From Clostridia bacterium (GTDB lineage Bacteria > Bacillota > Clostridia > Oscillospirales > CAG-272), in NCBI GenBank assembly GCA_017623355.1, contig JAGAPG010000021.1, forward strand, positions 1 to 54,372: DNA of 54,372 nucleotides, given 5' to 3'. Numbering within the stretch: the stretch's first letter is position 1; every line of letters begins with the position of its first letter. The translations under genes and the position numbers were made by a program. Positions 1-54,372 of the stretch are shown here, piece by piece. The notes beneath the pieces were generated by a model. That model was not told where the DNA came from. It saw only the letters and a program-made list of their open reading frames with translations, and searched no databases.

Positions 1-19
1 GGATCAAACTCTCTAAAAA
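1..19 (-). rRNA. 16S ribosomal RNA, extreme 5' end (partial)
   Basis: Read on the minus strand, the first bases of the window give AGAGAGTTTGATCC, the near-universal start of bacterial 16S rRNA. The gene runs off the left edge, so only about 19 nt are present. The boundary of the mature 5' end is estimated by analogy. The upstream leader and a consensus promoter at 208-236 agree with an rRNA operon reading leftward out of the window. Confidence 0.9.
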
Positions 20-159
20 TTGTATATCAAAGCCTTTCGACTCTAACATCTTAATTTCCAGAGCTATTCGATTGCTCTATTACTTGTTTTGAGTTTTTCT
101 TTTTCTCTAAAAGAATTTTAAGAGTTCCGTCTTTGTACATTTAGTTCTCTTTTTCGTTG

Positions 160-182
160 TTCAATTTTCAAGGATCTTGCCT
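160..182 (-). promoter_or_regulatory. rRNA leader boxA-like conserved element
   Basis: On the minus strand the 16S leader contains GATCCTTGAAAATTGAACAA, which resembles the conserved antitermination-associated sequence (TTTGAAAACTGAA type) found before 16S genes in Firmicutes. It lies between the promoter and the 16S start, as expected. The call rests on similarity to the known motif only. Confidence 0.5.
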
Positions 183-207
183 AACCGCTCTCACAGTCAG
201 CCTCGTT

Positions 208-270
208 ATTATATCACTTACTTCCCCTTTTGTCAATACCTTTTTTTATTTTTTTTCGAAGTTTTTTTAT
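208..270 (-). promoter_or_regulatory. rRNA operon promoter with UP element
   Basis: On the minus strand there is a perfect sigma-A promoter: TTGACA at 231-236, a 17-bp spacer, and TATAAT at 208-213, with transcription expected to start near 201. The bases upstream (237-270) are long A tracts on this strand, as in the UP elements of rRNA promoters. The leader to the 16S start is about 180 nt. Confidence 0.88.
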
Positions 271-396
271 TTTTCATAAAATGACTAAAATTTCTCCGTT
301 TTTAAGGATTTTTTGTGCATTTTATCTATTTTATACCGACAGGAATAAATATCTCGTTTCTCTCAATACTAATATTGTATTTATCAAGGAGGAACT

Positions 397-1071
397 ATGT
401 GTACGGAAAACGAAAAAAATCAAAACGCAGATATTTACAAAACCGGAGATGTAATCACATCAAATGGCGGCAAGCGCTTCCACTGCATATCGATAATAGG
501 TCAAATTGAAGGGCATTACATCTTGCCTCAAGATCAAAAATCAACCAAATACGAGCATATCATTCCCTTACTTGTTTCTATAGAGCAAAGCGAGGATATT
601 GACGGATTGCTTATAGTCCTCAATACTATGGGCGGAGACGTTGAAGCCGGACTTGCTATTGCAGAAATGATAGCAAGTATGAAAAAGCCTACAGTATCTC
701 TTGTGCTAGGCGGAGGACATTCCATTGGCGTGCCTCTTGCGGTATCTGCAAAAAGATCCTTTATAGTACCATCGGCAACTATGACCATCCATCCCGTGCG
801 AATAAGCGGTGTTGTCCTAGGCACTCCGCAAACCTATTACTATTTTGAACGAATGCAGGAGCGCATATCCGCATTCGTGTGCGCACATTCTAATATAAAG
901 GAAGAAAAATTTCAATCTCTTATGATGCGTACCGACCAAATTGCAACAGATACAGGATCTATAATAGATGGACACGAGGCAGTGGCTTGCGGTCTTATCG
1001 ATATGGTTGGAGGTCTTTGCGATGCTCTAAACGCCCTCAATGAAATGACCAATAAAAATAGCGGAGAATAA
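397..1071 (+). CDS. tepA: ClpP-like serine protease, TepA (translocation-enhancing) family
   Basis: A 224-residue ClpP-fold protein of the TepA/YmfB family. In Bacillus this family has been linked to protein export and membrane quality control. Visible hallmarks are the oxyanion region [11 protein letters not shown] (about 75-85), the nucleophile region GGGHSIG with Ser109, and the histidine in TIHP (His132). A C-terminal DGHEA segment probably supplies the acidic residue. There is no signal peptide or membrane helix, so it is probably cytoplasmic. The start is set by a strong AAGGAGG a few bases before ATG 397. It is monocistronic, diverges from the rRNA promoter and converges on the cysteine desulfurase operon. 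I see no convincing promoter in 270-390. Confidence 0.85.
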
Positions 1072-1090
1072 TTCTCCGTTATTTTTTCTT
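1062..1090. terminator. Bidirectional intrinsic terminator between tepA and the cysteine desulfurase gene
   Basis: CGGAGAA (1062-1068) pairs with TTCTCCG (1072-1078), followed by TTATTTTTT on the plus strand; the minus strand also continues with a short T-rich tract. The hairpin contains the tepA stop codon. It sits between two convergent genes and can end both. Confidence 0.75.
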
Positions 1091-2242
1091 TTGAAGTGAT
1101 GAAATCGCTTCTTTTATATTTAGTATAAGAGCATCCGCCTCAGATGCGGTATTATCAGGACACAGACTGATTCGTATTGAGCTATCTGCCTCATCCTCGG
1201 TCTTTCCGAAGGACAAAAGCGCCTTTGATGCTTTTTTTGCTGAATTTGATGAGCAAGCAGAGCCTGACGAAACATATACCCCCTTAGAGGAAAGAAAATG
1301 GAGCAAAGTTTCGCTTTTTATGCCATCGACAGTAACATTTATGATGTGCGGTGCGTGTTTTGTCGGCTCGTTTACAGTTACGCCAAGCGCTAAAAGTCCA
1401 TTTGATATGTATTCTCTCAGCTCTTCCATTTTAGATATTTCAAAAGAAAGTTTTTCAAAATGCTCCTGTGCAGCTTCTCCAAATGCGGCTATACCGTAAA
1501 CGTTTTCCGTACCCGAACGGAAATTATTCTCCTGACCGCCGCCGTAAACTATCGGAACAAGCTTCTTTGCCTTTATTATATCGGGTGAAACATAAAGCGC
1601 ACCCGTTCCCTTCGCGCCGTTTATTTTATGAGCGCTAAGGCTTATAAGATCTGCACCGAGAGATCTTTTTGTGAATTTCACCTTCATATAGGATTGAACG
1701 CAATCGGCATGAGTAACGGCATCGGGAGAAAGACCTTTTACAATATCAAACGCCTCTTTCAGATCATAAAGCGCGCCCGTTTCGTTATTAACGTGCATAA
1801 AGCTTGCCAAAATAACGTCTTTGGCATTGTCAGCTATAAAATCAAGATCAAGCCTGCCGTTTTTGGTAGGAACTCTTATAACCCTATAGCCCTCGTTCTC
1901 AAGTGCTTGCGCCGAAGCTTCGATTGACGAATGCTCACCCTCGGTTATAAGTATCTTTTCATTTCCCTTACGCTTCTTTGAATTTACAACTCCGAAAACA
2001 GCAATATTATTGCTTTCCGTTCCGCCCGAGGTAAATATAAGCTCTCCCTTCACTCCGCGCGTTACACCCAAAGTAGCAAGTATCCTTGCTCTTGCCTCGC
2101 CTACGATCTTTTCAGCGTCAAATCCCAATGCGTGAAGCGATGACGGATTAGCGTAATGTGAATTTATCACATCAATCATTTTTTTCTGCGCTCTTTGCGA
2201 CATTTTTGTCGTGGCGCTGTTGTCAAAATATATGCTTTCCAT
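1079..2242 (-). CDS. Cysteine desulfurase (NifS/IscS family, PLP-dependent)
   Basis: A 387-residue class V aminotransferase that takes sulfur from cysteine for Fe-S clusters or tRNA thiolation. It shows the N-terminal YFDNSATT motif, the PLP lysine in SAHKINGAKG (about Lys206) and the active-site cysteine in SSGSACSS (about Cys330). I chose ATG at 2242, one base after the stop of the upstream lipoprotein gene. An in-frame TTG at 2251 would add three residues and overlap that gene. There is no clear Shine-Dalgarno, so translation is probably coupled. It is the last gene of the run starting at murD. The NifS versus IscS subgroup and the sulfur acceptor cannot be decided; thiI lies 50 kb away in this window and needs such a partner. 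Confidence 0.93.
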   Translation of the reverse strand: MESIYFDNSATTKMSQRAQKKMIDVINSHYANPSSLHALGFDAEKIVGEARARILATLGVTRGVKGELIFTSGGTESNNIAVFGVVNSKKRKGNEKILITEGEHSSIEASAQALENEGYRVIRVPTKNGRLDLDFIADNAKDVILASFMHVNNETGALYDLKEAFDIVKGLSPDAVTHADCVQSYMKVKFTKRSLGADLISLSAHKINGAKGTGALYVSPDIIKAKKLVPIVYGGGQENNFRSGTENVYGIAAFGEAAQEHFEKLSFEISKMEELREYISNGLLALGVTVNEPTKHAPHIINVTVDGIKSETLLHFLSSKGVYVSSGSACSSNSAKKASKALLSFGKTEDEADSSIRISLCPDNTASEADALILNIKEAISSLQKKK

Positions 2243-2243
2243 A

Positions 2244-2786
2244 TCAGTCAAATTTAAATTCAGTCAATATTGTATTGAACGTTTCAAGATTTTTTTCAAA
2301 AAGCTCTCCCATAGAAGTATAGGTTACGCAATAAAAGCTTGCATTCGTATAAGCGACGATCACTATAAAATTATAAGTAGCGCCGTTGATGGTTATATCA
2401 ATATAATGCTTTTTTGCGTCTACTCCGTCAAGCTTTACATCCTCGCTTGATTTTTCAACGATGCTTCCGCCAAGATCGTCCTTTAAGCTCGGAATATAAT
2501 AATCATTATACCAAACCTCAAGCGAATCCGATTCATTTGACATACGGTTTCGCTGAATAACGCTGACGCTCGTTCTATCCTCATCGGAAACGTACGCACA
2601 GGTCATAGCAGAGCTATCGTCAACAGCCCAGCTATTTGGCACGAAAAGATAATAATCAACATAGTCAAGGTCGCTGACAAGCTTATATCCATCGGGGGCT
2701 TCTGGCTTGTCCTTGCACGAGCAAAGAGCCGTCAGTGCCAGAACAATAACAACAAGAAGCGACGTTATCTTTAAATATTTTTTCAT
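2244..2786 (-). CDS. Small lipoprotein, paralogue of the upstream gene
   Basis: A 180-residue protein with a lysine start, a hydrophobic segment and a lipobox ending ...LCSC (Cys23), so it should be a membrane-anchored lipoprotein facing out. The mature part begins with PDGYKLVSDLDYVDYYLFVP, matching the next gene upstream (PEGMQLLSDNDVFTAFVP), so the two are a diverged tandem duplication. The layout, with a short beta-rich start and a conserved W-x-DD, recalls the PsbP/DcrB-like fold, but this is inference. It overlaps its upstream neighbour by 4 bp (ATGA) and is followed one base later by the cysteine desulfurase start. Function unknown. Confidence 0.85.
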   Translation of the reverse strand: MKKYLKITSLLVVIVLALTALCSCKDKPEAPDGYKLVSDLDYVDYYLFVPNSWAVDDSSAMTCAYVSDEDRTSVSVIQRNRMSNESDSLEVWYNDYYIPSLKDDLGGSIVEKSSEDVKLDGVDAKKHYIDITINGATYNFIVIVAYTNASFYCVTYTSMGELFEKNLETFNTILTEFKFD

Positions 2787-3340
2787 TTTAAGATTATATT
2801 TTCACGAGTTGCCTCGTAATCCTCCAAATTATTTTCAAAAAGCTCCGCTACGGAGTTTGCGCGGTAGCTTATCTCCACTATATTTTCTCCCTTTTTCATA
2901 AAGGTAACGCGATAATAATAAATATCCTTATCAGCTCCCATTTTTATAGAGAAGGTTATCTCCTTGCCAGCACTTACAGTTCCCTTTCTGAAATCAAGGA
3001 CACCTGAGCTTTTTTCAAAATCCTCTCCGTAATTATTTTCAAAGCTGCTTAAATATTCGTTAGCATAAGCCTCTATATCCTTATCAGCCTCAACCTTACG
3101 AGAGGTTATCTGTATTTGTGCATAAAACGCCTCATACTTATCCGTTATCTCGTACTGCCCGTCATGAGCCGTACACAAGCGCGTATCGTCAATTATCCAA
3201 TTTTCAGGAACGAACGCGGTAAACACATCGTTATCGGAAAGGAGCTGCATTCCTTCGGGGACATCAACACCGTCGCCGCTGCAAGAAGAAAGGGCAAGCA
3301 GTGTAACTATAAGAATCAAGATTGAAATTATTTTTTTCAT
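2783..3340 (-). CDS. Small lipoprotein, paralogue of the downstream gene
   Basis: A 185-residue predicted lipoprotein with lipobox LSSC (Cys20). The mature domain shares the PEG..LLSD....FVPENW.IDD start and an ELFENNL segment near the end with its neighbour (ELFEKNL there). It starts inside the stop codon of the third M42 peptidase gene (ATGA overlap) and its own stop overlaps the next lipoprotein start. It is therefore translated as part of the murD to cysteine desulfurase run. I do not recognise a named family and assign no function. Confidence 0.85.
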   Translation of the reverse strand: MKKIISILILIVTLLALSSCSGDGVDVPEGMQLLSDNDVFTAFVPENWIIDDTRLCTAHDGQYEITDKYEAFYAQIQITSRKVEADKDIEAYANEYLSSFENNYGEDFEKSSGVLDFRKGTVSAGKEITFSIKMGADKDIYYYRVTFMKKGENIVEISYRANSVAELFENNLEDYEATRENIILK

Positions 3341-4287
3341 TTCAAAACCTCTATAAGCTTTATAACATTTTTAACATCGTCAATATCAATGACCTCCGCA
3401 GTTGTATGACTGTTTTCACAGGGAATAGATATTGCGCCTATTTCTGCTCCGTGAGCTACGCTCCTCACAAGAGAAAGATCATATCCCGAAATCTCATCTG
3501 CCTCGTACTGATATTTTATTTTATTTTCCTCAGCCAAGCTGCGAAGCATCTCAATAACAGACAACGAGCAGGCTGCACGGATATCCTTTATCTTTATTCC
3601 CGCGCCCATACCGAGCTTTATATCCGAGCATTCGCGTTTTGCTATACTAACCGAAATTATAATATCCGGAGCTATTGAATATACTGCTGTTTTCGAGCCG
3701 TAATTCTCAGCCTGAGCATGCGTCGTAAAGACAAAGTAAAGATCGTTTTCGTTATCCTTTATTGCTTTTATCGCCTCTATGAGTGCAAGGCATCCTATTC
3801 TGTTATTAAGCGGTCTGCCCGAGTATTTTGTTGCTCCGAGCTTTTTAAGCCTTGGCACACAGGTAAACGAATCCATTACGCTAACGCGTCTTTGAGCTTC
3901 CTTTTTGCTTTTTGCACCGATATCTATAAATACGTTTTCATAGGTTGGCTTTTCGCCGAGGGTCTCAGGAATCAGTATTCCGCAAACACCGTTTTCGGAA
4001 ACAACATCCGAATATATTGCGGCATCGTAATTGAGTCCGCGTGTGCTGCAAACGCGTATAAGTCCGTTCTCATCAATATGATTTACGAAAAATCCGCACT
4101 CATCCATATTTGTGTAAATGAGTATCCTTTTTCCGTTTCCCTTTTTATGAGCGATCAGATTCCCTATCTTATCATTCCATATCTCGCTTACGAACGGAGA
4201 TATTTCCTTTTCTATCACCTTGCTGATATCTCCCTCTCTGCCGCTAACGCCTTGAGTATACATCAGCCTTTTAAGTAAATTTATCAT
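3337..4287 (-). CDS. M42-family peptidase homologue lacking catalytic residues (probable pseudoenzyme)
   Basis: A 316-residue M42 (TET/FrvX/glutamyl aminopeptidase) homologue, slightly shorter than its two upstream paralogues. The fold motifs are kept (DKIGNLIAHKKG, MDECGFFVNHIDENGLIRV, NDLYFVFT, AEVIDIDDV), but the metal site is not. The ligand histidine of AHMDE is Asn60, the bridging aspartate of DDR is Asn161, the Glu-Glu pair is Ala191-Gln192, and the next ligand aspartate is Ser214. Only the C-terminal histidine (His294) remains. The reading frame is intact and coupled to its neighbours by ATGA overlaps, so this is not ordinary decay. A structural or regulatory subunit of a mixed oligomer is plausible. 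The family call is firm; inactivity is inferred from the residues. Confidence 0.85.
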   Translation of the reverse strand: MINLLKRLMYTQGVSGREGDISKVIEKEISPFVSEIWNDKIGNLIAHKKGNGKRILIYTNMDECGFFVNHIDENGLIRVCSTRGLNYDAAIYSDVVSENGVCGILIPETLGEKPTYENVFIDIGAKSKKEAQRRVSVMDSFTCVPRLKKLGATKYSGRPLNNRIGCLALIEAIKAIKDNENDLYFVFTTHAQAENYGSKTAVYSIAPDIIISVSIAKRECSDIKLGMGAGIKIKDIRAACSLSVIEMLRSLAEENKIKYQYEADEISGYDLSLVRSVAHGAEIGAISIPCENSHTTAEVIDIDDVKNVIKLIEVLK

Positions 4288-5309
4288 TTGATCTCCTTTT
4301 TTGAAACTGAAGCTATTATTGCTTTTCTCGTGCTTTCGATATCCTCAAGCTTAACAACACTCGCTTGAGAATGAATATATCTTACAGGCAAGGAGAATAT
4401 TGCAACTTTTGCTCCGTCTGCTCCTCTTTGATAGCTTGCGGCATCTGTGCCCGCAAACGTAAAGCCCTTTATCTGATACTTTATTTCTTCCTTATCGCAT
4501 CTTGACATTATCTCCTTTGTGAAGGCTCTGTCATATATAGTCGCTCCGTCCATAAAGGACATAGCAGGGCCACAGCCCGTTCTTGCAATTTTTTTATGCT
4601 CGGGAGTGTTATAAAGATCATTTGCGGTAGTTCCTTCAACTACTATTGCGTAATCGGGATTGTATCTCTCGGAAATATAGTTAACTCCGCTTTTTCCCGT
4701 TTCCTCTCTTATGGTAAACGCAAAATACAGATCGTATTCAAGCCGATCGGCCTTATCCTTAAGCTCGTTATAAACACTGCACAGTATCGCGCATCCTCCT
4801 CGGTCATCTATTGCCTTAGCCTTTATGAAATCTCCGCCGAGCTCGACAAGATCGCTGAAAAAGCAGAAATAGTCTCCAATCGAAACAAGCTCAAGCGCTT
4901 CCTCTCTGCTCCTTGCGCCTATATCTATATACATATCATCTATTTCGGTGCGTGTCTTTTTTTCCTCGTCGCTCATAAGATGTATCGGCTTCGATGTGAT
5001 AGCTCCGAGTACGCCTCTTTCACTTATAACTCTTTTAGAAAGCAAGACGATAGGATCAAAGCCTCCGACAGCGCCAAAGCCGATCATTCCGCTATCGGTT
5101 ATCTCGGTCACCATAAATCCGACCTCGTCCATGTGCGCGCTGAGAAAAAGCTTCGGTTTTCCCTCACTTGCGATACGCGCAACAATATTGCCCATCTTAT
5201 CCTCAAAGACATTCTCACTGCCGATTATATCCTTTATAACGGCTGCAACTCTTTTTTCATTTCCCGTAGGCCCAAAGGCGCTGCAAAGTCTTTTAAGAAG
5301 TTTTTTCAT
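4284..5309 (-). CDS. M42-family metallo-aminopeptidase
   Basis: A 341-residue M42 aminopeptidase. Members form large hollow (TET) particles that trim peptides in the cytoplasm using two metal ions. The expected residues are present: AHMDEVGF (His59, Asp61), IDDRGG, REETG with the catalytic Glu pair, VVEGTT in place of the more common VDV motif, and YIHSQASV near the C-terminus. No signal peptide. The start overlaps the stop of the upstream M42 gene (ATGA) and follows a GGAGGAG-like ribosome site. It is the middle of three tandem paralogues. Whether it prefers acidic or hydrophobic N-termini cannot be read from the sequence. Confidence 0.92.
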   Translation of the reverse strand: MKKLLKRLCSAFGPTGNEKRVAAVIKDIIGSENVFEDKMGNIVARIASEGKPKLFLSAHMDEVGFMVTEITDSGMIGFGAVGGFDPIVLLSKRVISERGVLGAITSKPIHLMSDEEKKTRTEIDDMYIDIGARSREEALELVSIGDYFCFFSDLVELGGDFIKAKAIDDRGGCAILCSVYNELKDKADRLEYDLYFAFTIREETGKSGVNYISERYNPDYAIVVEGTTANDLYNTPEHKKIARTGCGPAMSFMDGATIYDRAFTKEIMSRCDKEEIKYQIKGFTFAGTDAASYQRGADGAKVAIFSLPVRYIHSQASVVKLEDIESTRKAIIASVSKKEIK

Positions 5310-6340
5310 AGCTCCTCCTTTGGCGCATACGCAAATGCAAGTAATATGTCGGAAAGTGTAGCTATATCCTTTAAATTAACTATCTCACTGTACGAATGCA
5401 TAAATTTAAGCGGAATACTCATAACCGCAGTTTTAACTCCTTCTCCGGAGAGCATTATTCTTTCGTTATTAGTTCCCGTGGAGCTTACCTCCACTACCGT
5501 CTGGCAATCAAGCTTACAAAGCGATGCTATTTCAAGTATCCTTCTTGAAATATCTCTGTCAGTCGAGGACGAAATATCTACGCTCGGACCTTTTTCACAC
5601 TCTATCGTTTCCTTTGATTTAAGACCGTGCTCTCTTGCAAAATTAACGTCTGTTATTATCGCAATATCTGGCTTTATATCGTAGGCTGCAACTCTTGCAA
5701 GCATATTCCCTGTTTCCTCGTGAGCGGAAAGCACTACATAAAGATCGTATTCAAGCTTATCTCTTTCGGCTCTTGATGCCATATCTATAAGCGCGCACGC
5801 GCAAGAGCGATTATCAAGACTTTTTGAAACAACGTAGGAATTACTAAGCTCATAAAGCTCGCCTCGACAGGCTACTCTATCACCTATGGAAACGATTTTT
5901 TCAAGCTCCTGCTTGGTATATCCCGTATCTACAAGAAGATCCTTAAGCTCAGGCGTACCTTTTTCATTTTTACCTCTTGAAAGATGAGGCGGAACTGACG
6001 AAAAAACGCCTCGTATTTTTTCTTTTCCGCATATTACAACCTCACTTGAGGGCAATATCCGAGTATTTATGCCACCAAGGGCGCTCACCTTCAAAAATCC
6101 GCCATCAAGTATTTTTGTAACGCAAAAGCCTATCTCATCAAGATGCGCGTCAAGCATAAGACGCGGAGCGTTTTTTTTGCTTGATCTTTTTATCATAACA
6201 AGATTTCCGACCTTATCTGTATATGTCTCATCGAAAACGCCCTCACATAATGCAAGCACCTCGGTGTGAGCATCCTTTTCTTTTCCGGAGACCGCGACAA
6301 TATCGGTAAGTCCTTTTAAAAGCTCTTTTATTTTTTTCAT
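5306..6340 (-). CDS. M42-family metallo-aminopeptidase
   Basis: A 344-residue M42 aminopeptidase, the first of three tandem copies. It keeps all expected metal and catalytic residues: DAHLDEIGF (His66, Asp68), SLDNRS with the bridging aspartate, SAHEETGN with the Glu pair, ITDVNFA, and KFMHSYSEI with the C-terminal histidine. It is cytoplasmic by lack of a signal. Its ATG overlaps the murD stop by one base (TAATG), and its own stop overlaps the next M42 start by 4 bp. The link to murD suggests co-expression with cell-wall precursor synthesis, perhaps in peptide recycling; that link is inference. Confidence 0.92.
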   Translation of the reverse strand: MKKIKELLKGLTDIVAVSGKEKDAHTEVLALCEGVFDETYTDKVGNLVMIKRSSKKNAPRLMLDAHLDEIGFCVTKILDGGFLKVSALGGINTRILPSSEVVICGKEKIRGVFSSVPPHLSRGKNEKGTPELKDLLVDTGYTKQELEKIVSIGDRVACRGELYELSNSYVVSKSLDNRSCACALIDMASRAERDKLEYDLYVVLSAHEETGNMLARVAAYDIKPDIAIITDVNFAREHGLKSKETIECEKGPSVDISSSTDRDISRRILEIASLCKLDCQTVVEVSSTGTNNERIMLSGEGVKTAVMSIPLKFMHSYSEIVNLKDIATLSDILLAFAYAPKEEL

Positions 6341-7635
6341 TAAAGTTTCCTTACTATCCTTGAAAACGCGTTTGAGCGCTCTTTATAATTTGCAAACATA
6401 TCAAAGCTTGCAGAGGCGGGCGAAAGCAAAACACTATCACCCGATACGCAAAGAGAATATGCTCTTTTCACTGCGTTATCAAAGATCTCTTCTACAAAAA
6501 TTTTAGTTTTTGACGATTTTACAGCATCATATATTTTCGGTGAGTTTTCACCGCATAAAACAACACACTTCATCCCATCCACCGCGGCAGAGAGCAAAGA
6601 ATAATCAAGATTTTTATCGTATCCGCCCAAAATAAGGGCTGTTTTTGCTTTATCAAACGACTCAAGGGTGCTTTTCGTCCTTGACGGAGTGGAATCTATT
6701 GAAGAATCGTAAAAGCGAACTCCATTCCTTTCGCAAACAAGCTCCATTCTGCTCTTTACTCCGCAAAATTCATCCGCCGTACGTTCTATACCCGCTTTAT
6801 GCGCATAGGGATACGCGGCAGCTATTGCCAAGGCGTAGTTTTTTATATTAAAGCTTCCGCTGAGCCGTATTCTTTCCGTCGACAAAAGTCTTTCTTCGTT
6901 GTAGCATATATATCCGTTTTCTATATAAACACAGTCGCTGTTTTCTTTTTTAGCATAGGGCTTATCAAACGATACGCATACAAGTCTTTTATCAGCGGAA
7001 ATATCAGATATTGTCCGTCTTAAATACTCGTTATCGGTATCGAGGATTATGCGCGAGGCATTTTTCACAATTCCGAGCTTTGCTTCTATATACTCATCAA
7101 ATGATAAATGCCAATCAAGATGATTTTCCGTTATATTCGTTATAACGGCGGTATCAAGATACGGATAATGATCAAGCAGCTGAAAGCTCGAAAGCTCACA
7201 AACTATATGCGTTTTATCACTTGTAAAATGTATTTTATCAATAAGCGGTATTCCTATATTTCCGCACAAAAGCGTTTCTTTTCCACTGTTTTTCAGTATC
7301 TCCGAGATAAGAGTAGACACTGTAGTTTTCCCGTCCGAGCCCGTCACACCTATTTTTATACCGTGAGCCTTTGAAAGCGCATATTTTATCTCGGTAGTAA
7401 TTATTCCTTCCGTCTTTATTTTTTCGGGACGGAGCGCAGGCGAACGAAAAACTATATCCTCATGAGAGTCAAGATAATCTCCGCCGTAAACGTTAACCAC
7501 TCCACAGGGTGTATCCACCCTTTCGGGTGTGCGCACAAGAAAGCTGACGCCGTTATTTATAAAATAGCTTGCAAGTGCCCGATTTGATACTCCATAGCCG
7601 ACGAGTGATAGGGATATGCCCGAAAAAGTATTCAT
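6340..7635 (-). CDS. murD: UDP-N-acetylmuramoyl-L-alanine--D-glutamate ligase
   Basis: A 431-residue Mur ligase that adds D-glutamate to UDP-MurNAc-L-Ala in the cytoplasmic stage of peptidoglycan synthesis. It has a short Rossmann-like N-terminal domain, the ATP-binding GVTGSDGKTT loop (96-105), the central NITENHLDWH motif, and a C-terminal domain with ILGGYDKNLDYS typical of MurD. The start follows AAGGAGATAAGT. It is 47 bp from the ddl stop. A TTGAAA-17-TATAAT match lies in that gap but would leave an 8-nt leader, so read-through from ddl is as likely. It heads a seven-gene run with no gap longer than one base. Confidence 0.94.
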   Translation of the reverse strand: MNTFSGISLSLVGYGVSNRALASYFINNGVSFLVRTPERVDTPCGVVNVYGGDYLDSHEDIVFRSPALRPEKIKTEGIITTEIKYALSKAHGIKIGVTGSDGKTTVSTLISEILKNSGKETLLCGNIGIPLIDKIHFTSDKTHIVCELSSFQLLDHYPYLDTAVITNITENHLDWHLSFDEYIEAKLGIVKNASRIILDTDNEYLRRTISDISADKRLVCVSFDKPYAKKENSDCVYIENGYICYNEERLLSTERIRLSGSFNIKNYALAIAAAYPYAHKAGIERTADEFCGVKSRMELVCERNGVRFYDSSIDSTPSRTKSTLESFDKAKTALILGGYDKNLDYSLLSAAVDGMKCVVLCGENSPKIYDAVKSSKTKIFVEEIFDNAVKRAYSLCVSGDSVLLSPASASFDMFANYKERSNAFSRIVRKL

Positions 7636-7682
7636 ACTTATCTCCTTAATTATATATTATAATTTATTTTATTTCAACCGTT

Positions 7683-8702
7683 TTAATAAAAATTCACATT
7701 TTTAATAAGCATATCTATCAGCTCCTCGAAGGAAATTCCCATTTTTTCAAGCAGCATAGGATACATACTTATCTCGGTAAAGCCTGGCATAGTGTTTATC
7801 TCATTGAATATTACCTCGTTTTCCGTAACAAAAAAATCTATTCTAGAAAGGGAACTGCACTCAAGCGCGCGAAACAGCTTTTTTGCGTATTCCTTTATCC
7901 TTTGGGCAAGGAGAGTGTCGATATTTGCCGGAATATTATAGCCGACATCGGAGCTTTTATACTTTGTATCATAGTCATAAAAATCACTCTTATATATAAG
8001 CTCGCCGCAATCGGATATAATAAGCGAGCCGTTTGACTCAAGCACGGATATTTCTATTTCTTTTCCGTTTACTGCTTCCTCTATCAATACCTTTTTTGAA
8101 TATTTAAACGCCGTTTCAAGTGCCTTGTACAGATTATTGACATCTTTTATCTTAGTAATTCCGCAGGATGAGCCACACTCCGCAGGCTTTACAAACAAAG
8201 GAAGCCTAAGACCTTTTATTTTCTTTATCACATTCTCAATCGCTTCCCCTTTATAAGCCACACGATATTTCGAGACCGCGATACCGCATTTTTCAGCTAC
8301 AAGCTTCGATAAATGCTTGTCAAAGCATACCGCCGAGGCTTTCGTTTTACATCCTATGTATCTTGCTCCCATAGACTCAAAGAGCCCTTGGAGTGTTCCG
8401 TTTTCAACATTTTCACCGTGCATTACAGGAAAAATAATATCAGGCTTTATTCTTTCTCCCTTATCTGTCAAAAAAGCTCCGGCGTTAATATCTATAATTA
8501 TTTTTTCAGCATCATTTTTCCACCTATCATTTCTTATTTTCTCAACCGAAGCGTTTGTTTTATACCACTCTCCGCTTCTTGAAACTCCGATTTTTATAAC
8601 ATCGTATCTGTCCTTTCTTATGTTTTCTATAACCGCCGATGCAGAACGCAGCGAAACCTCGTATTCCGAGCTGTTTCCTCCAAAAATAACACATAAAATC
8701 AT
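7683..8702 (-). CDS. ddl: D-alanine--D-alanine ligase
   Basis: A 339-residue ATP-grasp ligase that makes the D-Ala-D-Ala dipeptide for peptidoglycan. Visible family features are the N-terminal GGNSSEYEVSL motif, HGENVENGTLQGLFE, LPLFVKPAECGSSCGI in the ATP-grasp region, and EINTMPGFTEISMYP at the C-terminal end. ATG 8702 is preferred because GGGG(G) lies about 7 nt upstream; ATG 8708 would sit directly against that ribosome site. The terminator of the upstream prmC operon lies only about 20 bp before the start, so expression may depend on read-through or a promoter I cannot see. The next gene, murD, is in the same pathway. Confidence 0.93.
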   Translation of the reverse strand: MILCVIFGGNSSEYEVSLRSASAVIENIRKDRYDVIKIGVSRSGEWYKTNASVEKIRNDRWKNDAEKIIIDINAGAFLTDKGERIKPDIIFPVMHGENVENGTLQGLFESMGARYIGCKTKASAVCFDKHLSKLVAEKCGIAVSKYRVAYKGEAIENVIKKIKGLRLPLFVKPAECGSSCGITKIKDVNNLYKALETAFKYSKKVLIEEAVNGKEIEISVLESNGSLIISDCGELIYKSDFYDYDTKYKSSDVGYNIPANIDTLLAQRIKEYAKKLFRALECSSLSRIDFFVTENEVIFNEINTMPGFTEISMYPMLLEKMGISFEELIDMLIKNVNFY

Positions 8703-8720
8703 ACACATCCCCCGACAAAC

Positions 8721-8753
8721 AAAAAAATATCAGCCGTAGAATCGGCTGATATT
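8721..8753 (-). terminator. Intrinsic terminator after prmC
   Basis: AATATCAGCCG (8726-8736) pairs with CGGCTGATATT (8743-8753). On the minus strand the hairpin is followed by a run of seven T. It ends the ruvX-DUF1385-prmC unit just before ddl. A T tract also lies on the plus-strand side (8761-8767). Confidence 0.8.
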
Positions 8754-8778
8754 ATGATATGTTTTTTTGTTGTTTTTG

Positions 8779-9603
8779 CTATTTGCATATAACACACGCA
8801 CGGTCGTTTTGCGAGTAATCCCTTAATATTTCAAATGATGATATTTCGCTGCTTGAAAGCTTATTTTCAAGCAGTTCTCTCATTTTATCGCCTTGATCGT
8901 ATCCAAATTCCACAAGCATATATCCGCCCTTTTTAAGATGCGGCAGGGAATTATTTATAAGAGGAATAATTATATCAAAGCCATCTTCTCCGCCATCAAG
9001 TGCAATATACGGCTCTTTTTTCACCTCGTCGGAAAGCTTTTCTATATCCCTTGACGGAATATACGGCGGATTTGACATAATAATGTCGTATTCTTCAGAA
9101 AGGATATCTTTCGTCACATCCTTAAGCAAAAGCTCACATCTTTCATACACTCCGTGACGCTTAGCATTATGCTCCGCTATATCAAGAGCCTTTTTTGAAA
9201 TATCAACAAGCGTACAGCTTGCATTCGGGCAATTTTTGAGAAATGATATTGCTATACAACCGCTTCCCGTACACAAATCAGCGACACGTGTCGCCCCGTT
9301 TGAAAGCTCTATGGCTTTTTCGACAAGAATTTCCGTATCGGCTCTCGGAATAAGACAATCACTTGATACCGAATATTCCTCACCCATGAAGTACCACTTA
9401 CCTAATATGTGCTGAAGCGGTATTCTTTCCTTGCGTTTTTTTATAACGTCGGAAAGTATTTTTTCATCATATTCGCGATCGTTATCAAAAAGTATTTTAG
9501 CGCGGCTTACATTAAAAAGCTCCTCTATAAAAATATACGCCTCATTTTCATACTCAGAAACTCCTGCGCTTCTTAGTGCCTCGGCAAACTCACTCAGCCT
9601 CAT
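8779..9603 (-). CDS. prmC: Peptide chain release factor N5-glutamine methyltransferase
   Basis: A 274-residue methyltransferase that modifies the GGQ glutamine of release factors RF1/RF2. The N-terminal helical domain has the family motif IPRADTE (85-91), followed by a SAM-binding VADLCTGSGCIAIS segment and the substrate-side NPPY motif (178-181). The start overlaps the end of the DUF1385 gene by 14 bp. The DUF1385-prmC pairing recurs in Firmicutes, where prfA often joins it. prfA is not next to it here. Confidence 0.94.
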   Translation of the reverse strand: MRLSEFAEALRSAGVSEYENEAYIFIEELFNVSRAKILFDNDREYDEKILSDVIKKRKERIPLQHILGKWYFMGEEYSVSSDCLIPRADTEILVEKAIELSNGATRVADLCTGSGCIAISFLKNCPNASCTLVDISKKALDIAEHNAKRHGVYERCELLLKDVTKDILSEEYDIIMSNPPYIPSRDIEKLSDEVKKEPYIALDGGEDGFDIIIPLINNSLPHLKKGGYMLVEFGYDQGDKMRELLENKLSSSEISSFEILRDYSQNDRACVICK

Positions 9604-10840
9604 TTTGTTCTATCTCTTCGCTTTCAAGCTCCGAAAGCTCCTGCTCGCTGACTCCGTCAAGCGCCATAATATCGCTTATATCCTCGTCACTTGCTATTTC
9701 CTTTTGCTTTTTTCTCTCAGCCTTTTCGGCTTTCTTTCTCTCTATAAACTCTGCTCTTTCCTTTTTATTAAGACCTGTAAAGCCAAAGTGCTCAAGATTG
9801 TTTTCAACATCTATATCGTATTCATCGACATCAAAATCGGGAAATTCCTCGGGCATTGATGATTTTATCGCACATATAGCTATCGCAAGCTGCTTTTCAT
9901 CAGGCTCACGAGTAGTGATTCTCTGCATCCAAAGTCCCGGAGCCGAGCATATTTTTGTAAAAAGATTTTCGTGCTTTCCCGCATACATTATAAATTCGTA
10001 GCCTATACCCATCGTAATTGGCAATATAGCTATTTTTATAAGTGTACGAAGCCATTTATCCCAAACGGGAATAAACGCACCGATTATTATTCCGATAAGA
10101 AGCATAACGAACATAAAGCTCGTACCGCATCTGGGGTGGAAGCGCGTGCATTTCTTTGCATTCTCGGGAGTAAGCTCCATTCCCGATTCATAGCAGGCTA
10201 TGGATTTGTGCTCTGCTCCGTGATACTGAAATACTCTGCGAATGTCCTTCATAAAGGACACAACCAAAATATAAACTATAAATATAGCGATCTTTACAAC
10301 GCCCTCTATAATAGCCTTCAGCACCTGATGCATATCGTAATTTTTAAGAAGCTTATCATCTATTAGCTGTGTTACCGTTGAGGGCAGCCACATAAAAAGA
10401 AGTAGTGTGAGTGCCAATCCAAATACAACGGAAAACGCCATAATAAGAAGCGTAAATCCGCCCGAATCCTTCTTCTTTTCTTTTTCCTTTTTTTCCTTTA
10501 CGGGCTTATTCTTTTTTGCAAGCTTTTCTTGCTTTTTCTTTTCCTTTTCCTTTTCGATCTCCTCGTCAAGACCGAGCATATCGGTAGATATGTTCATCGT
10601 CTTCATAGAAAGCATCATCGATTCGATAAATCCAACAACACCGCGTATTATGGGAAGTCCGAGCCATTTATGCTTTTTCTTGGCGGAGACGAATTTTTCT
10701 TTTTTTATCTCGACGCTTCCGTCATCCTTACGCACGGCAATAGCAATATCCTCGCCGCGCTTCATCATAACTCCTTCAATAAGCGCCTGACCGCCGACCT
10801 TGTTTTTTCGGCAATCTAAATTTTCACAGTTTTTTCCCAT
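9590..10840 (-). CDS. DUF1385 (YqhQ-type) membrane protein with charged insert
   Basis: A 416-residue membrane protein of the DUF1385 family. It begins with GGQALIEGVMMKRG, the family signature. A Lys/Glu-rich stretch (roughly 95-125) precedes several membrane helices, and HPRCGTSFMFVM and GMELTPENAKKCTRFHPRC-type conserved segments lie between them. The C-terminal tail (about 360-416) is highly charged, Lys-rich then acidic, and probably cytoplasmic. Its function is not established. It abuts ruvX with no spacer and overlaps prmC by 14 bp, so the three genes are one unit. The charged insert and tail look longer than a minimal member; that is an impression from memory of the family. Confidence 0.9.
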   Translation of the reverse strand: MGKNCENLDCRKNKVGGQALIEGVMMKRGEDIAIAVRKDDGSVEIKKEKFVSAKKKHKWLGLPIIRGVVGFIESMMLSMKTMNISTDMLGLDEEIEKEKEKKKQEKLAKKNKPVKEKKEKEKKKDSGGFTLLIMAFSVVFGLALTLLLFMWLPSTVTQLIDDKLLKNYDMHQVLKAIIEGVVKIAIFIVYILVVSFMKDIRRVFQYHGAEHKSIACYESGMELTPENAKKCTRFHPRCGTSFMFVMLLIGIIIGAFIPVWDKWLRTLIKIAILPITMGIGYEFIMYAGKHENLFTKICSAPGLWMQRITTREPDEKQLAIAICAIKSSMPEEFPDFDVDEYDIDVENNLEHFGFTGLNKKERAEFIERKKAEKAERKKQKEIASDEDISDIMALDGVSEQELSELESEEIEQNEAE

Positions 10841-11269
10841 TTATTCTCCTTTTTTGTTCTGCTTACTGTCAAGATAACTTTGGAGGATCAGACAAGCCGA
10901 CATTTCGTCAATAATACTCTTGCGCTTTTCTCCTCTTGTATTAGTCATATTGAGAATAACGTGCGCATTCGCCGTTGAAAGGCGCTCATCAAAGAGAACT
11001 ACCTCTATTCCTGTAAGCTCAGTAAGACGAGCGGCAAAAGCCTTTATTTTTTCCGAGCGAGGTCCAAGCGTTCCGTTCATATTTATAGGATGACCCAAAA
11101 CTATAAGTCCCACATCATTTTCCCTTGCAGCATCGGCAACCGCTACTGCAGTTTTTTCAAATCCGCCCTTAAGCGTACCTGCTCCACTTGCTAAAAAGCC
11201 TGTTATGTCAGAAAGAGCAAGACCTGTGCGTACGTCGCCAAAATCGACTCCCAATATTTTTTTATTCAT
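10841..11269 (-). CDS. ruvX: RuvX/YqgF-family RNase H-fold nuclease (putative Holliday junction resolvase)
   Basis: A 142-residue YqgF family protein with an RNase H-like fold. YqgF acts in pre-16S rRNA 5' end processing in E. coli and has been proposed as a Holliday junction resolvase. Acidic residues appear in the expected order: GVDFGDVRTG near the start, VLFDERLST in the middle and a C-terminal DEMSACLILQ. It heads the operon with the DUF1385 and prmC genes and has its own promoter at 11307-11335. Which cellular role dominates here is not shown by the sequence. Confidence 0.92.
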   Translation of the reverse strand: MNKKILGVDFGDVRTGLALSDITGFLASGAGTLKGGFEKTAVAVADAARENDVGLIVLGHPINMNGTLGPRSEKIKAFAARLTELTGIEVVLFDERLSTANAHVILNMTNTRGEKRKSIIDEMSACLILQSYLDSKQNKKGE

Positions 11270-11306
11270 AGCATTCTTCTTTTCTTTAATTATTAAATAT
11301 ACAATT

Positions 11307-11335
11307 ATTTTATCATAAATCTACGATAATTTCAA
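11307..11335 (-). promoter_or_regulatory. Sigma-A promoter of ruvX-DUF1385-prmC
   Basis: Minus strand: TTGAAA at 11330-11335, 17-bp spacer, TAAAAT at 11307-11312, about 38 bp before the ruvX start. Confidence 0.75.
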
Positions 11336-11362
11336 TTATTATTATAAATTTTATATGCTTTA

Positions 11363-11391
11363 TTGAATTTTTCGGAATTTTATGGTATATT
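11363..11391 (+). promoter_or_regulatory. Sigma-A promoter of the 70-residue membrane protein gene
   Basis: TTGAAT at 11363-11368, 17-bp spacer, TATATT at 11386-11391. It excludes an upstream in-frame ATG at 11363, which would lie inside the -35 box, and supports the start at 11426. Confidence 0.72.
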
Positions 11392-11425
11392 ATTGATAGA
11401 AGAAGTTATAGAAAGGAATTTTGTT

Positions 11426-11638
11426 ATGGATAAATTTTTAAAAAATCTTATTGCCCTATCGGGTACTGCTATAATTTTAGGCGCAGCAGGCGTTACCGCA
11501 TATAAAGCATTTAAAAAGCATCTTAAGGTATCTATAGATTTTGGAGATGAGGATCAACATTCCGATCACGACATCTCAGAAAGTGAATCTGCTGTTCTTG
11601 ATCCAAATGACGAGGATCTTAAATCTCTTGAGCAATAA
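11426..11638 (+). CDS. Small single-pass membrane protein with acidic tail
   Basis: A 70-residue protein: a short N-terminus with lysines (MDKFLKN), one hydrophobic helix (about 7-27, rich in Ala/Gly/Ile), a basic patch (KAFKKHLK) and a strongly acidic C-terminal tail from about residue 38. The start follows GAAAGGA and the promoter at 11363. The positive patch after the helix suggests the acidic tail stays in the cytoplasm. I do not recognise a family. It is monocistronic with its own terminator, and is probably a real gene given its promoter, ribosome site and terminator. Confidence 0.7.
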   Translation: MDKFLKNLIALSGTAIILGAAGVTAYKAFKKHLKVSIDFGDEDQHSDHDISESESAVLDPNDEDLKSLEQ

Positions 11639-11678
11639 AAAAATGCTTATGATGCGAGGCATCATAAGCATTTTTCAT
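11636..11678. terminator. Bidirectional intrinsic terminator
   Basis: AAATGCTTATGATG (11641-11654) pairs with CATCATAAGCATTT (11660-11673) around a 5-nt loop, with T runs on the right for the plus strand and A runs on the left for the minus strand. It separates the small membrane protein gene from the convergent NCS2 permease gene. Confidence 0.88.
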
Positions 11679-11679
11679 T

Positions 11680-13158
11680 TTACATAGTTACCATAATAAA
11701 TCTTACGGCAAAGAGAACTGCAATAATTGTTGCAACAATGTCCTTTTTCGTGTACTTGCCTGTGCAAGCTCTTATTATAACATAAGACATAGCTCCTATT
11801 GCTATTCCGTTTGAGATAGAATAGGTAAGAGGCATCATAACAACCGTCAAGAATGCAGGAACTGCATTTGAAACATCGCTCATATCAATCTTTGCAAAGC
11901 CCTTGAGCATTAAAACACCAACGTAAATAAGCGCGGGCGCTGTTGCGCAGGACGGAACGATTGCCGCTAAGGGAGTAAGGAACAAGCATACGAGGAAGCA
12001 AAGTGATGTTACAAGTGATGCAAATCCACTTCTTCCGCCGGCTCCTACACCTGCTGCCGATTCAACGAACGTAGTACAGGTGGATGTTCCGAGAACAGCG
12101 CCTGTTACGGTTGCAATAGAGTCACAAGCCATAGCCTTATTAACGTCTATCGGGTCGCCGTTTTCGTCAAGCATATCAGCTTGAGCTGCTGTACCGTAAA
12201 GAGTACCAATGGTATCGAACATATCAACAAGACAGAATGTAACAACGAGAACAATTATATTTACCACTCCGAGAGTACCAAGTGTACCAAAGCCCTTAAA
12301 TGCTCCGATTATACCGATCTCGCCAAAGTCAGCAAATGATTGACCGATCTGGTTGATATCAAAGCTCGGCGCTTGCCATGTGAGAATATAATAAAGAACG
12401 GTTGAAGCTCCGATAGAAATAATAACAGAGCCCTTAACCTTGAACTTTTCAAGAATAGCTATCAAAATAAGTCCTATAAAGGCAATAAGGACAGCCGCCA
12501 TTGAGGATGCGGCAAAATCAGGCGTCTCATATCCTCTCATCGCATCCAAGAATGAGGGTGCGTTTTCTATTGTATCGTGAAAATTAAAGAGCTGAACGAG
12601 TGTGTAGGGATTGTCTTGAATAAAATCTACGTTTTGGAAGCCTATAAATGCTATAAACAATCCTATTCCCGCGGATATTGCTTTTTTAAGGCATTCCGGA
12701 AGTGATTTTGCGATATATTCTCTTGCTCCGGTGATTGAGAGTATCAAGAACAAAATTCCCGAAAGAAGTATTATCGTAAGACCCTCTTGGTATCCTTGTA
12801 TTACGTCCTTTCCGCCAAAATACGCGCCTGCAACAAAGGTTGTACAGAAGAACGAGTTAAGACCGAGTCCGCAAGCCTGTGCATACGGGAGCTTTGCATA
12901 CAAAGCATAAAGAAGTGTGCCAATTGCGGCAACGAGTATTGATGCAACATATACAGCATTCCATATCTTGCCCATAACAGCAGGATCTGCTCCCTCAGCA
13001 ACAAGCCATCCGCCTGCGCCTCCGGCAGCTACCTGATCGGGATTTACAAAAATGATGTACGCCATTGCAAAGAATGTTGTGAGTCCGGCAATTATCTCTA
13101 TTCTGAAATTAGAACCGCGCTCACTGATTTTGAAAAATTTGTCTAATTTGTTTTTCAT
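11680..13158 (-). CDS. NCS2-family purine permease (AzgA/PbuG-like)
   Basis: A 492-residue multi-pass transporter of the AzgA/PbuG branch of nucleobase:cation symporter 2, which imports hypoxanthine, guanine or adenine. It starts with the typical FKISERGSNFRIEIIAGLTTFFAMAY-type segment (FFAMAYIIFVNPDQ visible), has LPYAQACGLGLNSFF, a central FCLVDMFDTIGTL motif and TSTCTTFVESAAGVGAGGRSG, all characteristic. The start has a good ribosome site (AAAGGGAAG). It has its own promoter and a 5' leader containing a terminator-like hairpin (see 13181-13235). The exact base transported cannot be read from the sequence. Confidence 0.93.
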   Translation of the reverse strand: MKNKLDKFFKISERGSNFRIEIIAGLTTFFAMAYIIFVNPDQVAAGGAGGWLVAEGADPAVMGKIWNAVYVASILVAAIGTLLYALYAKLPYAQACGLGLNSFFCTTFVAGAYFGGKDVIQGYQEGLTIILLSGILFLILSITGAREYIAKSLPECLKKAISAGIGLFIAFIGFQNVDFIQDNPYTLVQLFNFHDTIENAPSFLDAMRGYETPDFAASSMAAVLIAFIGLILIAILEKFKVKGSVIISIGASTVLYYILTWQAPSFDINQIGQSFADFGEIGIIGAFKGFGTLGTLGVVNIIVLVVTFCLVDMFDTIGTLYGTAAQADMLDENGDPIDVNKAMACDSIATVTGAVLGTSTCTTFVESAAGVGAGGRSGFASLVTSLCFLVCLFLTPLAAIVPSCATAPALIYVGVLMLKGFAKIDMSDVSNAVPAFLTVVMMPLTYSISNGIAIGAMSYVIIRACTGKYTKKDIVATIIAVLFAVRFIMVTM

Positions 13159-13180
13159 TTCATCTTCCCTTTCTTAAATC

Positions 13181-13235
13181 AAAAAAGCGAACGACGACTA
13201 AGAGACTTATTTTTCTTAATCCTTTCATTCGCTTT
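13181..13235 (-). terminator. Terminator-like hairpin in the leader of the NCS2 permease gene (possible attenuator)
   Basis: Minus strand: an arm at 13226-13235 (AAAGCGAATG) pairs with 13184-13193 (CGTTCGCTTT), followed directly by a T run ending at 13181. A smaller stem lies inside. The hairpin begins a few bases after the predicted start of the permease transcript and ends about 22 nt before the start codon. It could simply end the upstream small gene, but it also lies inside the permease's own leader. I do not see the conserved core of a purine riboswitch. Confidence 0.55.
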
Positions 13236-13246
13236 ATTGTAATTTT

Positions 13247-13275
13247 ATTTTAACACATTGTTAATGTTTTTTCAA
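13247..13275 (-). promoter_or_regulatory. Sigma-A promoter of the NCS2 permease gene
   Basis: Minus strand: TTGAAA at 13270-13275, 17-bp spacer, TAAAAT at 13247-13252, start expected near 13240. The -35 box overlaps the stop codon region of the upstream 69-codon gene. Confidence 0.72.
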
Positions 13276-13481
13276 GTAATTTCCCTGTTTTTTTCTTTAT
13301 TTATATTTATTTCGTTCACCAACCGTTGTATTTCGACAATATTTTTGCTTTTATTTGCTCTTTTTATAAGCTCATCCTGTTCGTTATCACTCATATTAAG
13401 AAATGTATAAAAAGCTTTTTTATCGTGTGCTAGCGCCATAGCAAAGCCTATCGGCATATTCGCCGAATTATCACCGTACAT
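13272..13481 (-). CDS. Small conserved-looking protein of unknown function
   Basis: A 69-residue, probably cytoplasmic protein beginning MYGDNSANMPIGFAMALAHD, followed by an amphipathic helical part (KKAFYTFLNMSDNEQDELI) and a charged C-terminus. ATG 13481 is chosen because GAGGTG precedes it by 6 bases; an upstream in-frame ATG at 13514 has no ribosome site. I do not recognise the family. It diverges from RNase P RNA and seems to share its -35 region (see 13521-13549). The distinctive N-terminus and good expression signals favour a real gene. Confidence 0.6.
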   Translation of the reverse strand: MYGDNSANMPIGFAMALAHDKKAFYTFLNMSDNEQDELIKRANKSKNIVEIQRLVNEININKEKNREIT

Positions 13482-13520
13482 AAAAATCACCTCGATATTA
13501 TTTTTTTCAGGCAATTTATT

Positions 13521-13549
13521 TTTATAGGTGGGAATTCTTTACTTGACAA
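13521..13549 (-). promoter_or_regulatory. Candidate promoter of the 69-residue protein gene, overlapping the rnpB promoter
   Basis: Minus strand: TTGTCA at 13544-13549, 17-bp spacer, TATAAA at 13521-13526. Its -35 box covers five of the six bases of the rnpB -35 box on the other strand. Confidence 0.5.
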
Positions 13550-13571
13550 AACAAAATTTTATCTGTATAAT
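13543..13571 (+). promoter_or_regulatory. Consensus sigma-A promoter of rnpB
   Basis: TTGACA at 13543-13548, 17-bp spacer, TATAAT at 13566-13571: a perfect match. Transcription should start at about 13578, where the RNase P RNA begins. Confidence 0.9.
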
Positions 13572-13578
13572 TATAAAA

Positions 13579-13934
13579 GACCGAACCGGACGGTCGCGCG
13601 ATATCACGCCGAAAGGTATTATCGTGAGGAAAGTCCGTGCTTCACAGGGCAGGATAACTGATAACGTCAGCCGAGGGTGACCTTAGGGAAAGTGCAACAG
13701 AAAATTACCGCCATTTTGGTAAGGATGAAAACGCGGGGTAAGAGCCCACGACGCGCTATGGTAACACAGCGCGGGTGTAAACCCTATCCGAAGCAACACC
13801 GTATGCGAAGATTTTTATTTGCCCGATAAGGCTTTTGCCGTCTTTGCAGGTGGCACGCATTTGCGGAGCGTTCTGGTGACAGGACGCAAAGATAGATGAC
13901 CGTCAATAACAGAACACGGCTTATAGGTTCGGTC
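13579..13934 (+). ncRNA. rnpB: RNase P RNA (M1-type ribozyme)
   Basis: About 356 nt with the closing P1 helix formed by GACCGAACC at 13579 and GGTTCGGTC ending at 13934. The universally conserved cores are present: GAGGAAAGTCCGTGCTTC near the 5' end, ACAGAAAATTACCG, GTAAGAGCCCAC, and GATAGATGACCGT with ACAGAACACGGCTTATAG near the 3' end. The RNA matures tRNA 5' ends together with RnpA. The ends are placed from P1 and could differ by a few bases. Confidence 0.97.
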
Positions 13935-13948
13935 GCTTTTGATTTTTG

Positions 13949-13982
13949 GGAGTGTGTATTTTTACACGCTCCTTTGTAATTT
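13949..13982 (+). terminator. Intrinsic terminator of rnpB
   Basis: GGAGTGTGTA (13949-13958) pairs with TACACGCTCC (13963-13972, one G-T pair) around a TTTT loop, followed by a T-rich tract. Confidence 0.8.
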
Positions 13983-14021
13983 TTATAAAGATCTTATCAT
14001 AAAATCAAATGAGGTGATTTT

Positions 14022-14519
14022 ATGAAAAGAATATTTCCTTCGTTATTTATATTATTTATATTTGTTTTTTCATCATGCTCAAACAGCAGTCATGATCTTC
14101 TTTGGTATCAGGAAAAAAGCATACGCGCGGAATGTACCTTGAACAGCGAATATAAAATAATAATATCAAAAGATTCCGAAAGCTCATCCGTTACTTTAAG
14201 CTCTCCTGCGGAGCTTGAGGGAATATCGTTTGAAATAAACGATGAACAATGTCTTGCAAAAACCCCGGACGGAATAAAAATGCCGATAGACAGATCAAGC
14301 ATCTCTGGAATCTGCGCGCTTACCGATATTTTTAGCTTAAACGAGGAAAGTATTATAAAAACAGAGCCCGCCGAGAACGGCTCCGCTATATATACCTTTT
14401 CCGAAAACGGAGTTTTTTATGAAATGACTTACGGCAAAAATTCCACACCCAAGCACGTTAAAATTCTTTCCGAAAATTTTTCTTATGATATAGAAATAAA
14501 CGCGATAGAAATAAAATAG
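14022..14519 (+). CDS. Small lipoprotein of unknown function
   Basis: A 165-residue predicted lipoprotein: MKRIF start, a hydrophobic stretch of Phe/Ile/Leu and lipobox FSSC (Cys19) followed by a Ser/Asn-rich linker. The mature part is Glu/Ser-rich and mostly beta-like (alternating hydrophobic residues in IYTFSENGVFYEMTYG). A ribosome site (GAGGTG) precedes ATG 14022. It follows the rnpB terminator and has its own terminator; I see no strong promoter in the 40-bp gap. I do not recognise a named family. Confidence 0.8.
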   Translation: MKRIFPSLFILFIFVFSSCSNSSHDLLWYQEKSIRAECTLNSEYKIIISKDSESSSVTLSSPAELEGISFEINDEQCLAKTPDGIKMPIDRSSISGICALTDIFSLNEESIIKTEPAENGSAIYTFSENGVFYEMTYGKNSTPKHVKILSENFSYDIEINAIEIK

Positions 14520-14550
14520 AAAAGGAACAGATTGCTCTGTTCCTTTCTTT
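14519..14550. terminator. Bidirectional intrinsic terminator
   Basis: AAAGGAACAGA (14521-14531) pairs with TCTGTTCCTTT (14536-14546), loop TTGC, with T-rich DNA on the right and A on the left. It separates the lipoprotein gene from the convergent Glu-rich protein gene. Confidence 0.87.
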
Positions 14551-14556
14551 ATTATA

Positions 14557-16953
14557 TTATTTTACTCTATATGATACATGAACAGCGTGACCGCCTGTCA
14601 AGATGATCATTTTGAGTGCCGTATCAGAGAACTCGCCGGCTTTAACAGTAAGCTGCTTATCCATCATTCCTCTTGCAAGCACTTTAACTGTTTTTGCTCT
14701 CTTATCGATAAGCTTCTTAGCCTTAAGTGATGCAAGGTCTACAATGTCGCCGTTTTCATAGGACTTAGAAAGTGTATCAATGTTTACGATAGCCTTCTTT
14801 GTATCCTTTTCGGTTATGTATTCAACATCCTCTTCAACCATAGATTCAACAACCTCATCAACAACGAGATCGTCAACCTCATCAGCTGTTACGCTTTCAA
14901 CGTAATGGATCTCCTCAACTGTCTTTGCAGGCTCATGTATTTCAAGAACGAGCTCCTCGTGATCCTCATCAGGTGTTTCCTCGATTACCTCTTCAATAAC
15001 AGGCTCTTCAGCTACCTCGGGCTCTGCTTCCTCTGCTACCTCTTCGATAACAGGCTCTTCAGCTACCTCAGGCTCTGCTTCCTCTGCTACCTCTTCGATA
15101 ACAGGCTCTTCAGCTACCTCAGGCTCTGCTTCTTCTGCTACCTCTTCGATAACAGGCTCTTCAGCTACCTCAGGCTCTGCTTCCTCTGCTATCTCCTCGA
15201 TAACGGGCTCTTCAACTACCTCGGGAACTATCTCCTCTACAGGCTCTTCAACATTCTCGGTTTCAGGCTTAGCTGCCTTAACCATGTTAACATCTGCTAC
15301 GAGAACCTTAACAAGCTTCTTTTGAACAAGCTCCTCGGTTTCCTCATAAGGATATTTTTCAACATAATTAACTTCCTTAAACTTAGGATCCTTCTCTATG
15401 CCGAACTTAGCCATTTCGATATCAACAAGCTCTTTTGCTTTCTTGAGGCCAAGCTGACTCTTGATCTTAACGAGCATGGGAACTGCTTCAAAAATCTTAG
15501 CATCAATTGCCTCGTGGTGATATTTTGTCTTATCAAACTCATAAGGATTGAGAGCACAGTACAAGCAGATTGTCTTTCCGCGGATCTTTAACTTAAAGAG
15601 CTGATCTCTTCCTTTATTGAAGCTATCGAATTTCCAGCTGAATCTTGACTTAACTCCCTTGTATGAGAGGATGTGGTTCTTGATCGCGCTATAGAAATCC
15701 TTAACCGAGTCTTCGGCTTGGATAATGTTTGCCGTGATGCTACGGCTGTATTTGATGTTGATCTCGTTTCCGAGACTGTCGTAGTAAGAGGGGACAATAG
15801 TCGGAGTAATTTCGATTTCGTCTTCTTTATCACCCTCAGCCTCGGGAGCTTCCTCGGCAACGGGGGCGGGCTCTTCTTCAACTGCCTCAGCAATCTCCTC
15901 AGCCTCTTGTACCTCCGGCTCCTGAAACACTTCCTCTGCTTCTTCCTCGACGATCTCCTCAACAGGAGCTTCAGCCTCCGGCTCTTCATCAACGGGAGCT
16001 TCTTCAACGGGTGCTTCCTGAGCGATTTCGGGTTCCTCCTCGACAGCTTCCTCGACAGCTTCCTCGACTGTTTCCTCAACAGTCTCCTCAACTACCTCGG
16101 CAACTTCTTCAACCACTTCTTCGGGTTCTTCTGCAATCTCCTCAGCAGGCTCCTCGATAGGTTCTTCGATTACCTCCTCAAAAAGCTCGGGCTCTTGTTC
16201 GATTGCTTCTTCAGCCTCGAGTGCTTCTTCAACCTCGGGGGCGGGTTCTTCAGCTACTTCCTCAGCCATTTCAGGCTCTGCTTCCTCAACCGTTTCTTCA
16301 ACGATCTCCTCAGCTGCCTCCTCGACAACCTCTTCAGCTATCTCCTCAACAGGTTCTTCAACGATTTCCTCGACAACCTCTTCGGATACATTCTCTGCGT
16401 CAGCGTATACAGGATAGAGCTTAACGGTAACAACTGCATTTGAATCGGGATCCTTATCAAACACAGGTGCTGCTCCGGGTGCGAGCGACCATCCGATAAC
16501 ACCGTCGTCGATGTCAGGAAGCTCCACCTTGATAGGATGAGATTCAACCGTGATTTCCTCTCCGTCCTTATCATTGAACACAACCTCCACTATTGCGTTA
16601 GCATCGAACTCGCAAAGTGTACCGTAGTTCTCATCCCAAACGGCATAGAGTGTGAGAGATTTTGTCATACGGATAGCTTGCTTACCTACAGGAGCTGTTC
16701 CTCTTGTATTAAGACTCCATCCGAGAAATCTCTTGTTCTCTTTTTCCGCCTCAGGAATAGTTGCCTTGGAAAGCCATGAAAATTTCTCTACCGAGATAAC
16801 CTCATCAGTTTCCGGGTCTATGTACGTGATCTTCGTTTTCGCGAAAATAAGTATCGCTATGACTGCAAGACACGCAATGCAGATCACTGCATACAAACCT
16901 ACACTTCCCCCGAGCAGGTTCGCAGCGATCATAAGGGGGTTAAAAAGTTTCAT
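14557..16953 (-). CDS. Membrane-anchored Glu-rich repeat protein with a C-terminal uL15-like ribosomal domain
   Basis: A 798-residue mosaic. It has one membrane helix (about 16-38) and two InlB/Listeria-Bacteroides-type beta modules (about 40-185; motifs GWSLNTRGTAPVG, SLTLYAVWDE and GWSLAPGAAPVF). A Glu/Val/Ala/Pro tract follows (about 189-375). Next comes a conserved-looking basic domain (about 385-555) with KDFYSAIKNHILSYKGVKSR and LKIRGKTICLYCALNP. A second Glu-rich tract with 17-residue repeats precedes the last 76 residues, which match the C-terminal domain of ribosomal protein uL15 (GDIVDLASLKAKKLI, LTVKAGEFSDTALKMI). The start is ATG 16953, since GGAGGA lies 8 bases upstream and the earlier ATG 16968 is in that ribosome site. 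It is monocistronic with a strong promoter. This is not a ribosomal protein gene. The role and topology are unknown. Confidence 0.88.
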   Translation of the reverse strand: MKLFNPLMIAANLLGGSVGLYAVICIACLAVIAILIFAKTKITYIDPETDEVISVEKFSWLSKATIPEAEKENKRFLGWSLNTRGTAPVGKQAIRMTKSLTLYAVWDENYGTLCEFDANAIVEVVFNDKDGEEITVESHPIKVELPDIDDGVIGWSLAPGAAPVFDKDPDSNAVVTVKLYPVYADAENVSEEVVEEIVEEPVEEIAEEVVEEAAEEIVEETVEEAEPEMAEEVAEEPAPEVEEALEAEEAIEQEPELFEEVIEEPIEEPAEEIAEEPEEVVEEVAEVVEETVEETVEEAVEEAVEEEPEIAQEAPVEEAPVDEEPEAEAPVEEIVEEEAEEVFQEPEVQEAEEIAEAVEEEPAPVAEEAPEAEGDKEDEIEITPTIVPSYYDSLGNEINIKYSRSITANIIQAEDSVKDFYSAIKNHILSYKGVKSRFSWKFDSFNKGRDQLFKLKIRGKTICLYCALNPYEFDKTKYHHEAIDAKIFEAVPMLVKIKSQLGLKKAKELVDIEMAKFGIEKDPKFKEVNYVEKYPYEETEELVQKKLVKVLVADVNMVKAAKPETENVEEPVEEIVPEVVEEPVIEEIAEEAEPEVAEEPVIEEVAEEAEPEVAEEPVIEEVAEEAEPEVAEEPVIEEVAEEAEPEVAEEPVIEEVIEETPDEDHEELVLEIHEPAKTVEEIHYVESVTADEVDDLVVDEVVESMVEEDVEYITEKDTKKAIVNIDTLSKSYENGDIVDLASLKAKKLIDKRAKTVKVLARGMMDKQLTVKAGEFSDTALKMIILTGGHAVHVSYRVK
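14986..15213 (-). repeat. 51-bp tandem repeat inside the Glu-rich gene
   Basis: Four near-identical 51-bp units (15010-15213) plus a partial fifth encode the 17-residue unit EEPVIEEVAEEAEPEVA. Near-identity at the DNA level suggests recent expansion or ongoing homogenisation. Confidence 0.93.
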
Positions 16954-16999
16954 ACAATCTTCCTCCATGAGAAACTTATTTTATTTTGTTTATGTTATA

Positions 17000-17029
17000 A
17001 TTATACTACATCTTTTTATTTGTTGTCAA
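17000..17029 (-). promoter_or_regulatory. Strong sigma-A promoter of the Glu-rich protein gene
   Basis: Minus strand: TTGACA at 17024-17029, 18-bp spacer, TATAAT at 17000-17005, about 47 bp before the start codon. Confidence 0.8.
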
Positions 17030-17120
17030 CTAAAAATATTTAATTTCTTCAATTTTTTTGACACTCCCCCCAACGTTTATGAAATTTTCAAAAAATATAT
17101 AAGGTTTTTTTATCAAAGTA

Positions 17121-17150
17121 TTGATTTTGAAACGCGAAATATGATAAAAT
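17121..17150 (+). promoter_or_regulatory. Promoter of glyA-fur
   Basis: TTGATT at 17121-17126, 18-bp spacer, TAAAAT at 17145-17150. The leader to glyA would be about 48 nt, with no evident riboswitch. Confidence 0.6.
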
Positions 17151-17204
17151 ATCTGTGTACGGATTTTTAAAAATAAGGAATTACAATAAAGCAAAGGAGA
17201 AATT

Positions 17205-18446
17205 ATGGTATCTAACGTTATCGAAAAAATTACAGAATACGACAAAGAGGTCGGAGAGGCTATAAACGCTGAGCTTTCAAGACAAAAAAGAGGTCTTGAG
17301 CTTATAGCATCGGAAAATTTGGTTTCCGAGGCTGTTATGCTCACAATGGGCACTCCCTTAACAAATAAATATGCAGAGGGGTATCCCTCAAAAAGATATT
17401 ACGGCGGATGCGAAAAGGTAGACATTGTTGAAAAATTGGCTATCGACCGTGCTTGCGAGCTTTTTGGAGCTGAGCACGCAAACGTTCAGCCTCACAGCGG
17501 AGCTCAGGCTAACACCGCAGTTTATTTCGCACTTCTTAAGCCCGGCGACACTGTTATGGGTATGAGCCTTGATAACGGCGGACACCTTACGCACGGCAGC
17601 CCTGTTAATATTTCCGGAAGCTACTATAATTTCATTCCCTACGGAGTTGACGAAAACGGATTTATCGATTACGAAAATCTCGAAAGGCTCGCGAAGGAAA
17701 ATAAGCCCAAGCTCATCGTTGCAGGTGCTTCCGCTTATCCGAGAGTTATAGATTTTGAAAAAATATCAAAAATCGCAAAGGAAGTCGGCGCTTATTTTAT
17801 GGTAGATATGGCTCATATCGCAGGTCTTGTTGCCGCAGGACTCCATCCGTCGCCCGTTCCGTACGCAGACGTTGTTACTACAACTACTCACAAAACGCTC
17901 AGAGGTCCTCGCGGAGGTCTCATTCTCTGCCGTGAGGAGCTTGCAAAGGCTATCGATAAGGCTATATTCCCCGGCACACAGGGCGGACCTCTTATGCACA
18001 TAATCGCATCAAAGGCGGTTTGCTTCGGCGAGGCGCTTAAGCCTGAATTCAAGGAATATCAGACTCAAATCGTTAAAAACGCAAACGCACTTGCAAAAAC
18101 GCTTCTTGACGAAGGCTTTGATCTCGTTTCCGGAGGAACAGACAATCATCTTATGCTTCTCGATCTTCGTCCCTTCAAGATCACGGGAAAGGAGCTTGAA
18201 AAGCGTCTTGACGAATGTTACATCACCGTAAACAAAAACGCTATTCCGAACGACCCCGAAAAGCCTTTCGTTACAAGCGGTGTAAGAATCGGTACTCCCG
18301 CAGTTACATCAAGAGGTTTGAAGGAAGACGATATGATCATGCTCGGCAAGCTTATAAAGCTTTGCGCTACCGAATTTGAAACAAAAGCCGACTACATTCG
18401 CGAAGAGATCACCAAAATCTGCGAAAAATATCCCATATACGACTGA
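17205..18446 (+). CDS. glyA: Serine hydroxymethyltransferase
   Basis: A 413-residue PLP enzyme that interconverts serine and glycine and loads one-carbon units onto tetrahydrofolate. It shows [12 protein letters not shown] near the N-terminus, [27 protein letters not shown], and the PLP-lysine motif [14 protein letters not shown] (Lys230). Normal length. AAAGGAG precedes the ATG. Its stop codon overlaps the start of the Fur-family regulator gene (TGATG), so the two are translated together. Confidence 0.97.
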
Positions 18447-18910
18447 TGAAGGCAGAATACACCACCCGTCAGCGAAATCAGATCCTTGACTTTTTAAAAG
18501 AAGCCGGCTCTCATGTTACCGCGGGGGATATAATCACTCACCTTAAGGAACAAGGAGCCAAGGTATCGACTGCTACGGTTTATCGAACGCTTGACAGGCT
18601 CTGTGCATCGGGATTCGTAAAAAAATTCGTTATTGACGAGCGAAGCGGCGCATGCTATCAATACGCAGAAAACGCCGAATGTGATGCACATTTTCATCTT
18701 AAATGTATAAAATGCGGACTTTTGATCCATTTAAGCTGTGAATTCTTAAACGAAATGAACGCGCATATTCTTGACGATCACGGCTTCACCGTAAGCTCGG
18801 GAAAAACCGTTATATACGGTACATGCGCTCAATGCTCGGGAAAGGCAGAGCCAAAAAGCGCCTGCTCTCATTCTCATCATTCTCACATCGAAAAGAATAC
18901 TCAAGAATAA
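18446..18910 (+). CDS. Fur-family metalloregulator with His-rich tail
   Basis: A 154-residue Fur superfamily repressor. The N-terminal winged helix includes VSTATVYRTLDRL (about 40-52), the recognition-helix signature. The dimerisation half has a structural zinc site made from two CxxC pairs (CIKC 87-90, CAQC 127-130) and metal-ligand-like HFHLKC. The C-terminal tail after residue 138 is CSHSHHSHIE, an added metal-binding stretch. That favours a zinc (Zur-like) rather than a peroxide sensor, but Fur, Zur and PerR cannot be separated with certainty. It overlaps glyA by one base, an unusual partner; I see no metal transporter genes nearby. Confidence 0.9.
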   Translation: MKAEYTTRQRNQILDFLKEAGSHVTAGDIITHLKEQGAKVSTATVYRTLDRLCASGFVKKFVIDERSGACYQYAENAECDAHFHLKCIKCGLLIHLSCEFLNEMNAHILDDHGFTVSSGKTVIYGTCAQCSGKAEPKSACSHSHHSHIEKNTQE

Positions 18911-18934
18911 AATTTAAAAAATTCGGTTTTCCTA

Positions 18935-18963
18935 TTGATTTTTATTTTCTTTTGTGATATAAT
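18935..18963 (+). promoter_or_regulatory. Sigma-A promoter of secG
   Basis: TTGATT at 18935-18940, 17-bp spacer, TATAAT at 18958-18963. It implies a leader of about 70 nt before secG. Confidence 0.75.
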
Positions 18964-19042
18964 TACTTCGCTTATAATATCGATTGGCTCAATTTTCATT
19001 TGCTAATCGTCGTATTTACCTTACAGAATGGAGGATAGATAT

Positions 19043-19327
19043 ATGTCAACTGCACAAAATATTCTTGCGGTTATATTGCTCGTATCAGCGTTGATCATTA
19101 TAGTTGCCGTTCTTTTGCAAAGCAACAAGAGCAAGGGGCTTTCCGGCACCATCGCCGGCGGAAGCGAAACCTACTTCGGCAAAAACAAGGGCAAATCACT
19201 TGATAAAAAGCTTTCGGTTATTACAACTGTTCTTGCGATAATCTTTATCGGCGTTGTACTTACCGTATACTTCACACAATACAGCTGGATCGCTGAATTG
19301 CTTGATTTCGGCGTTACATTCTCATAA
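19043..19327 (+). CDS. secG: Preprotein translocase subunit SecG
   Basis: A 94-residue membrane protein with two helices (about 4-24 and 53-74) joined by a loop containing LLQSNKSKGLSGTIAGGSETYFGKNKGKS-type sequence (SGTIAGGSETYFG visible), the SecG signature. It associates with SecYE to assist export. ATG 19043 is used because TGGAGGAT lies just upstream; the ATG at 19028 is within that site. It is followed by a terminator and then rnr, a common Firmicutes order. Confidence 0.93.
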   Translation: MSTAQNILAVILLVSALIIIVAVLLQSNKSKGLSGTIAGGSETYFGKNKGKSLDKKLSVITTVLAIIFIGVVLTVYFTQYSWIAELLDFGVTFS

Positions 19328-19345
19328 TGTGATAACGAGAAACAT

Positions 19346-19380
19346 ACCGCTTTGGAAAAACCAAGGCGGTTTTTGTTTTG
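19346..19380 (+). terminator. Intrinsic terminator between secG and rnr
   Basis: ACCGCTTTGG (19346-19355) pairs with CCAAGGCGGT (19361-19370, one G-T pair) followed by TTTTGTTTT. With no separate promoter visible before rnr, it may act as a partial terminator. Confidence 0.82.
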
Positions 19381-19400
19381 ATTTTTAAAGGATAGAAAAT

Positions 19401-21665
19401 ATGAAAAAGAATTTAAGAAAAAGAATTGAGGATGCTTTAAAAAGTGACGTTTACGTTCCTATGTATCCCACCGATCTTTACGAATATATAACAGGCGGAG
19501 ATGAAAGCCTTTTGCGTCCGTTTATCAAGGAGCTTTCTTATATGGAGGAAATCGGAGAAATATCGGTCAATAAAAAGGGAAAAATCGTTTATTCCGCCAA
19601 AAATAAAAGCTCTCGTTCCAATCTTCTGTCGGGTACATTTCACTCATCATCGCGAGGAGCGTTTGGATTTGTAACCACAGATGCAGGAGAGTTTTTTATC
19701 CCTCCACGATTCACTCTCGGAGCTTTTGACGGGGACAGTGTCAATATAAAGCGCTTTACACCATCATCAAAATTTTACGGAAAGGGTAACGAGGCAGAGA
19801 TAGTTTCTATAACAAAGCGTCAAAGAGAGAGCTTTATCGGAAAATTCAGCGGCTTTTGGAGCAAAGGCAAGCTTTACGGAGAGGTTCGCTCCGATGAGGA
19901 CAAGCTTGCTCTTGTCGGATACGTTGTCGGAAGTGATGATAAAAGTGTTTCCGACGGTGACAAGGTCGTTTGTAAAATAGTTAAATATCCCGTTTTTGAA
20001 AGCGACAGCCTATGCGTTCGCATAACTGAAAGCCTCGGCGCTTCAAATTCTAAAGAAGCGAACTACAAGGCGGTTTTACGCGAGCATATGATCCCGACTC
20101 GCTTTGACGATAACGTTTTAGGCGAAGCAGAAAAGGCTTCAAAGCAGGAAATATCGACACTCGGTCGCTTGGATCTGAGAAAAATGACCATATTCACTAT
20201 AGATAGCGAAAGCGCAAAGGATCTTGACGATGCTATATCTATCGAGCTCATTGACGAGGGATATATTCTTGGCGTACACATAGCAGATGTTTCTCACTAT
20301 GTTAGAGAAAAAACACTTCTTGACAAGGAGGCTATGGCGCGCGGAACGAGTGTTTATTTCACCGACAAGGTTGTTCCTATGCTCCCCCCTGCTCTTTCAA
20401 ACGGAGCCTGCTCGTTAAACGCAGGTGTTGACAGATATGCTCTTTCTGCATTTATAACACTTGATAAGAACGGAAAAATTATCGGATGCAAAATAGAAAA
20501 CTCTGTAATCAATTCAAAAATGCGAGGTGTTTATTCCGAGCTTAACGACATAATTGAACGGAGGGAAAACAGCAGATTTTTTGAAAAATACAGACACATC
20601 ATTCCCGATTTTGAAAAAATGCTTGAGCTATACGCGCTTCTTCGCGACAACTCCTTAAGTGACGGAGCTATGGAGCTTGAAAGTGACGAGGCAGAAATCG
20701 TGCTTGACGAAAGCGGCAAGCCTGTTGATATAATAAAGCGCGAAAGAGGCGAAAGTGAAAGATTGATCGAGCAATTTATGCTTTGTGCAAACAAGGCGAT
20801 TGCACGCTTCTGCTTTGATAGAGGCATTCCTTGCGTTTACCGTGTTCATGAAGCGCCTGACGATGAAAAAATACGCGCATTTTCTCTTTTTGCTTCAAAC
20901 ATAGGTGTTGACACATCGTCGCTCAGAAAAAAGGAAATTTCTCCGCTTGATCTTTCCGCAGTGCTTGAAGATGCAAAATCTAAAGGAAAGGGAGATACTG
21001 TTTCCTCCGTGCTCTTGCGCTCGCTTATGAAAGCAAAATATTCCGCCGTTGCAAAGCTCCATTTCGGTCTTGCAACCGACCGCTACTGTCATTTCACCTC
21101 TCCCATAAGAAGATACCCCGACCTTTCGGTTCACAGAATTTTAAAGGCTTATCTTAATGGCTTTTCCGAAGGAGATTCAAAAAAATTTGCCCGATTCGCC
21201 GACAGAAGCGCAAAGGAATCAAGCGAAAACGAGCTTCGCGCTCTTTACGCGGAGCGCGGAATAGACGATCTCTATAAAGCAATTTATATGAGTGACAGAA
21301 TAGGAAAGGAATATGATGCAACGATATCCTCTGTTGCATCCTTCGGAATCTTTGCAAAAACAGATAAGCTGTGCGAGGGACTTATTCCAATTAGCACTCT
21401 TAACGGAAGCTTCTATTTTGACGAGAGCAATTTCACTCTCTCGTCCGGCAAAAGAGTCTTTCGATTGGGGGATAAAATAAGAATCCGCGTTACCGAAGCC
21501 GATATCGTATCAAGGAAGGTCACCTTCTCGCTTGTTGGCGATGATAACGAGGAGCATATTCCGTTTAACACGCCAAAAGTAAAAGCTAAGCGCACTCACA
21601 AGGATACAAAGCCCACAAAAAACACTTCTCCAAAAAAGCACAGAGCACAGAAAAAACGCAGATGA
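19401..21665 (+). CDS. rnr: Ribonuclease R
   Basis: A 754-residue 3'-5' exoribonuclease that degrades structured RNA. Domains in order: an N-terminal helix-turn-helix region, cold-shock domains (GTFHSSSRGAFGFVTTDAGEFFIP), the RNB catalytic domain with the metal-binding DSESAKDLDDAIS motif and HFTSPIRRYPDLSVHR, an S1 domain (GKEYDATISSVASFGIFAK), and a basic Lys/Thr tail. Length is typical. A short ribosome site (AAAGGAT) precedes ATG 19401. It lies 20 bp after the secG terminator and likely depends on read-through. smpB, often the next gene, is absent. Confidence 0.96.
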   Translation: MKKNLRKRIEDALKSDVYVPMYPTDLYEYITGGDESLLRPFIKELSYMEEIGEISVNKKGKIVYSAKNKSSRSNLLSGTFHSSSRGAFGFVTTDAGEFFIPPRFTLGAFDGDSVNIKRFTPSSKFYGKGNEAEIVSITKRQRESFIGKFSGFWSKGKLYGEVRSDEDKLALVGYVVGSDDKSVSDGDKVVCKIVKYPVFESDSLCVRITESLGASNSKEANYKAVLREHMIPTRFDDNVLGEAEKASKQEISTLGRLDLRKMTIFTIDSESAKDLDDAISIELIDEGYILGVHIADVSHYVREKTLLDKEAMARGTSVYFTDKVVPMLPPALSNGACSLNAGVDRYALSAFITLDKNGKIIGCKIENSVINSKMRGVYSELNDIIERRENSRFFEKYRHIIPDFEKMLELYALLRDNSLSDGAMELESDEAEIVLDESGKPVDIIKRERGESERLIEQFMLCANKAIARFCFDRGIPCVYRVHEAPDDEKIRAFSLFASNIGVDTSSLRKKEISPLDLSAVLEDAKSKGKGDTVSSVLLRSLMKAKYSAVAKLHFGLATDRYCHFTSPIRRYPDLSVHRILKAYLNGFSEGDSKKFARFADRSAKESSENELRALYAERGIDDLYKAIYMSDRIGKEYDATISSVASFGIFAKTDKLCEGLIPISTLNGSFYFDESNFTLSSGKRVFRLGDKIRIRVTEADIVSRKVTFSLVGDDNEEHIPFNTPKVKAKRTHKDTKPTKNTSPKKHRAQKKRR

Positions 21666-21850
21666 TAAATGATTTTGTGCATTTTCAACAAAATAGGCTC
21701 TTGTTTTGTTATTTATTATTCTATATATATATAAATTTAAAAACTTTCTAAAAAGTATAGAAATTTATATAAAAATATGCTACAATTATTATGTACGCAA
21801 CTGTGCGGACATTTCGATTCGTTAATTATTTTATAATGGAGGTACTTTAA

Positions 21851-24484
21851 ATGAGTACAAAGAAGTATGTTTACCTCTTTAAAGAGGGCGACGCAACAAT
21901 GAGAGAAATTCTCGGTGGTAAGGGTGCAAACCTTGCCGAAATGACCAAGATCGGTCTTCCTGTTCCCCAGGGCTTTACAATCTCTACCGAGGCTTGTACA
22001 CAATATTACGAGGACGGCAGAGAGATCAATGCTGAAATTCAAGCAGAGATCATGGAGTACATCGACAAAATGGAGGAGATCACCGGTAAAAAGTTCGGTG
22101 ATAAGGAAAATCCACTTCTCGTTTCCGTTCGTTCAGGTGCTCGCGCTTCAATGCCCGGTATGATGGATACCATTCTTAACCTCGGTCTTAACGAGGACGT
22201 TGTTCAAGTTATGGCTGAAAAGTCCGGTAACGCTCGTTGGGCTTGGGACTGCTACAGAAGATTTATCCAAATGTACTCCGACGTTGTTATGGAGGTTGGT
22301 AAGAAATACTTCGAAGAGCTTATCGACAAGATGAAGGAGAAAAAGGGAGTTACTCTCGACGTTGAGCTTACAGCTGAAGACCTTGCTGAGCTTGCTGCTC
22401 AATTCAAGGCTGAATACAAGGCTAAGATCGGTAAAGACTTCCCCACAGATCCCAAAGAACAGCTTATGGGCGCAGTTAAGGCTGTATTCCGTTCTTGGGA
22501 CAACCCCCGTGCTAACTACTACAGAATGCAGAACGAGATCCCTTACTCTTGGGGTACTGCAGTAAACGTACAAGCTATGGCATTCGGTAACATGGGTGAC
22601 GATTGCGGTACAGGTGTTGCATTTACACGTGACCCTGCTACAGGCGAAAAGGTTCTTATGGGTGAGTTCCTTACAAACGCACAGGGCGAGGACGTTGTTG
22701 CAGGTGTTCGTACGCCTATGCCTATCGCTCAGATGGAAGAAAAGTTCCCTGAGGCATTTGAGCAATTCAAGAACGTTTGCAAGATCCTTGAGGATCACTA
22801 TAGAGATATGCAGGATATGGAGTTCACCGTTGAGCACGGTAAGCTTTATATGCTTCAAACAAGAAACGGTAAGAGAACCGCTAAGGCTGCTCTCAAGATT
22901 GCCGTTGACCTCGTAAACGAGGGTATGATCACTAAGGAGCAAGCTCTTCTTATGATCGATCCTAAGCAGCTTGATGCACTTCTCCATCCCCAATTCGACG
23001 CTAAGGCTCTTAAGGCTGCTAAGGCAGTTGCTACTGCTCTTCCCGCATCTCCCGGAGCTGCTTGCGGTAAGATCGTGTTCACAGCTGAGGATGCTGTTGA
23101 GCAAGGCAAGCTTGGTGAAAAGGTTGTTCTCGTTCGTCTCGAGACATCTCCCGAGGACATTGAGGGTATGCACTACGCACAAGGTATCCTTACAGTTCGT
23201 GGCGGTATGACATCTCACGCAGCAGTTGTTGCTCGTGGTATGGGTACATGCTGCGTTTCCGGCTGTGGCGACATTAAGATGGACGAAGAAAACAAGCAGT
23301 TCACTCTCGCAGGCAAGGTATACAAGGAAGGCGATTACATTTCACTTGACGGCTCTACAGGTAACATCTACGGAGAGGCTATTCCTACTGTTCCTGCTAC
23401 TATCGGCGGTGAGTTCGGTATCATTATGGGTTGGGCTGACGAGTACAGACAGCTTCAGGTAAGAACAAACGCTGATACACCCGCTGACGCTAAACAGGCA
23501 AGAACCTTCGGTGCTGAGGGTATCGGTCTTTGCCGTACAGAGCATATGTTCTTCGATCCTGACAGAATTTCCGCTATCCGTGAAATGATCTGTTCTGACA
23601 CTGTTGAAGAAAGAGAAGCTGCTCTTGCTAAGCTTCTTCCTATGCAACAAGGCGACTTTGAGAAGCTTTACGAGGCTCTTGAAGGTCACCCTGTAACTAT
23701 CCGTTTCCTCGATCCACCTCTTCACGAGTTCGTTCCTACCGATGAAAAGGATATCGAGCTTCTTGCTCAAACTCAAGGCAAGACTGTTGAAGACATCAAG
23801 AACATTATCGCTTCTCTCCATGAGTTCAACCCCATGATGGGTCACCGTGGATGCCGTCTTACAGTTACTTACCCTGAAATCGCTAAGATGCAGACAAGCG
23901 CTGTTATCAGAGCTGCTATAAACGTTCAGAAGAAGCATCCTGATTGGAAGATCGTTCCCGAAATCATGATTCCTCTCGTTGGTGAGGTTAAAGAGCTTAA
24001 CTTCGTTAAGAAGATCGTTGTTGCTACTGCTGATGCTGAGATCGCAAACGCAGGCTCTGACCTTAAGTATGAGGTTGGTACAATGATGGAAATTCCTCGT
24101 GCTTGCCTTACAGCTGACGAGATTGCAAAGGACGCTGAGTTCTTCTGCTTCGGTACAAACGACCTTACACAGATGACATTCGGCTTCAGCCGTGATGACG
24201 CTGGTAAGTTCCTTACAGCTTACTATGAAAGCAAGATCTATGAAAACGATCCCTTCGCAAGAATCGACCAAAACGGTGTTGGTAAGCTCATGAAGATGTC
24301 TGTTGACATGGGCCGTGAGGTTCGTCCTACAATGCACATCGGTATTTGCGGTGAGCACGGTGGTGACCCCACATCTGTTGAATTCTGCCACAAGATCGGT
24401 CTTACTTACGTATCCTGCTCTCCTTACAGAGTTCCGATCGCAAGACTTGCTGCTGCTCAGGCTGCTATCAGAAACCCCAGATAA
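21851..24484 (+). CDS. ppdK: Pyruvate, phosphate dikinase
   Basis: An 877-residue enzyme interconverting pyruvate + ATP + Pi and PEP + AMP + PPi, central in clostridial glycolysis and gluconeogenesis. The nucleotide-binding half starts with KEGDATMREILGGKGANLAEM. The swivelling domain carries the phosphohistidine in GGMTSHAAVVARGMGT. The C-terminal PEP/pyruvate domain has GLCRTEHMF, GTNDLTQMTFGFSRDD and the catalytic cysteine in HIGICGEHGG. Codon use differs from neighbours (strong preference for GCT, GGT, CTT, AAG), as in highly expressed genes. AATGGAGG precedes the ATG. A TACAAT -10 box lies at 21781 with no good -35. Confidence 0.97.
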   Translation: MSTKKYVYLFKEGDATMREILGGKGANLAEMTKIGLPVPQGFTISTEACTQYYEDGREINAEIQAEIMEYIDKMEEITGKKFGDKENPLLVSVRSGARASMPGMMDTILNLGLNEDVVQVMAEKSGNARWAWDCYRRFIQMYSDVVMEVGKKYFEELIDKMKEKKGVTLDVELTAEDLAELAAQFKAEYKAKIGKDFPTDPKEQLMGAVKAVFRSWDNPRANYYRMQNEIPYSWGTAVNVQAMAFGNMGDDCGTGVAFTRDPATGEKVLMGEFLTNAQGEDVVAGVRTPMPIAQMEEKFPEAFEQFKNVCKILEDHYRDMQDMEFTVEHGKLYMLQTRNGKRTAKAALKIAVDLVNEGMITKEQALLMIDPKQLDALLHPQFDAKALKAAKAVATALPASPGAACGKIVFTAEDAVEQGKLGEKVVLVRLETSPEDIEGMHYAQGILTVRGGMTSHAAVVARGMGTCCVSGCGDIKMDEENKQFTLAGKVYKEGDYISLDGSTGNIYGEAIPTVPATIGGEFGIIMGWADEYRQLQVRTNADTPADAKQARTFGAEGIGLCRTEHMFFDPDRISAIREMICSDTVEEREAALAKLLPMQQGDFEKLYEALEGHPVTIRFLDPPLHEFVPTDEKDIELLAQTQGKTVEDIKNIIASLHEFNPMMGHRGCRLTVTYPEIAKMQTSAVIRAAINVQKKHPDWKIVPEIMIPLVGEVKELNFVKKIVVATADAEIANAGSDLKYEVGTMMEIPRACLTADEIAKDAEFFCFGTNDLTQMTFGFSRDDAGKFLTAYYESKIYENDPFARIDQNGVGKLMKMSVDMGREVRPTMHIGICGEHGGDPTSVEFCHKIGLTYVSCSPYRVPIARLAAAQAAIRNPR

Positions 24485-24516
24485 TTATCACATAACAGAT
24501 ACTTTAAAAATAAAAA

Positions 24517-24548
24517 TACCCGATGGCTTCTGTCATCGGGTATAATTT
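24517..24548 (+). terminator. Intrinsic terminator of ppdK
   Basis: TACCCGATG (24517-24525) pairs with CATCGGGTA (24534-24542), followed by TAATTTT. Confidence 0.8.
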
Positions 24549-24572
24549 TAGAAATATAACGAGGTCAATTTT

Positions 24573-25886
24573 ATGGAAAACTTGAATTCAAAGGAAGCAA
24601 GAGCAAAAAGAGCCATTCCCTTCATGAATGACCGCTTCGGTATGTTTATTCACTGGGGGATTTATTCTATTCCCGCAAGAGAATCAAGAAGCGAATGGAT
24701 ACGCTCCGTTGACAAGGTTACAACCGAAGAATATCAAACATATTTCGATACCTTTAATCCCACCAACTACGATCCCAAGAAATGGGCAAGGCTTGCTAAG
24801 GAAGCAGGAATGAAATACGCCGTTCTCACAACTAAGCATCACGACGGCTTCTGCCTTTTCGACAGTCAGTATACAGATTATAAGGCAACGAATACGCCAG
24901 CTGGACGCGACCTTGTAAGAGAATACGTTGACGCATTCAGAGCTGAAGGCTTAAAGGTTGGCTTCTACTATTCTCTTCTTGACTGGCATCACCCCGATTA
25001 TCCCGCCTTTAACGATGCTCACCATCCTATGCGCGGAAACGAAAATTTCAAGCATCAGGGCGAGCATTTTGAAAGATACATAGAATATCTTCACAATCAG
25101 GTAAAAGAGCTTATGACAAACTACGGAAAGATTGATATTTTGTGGTTTGACTTTCATTACGACGATATGACAGGCGAAAAGTGGGAGGCTACAAAGCTTG
25201 TTAAAATGGTTCGTGAGATAAATCCCGACGTTATAATAGACGACCGCCTTGGCGGCGATATAAAGAGTGATACTCCCGAATATTTCGTCGGAGATTTTGG
25301 TTCACCCGAGCAAATGATCCCTGCTCACGGTCTTACAAATTACAACGGCGAGCCTATTCCGTGGGAGGCGTGCATAACACTCAACGGCAACTGGGGATAC
25401 AGTCAACGCGACGCAAACTATAAATCCGCAAGAAACGTTATAAATATGCTCGTAGAATGCACGAGCAAGGGCGGAAACCTTATCTTGAACGTAGGTCCTG
25501 ATGCAAAGGGAAATATTCCTGAAAAATCGGTTGCTATTCTCAAAGAGGTCGGCGAATGGATGTCACTTAACAGCGAGGCTATTTACGGTTGCTCCTTCTC
25601 GGATCTTCCAAAGCCCGAATTCGGCAGAATAACGAAAAGCAAGGACGCTTACTATCTCTACGTTACAGATCACTGCTCCGAGCATATTGCTCTATTTGAC
25701 GTTAAGGAAAAGATAAAATGCGCAACGCTTTTGTGCGACGGTAGCAAGCTTTCCATGGAAGAGCCCTGGAACGTTCATTCGTATAAGCAAGGCGACAGAC
25801 CTGTGATTTTCGTACAGACTCCGCCGTTTGAAAAGCTTAACTCAACCGGAAACGTTATCAAATTGACTATTGAAAAACAAAAGTAA
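24573..25886 (+). CDS. Alpha-L-fucosidase, glycoside hydrolase family 29
   Basis: A 437-residue GH29 enzyme. GH29 members remove L-fucose from glycans by a retaining mechanism. Family motifs: RFGMFIHWGIYSIPA (21-35), LTTKHHDGFCLFDS (85-98), GFYYSLLDWH, and the nucleophile segment DILWFDFHYDD with Asp193. No signal peptide, so it should be cytoplasmic and act on imported sugars. The C-terminus (about 340-437) is a beta domain. ATAACGAGGT precedes the start. It lies right after the ppdK terminator with no room for a full promoter, so it may be expressed by read-through. The exact linkage specificity is not evident. Confidence 0.93.
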   Translation: MENLNSKEARAKRAIPFMNDRFGMFIHWGIYSIPARESRSEWIRSVDKVTTEEYQTYFDTFNPTNYDPKKWARLAKEAGMKYAVLTTKHHDGFCLFDSQYTDYKATNTPAGRDLVREYVDAFRAEGLKVGFYYSLLDWHHPDYPAFNDAHHPMRGNENFKHQGEHFERYIEYLHNQVKELMTNYGKIDILWFDFHYDDMTGEKWEATKLVKMVREINPDVIIDDRLGGDIKSDTPEYFVGDFGSPEQMIPAHGLTNYNGEPIPWEACITLNGNWGYSQRDANYKSARNVINMLVECTSKGGNLILNVGPDAKGNIPEKSVAILKEVGEWMSLNSEAIYGCSFSDLPKPEFGRITKSKDAYYLYVTDHCSEHIALFDVKEKIKCATLLCDGSKLSMEEPWNVHSYKQGDRPVIFVQTPPFEKLNSTGNVIKLTIEKQK

Positions 25887-25904
25887 TACATCACTTTTAA
25901 AACA

Positions 25905-25940
25905 AAAAACAGGAATTTGAAAAAATTCCTGTTTTTATTA
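25905..25940. terminator. Bidirectional intrinsic terminator
   Basis: AAAAACAGGAATTT (25905-25918) pairs with AAATTCCTGTTTTT (25923-25936). It lies between convergent GH29 and leucine-rich-repeat genes and can serve both strands. Confidence 0.88.
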
Positions 25941-25972
25941 TTCATAAAAGCTCTTTTAATTCTTCTTGCTTG

Positions 25973-27424
25973 TTAATTTTCGGGCTTGTATCCCCAAACT
26001 ACAGTACAGCTGCTGCTATTCCAATTAGCAGACCAATTACTCGGTTGTCTTTCGGCTTCACAGTAAATCGTCAAGCTTGTACAATCCGCAAACACTTGAC
26101 TGCCCATATCTCTTTCGATGCTGTCCGGAATTATTATACTTGTCAGATTGATACATTTTTTGAATGCAGAGCTGCCTATACTTGTTACACTGTCGGGAAT
26201 AACTACACTCGTAAGATTTTTACAACCCCAGAACATACCCGACACTATCATTTTCACTCCATCGTTAATTATAACCGTCGTTAAATTCGTACACTCAGAA
26301 AATGTATATGAATCAAGATTTGTGAATACTACACTGCCGGGAATTGTTATACTTGTTAAGCTTGAGCAACCGTAAAACGCATTAGCGCCTATGCTCGTTA
26401 CGCCGTCAGGTATATTTATATTTTCTAAGCTTGTGCAATTTTGAAATGCAAATGAGCCTATGCTTGTCACGCTTTTAGGAATAACTATGCCCGTCAAGCC
26501 CGTATATCCAAAGAACGCATTATCACTTATTTTCGTTACAGGCAATCCTTCATATGTGCTTGGAATATAGATAACAGTATCTGTGCAGCTTCCTTTTTTA
26601 ACAGAATAAGATTTACGGTCGCTTGATATGATATATTCAAGCCCCTCGCTTGCCATCTCTTTTTCTCCGCAAGCCGAGCATATTCCGTCTATATAATTGT
26701 GACTTGGAGCTATTTCTTCTTGCTCCGCTAAGATTTCTCCGCAAGCCGAGCATTTTTTGCCGTCTGTCAAGCCCGCTTCGGTGCAGGTCGCTTCCTTACC
26801 CTCGATTATTTCCTCGGTATGTCCTGCCGGAATTGCTTCTTGCTCCGTCAAGATTTCTCCGCAAACTGAGCATTTTTTGCCGTCTGTCAAGCCCGCTTCG
26901 GTGCAGGTCGCTTCCTTGCCCTCAATTATTTCCTCGGTATGCGGCTTCATCTCTATTGCCCTTTGCTCTACTGTTACTGTACCGCAAACAGAACACTTCT
27001 TTCCGTCTGTCAAGCCCGTTTCGGTGCAGGTCGCTTCCTTGCCCTCGATTATTTCCTCGGTATGCGGCTTCATATCTATTGCCCTTTGCTCTACTGTTAC
27101 AGTGCCGCAAACAGAACACTTCTTTCCGTCTGTCAAGCCCGTTTCGGTGCAGGTCGCTTCCTTGCCCTCAATGATTTGCTCGGTGTGTCCTGTGGCAGAA
27201 ACAGCCTTTGTTTCTTTGTTTCCGCACGAGCATACTCTTGCTTCTTCGCCCGTCTCGGTACAGGTTGGTTTTTTAGTTATTTCCCATTCGCCGTATACAT
27301 GCGTATGAGTTGTGCTTGATTGCGCGCTGTCATCGCTTGAGTAATTCGTTTCGTTGCCGCAGGCGAATAACATTATACATAGGCACGCAAGCCCCATCAA
27401 AAGTACTAAAATTCTTCTTTTCAT
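25973..27424 (-). CDS. BspA-type leucine-rich-repeat surface lipoprotein with cysteine-rich repeats
   Basis: A 483-residue predicted lipoprotein (lipobox LFAC, Cys22). After a Ser/Thr linker come one diverged and four near-identical modules of 40-41 residues (about 43-241), each with CTE-type and KKCSVCG cysteine pairs. A bridge (242-290) leads to LRR_5/BspA repeats (about 291-450) with LTSITIPGSV and IPDSVTSIGSSAF-type units. It ends with the common clostridial finish SSCTVVWGYKPEN. BspA-type proteins mediate adhesion or protein contact in oral and gut bacteria; that role here is inference. It has its own promoter and a leader with a terminator-like hairpin. Anchoring is by lipid only; no sortase motif. 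Confidence 0.9.
   Translation of the reverse strand: MKRRILVLLMGLACLCIMLFACGNETNYSSDDSAQSSTTHTHVYGEWEITKKPTCTETGEEARVCSCGNKETKAVSATGHTEQIIEGKEATCTETGLTDGKKCSVCGTVTVEQRAIDMKPHTEEIIEGKEATCTETGLTDGKKCSVCGTVTVEQRAIEMKPHTEEIIEGKEATCTEAGLTDGKKCSVCGEILTEQEAIPAGHTEEIIEGKEATCTEAGLTDGKKCSACGEILAEQEEIAPSHNYIDGICSACGEKEMASEGLEYIISSDRKSYSVKKGSCTDTVIYIPSTYEGLPVTKISDNAFFGYTGLTGIVIPKSVTSIGSFAFQNCTSLENINIPDGVTSIGANAFYGCSSLTSITIPGSVVFTNLDSYTFSECTNLTTVIINDGVKMIVSGMFWGCKNLTSVVIPDSVTSIGSSAFKKCINLTSIIIPDSIERDMGSQVFADCTSLTIYCEAERQPSNWSANWNSSSCTVVWGYKPEN
26702..27187 (-). repeat. Four ~123-bp direct repeats inside the LRR lipoprotein gene
   Basis: Four consecutive units (starting at residues 80, 121, 162 and 202) encode HTEEIIEGKEATCTE plus TGLTDGKKCSVCG and a variable end (TVTVEQRAIDMKP or EILTEQEAIPAG). 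DNA identity between units is high, and the two downstream units differ from the two upstream ones mainly at the end. Confidence 0.93.
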
Positions 27425-27445
27425 GTTTTTCTCCTTATCGTATTA

Positions 27446-27497
27446 ATATAAAAACCGCTATACTCAGACATATTTCGCTGTCTATTATAGCGGTTAA
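27446..27497 (-). terminator. Terminator-like hairpin in the leader of the LRR lipoprotein gene
   Basis: Minus strand: 27486-27495 (AACCGCTATA) pairs with 27453-27462 (TATAGCGGTT), with an inner AGACA/TGTCT stem, followed by a T-rich tract. It lies about 70 nt after the predicted transcript start and about 30 nt before the start codon, so it may attenuate the gene. Confidence 0.6.
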
Positions 27498-27574
27498 TAA
27501 ACTTTTAATTGTATTAATAGCTCTGTCGGTTAAGATTGCCGCATAATTCGTCAGTTGTGTGAATTGTTAAGACA

Positions 27575-27603
27575 ATTTTAGCATACACATATTGATTTGT
27601 CAA
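27575..27603 (-). promoter_or_regulatory. Sigma-A promoter of the LRR lipoprotein gene
   Basis: Minus strand: TTGACA at 27598-27603, 17-bp spacer, TAAAAT at 27575-27580; start near 27568, leaving a ~144-nt leader. Confidence 0.8.
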
Positions 27604-27621
27604 TACGAATTTATCTTATCA

Positions 27622-27682
27622 TTAAAAAGGAACTGACCACTTAACTAATTTTTTATAATTAGCTTTTAGTCAGTTCCTTCGA
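27622..27682 (-). terminator. Intrinsic terminator after the GH94 gene
   Basis: Minus strand: 27669-27679 (AAGGAACTGAC) pairs with 27627-27637 (GTCAGTTCCTT), with an inner CTAATT/AATTAG stem, followed by TTTTTAAT. It ends the Gld-type ABC/GH94 operon before the LRR gene promoter. Confidence 0.82.
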
Positions 27683-27693
27683 CTTTTAATATC

Positions 27694-30033
27694 TTATTTT
27701 ACTACGATTTCTACGGTATGAGTCTTTCCGTCGGAGAATGCAGGAATGATATTTCCGTCAAGCTTGCTTCCGTCAACAACGATATCAAGCGCATAATCCT
27801 TTGCCTTCTTTTCGGGATTGGAGATAACAACATCATACTCTGCTCCTCTGAAGGTACGGTGCATCTTTGCTCCGTCAAAGGGGAGATGAGGCTCTACAAC
27901 GAGTCCCTCATATGTAGGTCTTACGCCTACGAGGTAATTCTCCATAGTATTTGTGTACCATGCAACAGAGCCTGTTATCCAGCTATACTCCATTTGGAAC
28001 GCGCTGTTTTTGTGCTCAGGGCCAAAGTAGCAGTTTGAGAACATATAAGGCAAGCATTTATTCTTGATTTCTGCATTGTCGCCTACAATATAGCCGGGTG
28101 CAATCTTTTTAAACAATTCATATGCAAGATCCGCCTTGCCGTATTTAAGAAGACCAAGAATCATCCAGATATTTGTGTGAGAATAGATAGTTCCGTTTTC
28201 GCAAATACCGGGCTCCATAGCCGAGATACGTCCGATAGTATCGTCAAATTCCTTGTAAGACGGTGTAAGAAGCAAATATCCTACAGGGGTGAGCATATGC
28301 TCATCCATAGCCTTGATAACGGTGTTTGCTCTTTCCTCGCTTGCTACGCCTGCAACGAGCGACCAGCACTGAGATTCCATAAACATCTTTGCATACTTGT
28401 TTTCCTTAGAACCAAGAGGCTTTCCAAGGTCGGTATAGCAACGGCGATACCATTCTCCATCCCAAGCATTATCGTTAATAGCCTTAACGATTGCCTCGCG
28501 TCTTGCAAGATAGTTCTTTTCCTTTTCGGTGTTTCCGATAAACTTAGCGAGCTCAGCCATTTCAAGAAGTGCCTGAGCATAAGCAATAGAAAGCCATACG
28601 CTCTCGCCCTTACCCTCTTTGCCAACGCCGGTGAGTGAATCGTTCCAGTCACCGAACTTGATAAGAAGAAGGTCGTGCGCGCCCTTGTTGCTTTCAAGAA
28701 AGTCAAGCGCTCTGTCCATATGACCGAGAACCGTAGCCTCTCCCTCATCTCTGAACGGATAAACCTCGTTCAAAAAGTCGATATCCGCGGTTTCACGAAG
28801 ATATGATGTAAGTGTAAATTCAAGCCAAAGCGCAGAGTCGGAATAAGCCTTTGTATCAACGGGATTCCATCCGCGAACAGCCATACCGCTTGAATACTGA
28901 TTTTGAATAGCTTCCTTAAGAATTTCCTTTGTTCTTTCGGTCTTAAATGAAACTACGCCGAAGCCGTGTTGAACGATATCGCGGTATCCGTTATAACCCC
29001 AGCGGCACCACGTAGCGCCAAAGTGAGTTGCGTGCTTGCCCCAATAGTTGATCAAGCGGTCAAGGTGATTATCGTTAGTCGTGATGTGATTTTTAGCGTA
29101 CATTTTTTTGTAGTGCGCCTTCATCTCATCAAAGTATTTTTCCTGATTGTTAAGATATTTGTCAGCAAGAGCCTTTGATTCGCTTTCCTGAGTTACAACT
29201 CCGAGCATAAGGCTGATATCCTTGCTTTCGTCACTGTCAAGCTCAATATCAAATTGAAGCGTGCAAATAGTAGCGTTAGCCGAGCCTATGGAATTTTTGC
29301 ATTTTCCCTCTCTTACGACCTCAGGAGAGCCTATTGTTCCGTATTCTCCAACAAAAACATTCTGACATCCGTCGCTGCCAACGATCTTGGTATCAGCAGT
29401 CATAAACGCTGTAAGATAGTTATGAGGCTTTATAAACGGATGCTTCGTCATATAGAAGGTGTTCTTCTCCTCGTCGAAGCGTGTTGCGCGGTACATAGTA
29501 TCGCCGTAGCTGTCAAAGCCCCACTTAAAGCGGAACTGTATCTGGCTGTATGTGAAAACCGAATATGATTTTTTCTTGCCCGATTCATTTTTGAAGGAGA
29601 GCTTCCACATTTCAACGGCATCCTTGCCTACCGGAACGAATATACGCATTTTCGAGGCAAGATCATTGGTCTTGTTCTCGATTTCGGTGTATCCAAGTCC
29701 CTGAACGCATTTATATGCCTGATATTCGTGACATACAGGCTCCCAGTTAAGAGTCCAGAAATCTCCTGTTTCATTATCTCTTATAAATATAAGTCTGTTA
29801 TAAAGATGATCCTTGCCGAATACGTCGTAGTCGCAAATTCTGCCTACGCCGGTATAAAGCTGAATACCCTCTTTTCCGTCGATTTGATAATCGAAGCAGC
29901 CGATACCTGTCTGATGAACGTTTGCATAGCAGGAATCGTTAAAAAGAAAGTTGTCAAAGGGTCTTGGTGTTTTTGGAGATGTTATAACAAATTCATCTCC
30001 TGCTTCATTGAAATAACCGTACTTGTATTCCAT
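27694..30033 (-). CDS. Glycoside phosphorylase-like protein, glycoside hydrolase family 94
   Basis: A 779-residue GH94 protein (cellobiose/chitobiose phosphorylase family). These cytoplasmic enzymes split beta-linked disaccharides with phosphate to give a sugar 1-phosphate. It starts with the usual YGYFNEAGDEFVITSPKTPRPF segment (short form FNEAGDEFVITSPKTP). The N-terminal beta domain is followed by an (alpha/alpha)6 barrel with the catalytic DWND motif (about 462-465), WCRWGYNGYRDIVQH and EYSWITGSVAWY. Segments that line the sugar site in cellobiose phosphorylase differ here, so the substrate is uncertain. No signal peptide. AAAGGACT precedes the ATG. It starts 28 bp after the DUF4340 gene with no promoter between and a terminator after it, so it belongs to the ABC-exporter operon. 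Confidence 0.88.
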   Translation of the reverse strand: MEYKYGYFNEAGDEFVITSPKTPRPFDNFLFNDSCYANVHQTGIGCFDYQIDGKEGIQLYTGVGRICDYDVFGKDHLYNRLIFIRDNETGDFWTLNWEPVCHEYQAYKCVQGLGYTEIENKTNDLASKMRIFVPVGKDAVEMWKLSFKNESGKKKSYSVFTYSQIQFRFKWGFDSYGDTMYRATRFDEEKNTFYMTKHPFIKPHNYLTAFMTADTKIVGSDGCQNVFVGEYGTIGSPEVVREGKCKNSIGSANATICTLQFDIELDSDESKDISLMLGVVTQESESKALADKYLNNQEKYFDEMKAHYKKMYAKNHITTNDNHLDRLINYWGKHATHFGATWCRWGYNGYRDIVQHGFGVVSFKTERTKEILKEAIQNQYSSGMAVRGWNPVDTKAYSDSALWLEFTLTSYLRETADIDFLNEVYPFRDEGEATVLGHMDRALDFLESNKGAHDLLLIKFGDWNDSLTGVGKEGKGESVWLSIAYAQALLEMAELAKFIGNTEKEKNYLARREAIVKAINDNAWDGEWYRRCYTDLGKPLGSKENKYAKMFMESQCWSLVAGVASEERANTVIKAMDEHMLTPVGYLLLTPSYKEFDDTIGRISAMEPGICENGTIYSHTNIWMILGLLKYGKADLAYELFKKIAPGYIVGDNAEIKNKCLPYMFSNCYFGPEHKNSAFQMEYSWITGSVAWYTNTMENYLVGVRPTYEGLVVEPHLPFDGAKMHRTFRGAEYDVVISNPEKKAKDYALDIVVDGSKLDGNIIPAFSDGKTHTVEIVVK

Positions 30034-30061
30034 ATTAAAAGTCCTTTCTTCAAAAAGAATA

Positions 30062-31846
30062 TTATTTTACTATTACTTGCTTGCCTGCCATAAGATCGTC
30101 AAGCGCATCAGCTACGATAAATACCTGCTCCATCGTAGTATTATAAATTATCGTGGGCTCTTTAAAGGTTTGATCCGTAAACTCGCACATTACGTGGCTT
30201 CCGCCGTCAATGCGGTAGTAATCGTATGTAAGCAAGGTTCCGTCGTTAAGCTCAACGTAAAGCGACATAACGATCTCGCCTCTGTCCTTATTCGTCTTTA
30301 TTTCTTCCTTTTCCTCGTCCGTCATATCGTTAAATACATACGGCATAGGATAGTTAAGAAGTACTGCGTAGAAATTATTGAACTGATTTCTTTCCGAAAC
30401 AGATTCATATTCTTCCTTATCAACAAACTCTATATTCTTATTTTTATCAAGCCATACTCTGAGCTTCTTTCCGTCATCATCATTAACGACCGTATATTCA
30501 AGATTGAATGTATCGTCAAACTGATATCTTGAGGTGTTCAGAACAAGGTGCATCTTTTTTACACCTATGCTGTCCTCCTTTGCGGAAATACTCTCGCAAA
30601 AGCCTGATTCAATGGAGTTTGTAGCCACCCATCTTATTATGTTTTCTTCCTCTACAAAGGAAAGCATAGCGGCAGGTATTCTTACTATAGATTCGGGAAC
30701 GAAGCTTGATGTGCCCTCCTCACCCGAGCCGCCAAGGTGACAGTAATAATATCCGTCGATAAGATCGCTTATTCTGTACATAACCGAATTTGCAATCTCA
30801 TCCTCGTTTTCGGGATCGTTCTTGAATTCCTGTGCCAAGATAATATATATCTCGTCGTTAAAACCGAAGCCGTATTTATCAAGCGTTTCCTCATCGGGAG
30901 CAAGAGCTACTACCGAATCGCCGCTAAACGATGTAAAGAGCGTTTGATATGCAGCATAGATATAATTCTGATCGGCATTAAGCCCCGACGCCTTCGTAGG
31001 ATTCATTATCTTATAGTAAATAGATATGCTCTCTCCTACAACAATCTCTCTGTCTGCATGTATACCAAGAAGCTGATTTATAGCCTCAAGCGTAAGATTT
31101 CCATCCTCTCCGCGAACCACCTTGAATCTGTTTATCGAGAAGTTCTCATAACGATACATAGTATCCGTTGCGTTAGTTCCGGAGTAGATGAGAGGATTTA
31201 TATAAAATTCCTCGCTTCCGCCATCCATAAAGCTATTTACAGTGCTATCGATTATATACACAGAGCTATCTCTGCCCTCAACCGCCGCATAGTACGATGT
31301 AGTGCTAAGATGTGCCTGCTCGCCGACATAAACGGTATGAGTAACGGTATCCTTTCCCTCTATGGTGTATGTAACCGTATAGCTCATTGTGCAGGTTTCC
31401 GGAGTTACTCCGTATTCGATCTTTTCCTTTTCTGTAACATCGTGGTATGCAAAAAAGTTTTGATTTGAATCATAACCGACGTACGTTGCCGTAACCGCGG
31501 TATAAATATTGTTCATTATCGCATCGTTGCATCTTACGGCGGGATATTCCTTAAGTCTCAAAACTCGGTTTCCCGTAGTTTCACTTATCCTGCTTTCAAA
31601 CTCAACCGATCCGTTTTTCGTATTGATTACAAGCGAATCTATGTCTGTGGTATCAAATACCTCGTACATAACGAGTCTGCCCATATACATAGCCTCACCC
31701 TCTTGAAGCTGATAATCCGTATTAACTATATAAGACGGCTTTTCCTCTTCCTTCATTGTGATAGCCAATACTATAAAATATCCTGCTATCGCCAGAGCCA
31801 AAACTATGGCTGCTACGATAAGTCCTGTTTTTTGTTTTCTGTTCAT
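30062..31846 (-). CDS. DUF4340-type membrane-anchored extracytoplasmic protein
   Basis: A 594-residue protein with one N-terminal helix (about 7-29) after basic residues and a large soluble part rich in beta strands. It resembles the DUF4340 proteins that follow GldG in ABC-exporter operons (motif region SLVINTKNGSVEFE and repeated beta units). The start is ATG 31846, which overlaps the GldG-like stop (ATGA); upstream in-frame codons reach into that gene. The function of DUF4340 is not established. It is fourth in the operon ATPase, permease, GldG-like, DUF4340, GH94. Confidence 0.75.
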   Translation of the reverse strand: MNRKQKTGLIVAAIVLALAIAGYFIVLAITMKEEEKPSYIVNTDYQLQEGEAMYMGRLVMYEVFDTTDIDSLVINTKNGSVEFESRISETTGNRVLRLKEYPAVRCNDAIMNNIYTAVTATYVGYDSNQNFFAYHDVTEKEKIEYGVTPETCTMSYTVTYTIEGKDTVTHTVYVGEQAHLSTTSYYAAVEGRDSSVYIIDSTVNSFMDGGSEEFYINPLIYSGTNATDTMYRYENFSINRFKVVRGEDGNLTLEAINQLLGIHADREIVVGESISIYYKIMNPTKASGLNADQNYIYAAYQTLFTSFSGDSVVALAPDEETLDKYGFGFNDEIYIILAQEFKNDPENEDEIANSVMYRISDLIDGYYYCHLGGSGEEGTSSFVPESIVRIPAAMLSFVEEENIIRWVATNSIESGFCESISAKEDSIGVKKMHLVLNTSRYQFDDTFNLEYTVVNDDDGKKLRVWLDKNKNIEFVDKEEYESVSERNQFNNFYAVLLNYPMPYVFNDMTDEEKEEIKTNKDRGEIVMSLYVELNDGTLLTYDYYRIDGGSHVMCEFTDQTFKEPTIIYNTTMEQVFIVADALDDLMAGKQVIVK

Positions 31847-33462
31847 CTGCGTTTTCTCTTTATTATTATTACTGCTCCTACGCCTATAAGTATCACGGGT
31901 ATGATTACTGCTAAGCATATTGTTGAAAGCCTTGCGTCCTTAGCGCTTATCTCAAGATCGTAGTCTATAAACATCTTATATTCTACTCCCTCGGGAGCGC
32001 CTGTCTGGCTTCCGCCTGTGGTTCTTATAAGTGAATATATAAGATCGTCATTTATATAATAATTATCCTGCAAAAACTCAGTTGTCATCATATCCGAAGA
32101 CATCGAAAGCAAGAAATACGAGGTTACGTCAGTCGCTGTCGCTTGATCGTATCTGTTAGTCGCTGTCATCGTCATAATATTGTAAGTGCCGTCATTACCC
32201 TTGAAGGTTGCTTTATCAGACGTTGTAACAAGAGGCATTGTGTACGCCCAGTTGCGTCCGTAATCGAATCCCTCTTCATCCCAATATTTATCGTTAAAGG
32301 GAAGGATAACACCCGATTTGTTTGCGCCAACCTTAGATGAGGTTTGATTGCTATATCCGGGAAGATATACGTTTGTCGCATTATTTACAGGAACAATTCC
32401 CGCAACACCGAAAATGCTGTCTCCTGTGAAATCCTCATCCTGAATAAAGTTTGAATCCGTTTGAACCGTAGAACCCGTCGACGTTTCTATAAAGCTTGCA
32501 AGTCTTGTCATTTGCTTCATATCAAGCTCTCCCGAAAGGAAGCAGAATACCGTACCCGGCTCATCATCCTCAAGATACTGAGTCAAATAGTCCGTTTCAT
32601 ATGATGAAAAGTCCTTTGTAGGAGCATTTATTACGATTATAGACGGTGTCTCATCAGACTGTGACGGAAGCGGTTCCTTGCTAAGATCTATCGGCTTTAC
32701 TACATATCCCGCGTTTGTGAAAAGACGCATAAGCTCCTTAGCCTTGGGGTTAGCACCCGTTGTAGCGGTGCTGTCAACGTTTGCAAACGTTACCTCTGTT
32801 TTTTCGTTATAGTTAAGGAACGAAAGCTCATTATGTCCTACCGTGAAATATACCGTAGGTCTTGATTTTGCTGTAAGTCCGAGGATTGCCGATGCGAATG
32901 TGATCTCTCCGCTATAGCCGTGAACTGCGTTTTCCTCGTCAACTGCAAAGAAGTTATTGACACCGTAGGAACGGATCTCCGCGTATCTGCCGTTATCCTT
33001 ACGGGCAACTATTATCGAGTCCTCTGTTATCTTCGAGCCGCCGACCTCGCCGACCATTTTTCTAAGATCGTCAAAGAAAGCCTTATCTCTTACCGAATCG
33101 TGATACGATACCGATATATTGTCGAACTCCTTGGCAAGCTCCTCTGCGGTGGAAACCACAAATCCAATGGATGCTGCGTGAGTTGTCGTTTGATTTTCTA
33201 TAAGGTCCTTTTTAGAGGTGAAGATTATCTCTATCTCGGTATCCGAAGAAGCCGTACCAATGATTGCCTTTGCCTCGTCACTGAGAGTAAATATCTGCTC
33301 CTCGGTCATATCAATATACCAGCCGAAGTTTTCCGAAAGAACCGTGAATATTGAGTTAAAAAGTATTATTATCGCGATAACGATAGCGGTAAACGCGATA
33401 TTTATTGTCGAATACTTGAATTTTTTCGAAGCTGCGAATGATTTTAAAAATCCGTTTTTCAT
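31843..33462 (-). CDS. GldG-like ABC transporter auxiliary protein
   Basis: A 539-residue protein with an N-terminal helix (about 20-43), a large extracytoplasmic domain and a C-terminal helix followed by KRKRR. FGWYIDMTEEQIFTLSDEAKAII is typical of the GldG/ABC_transp_aux family (short motif IDMTEEQIFTLSDE). In Bacteroidetes, GldA, GldF and GldG form an ABC complex tied to gliding. In Firmicutes the same trio is common but its substrate is unknown. It lies 12 bp after the permease gene and overlaps the DUF4340 gene by 4 bp. Confidence 0.88.
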   Translation of the reverse strand: MKNGFLKSFAASKKFKYSTINIAFTAIVIAIIILFNSIFTVLSENFGWYIDMTEEQIFTLSDEAKAIIGTASSDTEIEIIFTSKKDLIENQTTTHAASIGFVVSTAEELAKEFDNISVSYHDSVRDKAFFDDLRKMVGEVGGSKITEDSIIVARKDNGRYAEIRSYGVNNFFAVDEENAVHGYSGEITFASAILGLTAKSRPTVYFTVGHNELSFLNYNEKTEVTFANVDSTATTGANPKAKELMRLFTNAGYVVKPIDLSKEPLPSQSDETPSIIVINAPTKDFSSYETDYLTQYLEDDEPGTVFCFLSGELDMKQMTRLASFIETSTGSTVQTDSNFIQDEDFTGDSIFGVAGIVPVNNATNVYLPGYSNQTSSKVGANKSGVILPFNDKYWDEEGFDYGRNWAYTMPLVTTSDKATFKGNDGTYNIMTMTATNRYDQATATDVTSYFLLSMSSDMMTTEFLQDNYYINDDLIYSLIRTTGGSQTGAPEGVEYKMFIDYDLEISAKDARLSTICLAVIIPVILIGVGAVIIIKRKRR

Positions 33463-33474
33463 GTGCGTCCTCCT

Positions 33475-34203
33475 TTAGCGGTATCTGCGTGAGTCAAGAA
33501 CACGCACCGTGAGAAATAAGAATACGCCCATTACGGAAAGATAATATACGAGCGCGCCGAAATCAAAGATTCCGTATGTGAAATTCTGATATCTGTTGAA
33601 TATCGAAAGCCAGCTGAGAATAATTCTTATCGGGTACCAGCCTATCATTCCGTTAAAGAGATTTATAACAAGGAAGAAAAGAAGCACCACGATAGTGATT
33701 ATAACCGCTGCAAATTGATTTTCCGTAAGCGAGGAAACGAAAACTCCGATCGCTATAAACGCCATTCCTACCAAAAGAACGGCTATCATTCCGCCAACAA
33801 TCATAGGAACATTGGGGGGATTTTGAGTATAGAAATCAGTTACCGCATACTTTGAAAGCACGAAAAAGTTTATACTCGAAAGAAGCGCGTATATCGTAAA
33901 CATCGCGGAGCAAGCAAGGAATTTTCCCATAACTATTCCCGTCATTGACACAGGAGATGTGTAAAGGAGCTGCTCTGTTTTTGTTTTTTTCTCGTCACTG
34001 AAGGTCTTCATAGTCAATATCGGCAAGAAGATGAGAAACATAAAAATAATAACCGTAAAGTAATATCTTGTGTACGAGGTCTGAATCATAAGCGTCGTAA
34101 TTCCGAACACTACTGCGGAAAGGGCAATAGATATCGCAAGGAAGATATATCCTGTCGACGTTGTGAAATACGAATGCATCTCACGCTTGAAAATCGAAAG
34201 CAT
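33475..34203 (-). CDS. ABC-2 type (GldF-like) permease
   Basis: A 242-residue protein with six predicted membrane helices and the short ABC-2 permease layout. The N-terminal FKREMHSYFTTSTGYIFLAI and TMKTFSDEKKTKTEQLLYTSP segments are typical of GldF-like permeases. It should pair with the ATPase encoded just upstream, which it overlaps by one base, to form the exporter core. The substrate is not evident. Confidence 0.9.
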   Translation of the reverse strand: MLSIFKREMHSYFTTSTGYIFLAISIALSAVVFGITTLMIQTSYTRYYFTVIIFMFLIFLPILTMKTFSDEKKTKTEQLLYTSPVSMTGIVMGKFLACSAMFTIYALLSSINFFVLSKYAVTDFYTQNPPNVPMIVGGMIAVLLVGMAFIAIGVFVSSLTENQFAAVIITIVVLLFFLVINLFNGMIGWYPIRIILSWLSIFNRYQNFTYGIFDFGALVYYLSVMGVFLFLTVRVLDSRRYR

Positions 34204-35168
34204 TATTTTCTTCCTCCCTTTGCCTTTATATTTTCGTTGGTGCTGTTGATAAGACGCATAAATACATCCTCAAGCTCCATTCCTACCGGCTCCATTCCAA
34301 GCATAGGCCAGCCCTTATCCGCAAGAGCGCGGAAAAGATTTTTTCTTATATCGATATTGGGCGTGCTCTCCACGGTATAAGTAAACGCGTCACCCTCACG
34401 CTCGCCGTAAACCTCGCAGGACGTTACTCCGACAAGATTGCGTATAAGCGCGCAAACAAGCTTTGATGGACCGGATACCTTTACTCTGTAACGAGAGCAT
34501 TGATTTATCTCGCCGTTTATATCGGCGGTTTTTCCGTCAGCAACTATTTTTCCGCCGTTTATTACGACGATCCTGTCACAGATCGCCTGAACCTCAGGAA
34601 GAATATGGGTTGACAAAATTACCGTATGCTTTTTGCCGAGATTTCTTATAAGATTTCTTATTTCTATTATCTGCTTCGGGTCAAGACCTACCGTAGGCTC
34701 GTCCAAAATTATAAACTTCGGATTACCAACAAGCGCCGATGCAATTCCGACTCTTTGCTTATAACCCTTTGAAAGATTTTTTATAAGCCTTTTTTTAACG
34801 TCGGCAATCTTCGTTACGTTGCAGATCTCCTCAATATGTAACTTCTTGTTTTCCTGACAGCCCTTAAGATCAAAAACGAAATTAAGATATTCCAAAACAG
34901 TCATATCCATATAAAGCGGAGGCTGCTCGGGTAAATATCCTATAAGCTTTTTTGCTTGAGTAGGATTTTGTGAGATATCTATTCCGTCGATAAGCACGCT
35001 ACCAGAGGTTGCAGAAAGATAGCCTGTAAGAACGTTCATCGTAGTTGATTTACCCGCACCGTTCGGACCGAGGAAGCCAACTATTTCTCCATCACCGACA
35101 GAAAAAGAAATATCGTCAACGGCGAATTTTGCGCCGTATCTTTTAACGAGATTATTTATTTCTACCAC
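34203..35168 (-). CDS. ABC transporter ATP-binding protein (GldA-like)
   Basis: A 321-residue ATPase with Walker A GPNGAGKST (about 34-42), Q-loop YLPEQPPLY, signature LSKGYKQRVG, Walker B with LDEPTVGLDP and the switch histidine in LSTHILPEV. A C-terminal ~90-residue extension is usual for this exporter class. The start codon is GTG 35168 after AAGGAAGG. A TATAAT -10 box lies on the minus strand at 35197-35202 with only a weak -35, the probable operon promoter. It heads the Gld-type operon. Confidence 0.93.
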   Translation of the reverse strand: MVEINNLVKRYGAKFAVDDISFSVGDGEIVGFLGPNGAGKSTTMNVLTGYLSATSGSVLIDGIDISQNPTQAKKLIGYLPEQPPLYMDMTVLEYLNFVFDLKGCQENKKLHIEEICNVTKIADVKKRLIKNLSKGYKQRVGIASALVGNPKFIILDEPTVGLDPKQIIEIRNLIRNLGKKHTVILSTHILPEVQAICDRIVVINGGKIVADGKTADINGEINQCSRYRVKVSGPSKLVCALIRNLVGVTSCEVYGEREGDAFTYTVESTPNIDIRKNLFRALADKGWPMLGMEPVGMELEDVFMRLINSTNENIKAKGGRK

Positions 35169-35323
35169 GTTTTTTTCCTTCCTTGTTTACTAACAAATTA
35201 TAATTATCCGACTATAAGTATATCATATTAAAAATATAAAATCAATAACATTTATTTTAAAATATTATTATTTCATTTATTTTTCAAAAAAATCCTATTT
35301 ATCCGTCACATTGGCGTTTGTTA

Positions 35324-35352
35324 TTTACAACAGACGAAAAATATGGTATAAT
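35324..35352 (+). promoter_or_regulatory. Sigma-A promoter of rfbB
   Basis: TTTACA at 35324-35329, 17-bp spacer, TATAAT at 35347-35352. It argues for the ATG at 35372 and against earlier in-frame starts, which fall in the promoter. Confidence 0.75.
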
Positions 35353-35371
35353 TTTTAAAAGGGGTGAACTT

Positions 35372-36328
35372 ATGAAAATTCTTGTAACAGGCGGTGCGGG
35401 ATTTATCGGCTGCAACTTTATTCATTATCTTGCCGAGAAATATCCAACCTACGATATTATATGCGTAGACTCCTTGACCTACGCTTCAAATATAAACGCG
35501 CTTTCTGACGTTATGAAAAGCGAAAAATTCCGCTTCTATAAAGCGGATATATGCGACAGGGTGGCTGTTTTTGATATATTTGAAAGTGAAAAGCCCGATA
35601 TTGTAGTGAACCTTGCTGCCGAGAGCCACGTTGATAGATCCATTGACTGCGCCGATGTTTTTTTGAGAACTAATTTTGTCGGCACGGGAGTTTTGCTTGA
35701 TGCCTCTCTTAAGCACGGGGTCGAGCGTTTTCATCAAATTTCAACTGACGAGGTGTACGGAGATCTGCCTCTTGACAAAAAAGAGCTGTCCTTCGACGAG
35801 TATTCTCCTCTGCGTCCGTCAAGTCCGTATTCGGCATCAAAGGCGAGTGCGGATCTTCTCGTTTTATCTTATTTTCGCACACATTCCCTGCCGGTTACAG
35901 TATCCCGATGCTCAAATAATTACGGTCCTTATCAGCACAACGAAAAGCTTATTCCGTTTATGATATCAAGAGCGCTCTCAAGCGAGCCACTGACTCTTTA
36001 CGGAGACGGAAAAAACGTTCGCGATTGGATACACGTCACCGACCACTGCAAAGCTATTGATCTTATTATTCACAAAGGCAAGGCGGGAGAGATATATAAC
36101 GTTGGCGCAAGCTGTGAGATAAGCAATATAGATATCGTCAAAATGATACTGAAGGAGCTTGATAAGGACGAAGGTCTAATAACATACGTTAAGGATCGTC
36201 CCGGACACGATCTGCGCTACGCGATAAATTCAAAAAAGCTCATAACCACGCTTGGATGGCAGCCCAGCGTTAAATTTGAGCTTGGTCTTAAGCGAACTAT
36301 TGATTGGTACAAAAATCTATACAACTAA
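35372..36328 (+). CDS. rfbB: dTDP-glucose 4,6-dehydratase-like protein
   Basis: A 318-residue extended SDR enzyme. RfbB converts dTDP-glucose to dTDP-4-keto-6-deoxyglucose in rhamnose and other deoxysugar pathways. Motifs: Rossmann GGAGFIGCNF (7-16), NLAAESHVDRSI, the STDEVYGD catalytic Thr-Asp-Glu, YSASKA with the YxxxK pair, and RCSNNYGPYQ. These match RfbB better than other epimerases. AAGGGGTGAAC precedes ATG 35372. It is monocistronic; rfbA, rfbC and rfbD are not adjacent, so the pathway must be completed elsewhere, or the substrate is a related nucleotide sugar. Confidence 0.87.
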   Translation: MKILVTGGAGFIGCNFIHYLAEKYPTYDIICVDSLTYASNINALSDVMKSEKFRFYKADICDRVAVFDIFESEKPDIVVNLAAESHVDRSIDCADVFLRTNFVGTGVLLDASLKHGVERFHQISTDEVYGDLPLDKKELSFDEYSPLRPSSPYSASKASADLLVLSYFRTHSLPVTVSRCSNNYGPYQHNEKLIPFMISRALSSEPLTLYGDGKNVRDWIHVTDHCKAIDLIIHKGKAGEIYNVGASCEISNIDIVKMILKELDKDEGLITYVKDRPGHDLRYAINSKKLITTLGWQPSVKFELGLKRTIDWYKNLYN

Positions 36329-36357
36329 AAAACAGCCACAGATGTGGCTGTTTTTCA
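36328..36357. terminator. Bidirectional intrinsic terminator
   Basis: AAAAACAGCCACA (36328-36340) pairs with TGTGGCTGTTTTT (36343-36355) with T/A runs on both sides; it separates convergent rfbB and alaS. Confidence 0.88.
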
Positions 36358-36365
36358 TTTGTTCG

Positions 36366-38981
36366 TTACTTTATAAGTGTTTCAACAAGAGCAAGCGCCT
36401 CCGCGATCTTTGAAATATCGCGACCGCCACTCATAGCGCTGTCAGGACGTCCTCCGCCCTTTCCGCCTGTTACTGCACTCACCTCACGCAAAATATTTCC
36501 CGCGTGCGCTCCGTTTGCAACCGCTTCCTTACCGCATACAGCGATAAAGTTGAGCTTGTCGCCCGAATGTATAGCAAATACAGCCACAGCCCTCGGTTTT
36601 TTATCCTTTATAGTATCTCCGAGCGAACGAACCGCATTTGCACCCATATCGCCAAGATCTGCAGTAATTACAGACACTCCGTTCACTTCTTTTGCATTAT
36701 TTATAAGATCGTTTACGCGTGATGCTGCAAGCTTGGAATTAAGAGCCTCTATTTCGCGCTTAAGCTCCTTGATCTCGTCGGAAACTCCGAGAGCGCGCTT
36801 TGCAATATCGTTTACGTTCTGGCATTTAAGCTCCCTTGCGGTATCTGCAATAAGGATTTCCTTATCCGAAAGAAGCTTAAGCACGCCAAGTCCTGTTGTA
36901 GCCTCAATTCTGCGTACGCCTGCTGCAACGCTCGTTTCGGAAATTATCTTGAACATTCCCGCCTTTGCGCTATTGTTCAAATGCGTTCCGCCACAAAGCT
37001 CAACCGAAAAATCGCCCATCTTAACCATACGAACCACCTTGCCGTACTTTTCGCCGAAGAGTGCCATCGCACCGTTTTTACGGGCAGTTTCTATATCGGT
37101 TTCAACAGTTTCAACTGCTTCTCCGCTAAGAATGAAGGCGTTTACTATATTTTCAACCTTTTCGATTTCTTCCTTTGTCAACGCGGCAAAGTGAGTAAAG
37201 TCAAATCTTCCGACATTTTCGTCAACGTAAGAGCCTGCCTGCTCAACGTGGTTTCCGAGAACCGTGCGAAGCGCAGCCTGAAGCATATGAACTGACGAGT
37301 GATTTCTTGCAATAGCCTCGCGTCTTGCCTTATCAACGCGAGCTGTAAGCATATCGCCTACCTTAAGAGCGCCGCCGTCTACATTACACATATGAATATA
37401 AACGCCGTCGTTTTTCTTAGTATCAAGAACGCTTATCTGTACATTTTCATTAAAGAGCACGCCCGTATCGCCTACCTGTCCGCCGCCCTCTCCATAAAAT
37501 GGCGTCTTATCAAGTATAACAGAGCATTCACCCTCACTTACGGAATCAACGCTTTCTCCGCCGTCAAGAATGATAGCAATAACCTTGCCCTCTCCCTCGG
37601 TTGACGCGTATCCCGTAAATTCTGTTTTTGCAACGTCTATCTTTGAATCAGCATTATCCCAACCGCTAATATTTGCTCTTGCCTCGCGTGCGCGCTTTCT
37701 TTGCTCTGCCATAAGAGCCTTAAAGCCTTCCTCATCGATTGAAAGTGAATTTTCCTCAGCGATCTCGCGTGTAAGATCAATTGGGAAACCAAACGTATCA
37801 TAAAGCTTGAATACCTCAGCGCCGTCAATCACGCTCTCTCCATTCTCCTTAGCCTTAGAAATAAGAGAATCAAGAATCGAAAGACCTTGGTCAATGGTTG
37901 TATCAAAGCGTTCCTCCTCCAAGGAAAGAACCTTTCTTATATAATCCGCCTTTTCCTTAAGCTCGGGATAAGCATCCCCACTCTCGCCGATTGCAACATC
38001 GCACATTTCAACAAGGAACGGATGATCTATTCCGAGAAGCTTACCGTGACGGCAAGCGCGGCGAATAATTCTGCGAAGAACATAGCCTCTGCCCTCGTTT
38101 GACGGAATAACACCGTCGCTTATCATAAATGTTGCGCTTCTTGTGTGGTCGGTAACAACACGGATGGAAATATCATTTTCGGCGTCATCACCGTATTTTT
38201 TGCCTGAGATCTGACAAACCTTATCAATTATCTTACGAACAGAATCGACCTCAAACATATTGTCAACGCCCTGCATAATGCACGCAAGACGCTCAAGTCC
38301 CATACCTGTATCTATATTCTTCTGAGCAAGCTCTGTATAATTGCCGTTTCCGTCATTATTGAACTGTGAGAAAACATTGTTCCAGATTTCCATATATCTG
38401 TCGCAATCGCAACCGGGCTTGCAGTCAGCAGAGCCACAGCCGTATTTTTCTCCTCTGTCGAAATATATTTCGGAGCAAGGACCGCAAGGACCTGAGCCGT
38501 GCTCCCAGAAGTTATCCGCTTTACCGAGACGAACTATATGCTCGGGAATAACCCCGATCCTATTTACCCAAATATCGTACGCCTCCTCATCGTTTTCATA
38601 AATGGAGGGCCAGAGAAGATTTTCGGGAATTTCAAGAGTCCTTGTAAGAAACTCCCACGCCCATTCAATAGCCTCAACCTTAAAATAATCGCCAAAGCTG
38701 AAGTTACCGAGCATTTCAAAGAACGTGCCGTGACGCGCCGTATGTCCAACTCTTTCAAGATCGGGAGTACGGATACATTTTTGGCAGGTAGTAACTCTGT
38801 TTCTCGGCGGGATGACCTCTCCTGTAAAGAACTTCTTCATAGGAGCCATACCCGAATTTATAAGAAGCAAGGATTTATCGTTATTCGGCACGAGCGAAAA
38901 CGAGGGCAAGCGAAGATGCCCCTTTGACTCGAAAAACGAAAGATATTTTTCTCTTAAATCATTAAGTGATGTCCATTTCAT
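36366..38981 (-). CDS. alaS: Alanyl-tRNA synthetase
   Basis: An 871-residue class II synthetase that charges tRNA-Ala. Order: catalytic domain with GMAPMKKFFTG, GHTARHGTFFEMLGNFSFGDY and EIWNNVFSQFN; tRNA-binding domain; editing domain with the zinc/editing motifs ARNHSSVHML (HxxxH) and VELCGGTHLNN; and a C-terminal DHHA1 domain ending ALVETLIK with GKGGGRPDSAMSGG. Full length. AAAGGAAA precedes the ATG. The leader from its own promoter is only about 50 nt, too short for a T-box, so T-box control is not supported. Confidence 0.97.
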   Translation of the reverse strand: MKWTSLNDLREKYLSFFESKGHLRLPSFSLVPNNDKSLLLINSGMAPMKKFFTGEVIPPRNRVTTCQKCIRTPDLERVGHTARHGTFFEMLGNFSFGDYFKVEAIEWAWEFLTRTLEIPENLLWPSIYENDEEAYDIWVNRIGVIPEHIVRLGKADNFWEHGSGPCGPCSEIYFDRGEKYGCGSADCKPGCDCDRYMEIWNNVFSQFNNDGNGNYTELAQKNIDTGMGLERLACIMQGVDNMFEVDSVRKIIDKVCQISGKKYGDDAENDISIRVVTDHTRSATFMISDGVIPSNEGRGYVLRRIIRRACRHGKLLGIDHPFLVEMCDVAIGESGDAYPELKEKADYIRKVLSLEEERFDTTIDQGLSILDSLISKAKENGESVIDGAEVFKLYDTFGFPIDLTREIAEENSLSIDEEGFKALMAEQRKRAREARANISGWDNADSKIDVAKTEFTGYASTEGEGKVIAIILDGGESVDSVSEGECSVILDKTPFYGEGGGQVGDTGVLFNENVQISVLDTKKNDGVYIHMCNVDGGALKVGDMLTARVDKARREAIARNHSSVHMLQAALRTVLGNHVEQAGSYVDENVGRFDFTHFAALTKEEIEKVENIVNAFILSGEAVETVETDIETARKNGAMALFGEKYGKVVRMVKMGDFSVELCGGTHLNNSAKAGMFKIISETSVAAGVRRIEATTGLGVLKLLSDKEILIADTARELKCQNVNDIAKRALGVSDEIKELKREIEALNSKLAASRVNDLINNAKEVNGVSVITADLGDMGANAVRSLGDTIKDKKPRAVAVFAIHSGDKLNFIAVCGKEAVANGAHAGNILREVSAVTGGKGGGRPDSAMSGGRDISKIAEALALVETLIK

Positions 38982-39038
38982 AATGAAAAATTTCCTTTCA
39001 AAAGGTAGAATTTTGATGGTTTTTAATAAAACATATAT

Positions 39039-39067
39039 ATTTTAGCACGCATTATATACTTTGTCAA
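39039..39067 (-). promoter_or_regulatory. Consensus promoter of alaS
   Basis: Minus strand: TTGACA at 39062-39067, 17-bp spacer, TAAAAT at 39039-39044. Divergent from the mnmM promoter 15 bp away. Confidence 0.82.
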
Positions 39068-39082
39068 GAATAAAATATCGAA

Positions 39083-39111
39083 TTGACAAAGTCGGTTTTT
39101 TGATGTATACT
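39083..39111 (+). promoter_or_regulatory. Consensus promoter of mnmM and the following lipoprotein genes
   Basis: TTGACA at 39083-39088, 17-bp spacer, TATACT at 39106-39111; leader to mnmM about 68 nt. Confidence 0.8.
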
Positions 39112-39185
39112 TATTTAAAGAGCTTTCTTCACAACAGCTCATTTTTAACACCAAACGAAATTAAGACATAAATTGCGAGGTTCAT

Positions 39186-39746
39186 ATGGTCGATCTGCTT
39201 GATTTACAAAAAAGCTTTATCCTTTCGCATTTAAAGGAAGGCGATATCTGCGCCGATTTTACGATGGGTAATGGACACGATACCTGTTTTCTGTCAAAGA
39301 CAGTTGGTAAAAACGGACACGTATACGCGTTTGATATTCAAGAAAACGCGCTCGTAAACACACGCGCTCGTCTGAAAAACGAGGGATGCTTTGAAAATTA
39401 CACTCTTATTCTTGATTCGCACAGCAATTTGAAGAATTACATAAAAGAGCCGATAAAGGCGGGAATGTTCAATCTCGGTTATCTTCCGGGAAACAATAAT
39501 AAATCGGTTACTACAAAGCGAATAACGACACTCCCCGCGGTAAAGGACGCCGTATCCATTCTCGCACCGGACGGAATATTGCTCGTCGCCGTATATCCGG
39601 GGCACGAGGAGGGCGAGCTTGAGGGAATCGAGCTTGAAGCTTATCTTGAAACGCTCGACCGCCACGAAATAAGCGTATCTAAATTTAAAATTATAAATTC
39701 ACCTACTTCTCCGTTTTTCTTCATACTCGAAAAATCCAAGCATTAA
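39186..39746 (+). CDS. mnmM: Class I SAM-dependent methyltransferase, YtqB/MnmM family
   Basis: A 186-residue SAM methyltransferase of the YtqB family. In Bacillus, MnmM (YtqB) methylates nm5s2U at the wobble position of tRNAs. The SAM loop is CADFTMGNGHDTCFL (about 17-31), followed by VYAFDIQENAL with the acidic ribose-binding residue, and FNLGYLPGNNNKSVTT, the family signature. A weak GCGAGG site precedes ATG 39186. It is followed 10 bp later by two small lipoprotein genes in the same direction, probably co-transcribed. Confidence 0.88.
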   Translation: MVDLLDLQKSFILSHLKEGDICADFTMGNGHDTCFLSKTVGKNGHVYAFDIQENALVNTRARLKNEGCFENYTLILDSHSNLKNYIKEPIKAGMFNLGYLPGNNNKSVTTKRITTLPAVKDAVSILAPDGILLVAVYPGHEEGELEGIELEAYLETLDRHEISVSKFKIINSPTSPFFFILEKSKH

Positions 39747-39756
39747 GGAGCTAACT

Positions 39757-40167
39757 ATGAAAAAAATACTTACAACGATTCTTGCATTATCATTCGTTTT
39801 TATATTCACATCCTGCTCAATGACAACAGACAGCGTTGTAAAAAATCTCAACAAGGCGGGATACGATATGGATGTAATTTCCGATAGCAGCGGCGATTCC
39901 AAGCTTCAGCTAAAGCAAATAAAGATATCTATTGAGGAAACCTATAACAAAACCCTTGAGGGCGATATTTTGACCGTGATCGAGGCAAAAAATCAAGAGG
40001 ATCAACGGGTATTTCTTTACGAATTTGAAAAAGAAAACGATGCAATTACCTTTTATGATATCCTTATAAATACTATAGAATCGGAAAAGCCCGAAAAGGT
40101 CATCTCGATCGACGGTAATGTGGTAGTTTTCGCAAGCGATTCAAAGGCTCTTGCCGATGCGAAATAA
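39757..40167 (+). CDS. Small lipoprotein (family with next two lipoproteins)
   Basis: A 136-residue predicted lipoprotein (lipobox FTSC, Cys20). The mature start DSVVKNLNKAGYDMDVI and the end VVVFASDSKALADAK match the next two lipoprotein genes. A central EDQRVFLYEFEKENDAITFYDIL segment has the pattern 'hydrophobic strand, E-x-E, helix' seen in all three. AAGGAGC precedes the ATG. Function unknown; a compact alpha/beta fold is likely. Confidence 0.85.
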   Translation: MKKILTTILALSFVFIFTSCSMTTDSVVKNLNKAGYDMDVISDSSGDSKLQLKQIKISIEETYNKTLEGDILTVIEAKNQEDQRVFLYEFEKENDAITFYDILINTIESEKPEKVISIDGNVVVFASDSKALADAK

Positions 40168-40176
40168 GGAGCGTTT

Positions 40177-40575
40177 ATGAAAAAGATCATTTCATTTGCT
40201 TTGATAATAGCTTCCTTGCTCGTATTTTCATCTTGCAAAAACGAGCTTTCTCTTGAAAGAACAGAAAAAAATCTTAAGGAAGCCGGATATATCGTCAATG
40301 TCATAAGCTCCGAAAAGGATTGTGACAACGCCAAAACCACAATAGAAATAATGATGAGTATAAAGCTTGACGGAAAAATACTCGGTGTCGTTTCGGCAAC
40401 CACCTCTCAAAAGCAAGTCGAGCTTGTTTCGTTTGAGCTTGAAAGCGATGCAAAAAAATATTACGATATTCTTATAAAAACAGGCTCCGAGGCACAAATA
40501 GCCAATACTGAGCAAATCGGCTCGTTCGTTATTATGGCTAACAATCCCGAATCATTAGAGATAGCAAAAAAATAA
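40177..40575 (+). CDS. Small lipoprotein (second paralogue)
   Basis: A 132-residue predicted lipoprotein (lipobox FSSC, Cys20). Its mature start TEKNLKEAGYIVNVI and end VIMANNPESLEIAKK parallel the preceding gene, from which it is separated by 9 bp. The segment KQVELVSFELESDAKKYYDILI aligns with its neighbour (short form VSFELESDAKKYYDIL). AAGGAGC ribosome site. No assigned function. Confidence 0.85.
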   Translation: MKKIISFALIIASLLVFSSCKNELSLERTEKNLKEAGYIVNVISSEKDCDNAKTTIEIMMSIKLDGKILGVVSATTSQKQVELVSFELESDAKKYYDILIKTGSEAQIANTEQIGSFVIMANNPESLEIAKK

Positions 40576-40582
40576 ATAACAT

Positions 40583-40614
40583 AAAAAAGTGGGATCTGAG
40601 ATCCCACTTTTTCG
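40583..40614. terminator. Bidirectional palindromic terminator
   Basis: AAAAAGTGGGATCT (40584-40597) pairs with AGATCCCACTTTTT (40599-40612), with T/A runs on both sides; it separates convergent lipoprotein paralogues. Confidence 0.88.
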
Positions 40615-40646
40615 TTCAATAATTGTTCTTTACTGTTGTAAATAAA

Positions 40647-40997
40647 TTATTTCGCGTCCTTCATAGCGTCTTTGCTTGAAGCAGTAATAAGTGTTTTACC
40701 CTTACGAACGCAAAGATCCTTAAAGTTATCTGCTTCACCGGCTTCTTCAGCGAGCTTTTCAGCCTCTTCATAAGCTTCCTTAGCATCAGCCTTGTCTTCA
40801 AACTCAACTACTGAAACAACCTTGTCACCGTTTGTTGCAACGAATGAAGCAACTACTCCGTCAAGATTAACGGGAGATTCAACTACTGTGTAATCTGCAT
40901 CCTCAAGATTTTTCTTTACGTCGTCAGCTGACATACCGCAAGAAACGAGCGCAAACATCATAAGTACTGTAAGTGCAAGTGCAATAATTTTTTTCAT
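40647..40997 (-). CDS. Small lipoprotein (third paralogue, convergent)
   Basis: A 116-residue predicted lipoprotein (lipobox LVSC, Cys20). It shares DDVKKNLEDADYTVVES near the start and the ending ITASSKDAMKDAK with the two genes on its right-facing side, so it is a third family member in the opposite orientation. The middle is Ala/Glu-rich helix (EAYEEAEKLAEEAGEA). ATG 40997 follows GAGGGGAC; an ATG at 41012 lies just before that site. It has its own consensus promoter, and its codon choice (GCT, CTT, GTT) suggests higher expression than its relatives. Confidence 0.83.
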   Translation of the reverse strand: MKKIIALALTVLMMFALVSCGMSADDVKKNLEDADYTVVESPVNLDGVVASFVATNGDKVVSVVEFEDKADAKEAYEEAEKLAEEAGEADNFKDLCVRKGKTLITASSKDAMKDAK

Positions 40998-41050
40998 TTT
41001 TGTCCCCTCCATAAAATTTGTCTTGCAAAGCTTTTTTGCTTTACAATTTA

Positions 41051-41079
41051 ATTTTACAACGGCTCAATGAGTTTGTCAA
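41051..41079 (-). promoter_or_regulatory. Consensus promoter of the third lipoprotein gene
   Basis: Minus strand: TTGACA at 41074-41079, 17-bp spacer, TAAAAT at 41051-41056, just after the GH2 stop codon. No terminator is seen between GH2 and this promoter. Confidence 0.8.
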
Positions 41080-41095
41080 CACTTTTTGAACTATT

Positions 41096-42841
41096 TTACA
41101 TTTTATTCACAATTTCGGCTTCCTTGTCTATTTCAAGGTTTATTTTCTTCATAAAATCAATAGGAATCTTTATATACGCGCGATCATATGTTACCAAGCC
41201 GTTAATTTCCTCTTCAACATCGGATAGCTGTGTGTAAACCGAAGCGCAAAGTCCCTTTTTTATAAGTGGTTTTATCTTATTTATGAACAAATTATAGATT
41301 TCATTATGAAACTTTCTTTCATCCTTGAACACCTTATAACCGAATTCCTTTTCCTCGTTGTAAACATGTCCCGCGGTCTTTATGGAATATCCGCCAAATT
41401 CACTCAGAACGACAGGACGTCTATCCTTGGGAACCTTCAATTTTGTATAATAGGTATGCAAGCTTTTAAGAGTTGTTTTATCCTCGCCCTGATCATGCCA
41501 TCCGCTTACCGAATCTATTATTCTCGTATCATCTAATGATCTTAAAAGCTGCGTGATCTTATAAGAATCAAACTGTCCCCAGCCCTCGTTAAACGGAACC
41601 CACGCACCGATTGATACGCAATTATAAAGTGCGCCTACCGTTTCGTGAACGGAATTTATAAATTCATCTCTTCCTTCTTTATTCTCTCTTGAAAAATATT
41701 TATAATCCGAGTCATCGTGCTTAAAGCCCAAAAACGGAAATGCGGCTATATGCGTAAATTTATACACTCCTCCGCCATTTACGAAATCCTGCCAAACGCA
41801 TATTCCCAGCTTATCACAATAATAATACCAACGCATAGGCTCTATTTTAATATGCTTCCTTATCATATTAAAGCCCATATCCTTTATCATTTTTATATCG
41901 TCATACATAGCCTTATCGGAGGAAGGCGTCAAAAGACCGTCGCTATAATATCCTTGATCAAGAACTCCATTATAAAAATAAGGCTTTCCGTTGAGTAAAA
42001 GGCGCGCTTTTCCGTTTTTGTCCTTGCCGATACCAAAGGTGCGTACACCAAAATAAGAATATATCTTATCTCCGCTATCTGCCGTTATCTCAAAATCGTA
42101 GAGCTTGGGACTTTCAGGCGACCACGTGTCGAAATTCCACGACAAAACAATAGAGTTGTTTTCTATTTTTGACGATATTATCTCCTTGTCGCCGTCAAAA
42201 ACCCTTATTTTGTGATTACAGCGACACTCCGTTTCTATTTTCACCTCTTTAAGATTTTCAAGAGGTGTTATTTTTACGCTACCGATATAATCACTCGGCA
42301 TGCTTTCAAGCCACACGCTCTGCCATATTCCGCTTTGGGATGTATACCAAATCTTTCCCGGTTTTGAGCTTTGCTTTCCACGCGCGCCGTGAGAAGCTTC
42401 CGTTTTATCGACACATTCCACACAAAAATCATTATAGCCCTCGCTTATAACCGAGCTTATATCTACAGAAAAGGGCGTATATCCACCTCTGTGATGAGCT
42501 ACCCTTCGAGAGTTTACAATAACGTCACATTCCTGATCCACTGCCCCGAAATGAAGAAGAGTAACTCCCCTTAGCATTTCGTTATCTATAAATACGCTTC
42601 TTTGATACACAAGCTTTTCATCAACATCGAGCTTAAAGCCCTCGCCAATTCCGCTTTTTATGCTTTCGGGAGAAAACGGAACAGTAATATCGCTCTCAAA
42701 AATGCACACATCCCCCGATATTTTCATTTTTTTGAGCTTCCATTTTCCATTCAAGCTAAGATAACTATCCCTTCTTAGCTGAGGTCTTGGGTATTCTATA
42801 TGAGGTATTTCCTCATTTTGATATTTAGTCGCAAGTGTCAT
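41096..42841 (-). CDS. Glycoside hydrolase family 2 protein
   Basis: A 581-residue GH2 enzyme (beta-galactosidase, -glucuronidase or -mannosidase superfamily). Order: sugar-binding jelly roll (about 25-185, with PGKIWYTSQSGIWQSVWLE-type end, IWYTSQSGIWQSVWLE), an Ig-like domain, and a TIM barrel. The acid/base lies in WVPFNEGWGQF (Asn-Glu) and the nucleophile in VVLSEFGGYS. No signal peptide. It is compact, lacking the large C-terminal domains of LacZ. ATG 42841 is chosen from AAGGAG at the right distance. It overlaps the end of the MFS transporter gene by 17 bp, so both are in one operon. Substrate unknown. Confidence 0.9.
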   Translation of the reverse strand: MTLATKYQNEEIPHIEYPRPQLRRDSYLSLNGKWKLKKMKISGDVCIFESDITVPFSPESIKSGIGEGFKLDVDEKLVYQRSVFIDNEMLRGVTLLHFGAVDQECDVIVNSRRVAHHRGGYTPFSVDISSVISEGYNDFCVECVDKTEASHGARGKQSSKPGKIWYTSQSGIWQSVWLESMPSDYIGSVKITPLENLKEVKIETECRCNHKIRVFDGDKEIISSKIENNSIVLSWNFDTWSPESPKLYDFEITADSGDKIYSYFGVRTFGIGKDKNGKARLLLNGKPYFYNGVLDQGYYSDGLLTPSSDKAMYDDIKMIKDMGFNMIRKHIKIEPMRWYYYCDKLGICVWQDFVNGGGVYKFTHIAAFPFLGFKHDDSDYKYFSRENKEGRDEFINSVHETVGALYNCVSIGAWVPFNEGWGQFDSYKITQLLRSLDDTRIIDSVSGWHDQGEDKTTLKSLHTYYTKLKVPKDRRPVVLSEFGGYSIKTAGHVYNEEKEFGYKVFKDERKFHNEIYNLFINKIKPLIKKGLCASVYTQLSDVEEEINGLVTYDRAYIKIPIDFMKKINLEIDKEAEIVNKM

Positions 42842-44165
42842 CTTTTTTCTCCTTAACAAGTCTTTTCAAGATCGGAATTAAAGCCACCATAATTAGTGTA
42901 ACAATTGCTCCTGCTAAAAATATCTCAGGCGCAGGAATATACTGTGTAGTCATACTGTCCGCCGAGCTGAGATCAGGAAGCGGAATATTTCTTGTTTTGT
43001 TTATCGCATTTCCTATCATAGGTCCTACGAGCATTGGAATAAGAACCGCAAACACCATTCTGACTCCCTGAAGCTTTCCAACATCGTCCTTAGGAGTATG
43101 ATCTCTCATAACAGAGCCGCAAAGCGCGGAAACAAGAATATATCCCGTGATCATAACGAATCCAAACACTCCAAAGAGGATAAGCAAGCCGACCTTGCCG
43201 ATTCCTCTTGTAAAATACATACCGAAAAGTCCTGCTGACATTATAGCTGAAGCAAAATAAAGCATACTTACCTTGTCTTTTTTGTCTGAAAGACGGGTTA
43301 AGAAAAGATTCACTATCGCACCCAAAACGATCGCTGCGCCGAATATAATACTATACTCCAAAACACTGAAGCTCAGATACTGCTGCATATAAATTATAAG
43401 ATACGGCATAAATATTTGACACGCAACGCCGTATATCAGTATAAGGATCAAGGAAACGTAGAAGGTCGGATGATTTTTTATGACACTCGGCTTAAAGCCG
43501 TAAAAAATATCCTTTACGGAGCCGTTTTTCTCAAGACCTTCCTTGTCCTTAATATAGAAAACTCCGAACACTCCACACGCCGAAATTAAAATTCCAAGCG
43601 TTAAAAACAGCATTTTATATCCGATAGCCTCTACCAAGATTCCAAAACCGCCGGCAACTATAAGCATAGCAAGAAGCGGAAGAATCGCGATAACGCCCTC
43701 TATTCTGCCTCTGTTTTCCTTTTGGGTGTTGTCCGTTACCCAAGCATTAAACGCCGCATCGTTTGCGCTTGAGCCAAAAAGAGTCATAATGCAGTCGCCG
43801 ATTATTACAACTGCGAGGGTTACTGTTATCGCCCTTGATTCTGTTGTGGAGAGGATTTTCATAGTATTTTCCACTGAAATAAACCCGAAAAGAGCGACAC
43901 TCAATCCCCAAATTACATATCCCCACGACATAAACGAGCGTCTGTTTGCAAGCTTATCGGAGATCGTTCCCGCAAAAAGCGTAGCAACCGTTGCCATAAC
44001 ACCGCTAAGCTGTACCATAAGCGTAACAGCCTCGAGATTCGGCGATATAGTATTAAAAACGAAAAGATTAAAATACATATTTTCCACCGACCATGCTATC
44101 TGTCCTATCATTCCAAACAGCAAAAGCACAGTGAATTTTTGTTTTCCAAATTTATTTTCTCTCAT
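42825..44165 (-). CDS. Major facilitator superfamily transporter
   Basis: A 446-residue MFS protein with about 12 membrane helices. The cytoplasmic loop after helix 2 has GTISDKLANRRSFM, the MFS loop 2-3 motif; a matching RLSDKKDKVSML lies in the second half. It probably imports the sugar or glycoside cleaved by the co-transcribed GH2 enzyme. ATG 44165 follows AAAGAGGA; earlier in-frame ATGs (44243) lie in the promoter region. The stop lies inside the GH2 gene start region. Confidence 0.87.
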   Translation of the reverse strand: MRENKFGKQKFTVLLLFGMIGQIAWSVENMYFNLFVFNTISPNLEAVTLMVQLSGVMATVATLFAGTISDKLANRRSFMSWGYVIWGLSVALFGFISVENTMKILSTTESRAITVTLAVVIIGDCIMTLFGSSANDAAFNAWVTDNTQKENRGRIEGVIAILPLLAMLIVAGGFGILVEAIGYKMLFLTLGILISACGVFGVFYIKDKEGLEKNGSVKDIFYGFKPSVIKNHPTFYVSLILILIYGVACQIFMPYLIIYMQQYLSFSVLEYSIIFGAAIVLGAIVNLFLTRLSDKKDKVSMLYFASAIMSAGLFGMYFTRGIGKVGLLILFGVFGFVMITGYILVSALCGSVMRDHTPKDDVGKLQGVRMVFAVLIPMLVGPMIGNAINKTRNIPLPDLSSADSMTTQYIPAPEIFLAGAIVTLIMVALIPILKRLVKEKKDDTCD

Positions 44166-44197
44166 AAAATCCTCTTTAAAATATTTTCTGTAATTAT

Positions 44198-44226
44198 ATT
44201 TTAACATACTATTTATAAAAAGTAAA
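44198..44226 (-). promoter_or_regulatory. Promoter of the MFS-GH2 operon
   Basis: Minus strand: TTTACT at 44221-44226, 17-bp spacer, TAAAAT at 44198-44203, 33 bp before ATG 44165. I see no clear operator palindrome. Confidence 0.65.
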
Positions 44227-44260
44227 TGTAAAAATTTTTTCATTTTTTGCGTTTAAAATA

Positions 44261-44289
44261 TTGAATGTGGGTTTTATGTGTGATAAAAT
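44261..44289 (+). promoter_or_regulatory. Promoter of ddh
   Basis: TTGAAT at 44261-44266, 17-bp spacer, TAAAAT at 44284-44289; divergent from the MFS-GH2 promoter. Confidence 0.72.
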
Positions 44290-44320
44290 TATTTCATAGT
44301 TTTACTCGGAGGTATTTTAT

Positions 44321-45307
44321 ATGAGTATAAGAATTGGTATTTTTGGATACGGAAATCTCGGCAGAGGCGTTGAAAACGCAATAAAGCAAAACGACGATAT
44401 GGAGCTTGTTGCGGTTTTCACAAGACGCGATCCGTCCTCTCTTAAAATAAACACGCCGACAGCCAAGGTATATAACGCCAATATGCTTTCCGAAATGACG
44501 GACAAGATCGATGTTATGATCCTTTGTGGGGGAAGCGCTACCGATCTTCCAAAACAAACCCCGGAGCTTGCAAGGCTTTATAATGTTGTTGATAGCTTTG
44601 ATACTCATGCAAAAATTCCCGAGCATTTTGAAAATGTAGACAAAAGCGCGAAGGAAGGCGCAAAGGTTGCTTTGATATCTGTCGGATGGGACCCCGGTAT
44701 GTTCTCTCTTAACAGAATGTACGCAGGCGCAATCCTGCCAAACGGCAAGGATTATACCTTCTGGGGAAAGGGCGTCAGTCAAGGTCATTCCGATGCTATT
44801 CGACGCATAGACGGAGTTCTTGACGCAAAGCAATATACCATTCCCGTTGATGCCGCACTTGATGCTGTACGATCAGGCTCGAATCCGGAGCTTACCGCAC
44901 GCCAAAAGCACACAAGAGAATGCTTTGTTGTTTTAAAGGACGGCGCGGACAAGGAAAAAATTGAGGCTGAGATCAAAAATATGCCCAACTATTTTGCTGA
45001 TTACGACACGACAGTTCATTTTATCTCCAAGCAAGAGCTTGACAGAGATCACGCAGGCATTCCTCACGGCGGATTTGTTATAAGAAGCGGTGTTACAGGC
45101 GCTAACCTCGAGCACAAGCACATCATAGAATATTCATTAAAATTAGATTCAAACCCCGAATTTACCGCATCCGTTATAGTTGCTTATGCACGCGCTGCCG
45201 CAAGACTTAGCAAGGAAGGCGTATGCGGCTGCAAGACCGTGCTTGATGTTCCGCCGTCATACCTTTCATCAAAGGATGGAGCTACTCTCAGAAAAGAATT
45301 ACTTTAA
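44321..45307 (+). CDS. ddh: meso-Diaminopimelate dehydrogenase
   Basis: A 328-residue NADPH-dependent dehydrogenase that makes meso-diaminopimelate from tetrahydrodipicolinate in one step, for lysine and peptidoglycan. Motifs: GIFGYGNLGRGVE (6-18), the nucleotide domain with VAVFTRRDP, CGGSATDLP, SVGWDPGMFSLNR, GKGVSQGHSDAIRRIDGV, and C-terminal HGGFVIRSGVTG. These are diagnostic of Ddh. CGGAGG ribosome site and own promoter. It complements the ddl/murD genes at the left of the window. Confidence 0.96.
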   Translation: MSIRIGIFGYGNLGRGVENAIKQNDDMELVAVFTRRDPSSLKINTPTAKVYNANMLSEMTDKIDVMILCGGSATDLPKQTPELARLYNVVDSFDTHAKIPEHFENVDKSAKEGAKVALISVGWDPGMFSLNRMYAGAILPNGKDYTFWGKGVSQGHSDAIRRIDGVLDAKQYTIPVDAALDAVRSGSNPELTARQKHTRECFVVLKDGADKEKIEAEIKNMPNYFADYDTTVHFISKQELDRDHAGIPHGGFVIRSGVTGANLEHKHIIEYSLKLDSNPEFTASVIVAYARAAARLSKEGVCGCKTVLDVPPSYLSSKDGATLRKELL

Positions 45308-45310
45308 AAG

Positions 45311-45342
45311 CAAAAAGCCTTCCAAAAAAGGAAGGCTTTTGA
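45311..45342 (+). terminator. Intrinsic terminator of ddh
   Basis: AAAAGCCTTCC (45313-45323) pairs with GGAAGGCTTTT (45330-45340), with an A-rich loop. Confidence 0.87.
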
Positions 45343-45376
45343 ATCACTTTTATATTTCATAATTAAAGAGGTTATT

Positions 45377-46468
45377 ATGTTTAAAAAATACGTTTCTAAC
45401 ACTTCTGCTCCAACAGGTACAAGCTTTTGCGAAAGCAAGGGAGAAAGATATTACAAATTCCGTTCATTTTTAAGACCTCTCGTTTGCGGAAATTTCGCAT
45501 GGAGAGTATATTTTATGAATCAGGTAAACAGCACGTATGCCGACGGCAGCGCCTCCTGGAGAAACAAGCCCGGCGGGAATTTCAAGATAATCAGCGCAAG
45601 AATTTTCGCATCTGATTCCATTGATGCAAATATAGAGCCAAATGAATTTACCAAAATCACCTTTAACGGCGAGGAGTCAAAGATTGTTTACACAAACGAA
45701 CGCTTTTGGAGCGATGAATTCTCCTTTGAAGTAAAGGAAGGACAGTATTTTTGCTGGGAATGGGAGCTTTTTGGTGACGAAATACCCTACAATATAGAGC
45801 CGCTTACCACATCTTTCGTTTTTGAGGACGGAAAATGGATTTCTTCCGCTGCTCCTATGCCTGCTCTTTTCGGAATCGACAGAAAGGTGAAAAAAACCGT
45901 TGTCTTTATGGGCGACTCAATAACTGCCGGCTGCGGCACAGAGCGCGATAAATACGAAATGTGGGCCGCAAGAATAGCCGATATGATAAAGGACGAATAC
46001 GCTACATGGAATCTCGGTCTTGGCTACGGCAGAGGCGACGACTGTGCTACACTCGGCTCTTGGTTTGAAAAGGGCAAGGAGGCTGACGTTATATTCCTCG
46101 CGTACGGAGTAAACGACTTTTTGGCAGGTCCATATCTTTCAAAATGGGCAAGCGGAGGAATGATGATAAAGACTATCGAAACCATCGTTAAAAATTTAAG
46201 GGCTCTTGGCAAGGAGGTTATTATCTCCAGCGTGCCGCCATTCAGATTCCCCGACTGTCAGAGAGATGAATGGAAATGTACAAATCTTGCAATACCGACT
46301 CTTGCGAAAATGTACGGGTGCCGATTCTTTGATATAGAAAGCGTTCTTGATAGCGAGCCGTTCAAATGCGATTATATTTACGGAGATCACCCAAACGGCA
46401 TTGGCGGAAAAATAGTTGCTGAAAAATTTAAAGAGCAGTTCTTTGTAGACGGAGAATGGACTATTTAG
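45377..46468 (+). CDS. SGNH/GDSL-family hydrolase (carbohydrate esterase-like)
   Basis: A 363-residue two-part protein: an N-terminal beta domain (about 1-165) and a GDSL hydrolase domain. Catalytic blocks are visible: block I VVFMGDSITAGCGT with the nucleophile Ser, block III AYGVNDFL with the oxyanion Asn, and block V DHPNGIGG with the Asp-His pair. This layout fits enzymes that remove acetyl groups from polysaccharides (CE2/CE3-like), but the substrate is inferred only. No signal peptide. AAAGAGG precedes the ATG. It follows the ddh terminator and ends before the 46471 repeat. Confidence 0.87.
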   Translation: MFKKYVSNTSAPTGTSFCESKGERYYKFRSFLRPLVCGNFAWRVYFMNQVNSTYADGSASWRNKPGGNFKIISARIFASDSIDANIEPNEFTKITFNGEESKIVYTNERFWSDEFSFEVKEGQYFCWEWELFGDEIPYNIEPLTTSFVFEDGKWISSAAPMPALFGIDRKVKKTVVFMGDSITAGCGTERDKYEMWAARIADMIKDEYATWNLGLGYGRGDDCATLGSWFEKGKEADVIFLAYGVNDFLAGPYLSKWASGGMMIKTIETIVKNLRALGKEVIISSVPPFRFPDCQRDEWKCTNLAIPTLAKMYGCRFFDIESVLDSEPFKCDYIYGDHPNGIGGKIVAEKFKEQFFVDGEWTI

Positions 46469-46470
46469 CA

Positions 46471-46524
46471 TATATGAACATATATTCATATTTTATAAAA
46501 TTCTTTATTTAAAAGGATTTTAAG
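46471..46524 (+). repeat. 54-bp imperfect direct repeat, copy 1
   Basis: Begins TATATGAACATATAT and ends CTTTATTTAAAAGGATTTTAAG. It matches 46607-46660 at 45 of 54 positions by eye. It lies just after the SGNH hydrolase stop codon. Confidence 0.8.
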
Positions 46525-46553
46525 ATTGTTATTCTTCTTAAAATAAAAAAAAT

Positions 46554-46590
46554 TAAGCAGAGCCCTCAAGCTCTGCTTTTTCTTTTTTAC
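46554..46590 (+). terminator. Intrinsic terminator after the SGNH hydrolase gene
   Basis: AAGCAGAG (46555-46562) pairs with CTCTGCTT (46571-46578), followed by TTTTCTTTTTT. It sits between the two 54-bp repeats. Confidence 0.83.
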
Positions 46591-46606
46591 CGCTCACAAA
46601 AAACAA

Positions 46607-46660
46607 TATATGAACATATATGAATGTTTTTATAAACCCTTTATTTAAAAGAATTTTAAG
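46607..46660 (+). repeat. 54-bp imperfect direct repeat, copy 2
   Basis: Second copy of the 46471-46524 element, 136 bp downstream. Its right end contains the stop codon of nth (minus strand). Confidence 0.8.
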
Positions 46661-47321
46661 CTTTTTCATCCGCTTTTTTCAAATTATGCTCGCAAAGCTC
46701 CGAAATCGGACAGTTATGGCATTTAGGGCTCTGTGCAGTACAAAATTCTCTACCGAAATGCACCATTCGATGGCAAAAATCACTTTGCTCCGACGGCTCT
46801 ATTATCTGCGACATTGTCCTTTCGGTGAATAGAGGATCCTTCTTTCCTTCCTTATACATACCAAGGCGCCCGCAAATACGCATACAATGCGTATCGGCAA
46901 CTATTGCCGGAAGATGATAAAGGTCGCCAAGAAGCAAATTAGCTATTTTTCTGCCAACCCCCTCAAATTTAAGCAGCTCATCCATACTGTCAGGAACCTT
47001 AGATCCGTATTCGTAGTATAAGCGGTGGCTTGCATCCTTTATATTTTTCGCCTTCATTCTGAAAAGTCCGCAGGGCTTTATTATTTCTTCTATATCCGAA
47101 TAGCTTGCATCGGCAATACTTTTAAGAGTGGGGAATCTTTTAAAAAGCTCTTTGCAAACTATATTAACTCTTTCATCAGTACACTGCGCGCTCAGTCGTC
47201 CCATTATAAGAAGCTTCCAGCCCTCGCCCTGATATTCGAGTGAGCAGGCAGCCTCGGGATATATTTTCTTTAGAGCCAAAACAATTTTTGATATTCTTTC
47301 TTTTTTCTCTTTTAAATTCAT
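46656..47321 (-). CDS. nth: Endonuclease III-like DNA glycosylase
   Basis: A 221-residue base-excision repair enzyme that removes oxidised pyrimidines. The helix-hairpin-helix FEGVGRKIANLLLG carries the catalytic lysine, and IVADTHCMRI the catalytic aspartate. The C-terminal [4Fe-4S] ligand pattern C-x6-C-x2-C-x5-C is intact (CTAQSPKCHNCPISELC). It starts one base after the maf stop and is last in the zapA-U32-maf-nth operon. Its 3' end overlaps a 54-bp repeat. Confidence 0.94.
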   Translation of the reverse strand: MNLKEKKERISKIVLALKKIYPEAACSLEYQGEGWKLLIMGRLSAQCTDERVNIVCKELFKRFPTLKSIADASYSDIEEIIKPCGLFRMKAKNIKDASHRLYYEYGSKVPDSMDELLKFEGVGRKIANLLLGDLYHLPAIVADTHCMRICGRLGMYKEGKKDPLFTERTMSQIIEPSEQSDFCHRMVHFGREFCTAQSPKCHNCPISELCEHNLKKADEKA

Positions 47322-47322
47322 A

Positions 47323-47889
47323 TCACACCGTTAAAATGGAAAATTCGTCCCTTAATATTTCAACAAGGCGACATATCGGAAGTCCTACTATATTATAAAA
47401 ATCACCGTCGATTCTCGAAACAAACGCTCCCGCGCTCTCCTGTATTCCGTAAGCGCCCGCCTTATCGTAGGGCTGCTCCTTATCTACATATTTTTCTATC
47501 TCCGCGCGTGACATTTCTCTCATATAAACAAAGCTCTCAACAGAATCGCAAAACATCTTATCGCATGATCTTACGCAAATTCCGCTTATAACGGAATGCG
47601 CGTTTTTAGAAAGCTTTTCAAGCATTCTTATGGCATCATCCCGATCCTTCGGCTTGCCCATAAGCTCGCCATCACACAAAACGACGGTATCGCATCCTAT
47701 AATTATCTCTCCGTCGTTCATAGGAACAGAAAGCGCCTTTCGTTCAGCAAGAAGCCTTGCGACATCGTAAAGAGGGATATCTGGCGAATAGTCCTCGTTG
47801 GCGTTTGATATTCTTATTTCAAAATCATCGCACACCATAGAAAGAATTTCCTTCCTGCGTGCGGAAGCGGAAGCAAGTACGATCTTCAT
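47323..47889 (-). CDS. maf: Maf-family nucleoside triphosphate pyrophosphatase
   Basis: A 188-residue Maf protein, which hydrolyses dTTP/UTP or modified nucleotides to monophosphates. It has the N-terminal LASASARRKEIL motif, GCDTVV with the catalytic aspartate, and GAYGIQ. In Bacillus, Maf affects septum formation, which fits its place next to zapA. Start and stop overlaps are one base with the U32 gene and a one-base gap to nth. Confidence 0.93.
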   Translation of the reverse strand: MKIVLASASARRKEILSMVCDDFEIRISNANEDYSPDIPLYDVARLLAERKALSVPMNDGEIIIGCDTVVLCDGELMGKPKDRDDAIRMLEKLSKNAHSVISGICVRSCDKMFCDSVESFVYMREMSRAEIEKYVDKEQPYDKAGAYGIQESAGAFVSRIDGDFYNIVGLPICRLVEILRDEFSILTV

Positions 47890-49874
47890 TATTTTATTCT
47901 CCTGAAGCCCTTAAGGCTCTTGATCTTATTTTTGTAAGCATAAATTATTCCAGCGCACTCATCCTTTGATTCGTCAGTAAATATAAAATGATGAGAAAAC
48001 GAGCTTATTTCGTCAATTTTGTCAGCCATGTATACAGGAACGCTGTTGAAAATAACATTTCTGTGAGAAAATATGCCCTCAGCATAAAACTCCGCATCGA
48101 CCCTGTCCTTCATATATCCCTTACACTTATCACAGCCAACAGAATCCTTAAGAATGCACTTGTGAGTTGTCATAACAGGGATTTTTCCGTAAGCAACGAC
48201 ACTCTCCCCTTTAAAATCCTCAAGCTGGCGCAATGATAGCTCGGGAGACATTATAACACTATCAAATCCAAGATCATGCAAAAATCGAACACAGGGTCGG
48301 TTAAATGCATTAAATCTGAAATTAGCCTGAGAGATAAAGCCATATTTTTTAACGCGCTCTATTTGACCTATGTTAGATACAAGAGCGTATTTTATTCCGT
48401 CGTTTTTAGCTTTTTCAAGCATTTTTTCAATACTCGTCCACTCGTTATCGAATATAACAGGCGGAAGTGCGATGCCGTTTATTCGTTTATCTCTTTTGTA
48501 TCGATCAACGTACACATATATCCTATCAAAATACGACACATCGTCGGGGATTTTATCAGGATCAAGGAAAAACGCGCTACGAATTTTATCCTTAGACGCA
48601 CAAATGCTTTTCGGCTTATATATAGGATCGATCGGCTCTCTCCCATACGAAAGGAGCTTTGATACCGCCTCTCGTCTTAAAGCATTAAGCTTAGACACTC
48701 TCACCATAATATTATCCGACTTTTCTATCTCTATTGCCCCAAGCTCAAACGGAGTTTGACCGAATTTTGAAAGGCTTTTTATAATATCCTCTTTAGACAT
48801 AGGCGCGTTTTTTGCTTCCTCAACTATGTCAGCATATACGGTAGCGCTTTTGCCACTATATCTTAGGGTAAGTGTCGCTTTTTCGCCCAAAACAAATCGC
48901 GCTGACACTGTTATTTGCGGCTTTTTAAGCTCAGGAATATCGGTCGCTATATTGCTCGTGCGCACTTTATCGTCCTCGGAGCGAACTCCAAGCATAGACG
49001 AATCTATAGCTCCCTTAAAATATCCGTCAGTAAAGCCCTGACGAGAAAAAAGCGCTTCAAGTGTGCGTAATTCACCCTTTTCGGCATTTCTTCCGTTATC
49101 AATTAAGCGTCTGTATATACTACCCACGCCATAAACGTAGGCATCACTCTTCATCCTTCCTTCTATTTTATAGGAATCAACTCCTATGTCAGAAAGCTCC
49201 GAAAGGTGAGGGGCGAGCGACATATCCTTAAGGCTGAGCATATAGCTCTGTTTCTTATTTATCGAGTACGGTAAACGGCAGGGCTGGGCGCACTCTCCTC
49301 TGTTTCCGCTTCTGCCGCCGAGAGCATAGCTCATAAGACACTGTCCCGAAACCGACATACAGTGCGCTCCGTGAACAAATGCCTCTATCTCGGCAGATGT
49401 GTTGCTTTTTATATATGAAATATTTTTCTTATCAAGCTCTCGTGCGACAACAACTCTTTTACAGCCCATTTTCTGAAGCATCGACACTCCGTCAAGGTTA
49501 TGAGCAGTACACTGTGTGCTTGCGTGTATCTCAAGTTCCGGAAAATGCTCTCTTAAAAGAGTGATAATTCCAAGATCCGAAACGATAACCGCATCAACTC
49601 CCGCCGTCCAAAGCCTCGAAGCATATTCTAAAAGAAGCGGTATTTCCTTTTCGTATATCGCAATGTTCAAGGTAACAAAAACCTTGACTCCGTGAGCGTG
49701 GCACAAAGAAATTGCCTCACTCACATTATCAAGGGTGAAGTTATCAGCTCTTATTCTGGCGTTAAATATATCAAGTCCTAAATACACCGCATCTGCACCC
49801 GCCGATATAGCTCCTAAAAGAGATGCCATATCTCCGCTTGGGCACAAAAGCTCGGGGATGTGTTTATTTTTCAT
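47889..49874 (-). CDS. U32-family peptidase-like protein (RlhA/TrhP type)
   Basis: A 661-residue two-domain U32 protein. The N-terminal TIM-barrel half has LCPSGDMASLLGAISAGADAVYLG (short form GADAVYLGLDIFNAR) and the cysteine motif GQCLMSYALGGRSGNRG with CAQPCR. A CCK-type cluster (CILKDSVGCDKCKG) lies near the C-terminus. Despite the name, members such as RlhA and TrhP hydroxylate rRNA or tRNA using prephenate and an Fe-S cluster. Length fits the long RlhA type. ATG 49874 overlaps the zapA end by 11 bp. No ribosome site upstream beyond coupling. Exact RNA target is unknown. Confidence 0.9.
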   Translation of the reverse strand: MKNKHIPELLCPSGDMASLLGAISAGADAVYLGLDIFNARIRADNFTLDNVSEAISLCHAHGVKVFVTLNIAIYEKEIPLLLEYASRLWTAGVDAVIVSDLGIITLLREHFPELEIHASTQCTAHNLDGVSMLQKMGCKRVVVARELDKKNISYIKSNTSAEIEAFVHGAHCMSVSGQCLMSYALGGRSGNRGECAQPCRLPYSINKKQSYMLSLKDMSLAPHLSELSDIGVDSYKIEGRMKSDAYVYGVGSIYRRLIDNGRNAEKGELRTLEALFSRQGFTDGYFKGAIDSSMLGVRSEDDKVRTSNIATDIPELKKPQITVSARFVLGEKATLTLRYSGKSATVYADIVEEAKNAPMSKEDIIKSLSKFGQTPFELGAIEIEKSDNIMVRVSKLNALRREAVSKLLSYGREPIDPIYKPKSICASKDKIRSAFFLDPDKIPDDVSYFDRIYVYVDRYKRDKRINGIALPPVIFDNEWTSIEKMLEKAKNDGIKYALVSNIGQIERVKKYGFISQANFRFNAFNRPCVRFLHDLGFDSVIMSPELSLRQLEDFKGESVVAYGKIPVMTTHKCILKDSVGCDKCKGYMKDRVDAEFYAEGIFSHRNVIFNSVPVYMADKIDEISSFSHHFIFTDESKDECAGIIYAYKNKIKSLKGFRRIK

Positions 49875-50175
49875 ACTGCATAAGCTTGGAGCGAAGCTCC
49901 TCATTTTCCCTTTTAAGTCTGTTTACGTTGGCTTGATAAAGAGCTATCTGAGCTTCGAGATTTTTTACCCTTTTTCCGTCACTCTCGCCCTTACTGTAGG
50001 AATCCATAGCGCAAAAGATAGCTGCCTCCAAAAGCGAGCAGTTCCTATTTGATTTAACCATAGACGTTATTCTTTCGTCGACAGCCTTCGCTACGCTCTC
50101 AACGTATTCTCCGCCTTCCTCGGAAACTATGCCGAGTCTTATACCTGCTATTTCAACATATATCTTCTGTTTCAT
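49864..50175 (-). CDS. zapA: Cell division protein ZapA
   Basis: A 103-residue ZapA protein, which bundles FtsZ filaments at midcell. The N-terminal globular part (KIYVEIAGIRLGIVSEE, then AVDERITSM) is followed by a helical, coiled-coil C-terminus from about residue 55. The zapA-U32 order is common in Firmicutes. It heads the operon; I see no strong promoter in the short gap to proB. Confidence 0.92.
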   Translation of the reverse strand: MKQKIYVEIAGIRLGIVSEEGGEYVESVAKAVDERITSMVKSNRNCSLLEAAIFCAMDSYSKGESDGKRVKNLEAQIALYQANVNRLKRENEELRSKLMQYEK

Positions 50176-50228
50176 TGTCTTTTTTCTCCGATTTTTGTAC
50201 TAAAAAGCTTAAAATCCTTGCAAAGCAC

Positions 50229-50257
50229 TTGAAATTTAAGCGTTGTATGGTTATAAT
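50229..50257 (+). promoter_or_regulatory. Sigma-A promoter of proB-proA-thiI-DUF1292
   Basis: TTGAAA at 50229-50234, 17-bp spacer, TATAAT at 50252-50257; leader about 57 nt. Confidence 0.78.
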
Positions 50258-50320
50258 ATATTATATATTACAAATAGAAATTTATCAAGGTAGTTTTTAA
50301 TATTTTTTTGGAGAAATATA

Positions 50321-51112
50321 ATGAGTATCATCAAAAATTGCAAAAGAATAGTGGTTAAAATAGGAACATCCACTCTTACATATTCAAACGGCTCGCTTAA
50401 TCTAAGAAGAATAGAAGCGCTTGTTCGTACTCTTTCTGATTTCAAAAACGCAGGTCACGAGGTAATTATGGTAAGCTCCGGAGCTGTCGGCGCAGGATAT
50501 GCGCGTCTTGCTCTTTCCGAGTATCCGAAAACTCTTGATCAAAAGCAGGCGTGTGCAGCTGTAGGTCAAAGCCAGCTTATGAGAATTTACGATAGCTGCT
50601 TCTCGCTTTACGGACACACCGTGGCTCAAATTCTTATGACCAAGGATGTCGTAGAGGACGAAAGCAGGCTTTTGCACCTCAAAAACACATTCTTCTCGCT
50701 TATAAAAATGGGCTGTATTCCGATAGTAAACGAAAACGACTCTATATCAAGCCAAGAAATGCAATTTGGCGGAAACGATACTCTCTCGGCATACGTTGGA
50801 ATTGCCGCAGAAGCCGATCTTATAATAAATCTGAGCGACATTGACGGTCTTTATGACAAGGATCCAAGAAAATTCGACGATGCAAAGCTGATCGACCGAG
50901 TTGAAGAAATAGACGATACCGTCCGCGCTTGCGCCGGCGGAGCAGGAACTGCAAGAGGAACAGGTGGAATGATTGCTAAGATTGAGGCTGCCGAGATCGC
51001 ATCGAAAAACAAGATACCTATGCTTATAATAAACGGTCAGGATCCGTTTATCCTTTATCAAATTCTCGACGGAAAGCACGTTGGAACATATTTTGCCGCA
51101 AGAAAGGACTAA
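50321..51112 (+). CDS. proB: Glutamate 5-kinase
   Basis: A 263-residue kinase for the first step of proline synthesis. It has the amino-acid kinase fold: VVKIGTSTLTY near the start, VSSGAVGAGYARL, ENDSISSQEMQFGGNDTLSA-type segment (FGGNDTLSAYVG), LSDIDGLYDKDPR and GGAGTARGTGGM. The C-terminal PUA domain of E. coli ProB is absent, as in many short ProB forms. First gene of a four-gene unit; its stop is one base before proA. Confidence 0.96.
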   Translation: MSIIKNCKRIVVKIGTSTLTYSNGSLNLRRIEALVRTLSDFKNAGHEVIMVSSGAVGAGYARLALSEYPKTLDQKQACAAVGQSQLMRIYDSCFSLYGHTVAQILMTKDVVEDESRLLHLKNTFFSLIKMGCIPIVNENDSISSQEMQFGGNDTLSAYVGIAAEADLIINLSDIDGLYDKDPRKFDDAKLIDRVEEIDDTVRACAGGAGTARGTGGMIAKIEAAEIASKNKIPMLIINGQDPFILYQILDGKHVGTYFAARKD

Positions 51113-51113
51113 T

Positions 51114-52364
51114 ATGGAGCTTTACGAATATATTAAGGATATATGCCAAAGAAGCAAAAGGGCTTCTCTTTCTCTTGGAATAACAAGCGGAAAGGAGCGA
51201 AACGATGCGCTTCTTCAAATTGCCGAAAGAATTTTAGACAACTCTCAAGCCATAATCGACGCAAACTCTATTGATATTGAAAATGCACGCGCAAACGGAA
51301 TATCCGAGGCGCTTATTGACAGACTTACTCTCACTCAAGCAAGAATAAAGGATATTGCTAAGGCTATTATAAAAATTTCCTCTCTGCCCGATCCCATCGG
51401 CAGTGGCGAAATAACTACACGTCCTAACGGTCTTGAAATACACAAAACCAAGGTTCCTCTCGGCGTTGTCGCTATGATCTACGAGGCGCGTCCAAACGTT
51501 ACTCCCGATGCCGCTTCTCTTTGCCTAAAAAGCGGAAACAGTGTTATCCTTCGCGGTGGCAAGGAAGCTATAAATTCAAACAAATGTATAGTCGAAATAA
51601 TACGAGGAGCTCTTGACGAAATGGGCTTTGATAAGGACTGCGTAATTCTTATCGAAAACACAACAAGAGAAAGCGCAAATATTCTTATGGAAATGCGCGG
51701 ATATATTGACGTTCTTATTCCGAGAGGCGGAAAGGGACTTATCAAAAACATCGTTGAAAACGCAAAGGTTCCGATAATCGAAACAGGCGCGGGCAACTGT
51801 CATCTTTATGTTGATGAGGATGCAGATATTGATATGGCAATCGACGTTGCGATAAACGCAAAATGCTCCCGCCCGTCGGTTTGTAACGCAATAGAAACCG
51901 TTTTGGTACACAAAAGCGTTGCAAAGGAATTTTTAACAAGATTTTATGCAGAAACACGAGAATACGATCTTAAATTTTGCGCTTGTCCAAAGGGCTGTGA
52001 GATTCTTCCGTATGCTGACGAGGCAACGGATGAGGATTTCGACACGGAATATGATGACTACATCGTTTCCTGCAAGGTCGTATCAAGCGTATACGAGGCT
52101 TGCGAGCATATAAGAAAATATTCAACCGGGCACAGTGAGGCTATAATAACCGAAAATGCGCGCAACGCCGATTATTTTACAAAATCGATTGATTCCTGCT
52201 CGCTCTACGTAAATGCTTCAACGAGGTTCACAGACGGCGGAGAATTTGGATTTGGTGCGGAAATAGGAATTTCCACACAAAAGCTGCACGTAAGAGGTCC
52301 TATGGGGCTTGACGCTCTTACGACAACTAAGTATATTATTAAAGGCGACGGACAGATAAGATGA
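51114..52364 (+). CDS. proA: Gamma-glutamyl phosphate reductase
   Basis: A 416-residue aldehyde-dehydrogenase-fold enzyme for the second step of proline synthesis. It shows GVVAMIYEARPNVTPDAASL, ILRGGKEAINSN, the catalytic cysteine in KCSRPSVCNA, and the C-terminal STRFTDGGEFGFGAEIGIS motif. ATG 51114 follows AGAAAGGA within the proB end; longer in-frame starts overlap proB without a ribosome site. It overlaps thiI by 4 bp (ATGA). Confidence 0.96.
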   Translation: MELYEYIKDICQRSKRASLSLGITSGKERNDALLQIAERILDNSQAIIDANSIDIENARANGISEALIDRLTLTQARIKDIAKAIIKISSLPDPIGSGEITTRPNGLEIHKTKVPLGVVAMIYEARPNVTPDAASLCLKSGNSVILRGGKEAINSNKCIVEIIRGALDEMGFDKDCVILIENTTRESANILMEMRGYIDVLIPRGGKGLIKNIVENAKVPIIETGAGNCHLYVDEDADIDMAIDVAINAKCSRPSVCNAIETVLVHKSVAKEFLTRFYAETREYDLKFCACPKGCEILPYADEATDEDFDTEYDDYIVSCKVVSSVYEACEHIRKYSTGHSEAIITENARNADYFTKSIDSCSLYVNASTRFTDGGEFGFGAEIGISTQKLHVRGPMGLDALTTTKYIIKGDGQIR

Positions 52365-53593
52365 AGGAAGTTATTTTATGTAAATACGGAGAGGTTATCT
52401 TAAAGGGAGCTAACCGTTCCGATTTTGAAGCAAAAATGCTTAAGGAGCTCCGCAGACGCGCAAAGCGCATCGGGAATTTCAATATTTACTATGCGCAAAG
52501 CACCGTTTTTATTGAGCCTGAGGATGATGAGGCTTGCGAGCTTATTGACGAAATGTTTGAGCAGGCAAAGCACGTTTTCGGCTTCGTGGGAATTACAAAA
52601 GCAGCTGTTTGCGAAAAAAATATGGATAAGATCCTTGAGGTTGTGAAAGACTATATTCCGAGAAAGCTTTTGGGCTATAAAACCTTCAAGGCTATGGCAA
52701 AGCGCTCGGATAAGCGCTTTCCGCTCGGCTCTCCCGAGATCGCAGGAGAGGTAGGTGCTGCTGTTTTAGAGGCTACTCACGGAAGGATCAAGGTTGATCT
52801 TAAGGAACCCGAAATTTTAGTTTGCGTAGAGATACGCGAAAAATACGCTTATATTCACGCAGGACAGGATAAGGGCGCAGGCGGTATTCCCTATGGGTCA
52901 AGCGGCAGAGGACTTTTGCTTCTCTCGGGTGGCATAGATTCTCCTGTTGCCGGATTTATGATGGCAAAGCGCGGTGTTCAGCTTGAAGCAATTCACTTTG
53001 AAAGCTTTCCTTATACTTCGGAGCGCGCTAAGGAAAAGGTTTTGGAGCTGGCAAAAATACTTACCGATTACACCATGAGATTAAGAGTTCACGTTATTTC
53101 TCTTACTCACATTCAAGAGCTTATTCGCGACAACTGCGATGAGGATTATTTTACGCTTCTTTTAAGAAGATATATGATGGCGATATCTGTGAAGCTCGCT
53201 CACGATTACGATTGCGATGCTATCATAACAGGCGAAAGCTTGGGGCAGGTTGCAAGCCAGACTATGAAGGCAATAAACGTTACAAACACTCTTTCGGATA
53301 TTCCTGTTTACCGTCCGCTAATCGGTATGGATAAAGAGGAAATAATCTCAATATCAAGACGCATTGGAACTTACGAAACCTCTGTTTTGCCGTATGAGGA
53401 TTGCTGTACCGTGTTCACTCCCAGGCATCCTCGCACACGTCCCGAGCTTGAAAAGGTTATTGAGGAAGAAAGAAAGCTCGATTTTGATGCTCTCGTCGAG
53501 GAAGCGTATGCAACTAAGCAATCTATCGTTGTTAAGCTTTTCGGAGATACAATAAACGAAACAGAAAGAGCCGCGGGGGATAAGGATGAATAA
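52361..53593 (+). CDS. thiI: tRNA 4-thiouridine synthase ThiI (no rhodanese domain)
   Basis: A 410-residue enzyme that thiolates U8 of tRNA using sulfur from a cysteine desulfurase. Order: NFLD/THUMP region, PP-loop pyrophosphatase LLSGGIDSPVAGFMMAKRG (ATP-binding SGGIDSP) and a C-terminal helical region with CCTVFTPRHPRTRP. It stops before the rhodanese domain of E. coli ThiI, as in Bacillus, where a partner cysteine desulfurase supplies sulfur. It overlaps proA by 4 bp and the DUF1292 gene by 8 bp. Confidence 0.94.
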   Translation: MKEVILCKYGEVILKGANRSDFEAKMLKELRRRAKRIGNFNIYYAQSTVFIEPEDDEACELIDEMFEQAKHVFGFVGITKAAVCEKNMDKILEVVKDYIPRKLLGYKTFKAMAKRSDKRFPLGSPEIAGEVGAAVLEATHGRIKVDLKEPEILVCVEIREKYAYIHAGQDKGAGGIPYGSSGRGLLLLSGGIDSPVAGFMMAKRGVQLEAIHFESFPYTSERAKEKVLELAKILTDYTMRLRVHVISLTHIQELIRDNCDEDYFTLLLRRYMMAISVKLAHDYDCDAIITGESLGQVASQTMKAINVTNTLSDIPVYRPLIGMDKEEIISISRRIGTYETSVLPYEDCCTVFTPRHPRTRPELEKVIEEERKLDFDALVEEAYATKQSIVVKLFGDTINETERAAGDKDE

Positions 53594-53837
53594 AAAATAC
53601 ATTACGTTAACAGACGAAAACGGTATTGATACGCTTTATGAAATAATCGACGAGGTTTCCTCGGACGGAAAAAATTATGTTGCGGTCGTTCCCGTATCTA
53701 CTCAATATTTTGTTTTGAGAAAGGAAAACTCGGGCAAAAAGGATGAGCTTTTTATTTCTGTTGAGGGCAAGGAGCTTGAAAAAATAGCAGGTATTTTCGA
53801 TCAAAGACTCGATGTTATCGATTACGACAACGAATAA
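53586..53837 (+). CDS. DUF1292-family small protein
   Basis: An 83-residue acidic protein of the DUF1292 family, widespread in Firmicutes. ITLTDENGIDTLYEIIDEV, FVLRKE and the ending IAGIFDQRLD match the family pattern. It is cytoplasmic; function unknown. A CGGGGGATAAGG ribosome site lies inside thiI. It ends the proB unit and is followed at once by the 6S RNA region. Confidence 0.85.
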   Translation: MNKKYITLTDENGIDTLYEIIDEVSSDGKNYVAVVPVSTQYFVLRKENSGKKDELFISVEGKELEKIAGIFDQRLDVIDYDNE

Positions 53838-53840
53838 TTA

Positions 53841-54060
53841 CGACCTGCTTAGTGCGTGATAAGATATATAATTCGACCTACAAGCTTTAATTGGAGTCTA
53901 ATATCCTGTGTCGGTTTGCAGGCCTCCCTTGCTATACTCTCTTAATGAGACGAAAGTCGGACAGTTTAGCAAGGATGTTGGAAGCAGTAATGGCACAATG
54001 AGGACACCACCCTGGAATTTCGGGGCGCAAATCATTATCTTACACGGCTCGGCGGGCAAA
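53841..54060 (+). ncRNA. ssrS: Probable 6S RNA
   Basis: A gene-free stretch that folds into one long rod. TAAGATATATAATT (53860-53873) pairs with AATCATTATCTTA (54030-54042) as a closing stem, and CCTTGCTA (53927-53934) pairs with TAGCAAGG (53967-53974) as the terminal stem. Short helices (GTGTC/GACAC) lie between around a wide central region. This is the 6S plan, in which the bubble mimics open promoter DNA and binds sigma-A RNA polymerase. Conserved-looking clostridial 6S segments (CCTACAAGCTTTAATTGGAG, CACCACCCTGGAATTTCGGG) support it. Ends are approximate. Confidence 0.65.
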
Positions 54061-54088
54061 ATAGCGGATTTTATCCGCTATTTTCTTA
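54061..54088 (+). terminator. Intrinsic terminator of the 6S RNA unit
   Basis: ATAGCGGA (54061-54068) pairs with TCCGCTAT (54074-54081), loop TTTTA, followed by TTTCTTATT. Confidence 0.85.
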
Positions 54089-54115
54089 TTGAAACGATTT
54101 TTTTCAAAAAAAGCC

Positions 54116-54144
54116 TTGATAAAATCAAATTATTATGATATACT
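54116..54144 (+). promoter_or_regulatory. Sigma-A promoter reading into the right edge
   Basis: TTGATA at 54116-54121, 17-bp spacer, TATACT at 54139-54144. The gene or RNA it serves lies beyond the window; its transcript would begin with the terminal repeat region. Confidence 0.65.
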
Positions 54145-54180
54145 TAATAGGCAAATTTCAAGTTTGTGCTTTAATTCTTA

Positions 54181-54372
54181 TTACAGTTTAATATGCAGAG
54201 GTAGCAAGCCTTCGGCTTGTGCTTCGGTCGATCTCTCGTGAGCAAGCTCCCGTCGATCTTGACCTTGCATCCGCAGTGGATTCGTAAAACTTCGTTTTCC
54301 GAGCCCCTTCTCTTAGGCTGCGTATTAAATTGTAACAAGTCACAATTTTTATTTTACAGTTTAATATGCAGA
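54181..54372 (+). repeat. Right-edge repeat, 173-bp period
   Basis: The 19-mer TTACAGTTTAATATGCAGA occurs at 54181-54199 and again at 54354-54372, the last bases of the window. Only one full period is visible. Between them are small hairpins (for example CAAGCC/GGCTTG near 54205). This suggests the start of a tandem or dispersed repeat array at which the sequence stops. I cannot tell which. Confidence 0.6.

Follow-up and report, generated by a model that had tools for sequence, protein, structure and literature searches.

A reading frame of 798 codons in the 54,372-nucleotide stretch of clostridial DNA analysed here (the window) encodes a protein that, by profile comparison, ends in a true C-terminal domain of ribosomal protein uL15. 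The same piece of uL15 has become a modular tail: it recurs on membrane proteins that are otherwise unrelated, a signal peptidase among them, and in many carriers it is accompanied by a DUF5655-like domain and an acidic motif. We regard the window protein as a candidate membrane scaffold, and its tail as a possible exapted docking module for a shared cytosolic partner rather than as a part of the ribosome, a reading to which we give about an even chance. Knowing the partner of the tail would show how these bacteria order the inner face of their membrane, and whether translation takes part in it.

The gene is read on the reverse strand, from an ATG at 16953 to a stop codon at 14557-14559, and its parts are, in the direction of transcription:

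17024..17029, (-): -35 box TTGACA, exact consensus, beginning 76 nt before the ATG
17000..17005, (-): -10 box TATAAT, exact, beginning 52 nt before the ATG, with an 18-nt spacer to the -35 box
16962..16966, (-): ribosome-binding site GGAGG, read directly from the sequence
14557..16953, (-): coding sequence of the putative uL15-tailed membrane scaffold, 798 aa, open reading frame read from the sequence
16840..16896, (-): single transmembrane segment, approximately residues 20-38, from hydropathy; predicted N-out/C-in by the positive-inside rule
16639..16791, (-): Flg_new/InlB-B-like beta module, residues 55-105 (PF09479, 20.4 bits, cut-off 27)
16399..16617, (-): second possible beta module, about residues 113-185, by eye only
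15796..16383, (-): Glu-rich tract 1, residues 191-386, from the sequence
15286..15795, (-): basic DUF5655-like domain, residues 387-556 (alignment A2; hhalign against a DUF5655 alignment, 97.1%)
14902..15285, (-): Glu-rich tract 2, residues 557-684, with near-identical repeats, read directly from the sequence
14830..14901, (-): conserved acidic motif VESVTADEVDDLVVDEVVESMVEE, residues 685-708 (iterated profile, 40/57 tailed proteins)
14560..14793, (-): uL15 C-terminal domain, residues 721-798 (PF00828, E 1.9e-12; alignment A1)
14520..14546, (-): intrinsic-terminator-like hairpin with T-run, 3' of the stop codon, by eye

The initial annotation had listed a strong promoter and, ahead of the uL15 domain, a membrane helix, two InlB-like beta modules, a pair of Glu-rich tracts and a basic domain that looked conserved. 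The hydrophobic segment, both tracts, the basic domain and an exact TTGACA-N18-TATAAT promoter were all recovered. Of the two beta modules, one is represented by a weak Flg_new match that stays below the cut-off and does not establish family membership, and the other was recognised by eye and found no family in the Pfam search. Among four window-type or related proteins scanned, sub-cut-off Flg_new matches were also seen in L049 and L127, and none in L043 and L243. The window protein thus resembles InlB B-repeat proteins in carrying such a match after its transmembrane segment, and differs from them in the low score and in a position that flanking charge would place on the cytosolic side. Its inter-domain sequence has an acidic fraction of 0.36, and a second in-frame ATG at 16968 overlaps the ribosome-binding site.

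The identity of the tail rests on several profile searches. PF00828 matches the whole protein with 43.3 bits at residues 722-790, covering profile positions 1-71 of 72 (cut-off 21.5), and matches the tail alone with 47.8 bits, so that the assignment of the last ~76 residues to uL15 made in the initial annotation holds; with E values between 4.9e-11 and 1.9e-12, chance similarity is ruled out. The NCBI rplO equivalog model TIGR01071 yields 41.1 bits for the whole protein and 43.6 bits for the tail, far short of its cut-off of 77.95, and aligns at positions 68/75-142 of 144 only, the N-terminal half of uL15 being missing. Among solved structures, bacterial uL15 chains come closest to the tail, which aligns with their residues ~75-142. 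A normal rplO lies elsewhere in the same genome (G000; 1.40 Mb, 39 contigs, 77% complete), at G000:C37:19304, as a 147-aa frame of 75.3 bits among ribosomal genes whose names we assigned by eye; the lack of a normal rplO, which the initial annotation would have taken as refutation, is thereby ruled out. The window gene is therefore neither that ribosomal uL15 nor the sole uL15 gene of the genome, and the proposal that the domain has been reused on a membrane-anchored protein was borne out: the PF00828 match, the partial TIGR01071 alignment and the separate rplO together indicate that a true uL15 C-terminal domain has been fused elsewhere while the ribosomal copy stayed intact. Domains of ribosomal proteins are known to be reused outside the ribosome, as for S1, S4, KOW and L7Ae. 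A match to PF00828 is, by itself, no proof of a ribosomal protein.

Compared with rplO, the tails seem to have kept the uL15 fold and changed its surface. In 47 tails and 70 rplO sequences, the model positions K37, G42, K46, L48, A59, I63, G67 and G68 are conserved in both groups, with K46, L48 and G67 present in 47/47 tails and G68 in 98%. Position 40, a glycine in 97% of rplO sequences, is alanine in 85% of tails. Further changes concern positions 60, 62, 64, 65 and 66 of what we take, from the known uL15 fold, to be the last helix: rplO carries K (73%), K (77%), E (84%), A (59%) and A (91%) here, whereas tails carry I, V or L (79%), M (85%), V, L or I (75%), L (83%) and T (77%). The assignment of changed positions to the surface likewise presumes this fold. 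Lysines are frequent at tail positions 24 (81%) and 26 (77%), and the median net charge is +4 for tails (n=47) versus +1 for rplO C-terminal domains (n=70). In the best tree, 46 tails and 69 rplO domains fall on opposite sides of one branch (support 65/99, not starred); the tree uses 74 columns, is weakly resolved and does not settle the origin of the tails within rplO. The window tail is thus like uL15/rplO in its core residues and in a homology that spans almost all of the PF00828 model, and unlike it in lacking the N-terminal half, in being fused behind transmembrane segments and in its altered conserved positions.

The initial annotation had suggested looking for other uL15-tailed proteins and their domain partners. 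We examined 57 proteins with a uL15 domain that are not rplO, from two families of uncultured Clostridia; frames shorter than 215 aa were taken as rplO and left out (except L058, L059, L244 and L249), as were L002, the window copy, and L057, a relative with an in-frame TGA ahead of its tail. A PF00828 search of 57 genomes (the window's own and 56 relatives) found tailed proteins in 22/29 genomes of the same genus, a count that includes the own genome, and also in two genomes from other genera of the family, G029 and G030. In the remaining 7/29 no tailed protein was found; some of these genomes are incomplete, and the tail may not be universal even within the genus. Beyond the genus, occurrence is patchy: in the own family (59 genomes of 58 genera searched), tails occur in ten genomes from ten of the 57 other genera (G029, G030, G415, G418, G422, G423, G426, G431, G442 and G446), and in the second family, f83, 18 tailed proteins occur in 16/61 genomes. 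Many genomes showed a single tailed protein. In a class sample of 292 genomes searched with alignment A1, built from the uL15 tails, a second match was present only in the own genome and in G227 and G264, both of f83; all others gave one match or none (13 none), and the matches listed have rplO-like frames. A phylum sample of 299 genomes returned 29 matches outside the own genome at E <= 1e-18, a limit that would miss divergent tails; their frames measure 148-213 aa, and all 11 that were fetched start with the N-terminal half of rplO. Weak matches in G000:C39 (L003, ribonuclease-Y-like by eye) and G050 (L062) do not resemble the tailed proteins in appearance and were set aside. A tblastn search with residues 387-798 found no match at E 1e-5 in 50,697 phage and 72,556 plasmid records and so gave no support to an origin from mobile elements. 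Among the papers listed by literature searches, we found at the level of titles and opening lines of abstracts no description of uL15-tailed membrane proteins.

The placement of the domain is uniform across these carriers. In 57/57 proteins at most 18 residues follow the domain before the C-terminus, and in 52 of them at most 10 (median 1). An upstream hydrophobic segment that we take as transmembrane, from our own hydropathy scan, is present in 48/57, or in 47 of the 51 proteins that are not cut at a contig end (six are cut); of the nine without it, five are cut, and four (L058, L061, L124 and L240) are not. The rest of the protein varies widely. Window-type carriers combine one transmembrane segment, an InlB-like stretch, Glu-rich arms and one to three DUF5655-like domains with the uL15 tail. 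Five SipW-like signal peptidases (L041, L051, L052, L055 and L060) bear uL15 after their third transmembrane segment. Large proteins (L048, L094, L135 and L243) show a signal-peptide-like N-terminus, judged by eye, followed by a long presumed outer part, one or more membrane segments, an acidic tail and uL15. The remainder includes polytopic proteins (L137 and L138), small one- or two-pass proteins (L241, L244, L247 and L249), a seemingly soluble protein made of basic domain and uL15 (L061), and L245, which places DUF1508 (two stretches, 104.7 bits) between its membrane segment and uL15. We rejected a reading of L058 as a basic-domain gene split from a free uL15 gene, as a single frame change at an A-rich run accounts better for it.

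Charge and topology suggest that the tail is probably cytosolic. More K/R residues lie after than before the last transmembrane segment (within about 15 residues) in 34/39 proteins scored, L240-L249 being left out of this scoring, and the window segment is flanked by none on its N side and two on its C side. L132 shows the opposite (three before, none after), and the counts are equal for L052 and L137. Three scores come from segments that lie within a folded domain: those of L123 and L130, which are unfavourable, and that of L054, which is favourable. In the SipW-like carriers the catalytic domain must be outside, which together with the third transmembrane segment puts the tail inside. Among the large proteins the cleanest case is L243, where a signal-peptide-like N-terminus, a large N-terminal part and one late hydrophobic segment place the tail inside; an InlB-like stretch, seen by eye and without a Pfam match, lies between this segment and the tail. 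L245 resembles L243 in its signal-peptide-like N-terminus (by eye), large N-terminal part, single late hydrophobic segment and inner tail. L048, L094 and L135 look similar but are less clean, with two or more hydrophobic stretches late in the chain.

Two further modules accompany the tail; neither the DUF5655 likeness of the first nor the second itself had been noticed in the initial annotation, and the same holds for the recurrence of the tail on unrelated membrane proteins. The basic domain (mean charge +7.7) is present in 39/57 tailed proteins, and its alignment A2 (44 copies), compared by hhalign with eight DUF5655 sequences, gave 97.1% over 103 columns with E 7.4e-11 for a single comparison. 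On this profile-profile evidence the domain is a remote relative of DUF5655. A2 against the unrelated uL15 tails (A1) gave 1.3%, and the idea that the basic domain contains a repeat of the uL15 type was rejected. PF18899 itself (DUF5655) matched neither the window domain nor L186 or L095, and found nothing in the own genome; a class-wide search with A2 weakly picks up the true DUF5655 proteins L195 and L196 (PF18899, 49.8 and 42.8 bits), and matches in 9/292 genomes, in some only as true DUF5655. The window-type domain is unlike DUF5655 in lacking the GHxGTG stretch of several DUF5655 rows and in occurring in membrane proteins rather than behind NucS-like nuclease domains, with which classic DUF5655 co-occurs (NucS matches below cut-off). 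Sequence searches for a solved relative returned none for the basic domain and nothing convincing for DUF5655. The second module is the acidic motif of ~22 residues ahead of uL15, for which we found no family name. It is present in 40/57 tailed proteins across unrelated architectures, according to an iterated profile with a lax inclusion limit of 0.5 in which L046, L124 and L136 are weak (6-9 bits). The same profile found it in 0/5 SipW-like carriers, so this type may dock differently. Linkers of the tailed proteins are acidic (mean 25% D/E).

The basic domain also occurs without uL15. One example from the own genome is an 808-aa protein (L186) for which Pfam and NCBIfam found no family and which may be DUF5305-like. 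Its gene has as neighbours two small secreted-looking reading frames and a gene for a signal peptidase (73.7 bits with TIGR02228, cut-off 51.85). Each of the five SipW-like carrier genes is followed by a reading frame with an N-terminal GGV[YF]A[TV]W motif, and in four of them (all but L052) such a frame also precedes the gene. We assume that a GGVYATW-like motif is typical of SipW substrates, and that the small secreted-looking neighbours, which NCBIfam and Pfam leave unnamed, may be TasA/CalY-like. L041 and L052 thus resemble SipW-type signal peptidases in these neighbours and in their catalytic region, and differ from them in NF046067 scores of 50.1 and 51.4 bits, below the cut-off of 190, and in the uL15 tail after the last transmembrane segment. 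Two reports describe, for B. subtilis and C. perfringens, biofilm matrix proteins encoded adjacently that are processed by SipW or need it for secretion (PMC4551309, PMC7395162).

The preferred reading can be put as follows. The window protein would probably be an abundant single-pass scaffold anchored by a short N-out/C-in helix, whose acidic arms, long and flexible, would extend into the cytosol. They would carry one DUF5655-like domain (relatives have as many as three), and the chain would close with an acidic, helix-like motif and the domain descended from uL15. This domain may bring scaffolds, SipW-like signal peptidases, and large surface and polytopic proteins to a common cytosolic partner, docking by way of the last helix turned hydrophobic and the extra lysines near positions 24-26. 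Docking, the shared partner, the cytosolic side and high expression are what we infer; what we observed is the identity and distribution of the domain, its position at the C-terminus, the modules found with it, the gene neighbourhood and the selection. One conserved C-terminal domain with changed residues, found on many unrelated membrane proteins at what charge marks as the inner end, is what leads us to a docking tag, and a protein is favoured as the partner over ribosome or RNA, or the tail itself.

A ribosome or rRNA tether, as the initial annotation had considered, appears to us on the unlikely side; here the tail, helped by the basic domain, would bind 50S particles or RNA and so keep ribosomes, or intermediates of their assembly, on the membrane close to enzymes of export. 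The retained uL15 core, the basic charge of both tail and DUF5655-like domain, the company that classic DUF5655 keeps with NucS-like domains, the probably cytosolic tail and the signal peptidase among the carriers all speak for it, but the tail has no counterpart of the N-terminal half of uL15, a normal rplO should fill the ribosomal site, and residues conserved in rplO are altered in the tails. A partial parallel is offered by E. coli YqjD, ElaB and YgaM, which are described as membrane-anchored, linked to ribosome hibernation and proposed to associate with ribosomes; likened by description only, they differ in being C-tail anchored and, for YqjD, in an N-terminus that associates with 30S (PMC10502375). 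Alternatively, tails might bind each other, or the DUF5655-like domains or acidic arms of neighbours, and form membrane clusters without an outside partner. Basic domains next to acidic linkers, modules that also occur apart (tails without basic domain in the SipW-like carriers, basic domain without tail in the 808-aa protein) and the new hydrophobic helix would suit such assembly; many genomes with a single tailed protein do not, and we hold it to be unlikely. A broader proposal, in which the uL15 C-terminal domain is a general address tag of membrane proteins that links export and surface machinery with the apparatus of translation or with its RNA, we consider doubtful; if true, a lineage of gut Clostridia would have made a translation-membrane docking code from a ribosomal protein.

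InlB/Flg_new modules are usually extracellular, which would favour a surface protein whose soluble part lies outside the cell, with the uL15 fold as an adhesive or wall-binding module. Flanking charge and the layouts of L243 and L245 (and, less cleanly, of L048, L094 and L135) place the tail inside, however, and make this very improbable. An assembly chimera or a recent, functionless fusion might be suspected from the in-frame TGA in L057, the frame change in L058 and the origin of all 32 named basic-domain loci from metagenome-assembled genomes, many of them from the guts of deer, goat and sheep. Synteny and selection contradict this reading, which we consider next to impossible: the same fusion and gene order recur across many assemblies. 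Next to the window gene lies a glyA-like gene in divergent orientation, and farther out come genes that resemble fur, secG and rnr, all of them named by eye. A glyA-like gene adjoins the tailed gene in 17/21 long-form loci of the genus, the four without it (L034, L037, L050 and L059) all lying at contig ends. For tails, dN/dS is 0.02-0.16 in the 13 pairs with finite dS out of the 14 closest; for basic domains, the 14 closest pairs give 0.01-0.07. When all pairs are taken, with synonymous sites near saturation, the median pN/pS is 0.34 for tails and 0.22 for basic domains. By these ratios, tail and window gene are under strong purifying selection.

The signs of real expression noted in the initial annotation were also found, as far as sequence can predict them. 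Besides its consensus promoter, the window gene has a codon index of 0.721, calculated against 22 reading frames of the genome's own ribosomal region (self-scores 0.58-0.84). It thus ranks third of the 23 window genes scored and falls within the range of the ribosomal region, and promoter and ribosomal-gene-like codon usage suggest that it is probably highly expressed.

Two surface-type proteins that are rich in repeats and carry the DUF5655-like domain close to their end, encoded at loci L192 and L132, are otherwise similar, yet the uL15 tail is present in L132 and none was found in L192. The genome from which the window derives encodes an 808-aa membrane protein that combines a Glu-rich arm with a DUF5655-like domain and has no uL15 tail. 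Its gene belongs to a signal peptidase cluster (locus L186, G000:C37:98000-108000), which is arranged as follows:

L186, 1485-6767: an archaeal-type signal peptidase and then the 808-aa protein, flanked on either side by a secreted-looking ORF

At another locus (L189:5012-7513), an 834-aa protein bears two DUF5655-like domains at its C-terminal end, and the N-terminal region ahead of this pair gave no Pfam match.

In the large surface-type protein of L243 (G446:C23), an InlB-like stretch, recognized by eye, comes after the last TM segment and ahead of the acidic tail, and would therefore be located on the cytosolic side. Two stretches of DUF1508 separate the last membrane segment from the uL15 tail in L245:3531-5375.

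In L058:5184-6693, a basic-domain ORF is followed by a uL15-tail ORF in a different frame, with the junction at an A-rich run; a frame change, a sequencing error, and a true split are candidate readings. In the orthologue of the window gene (L057, G002:C189), an in-frame TGA interrupts the uL15 tail.

Finally, rplO of the second family of uncultured Clostridia, f83 (e.g. L111, L116, L117, and L122), carries a small insertion, LIKxVKNAVGLKVLG, ahead of the conserved LKVLG strand.
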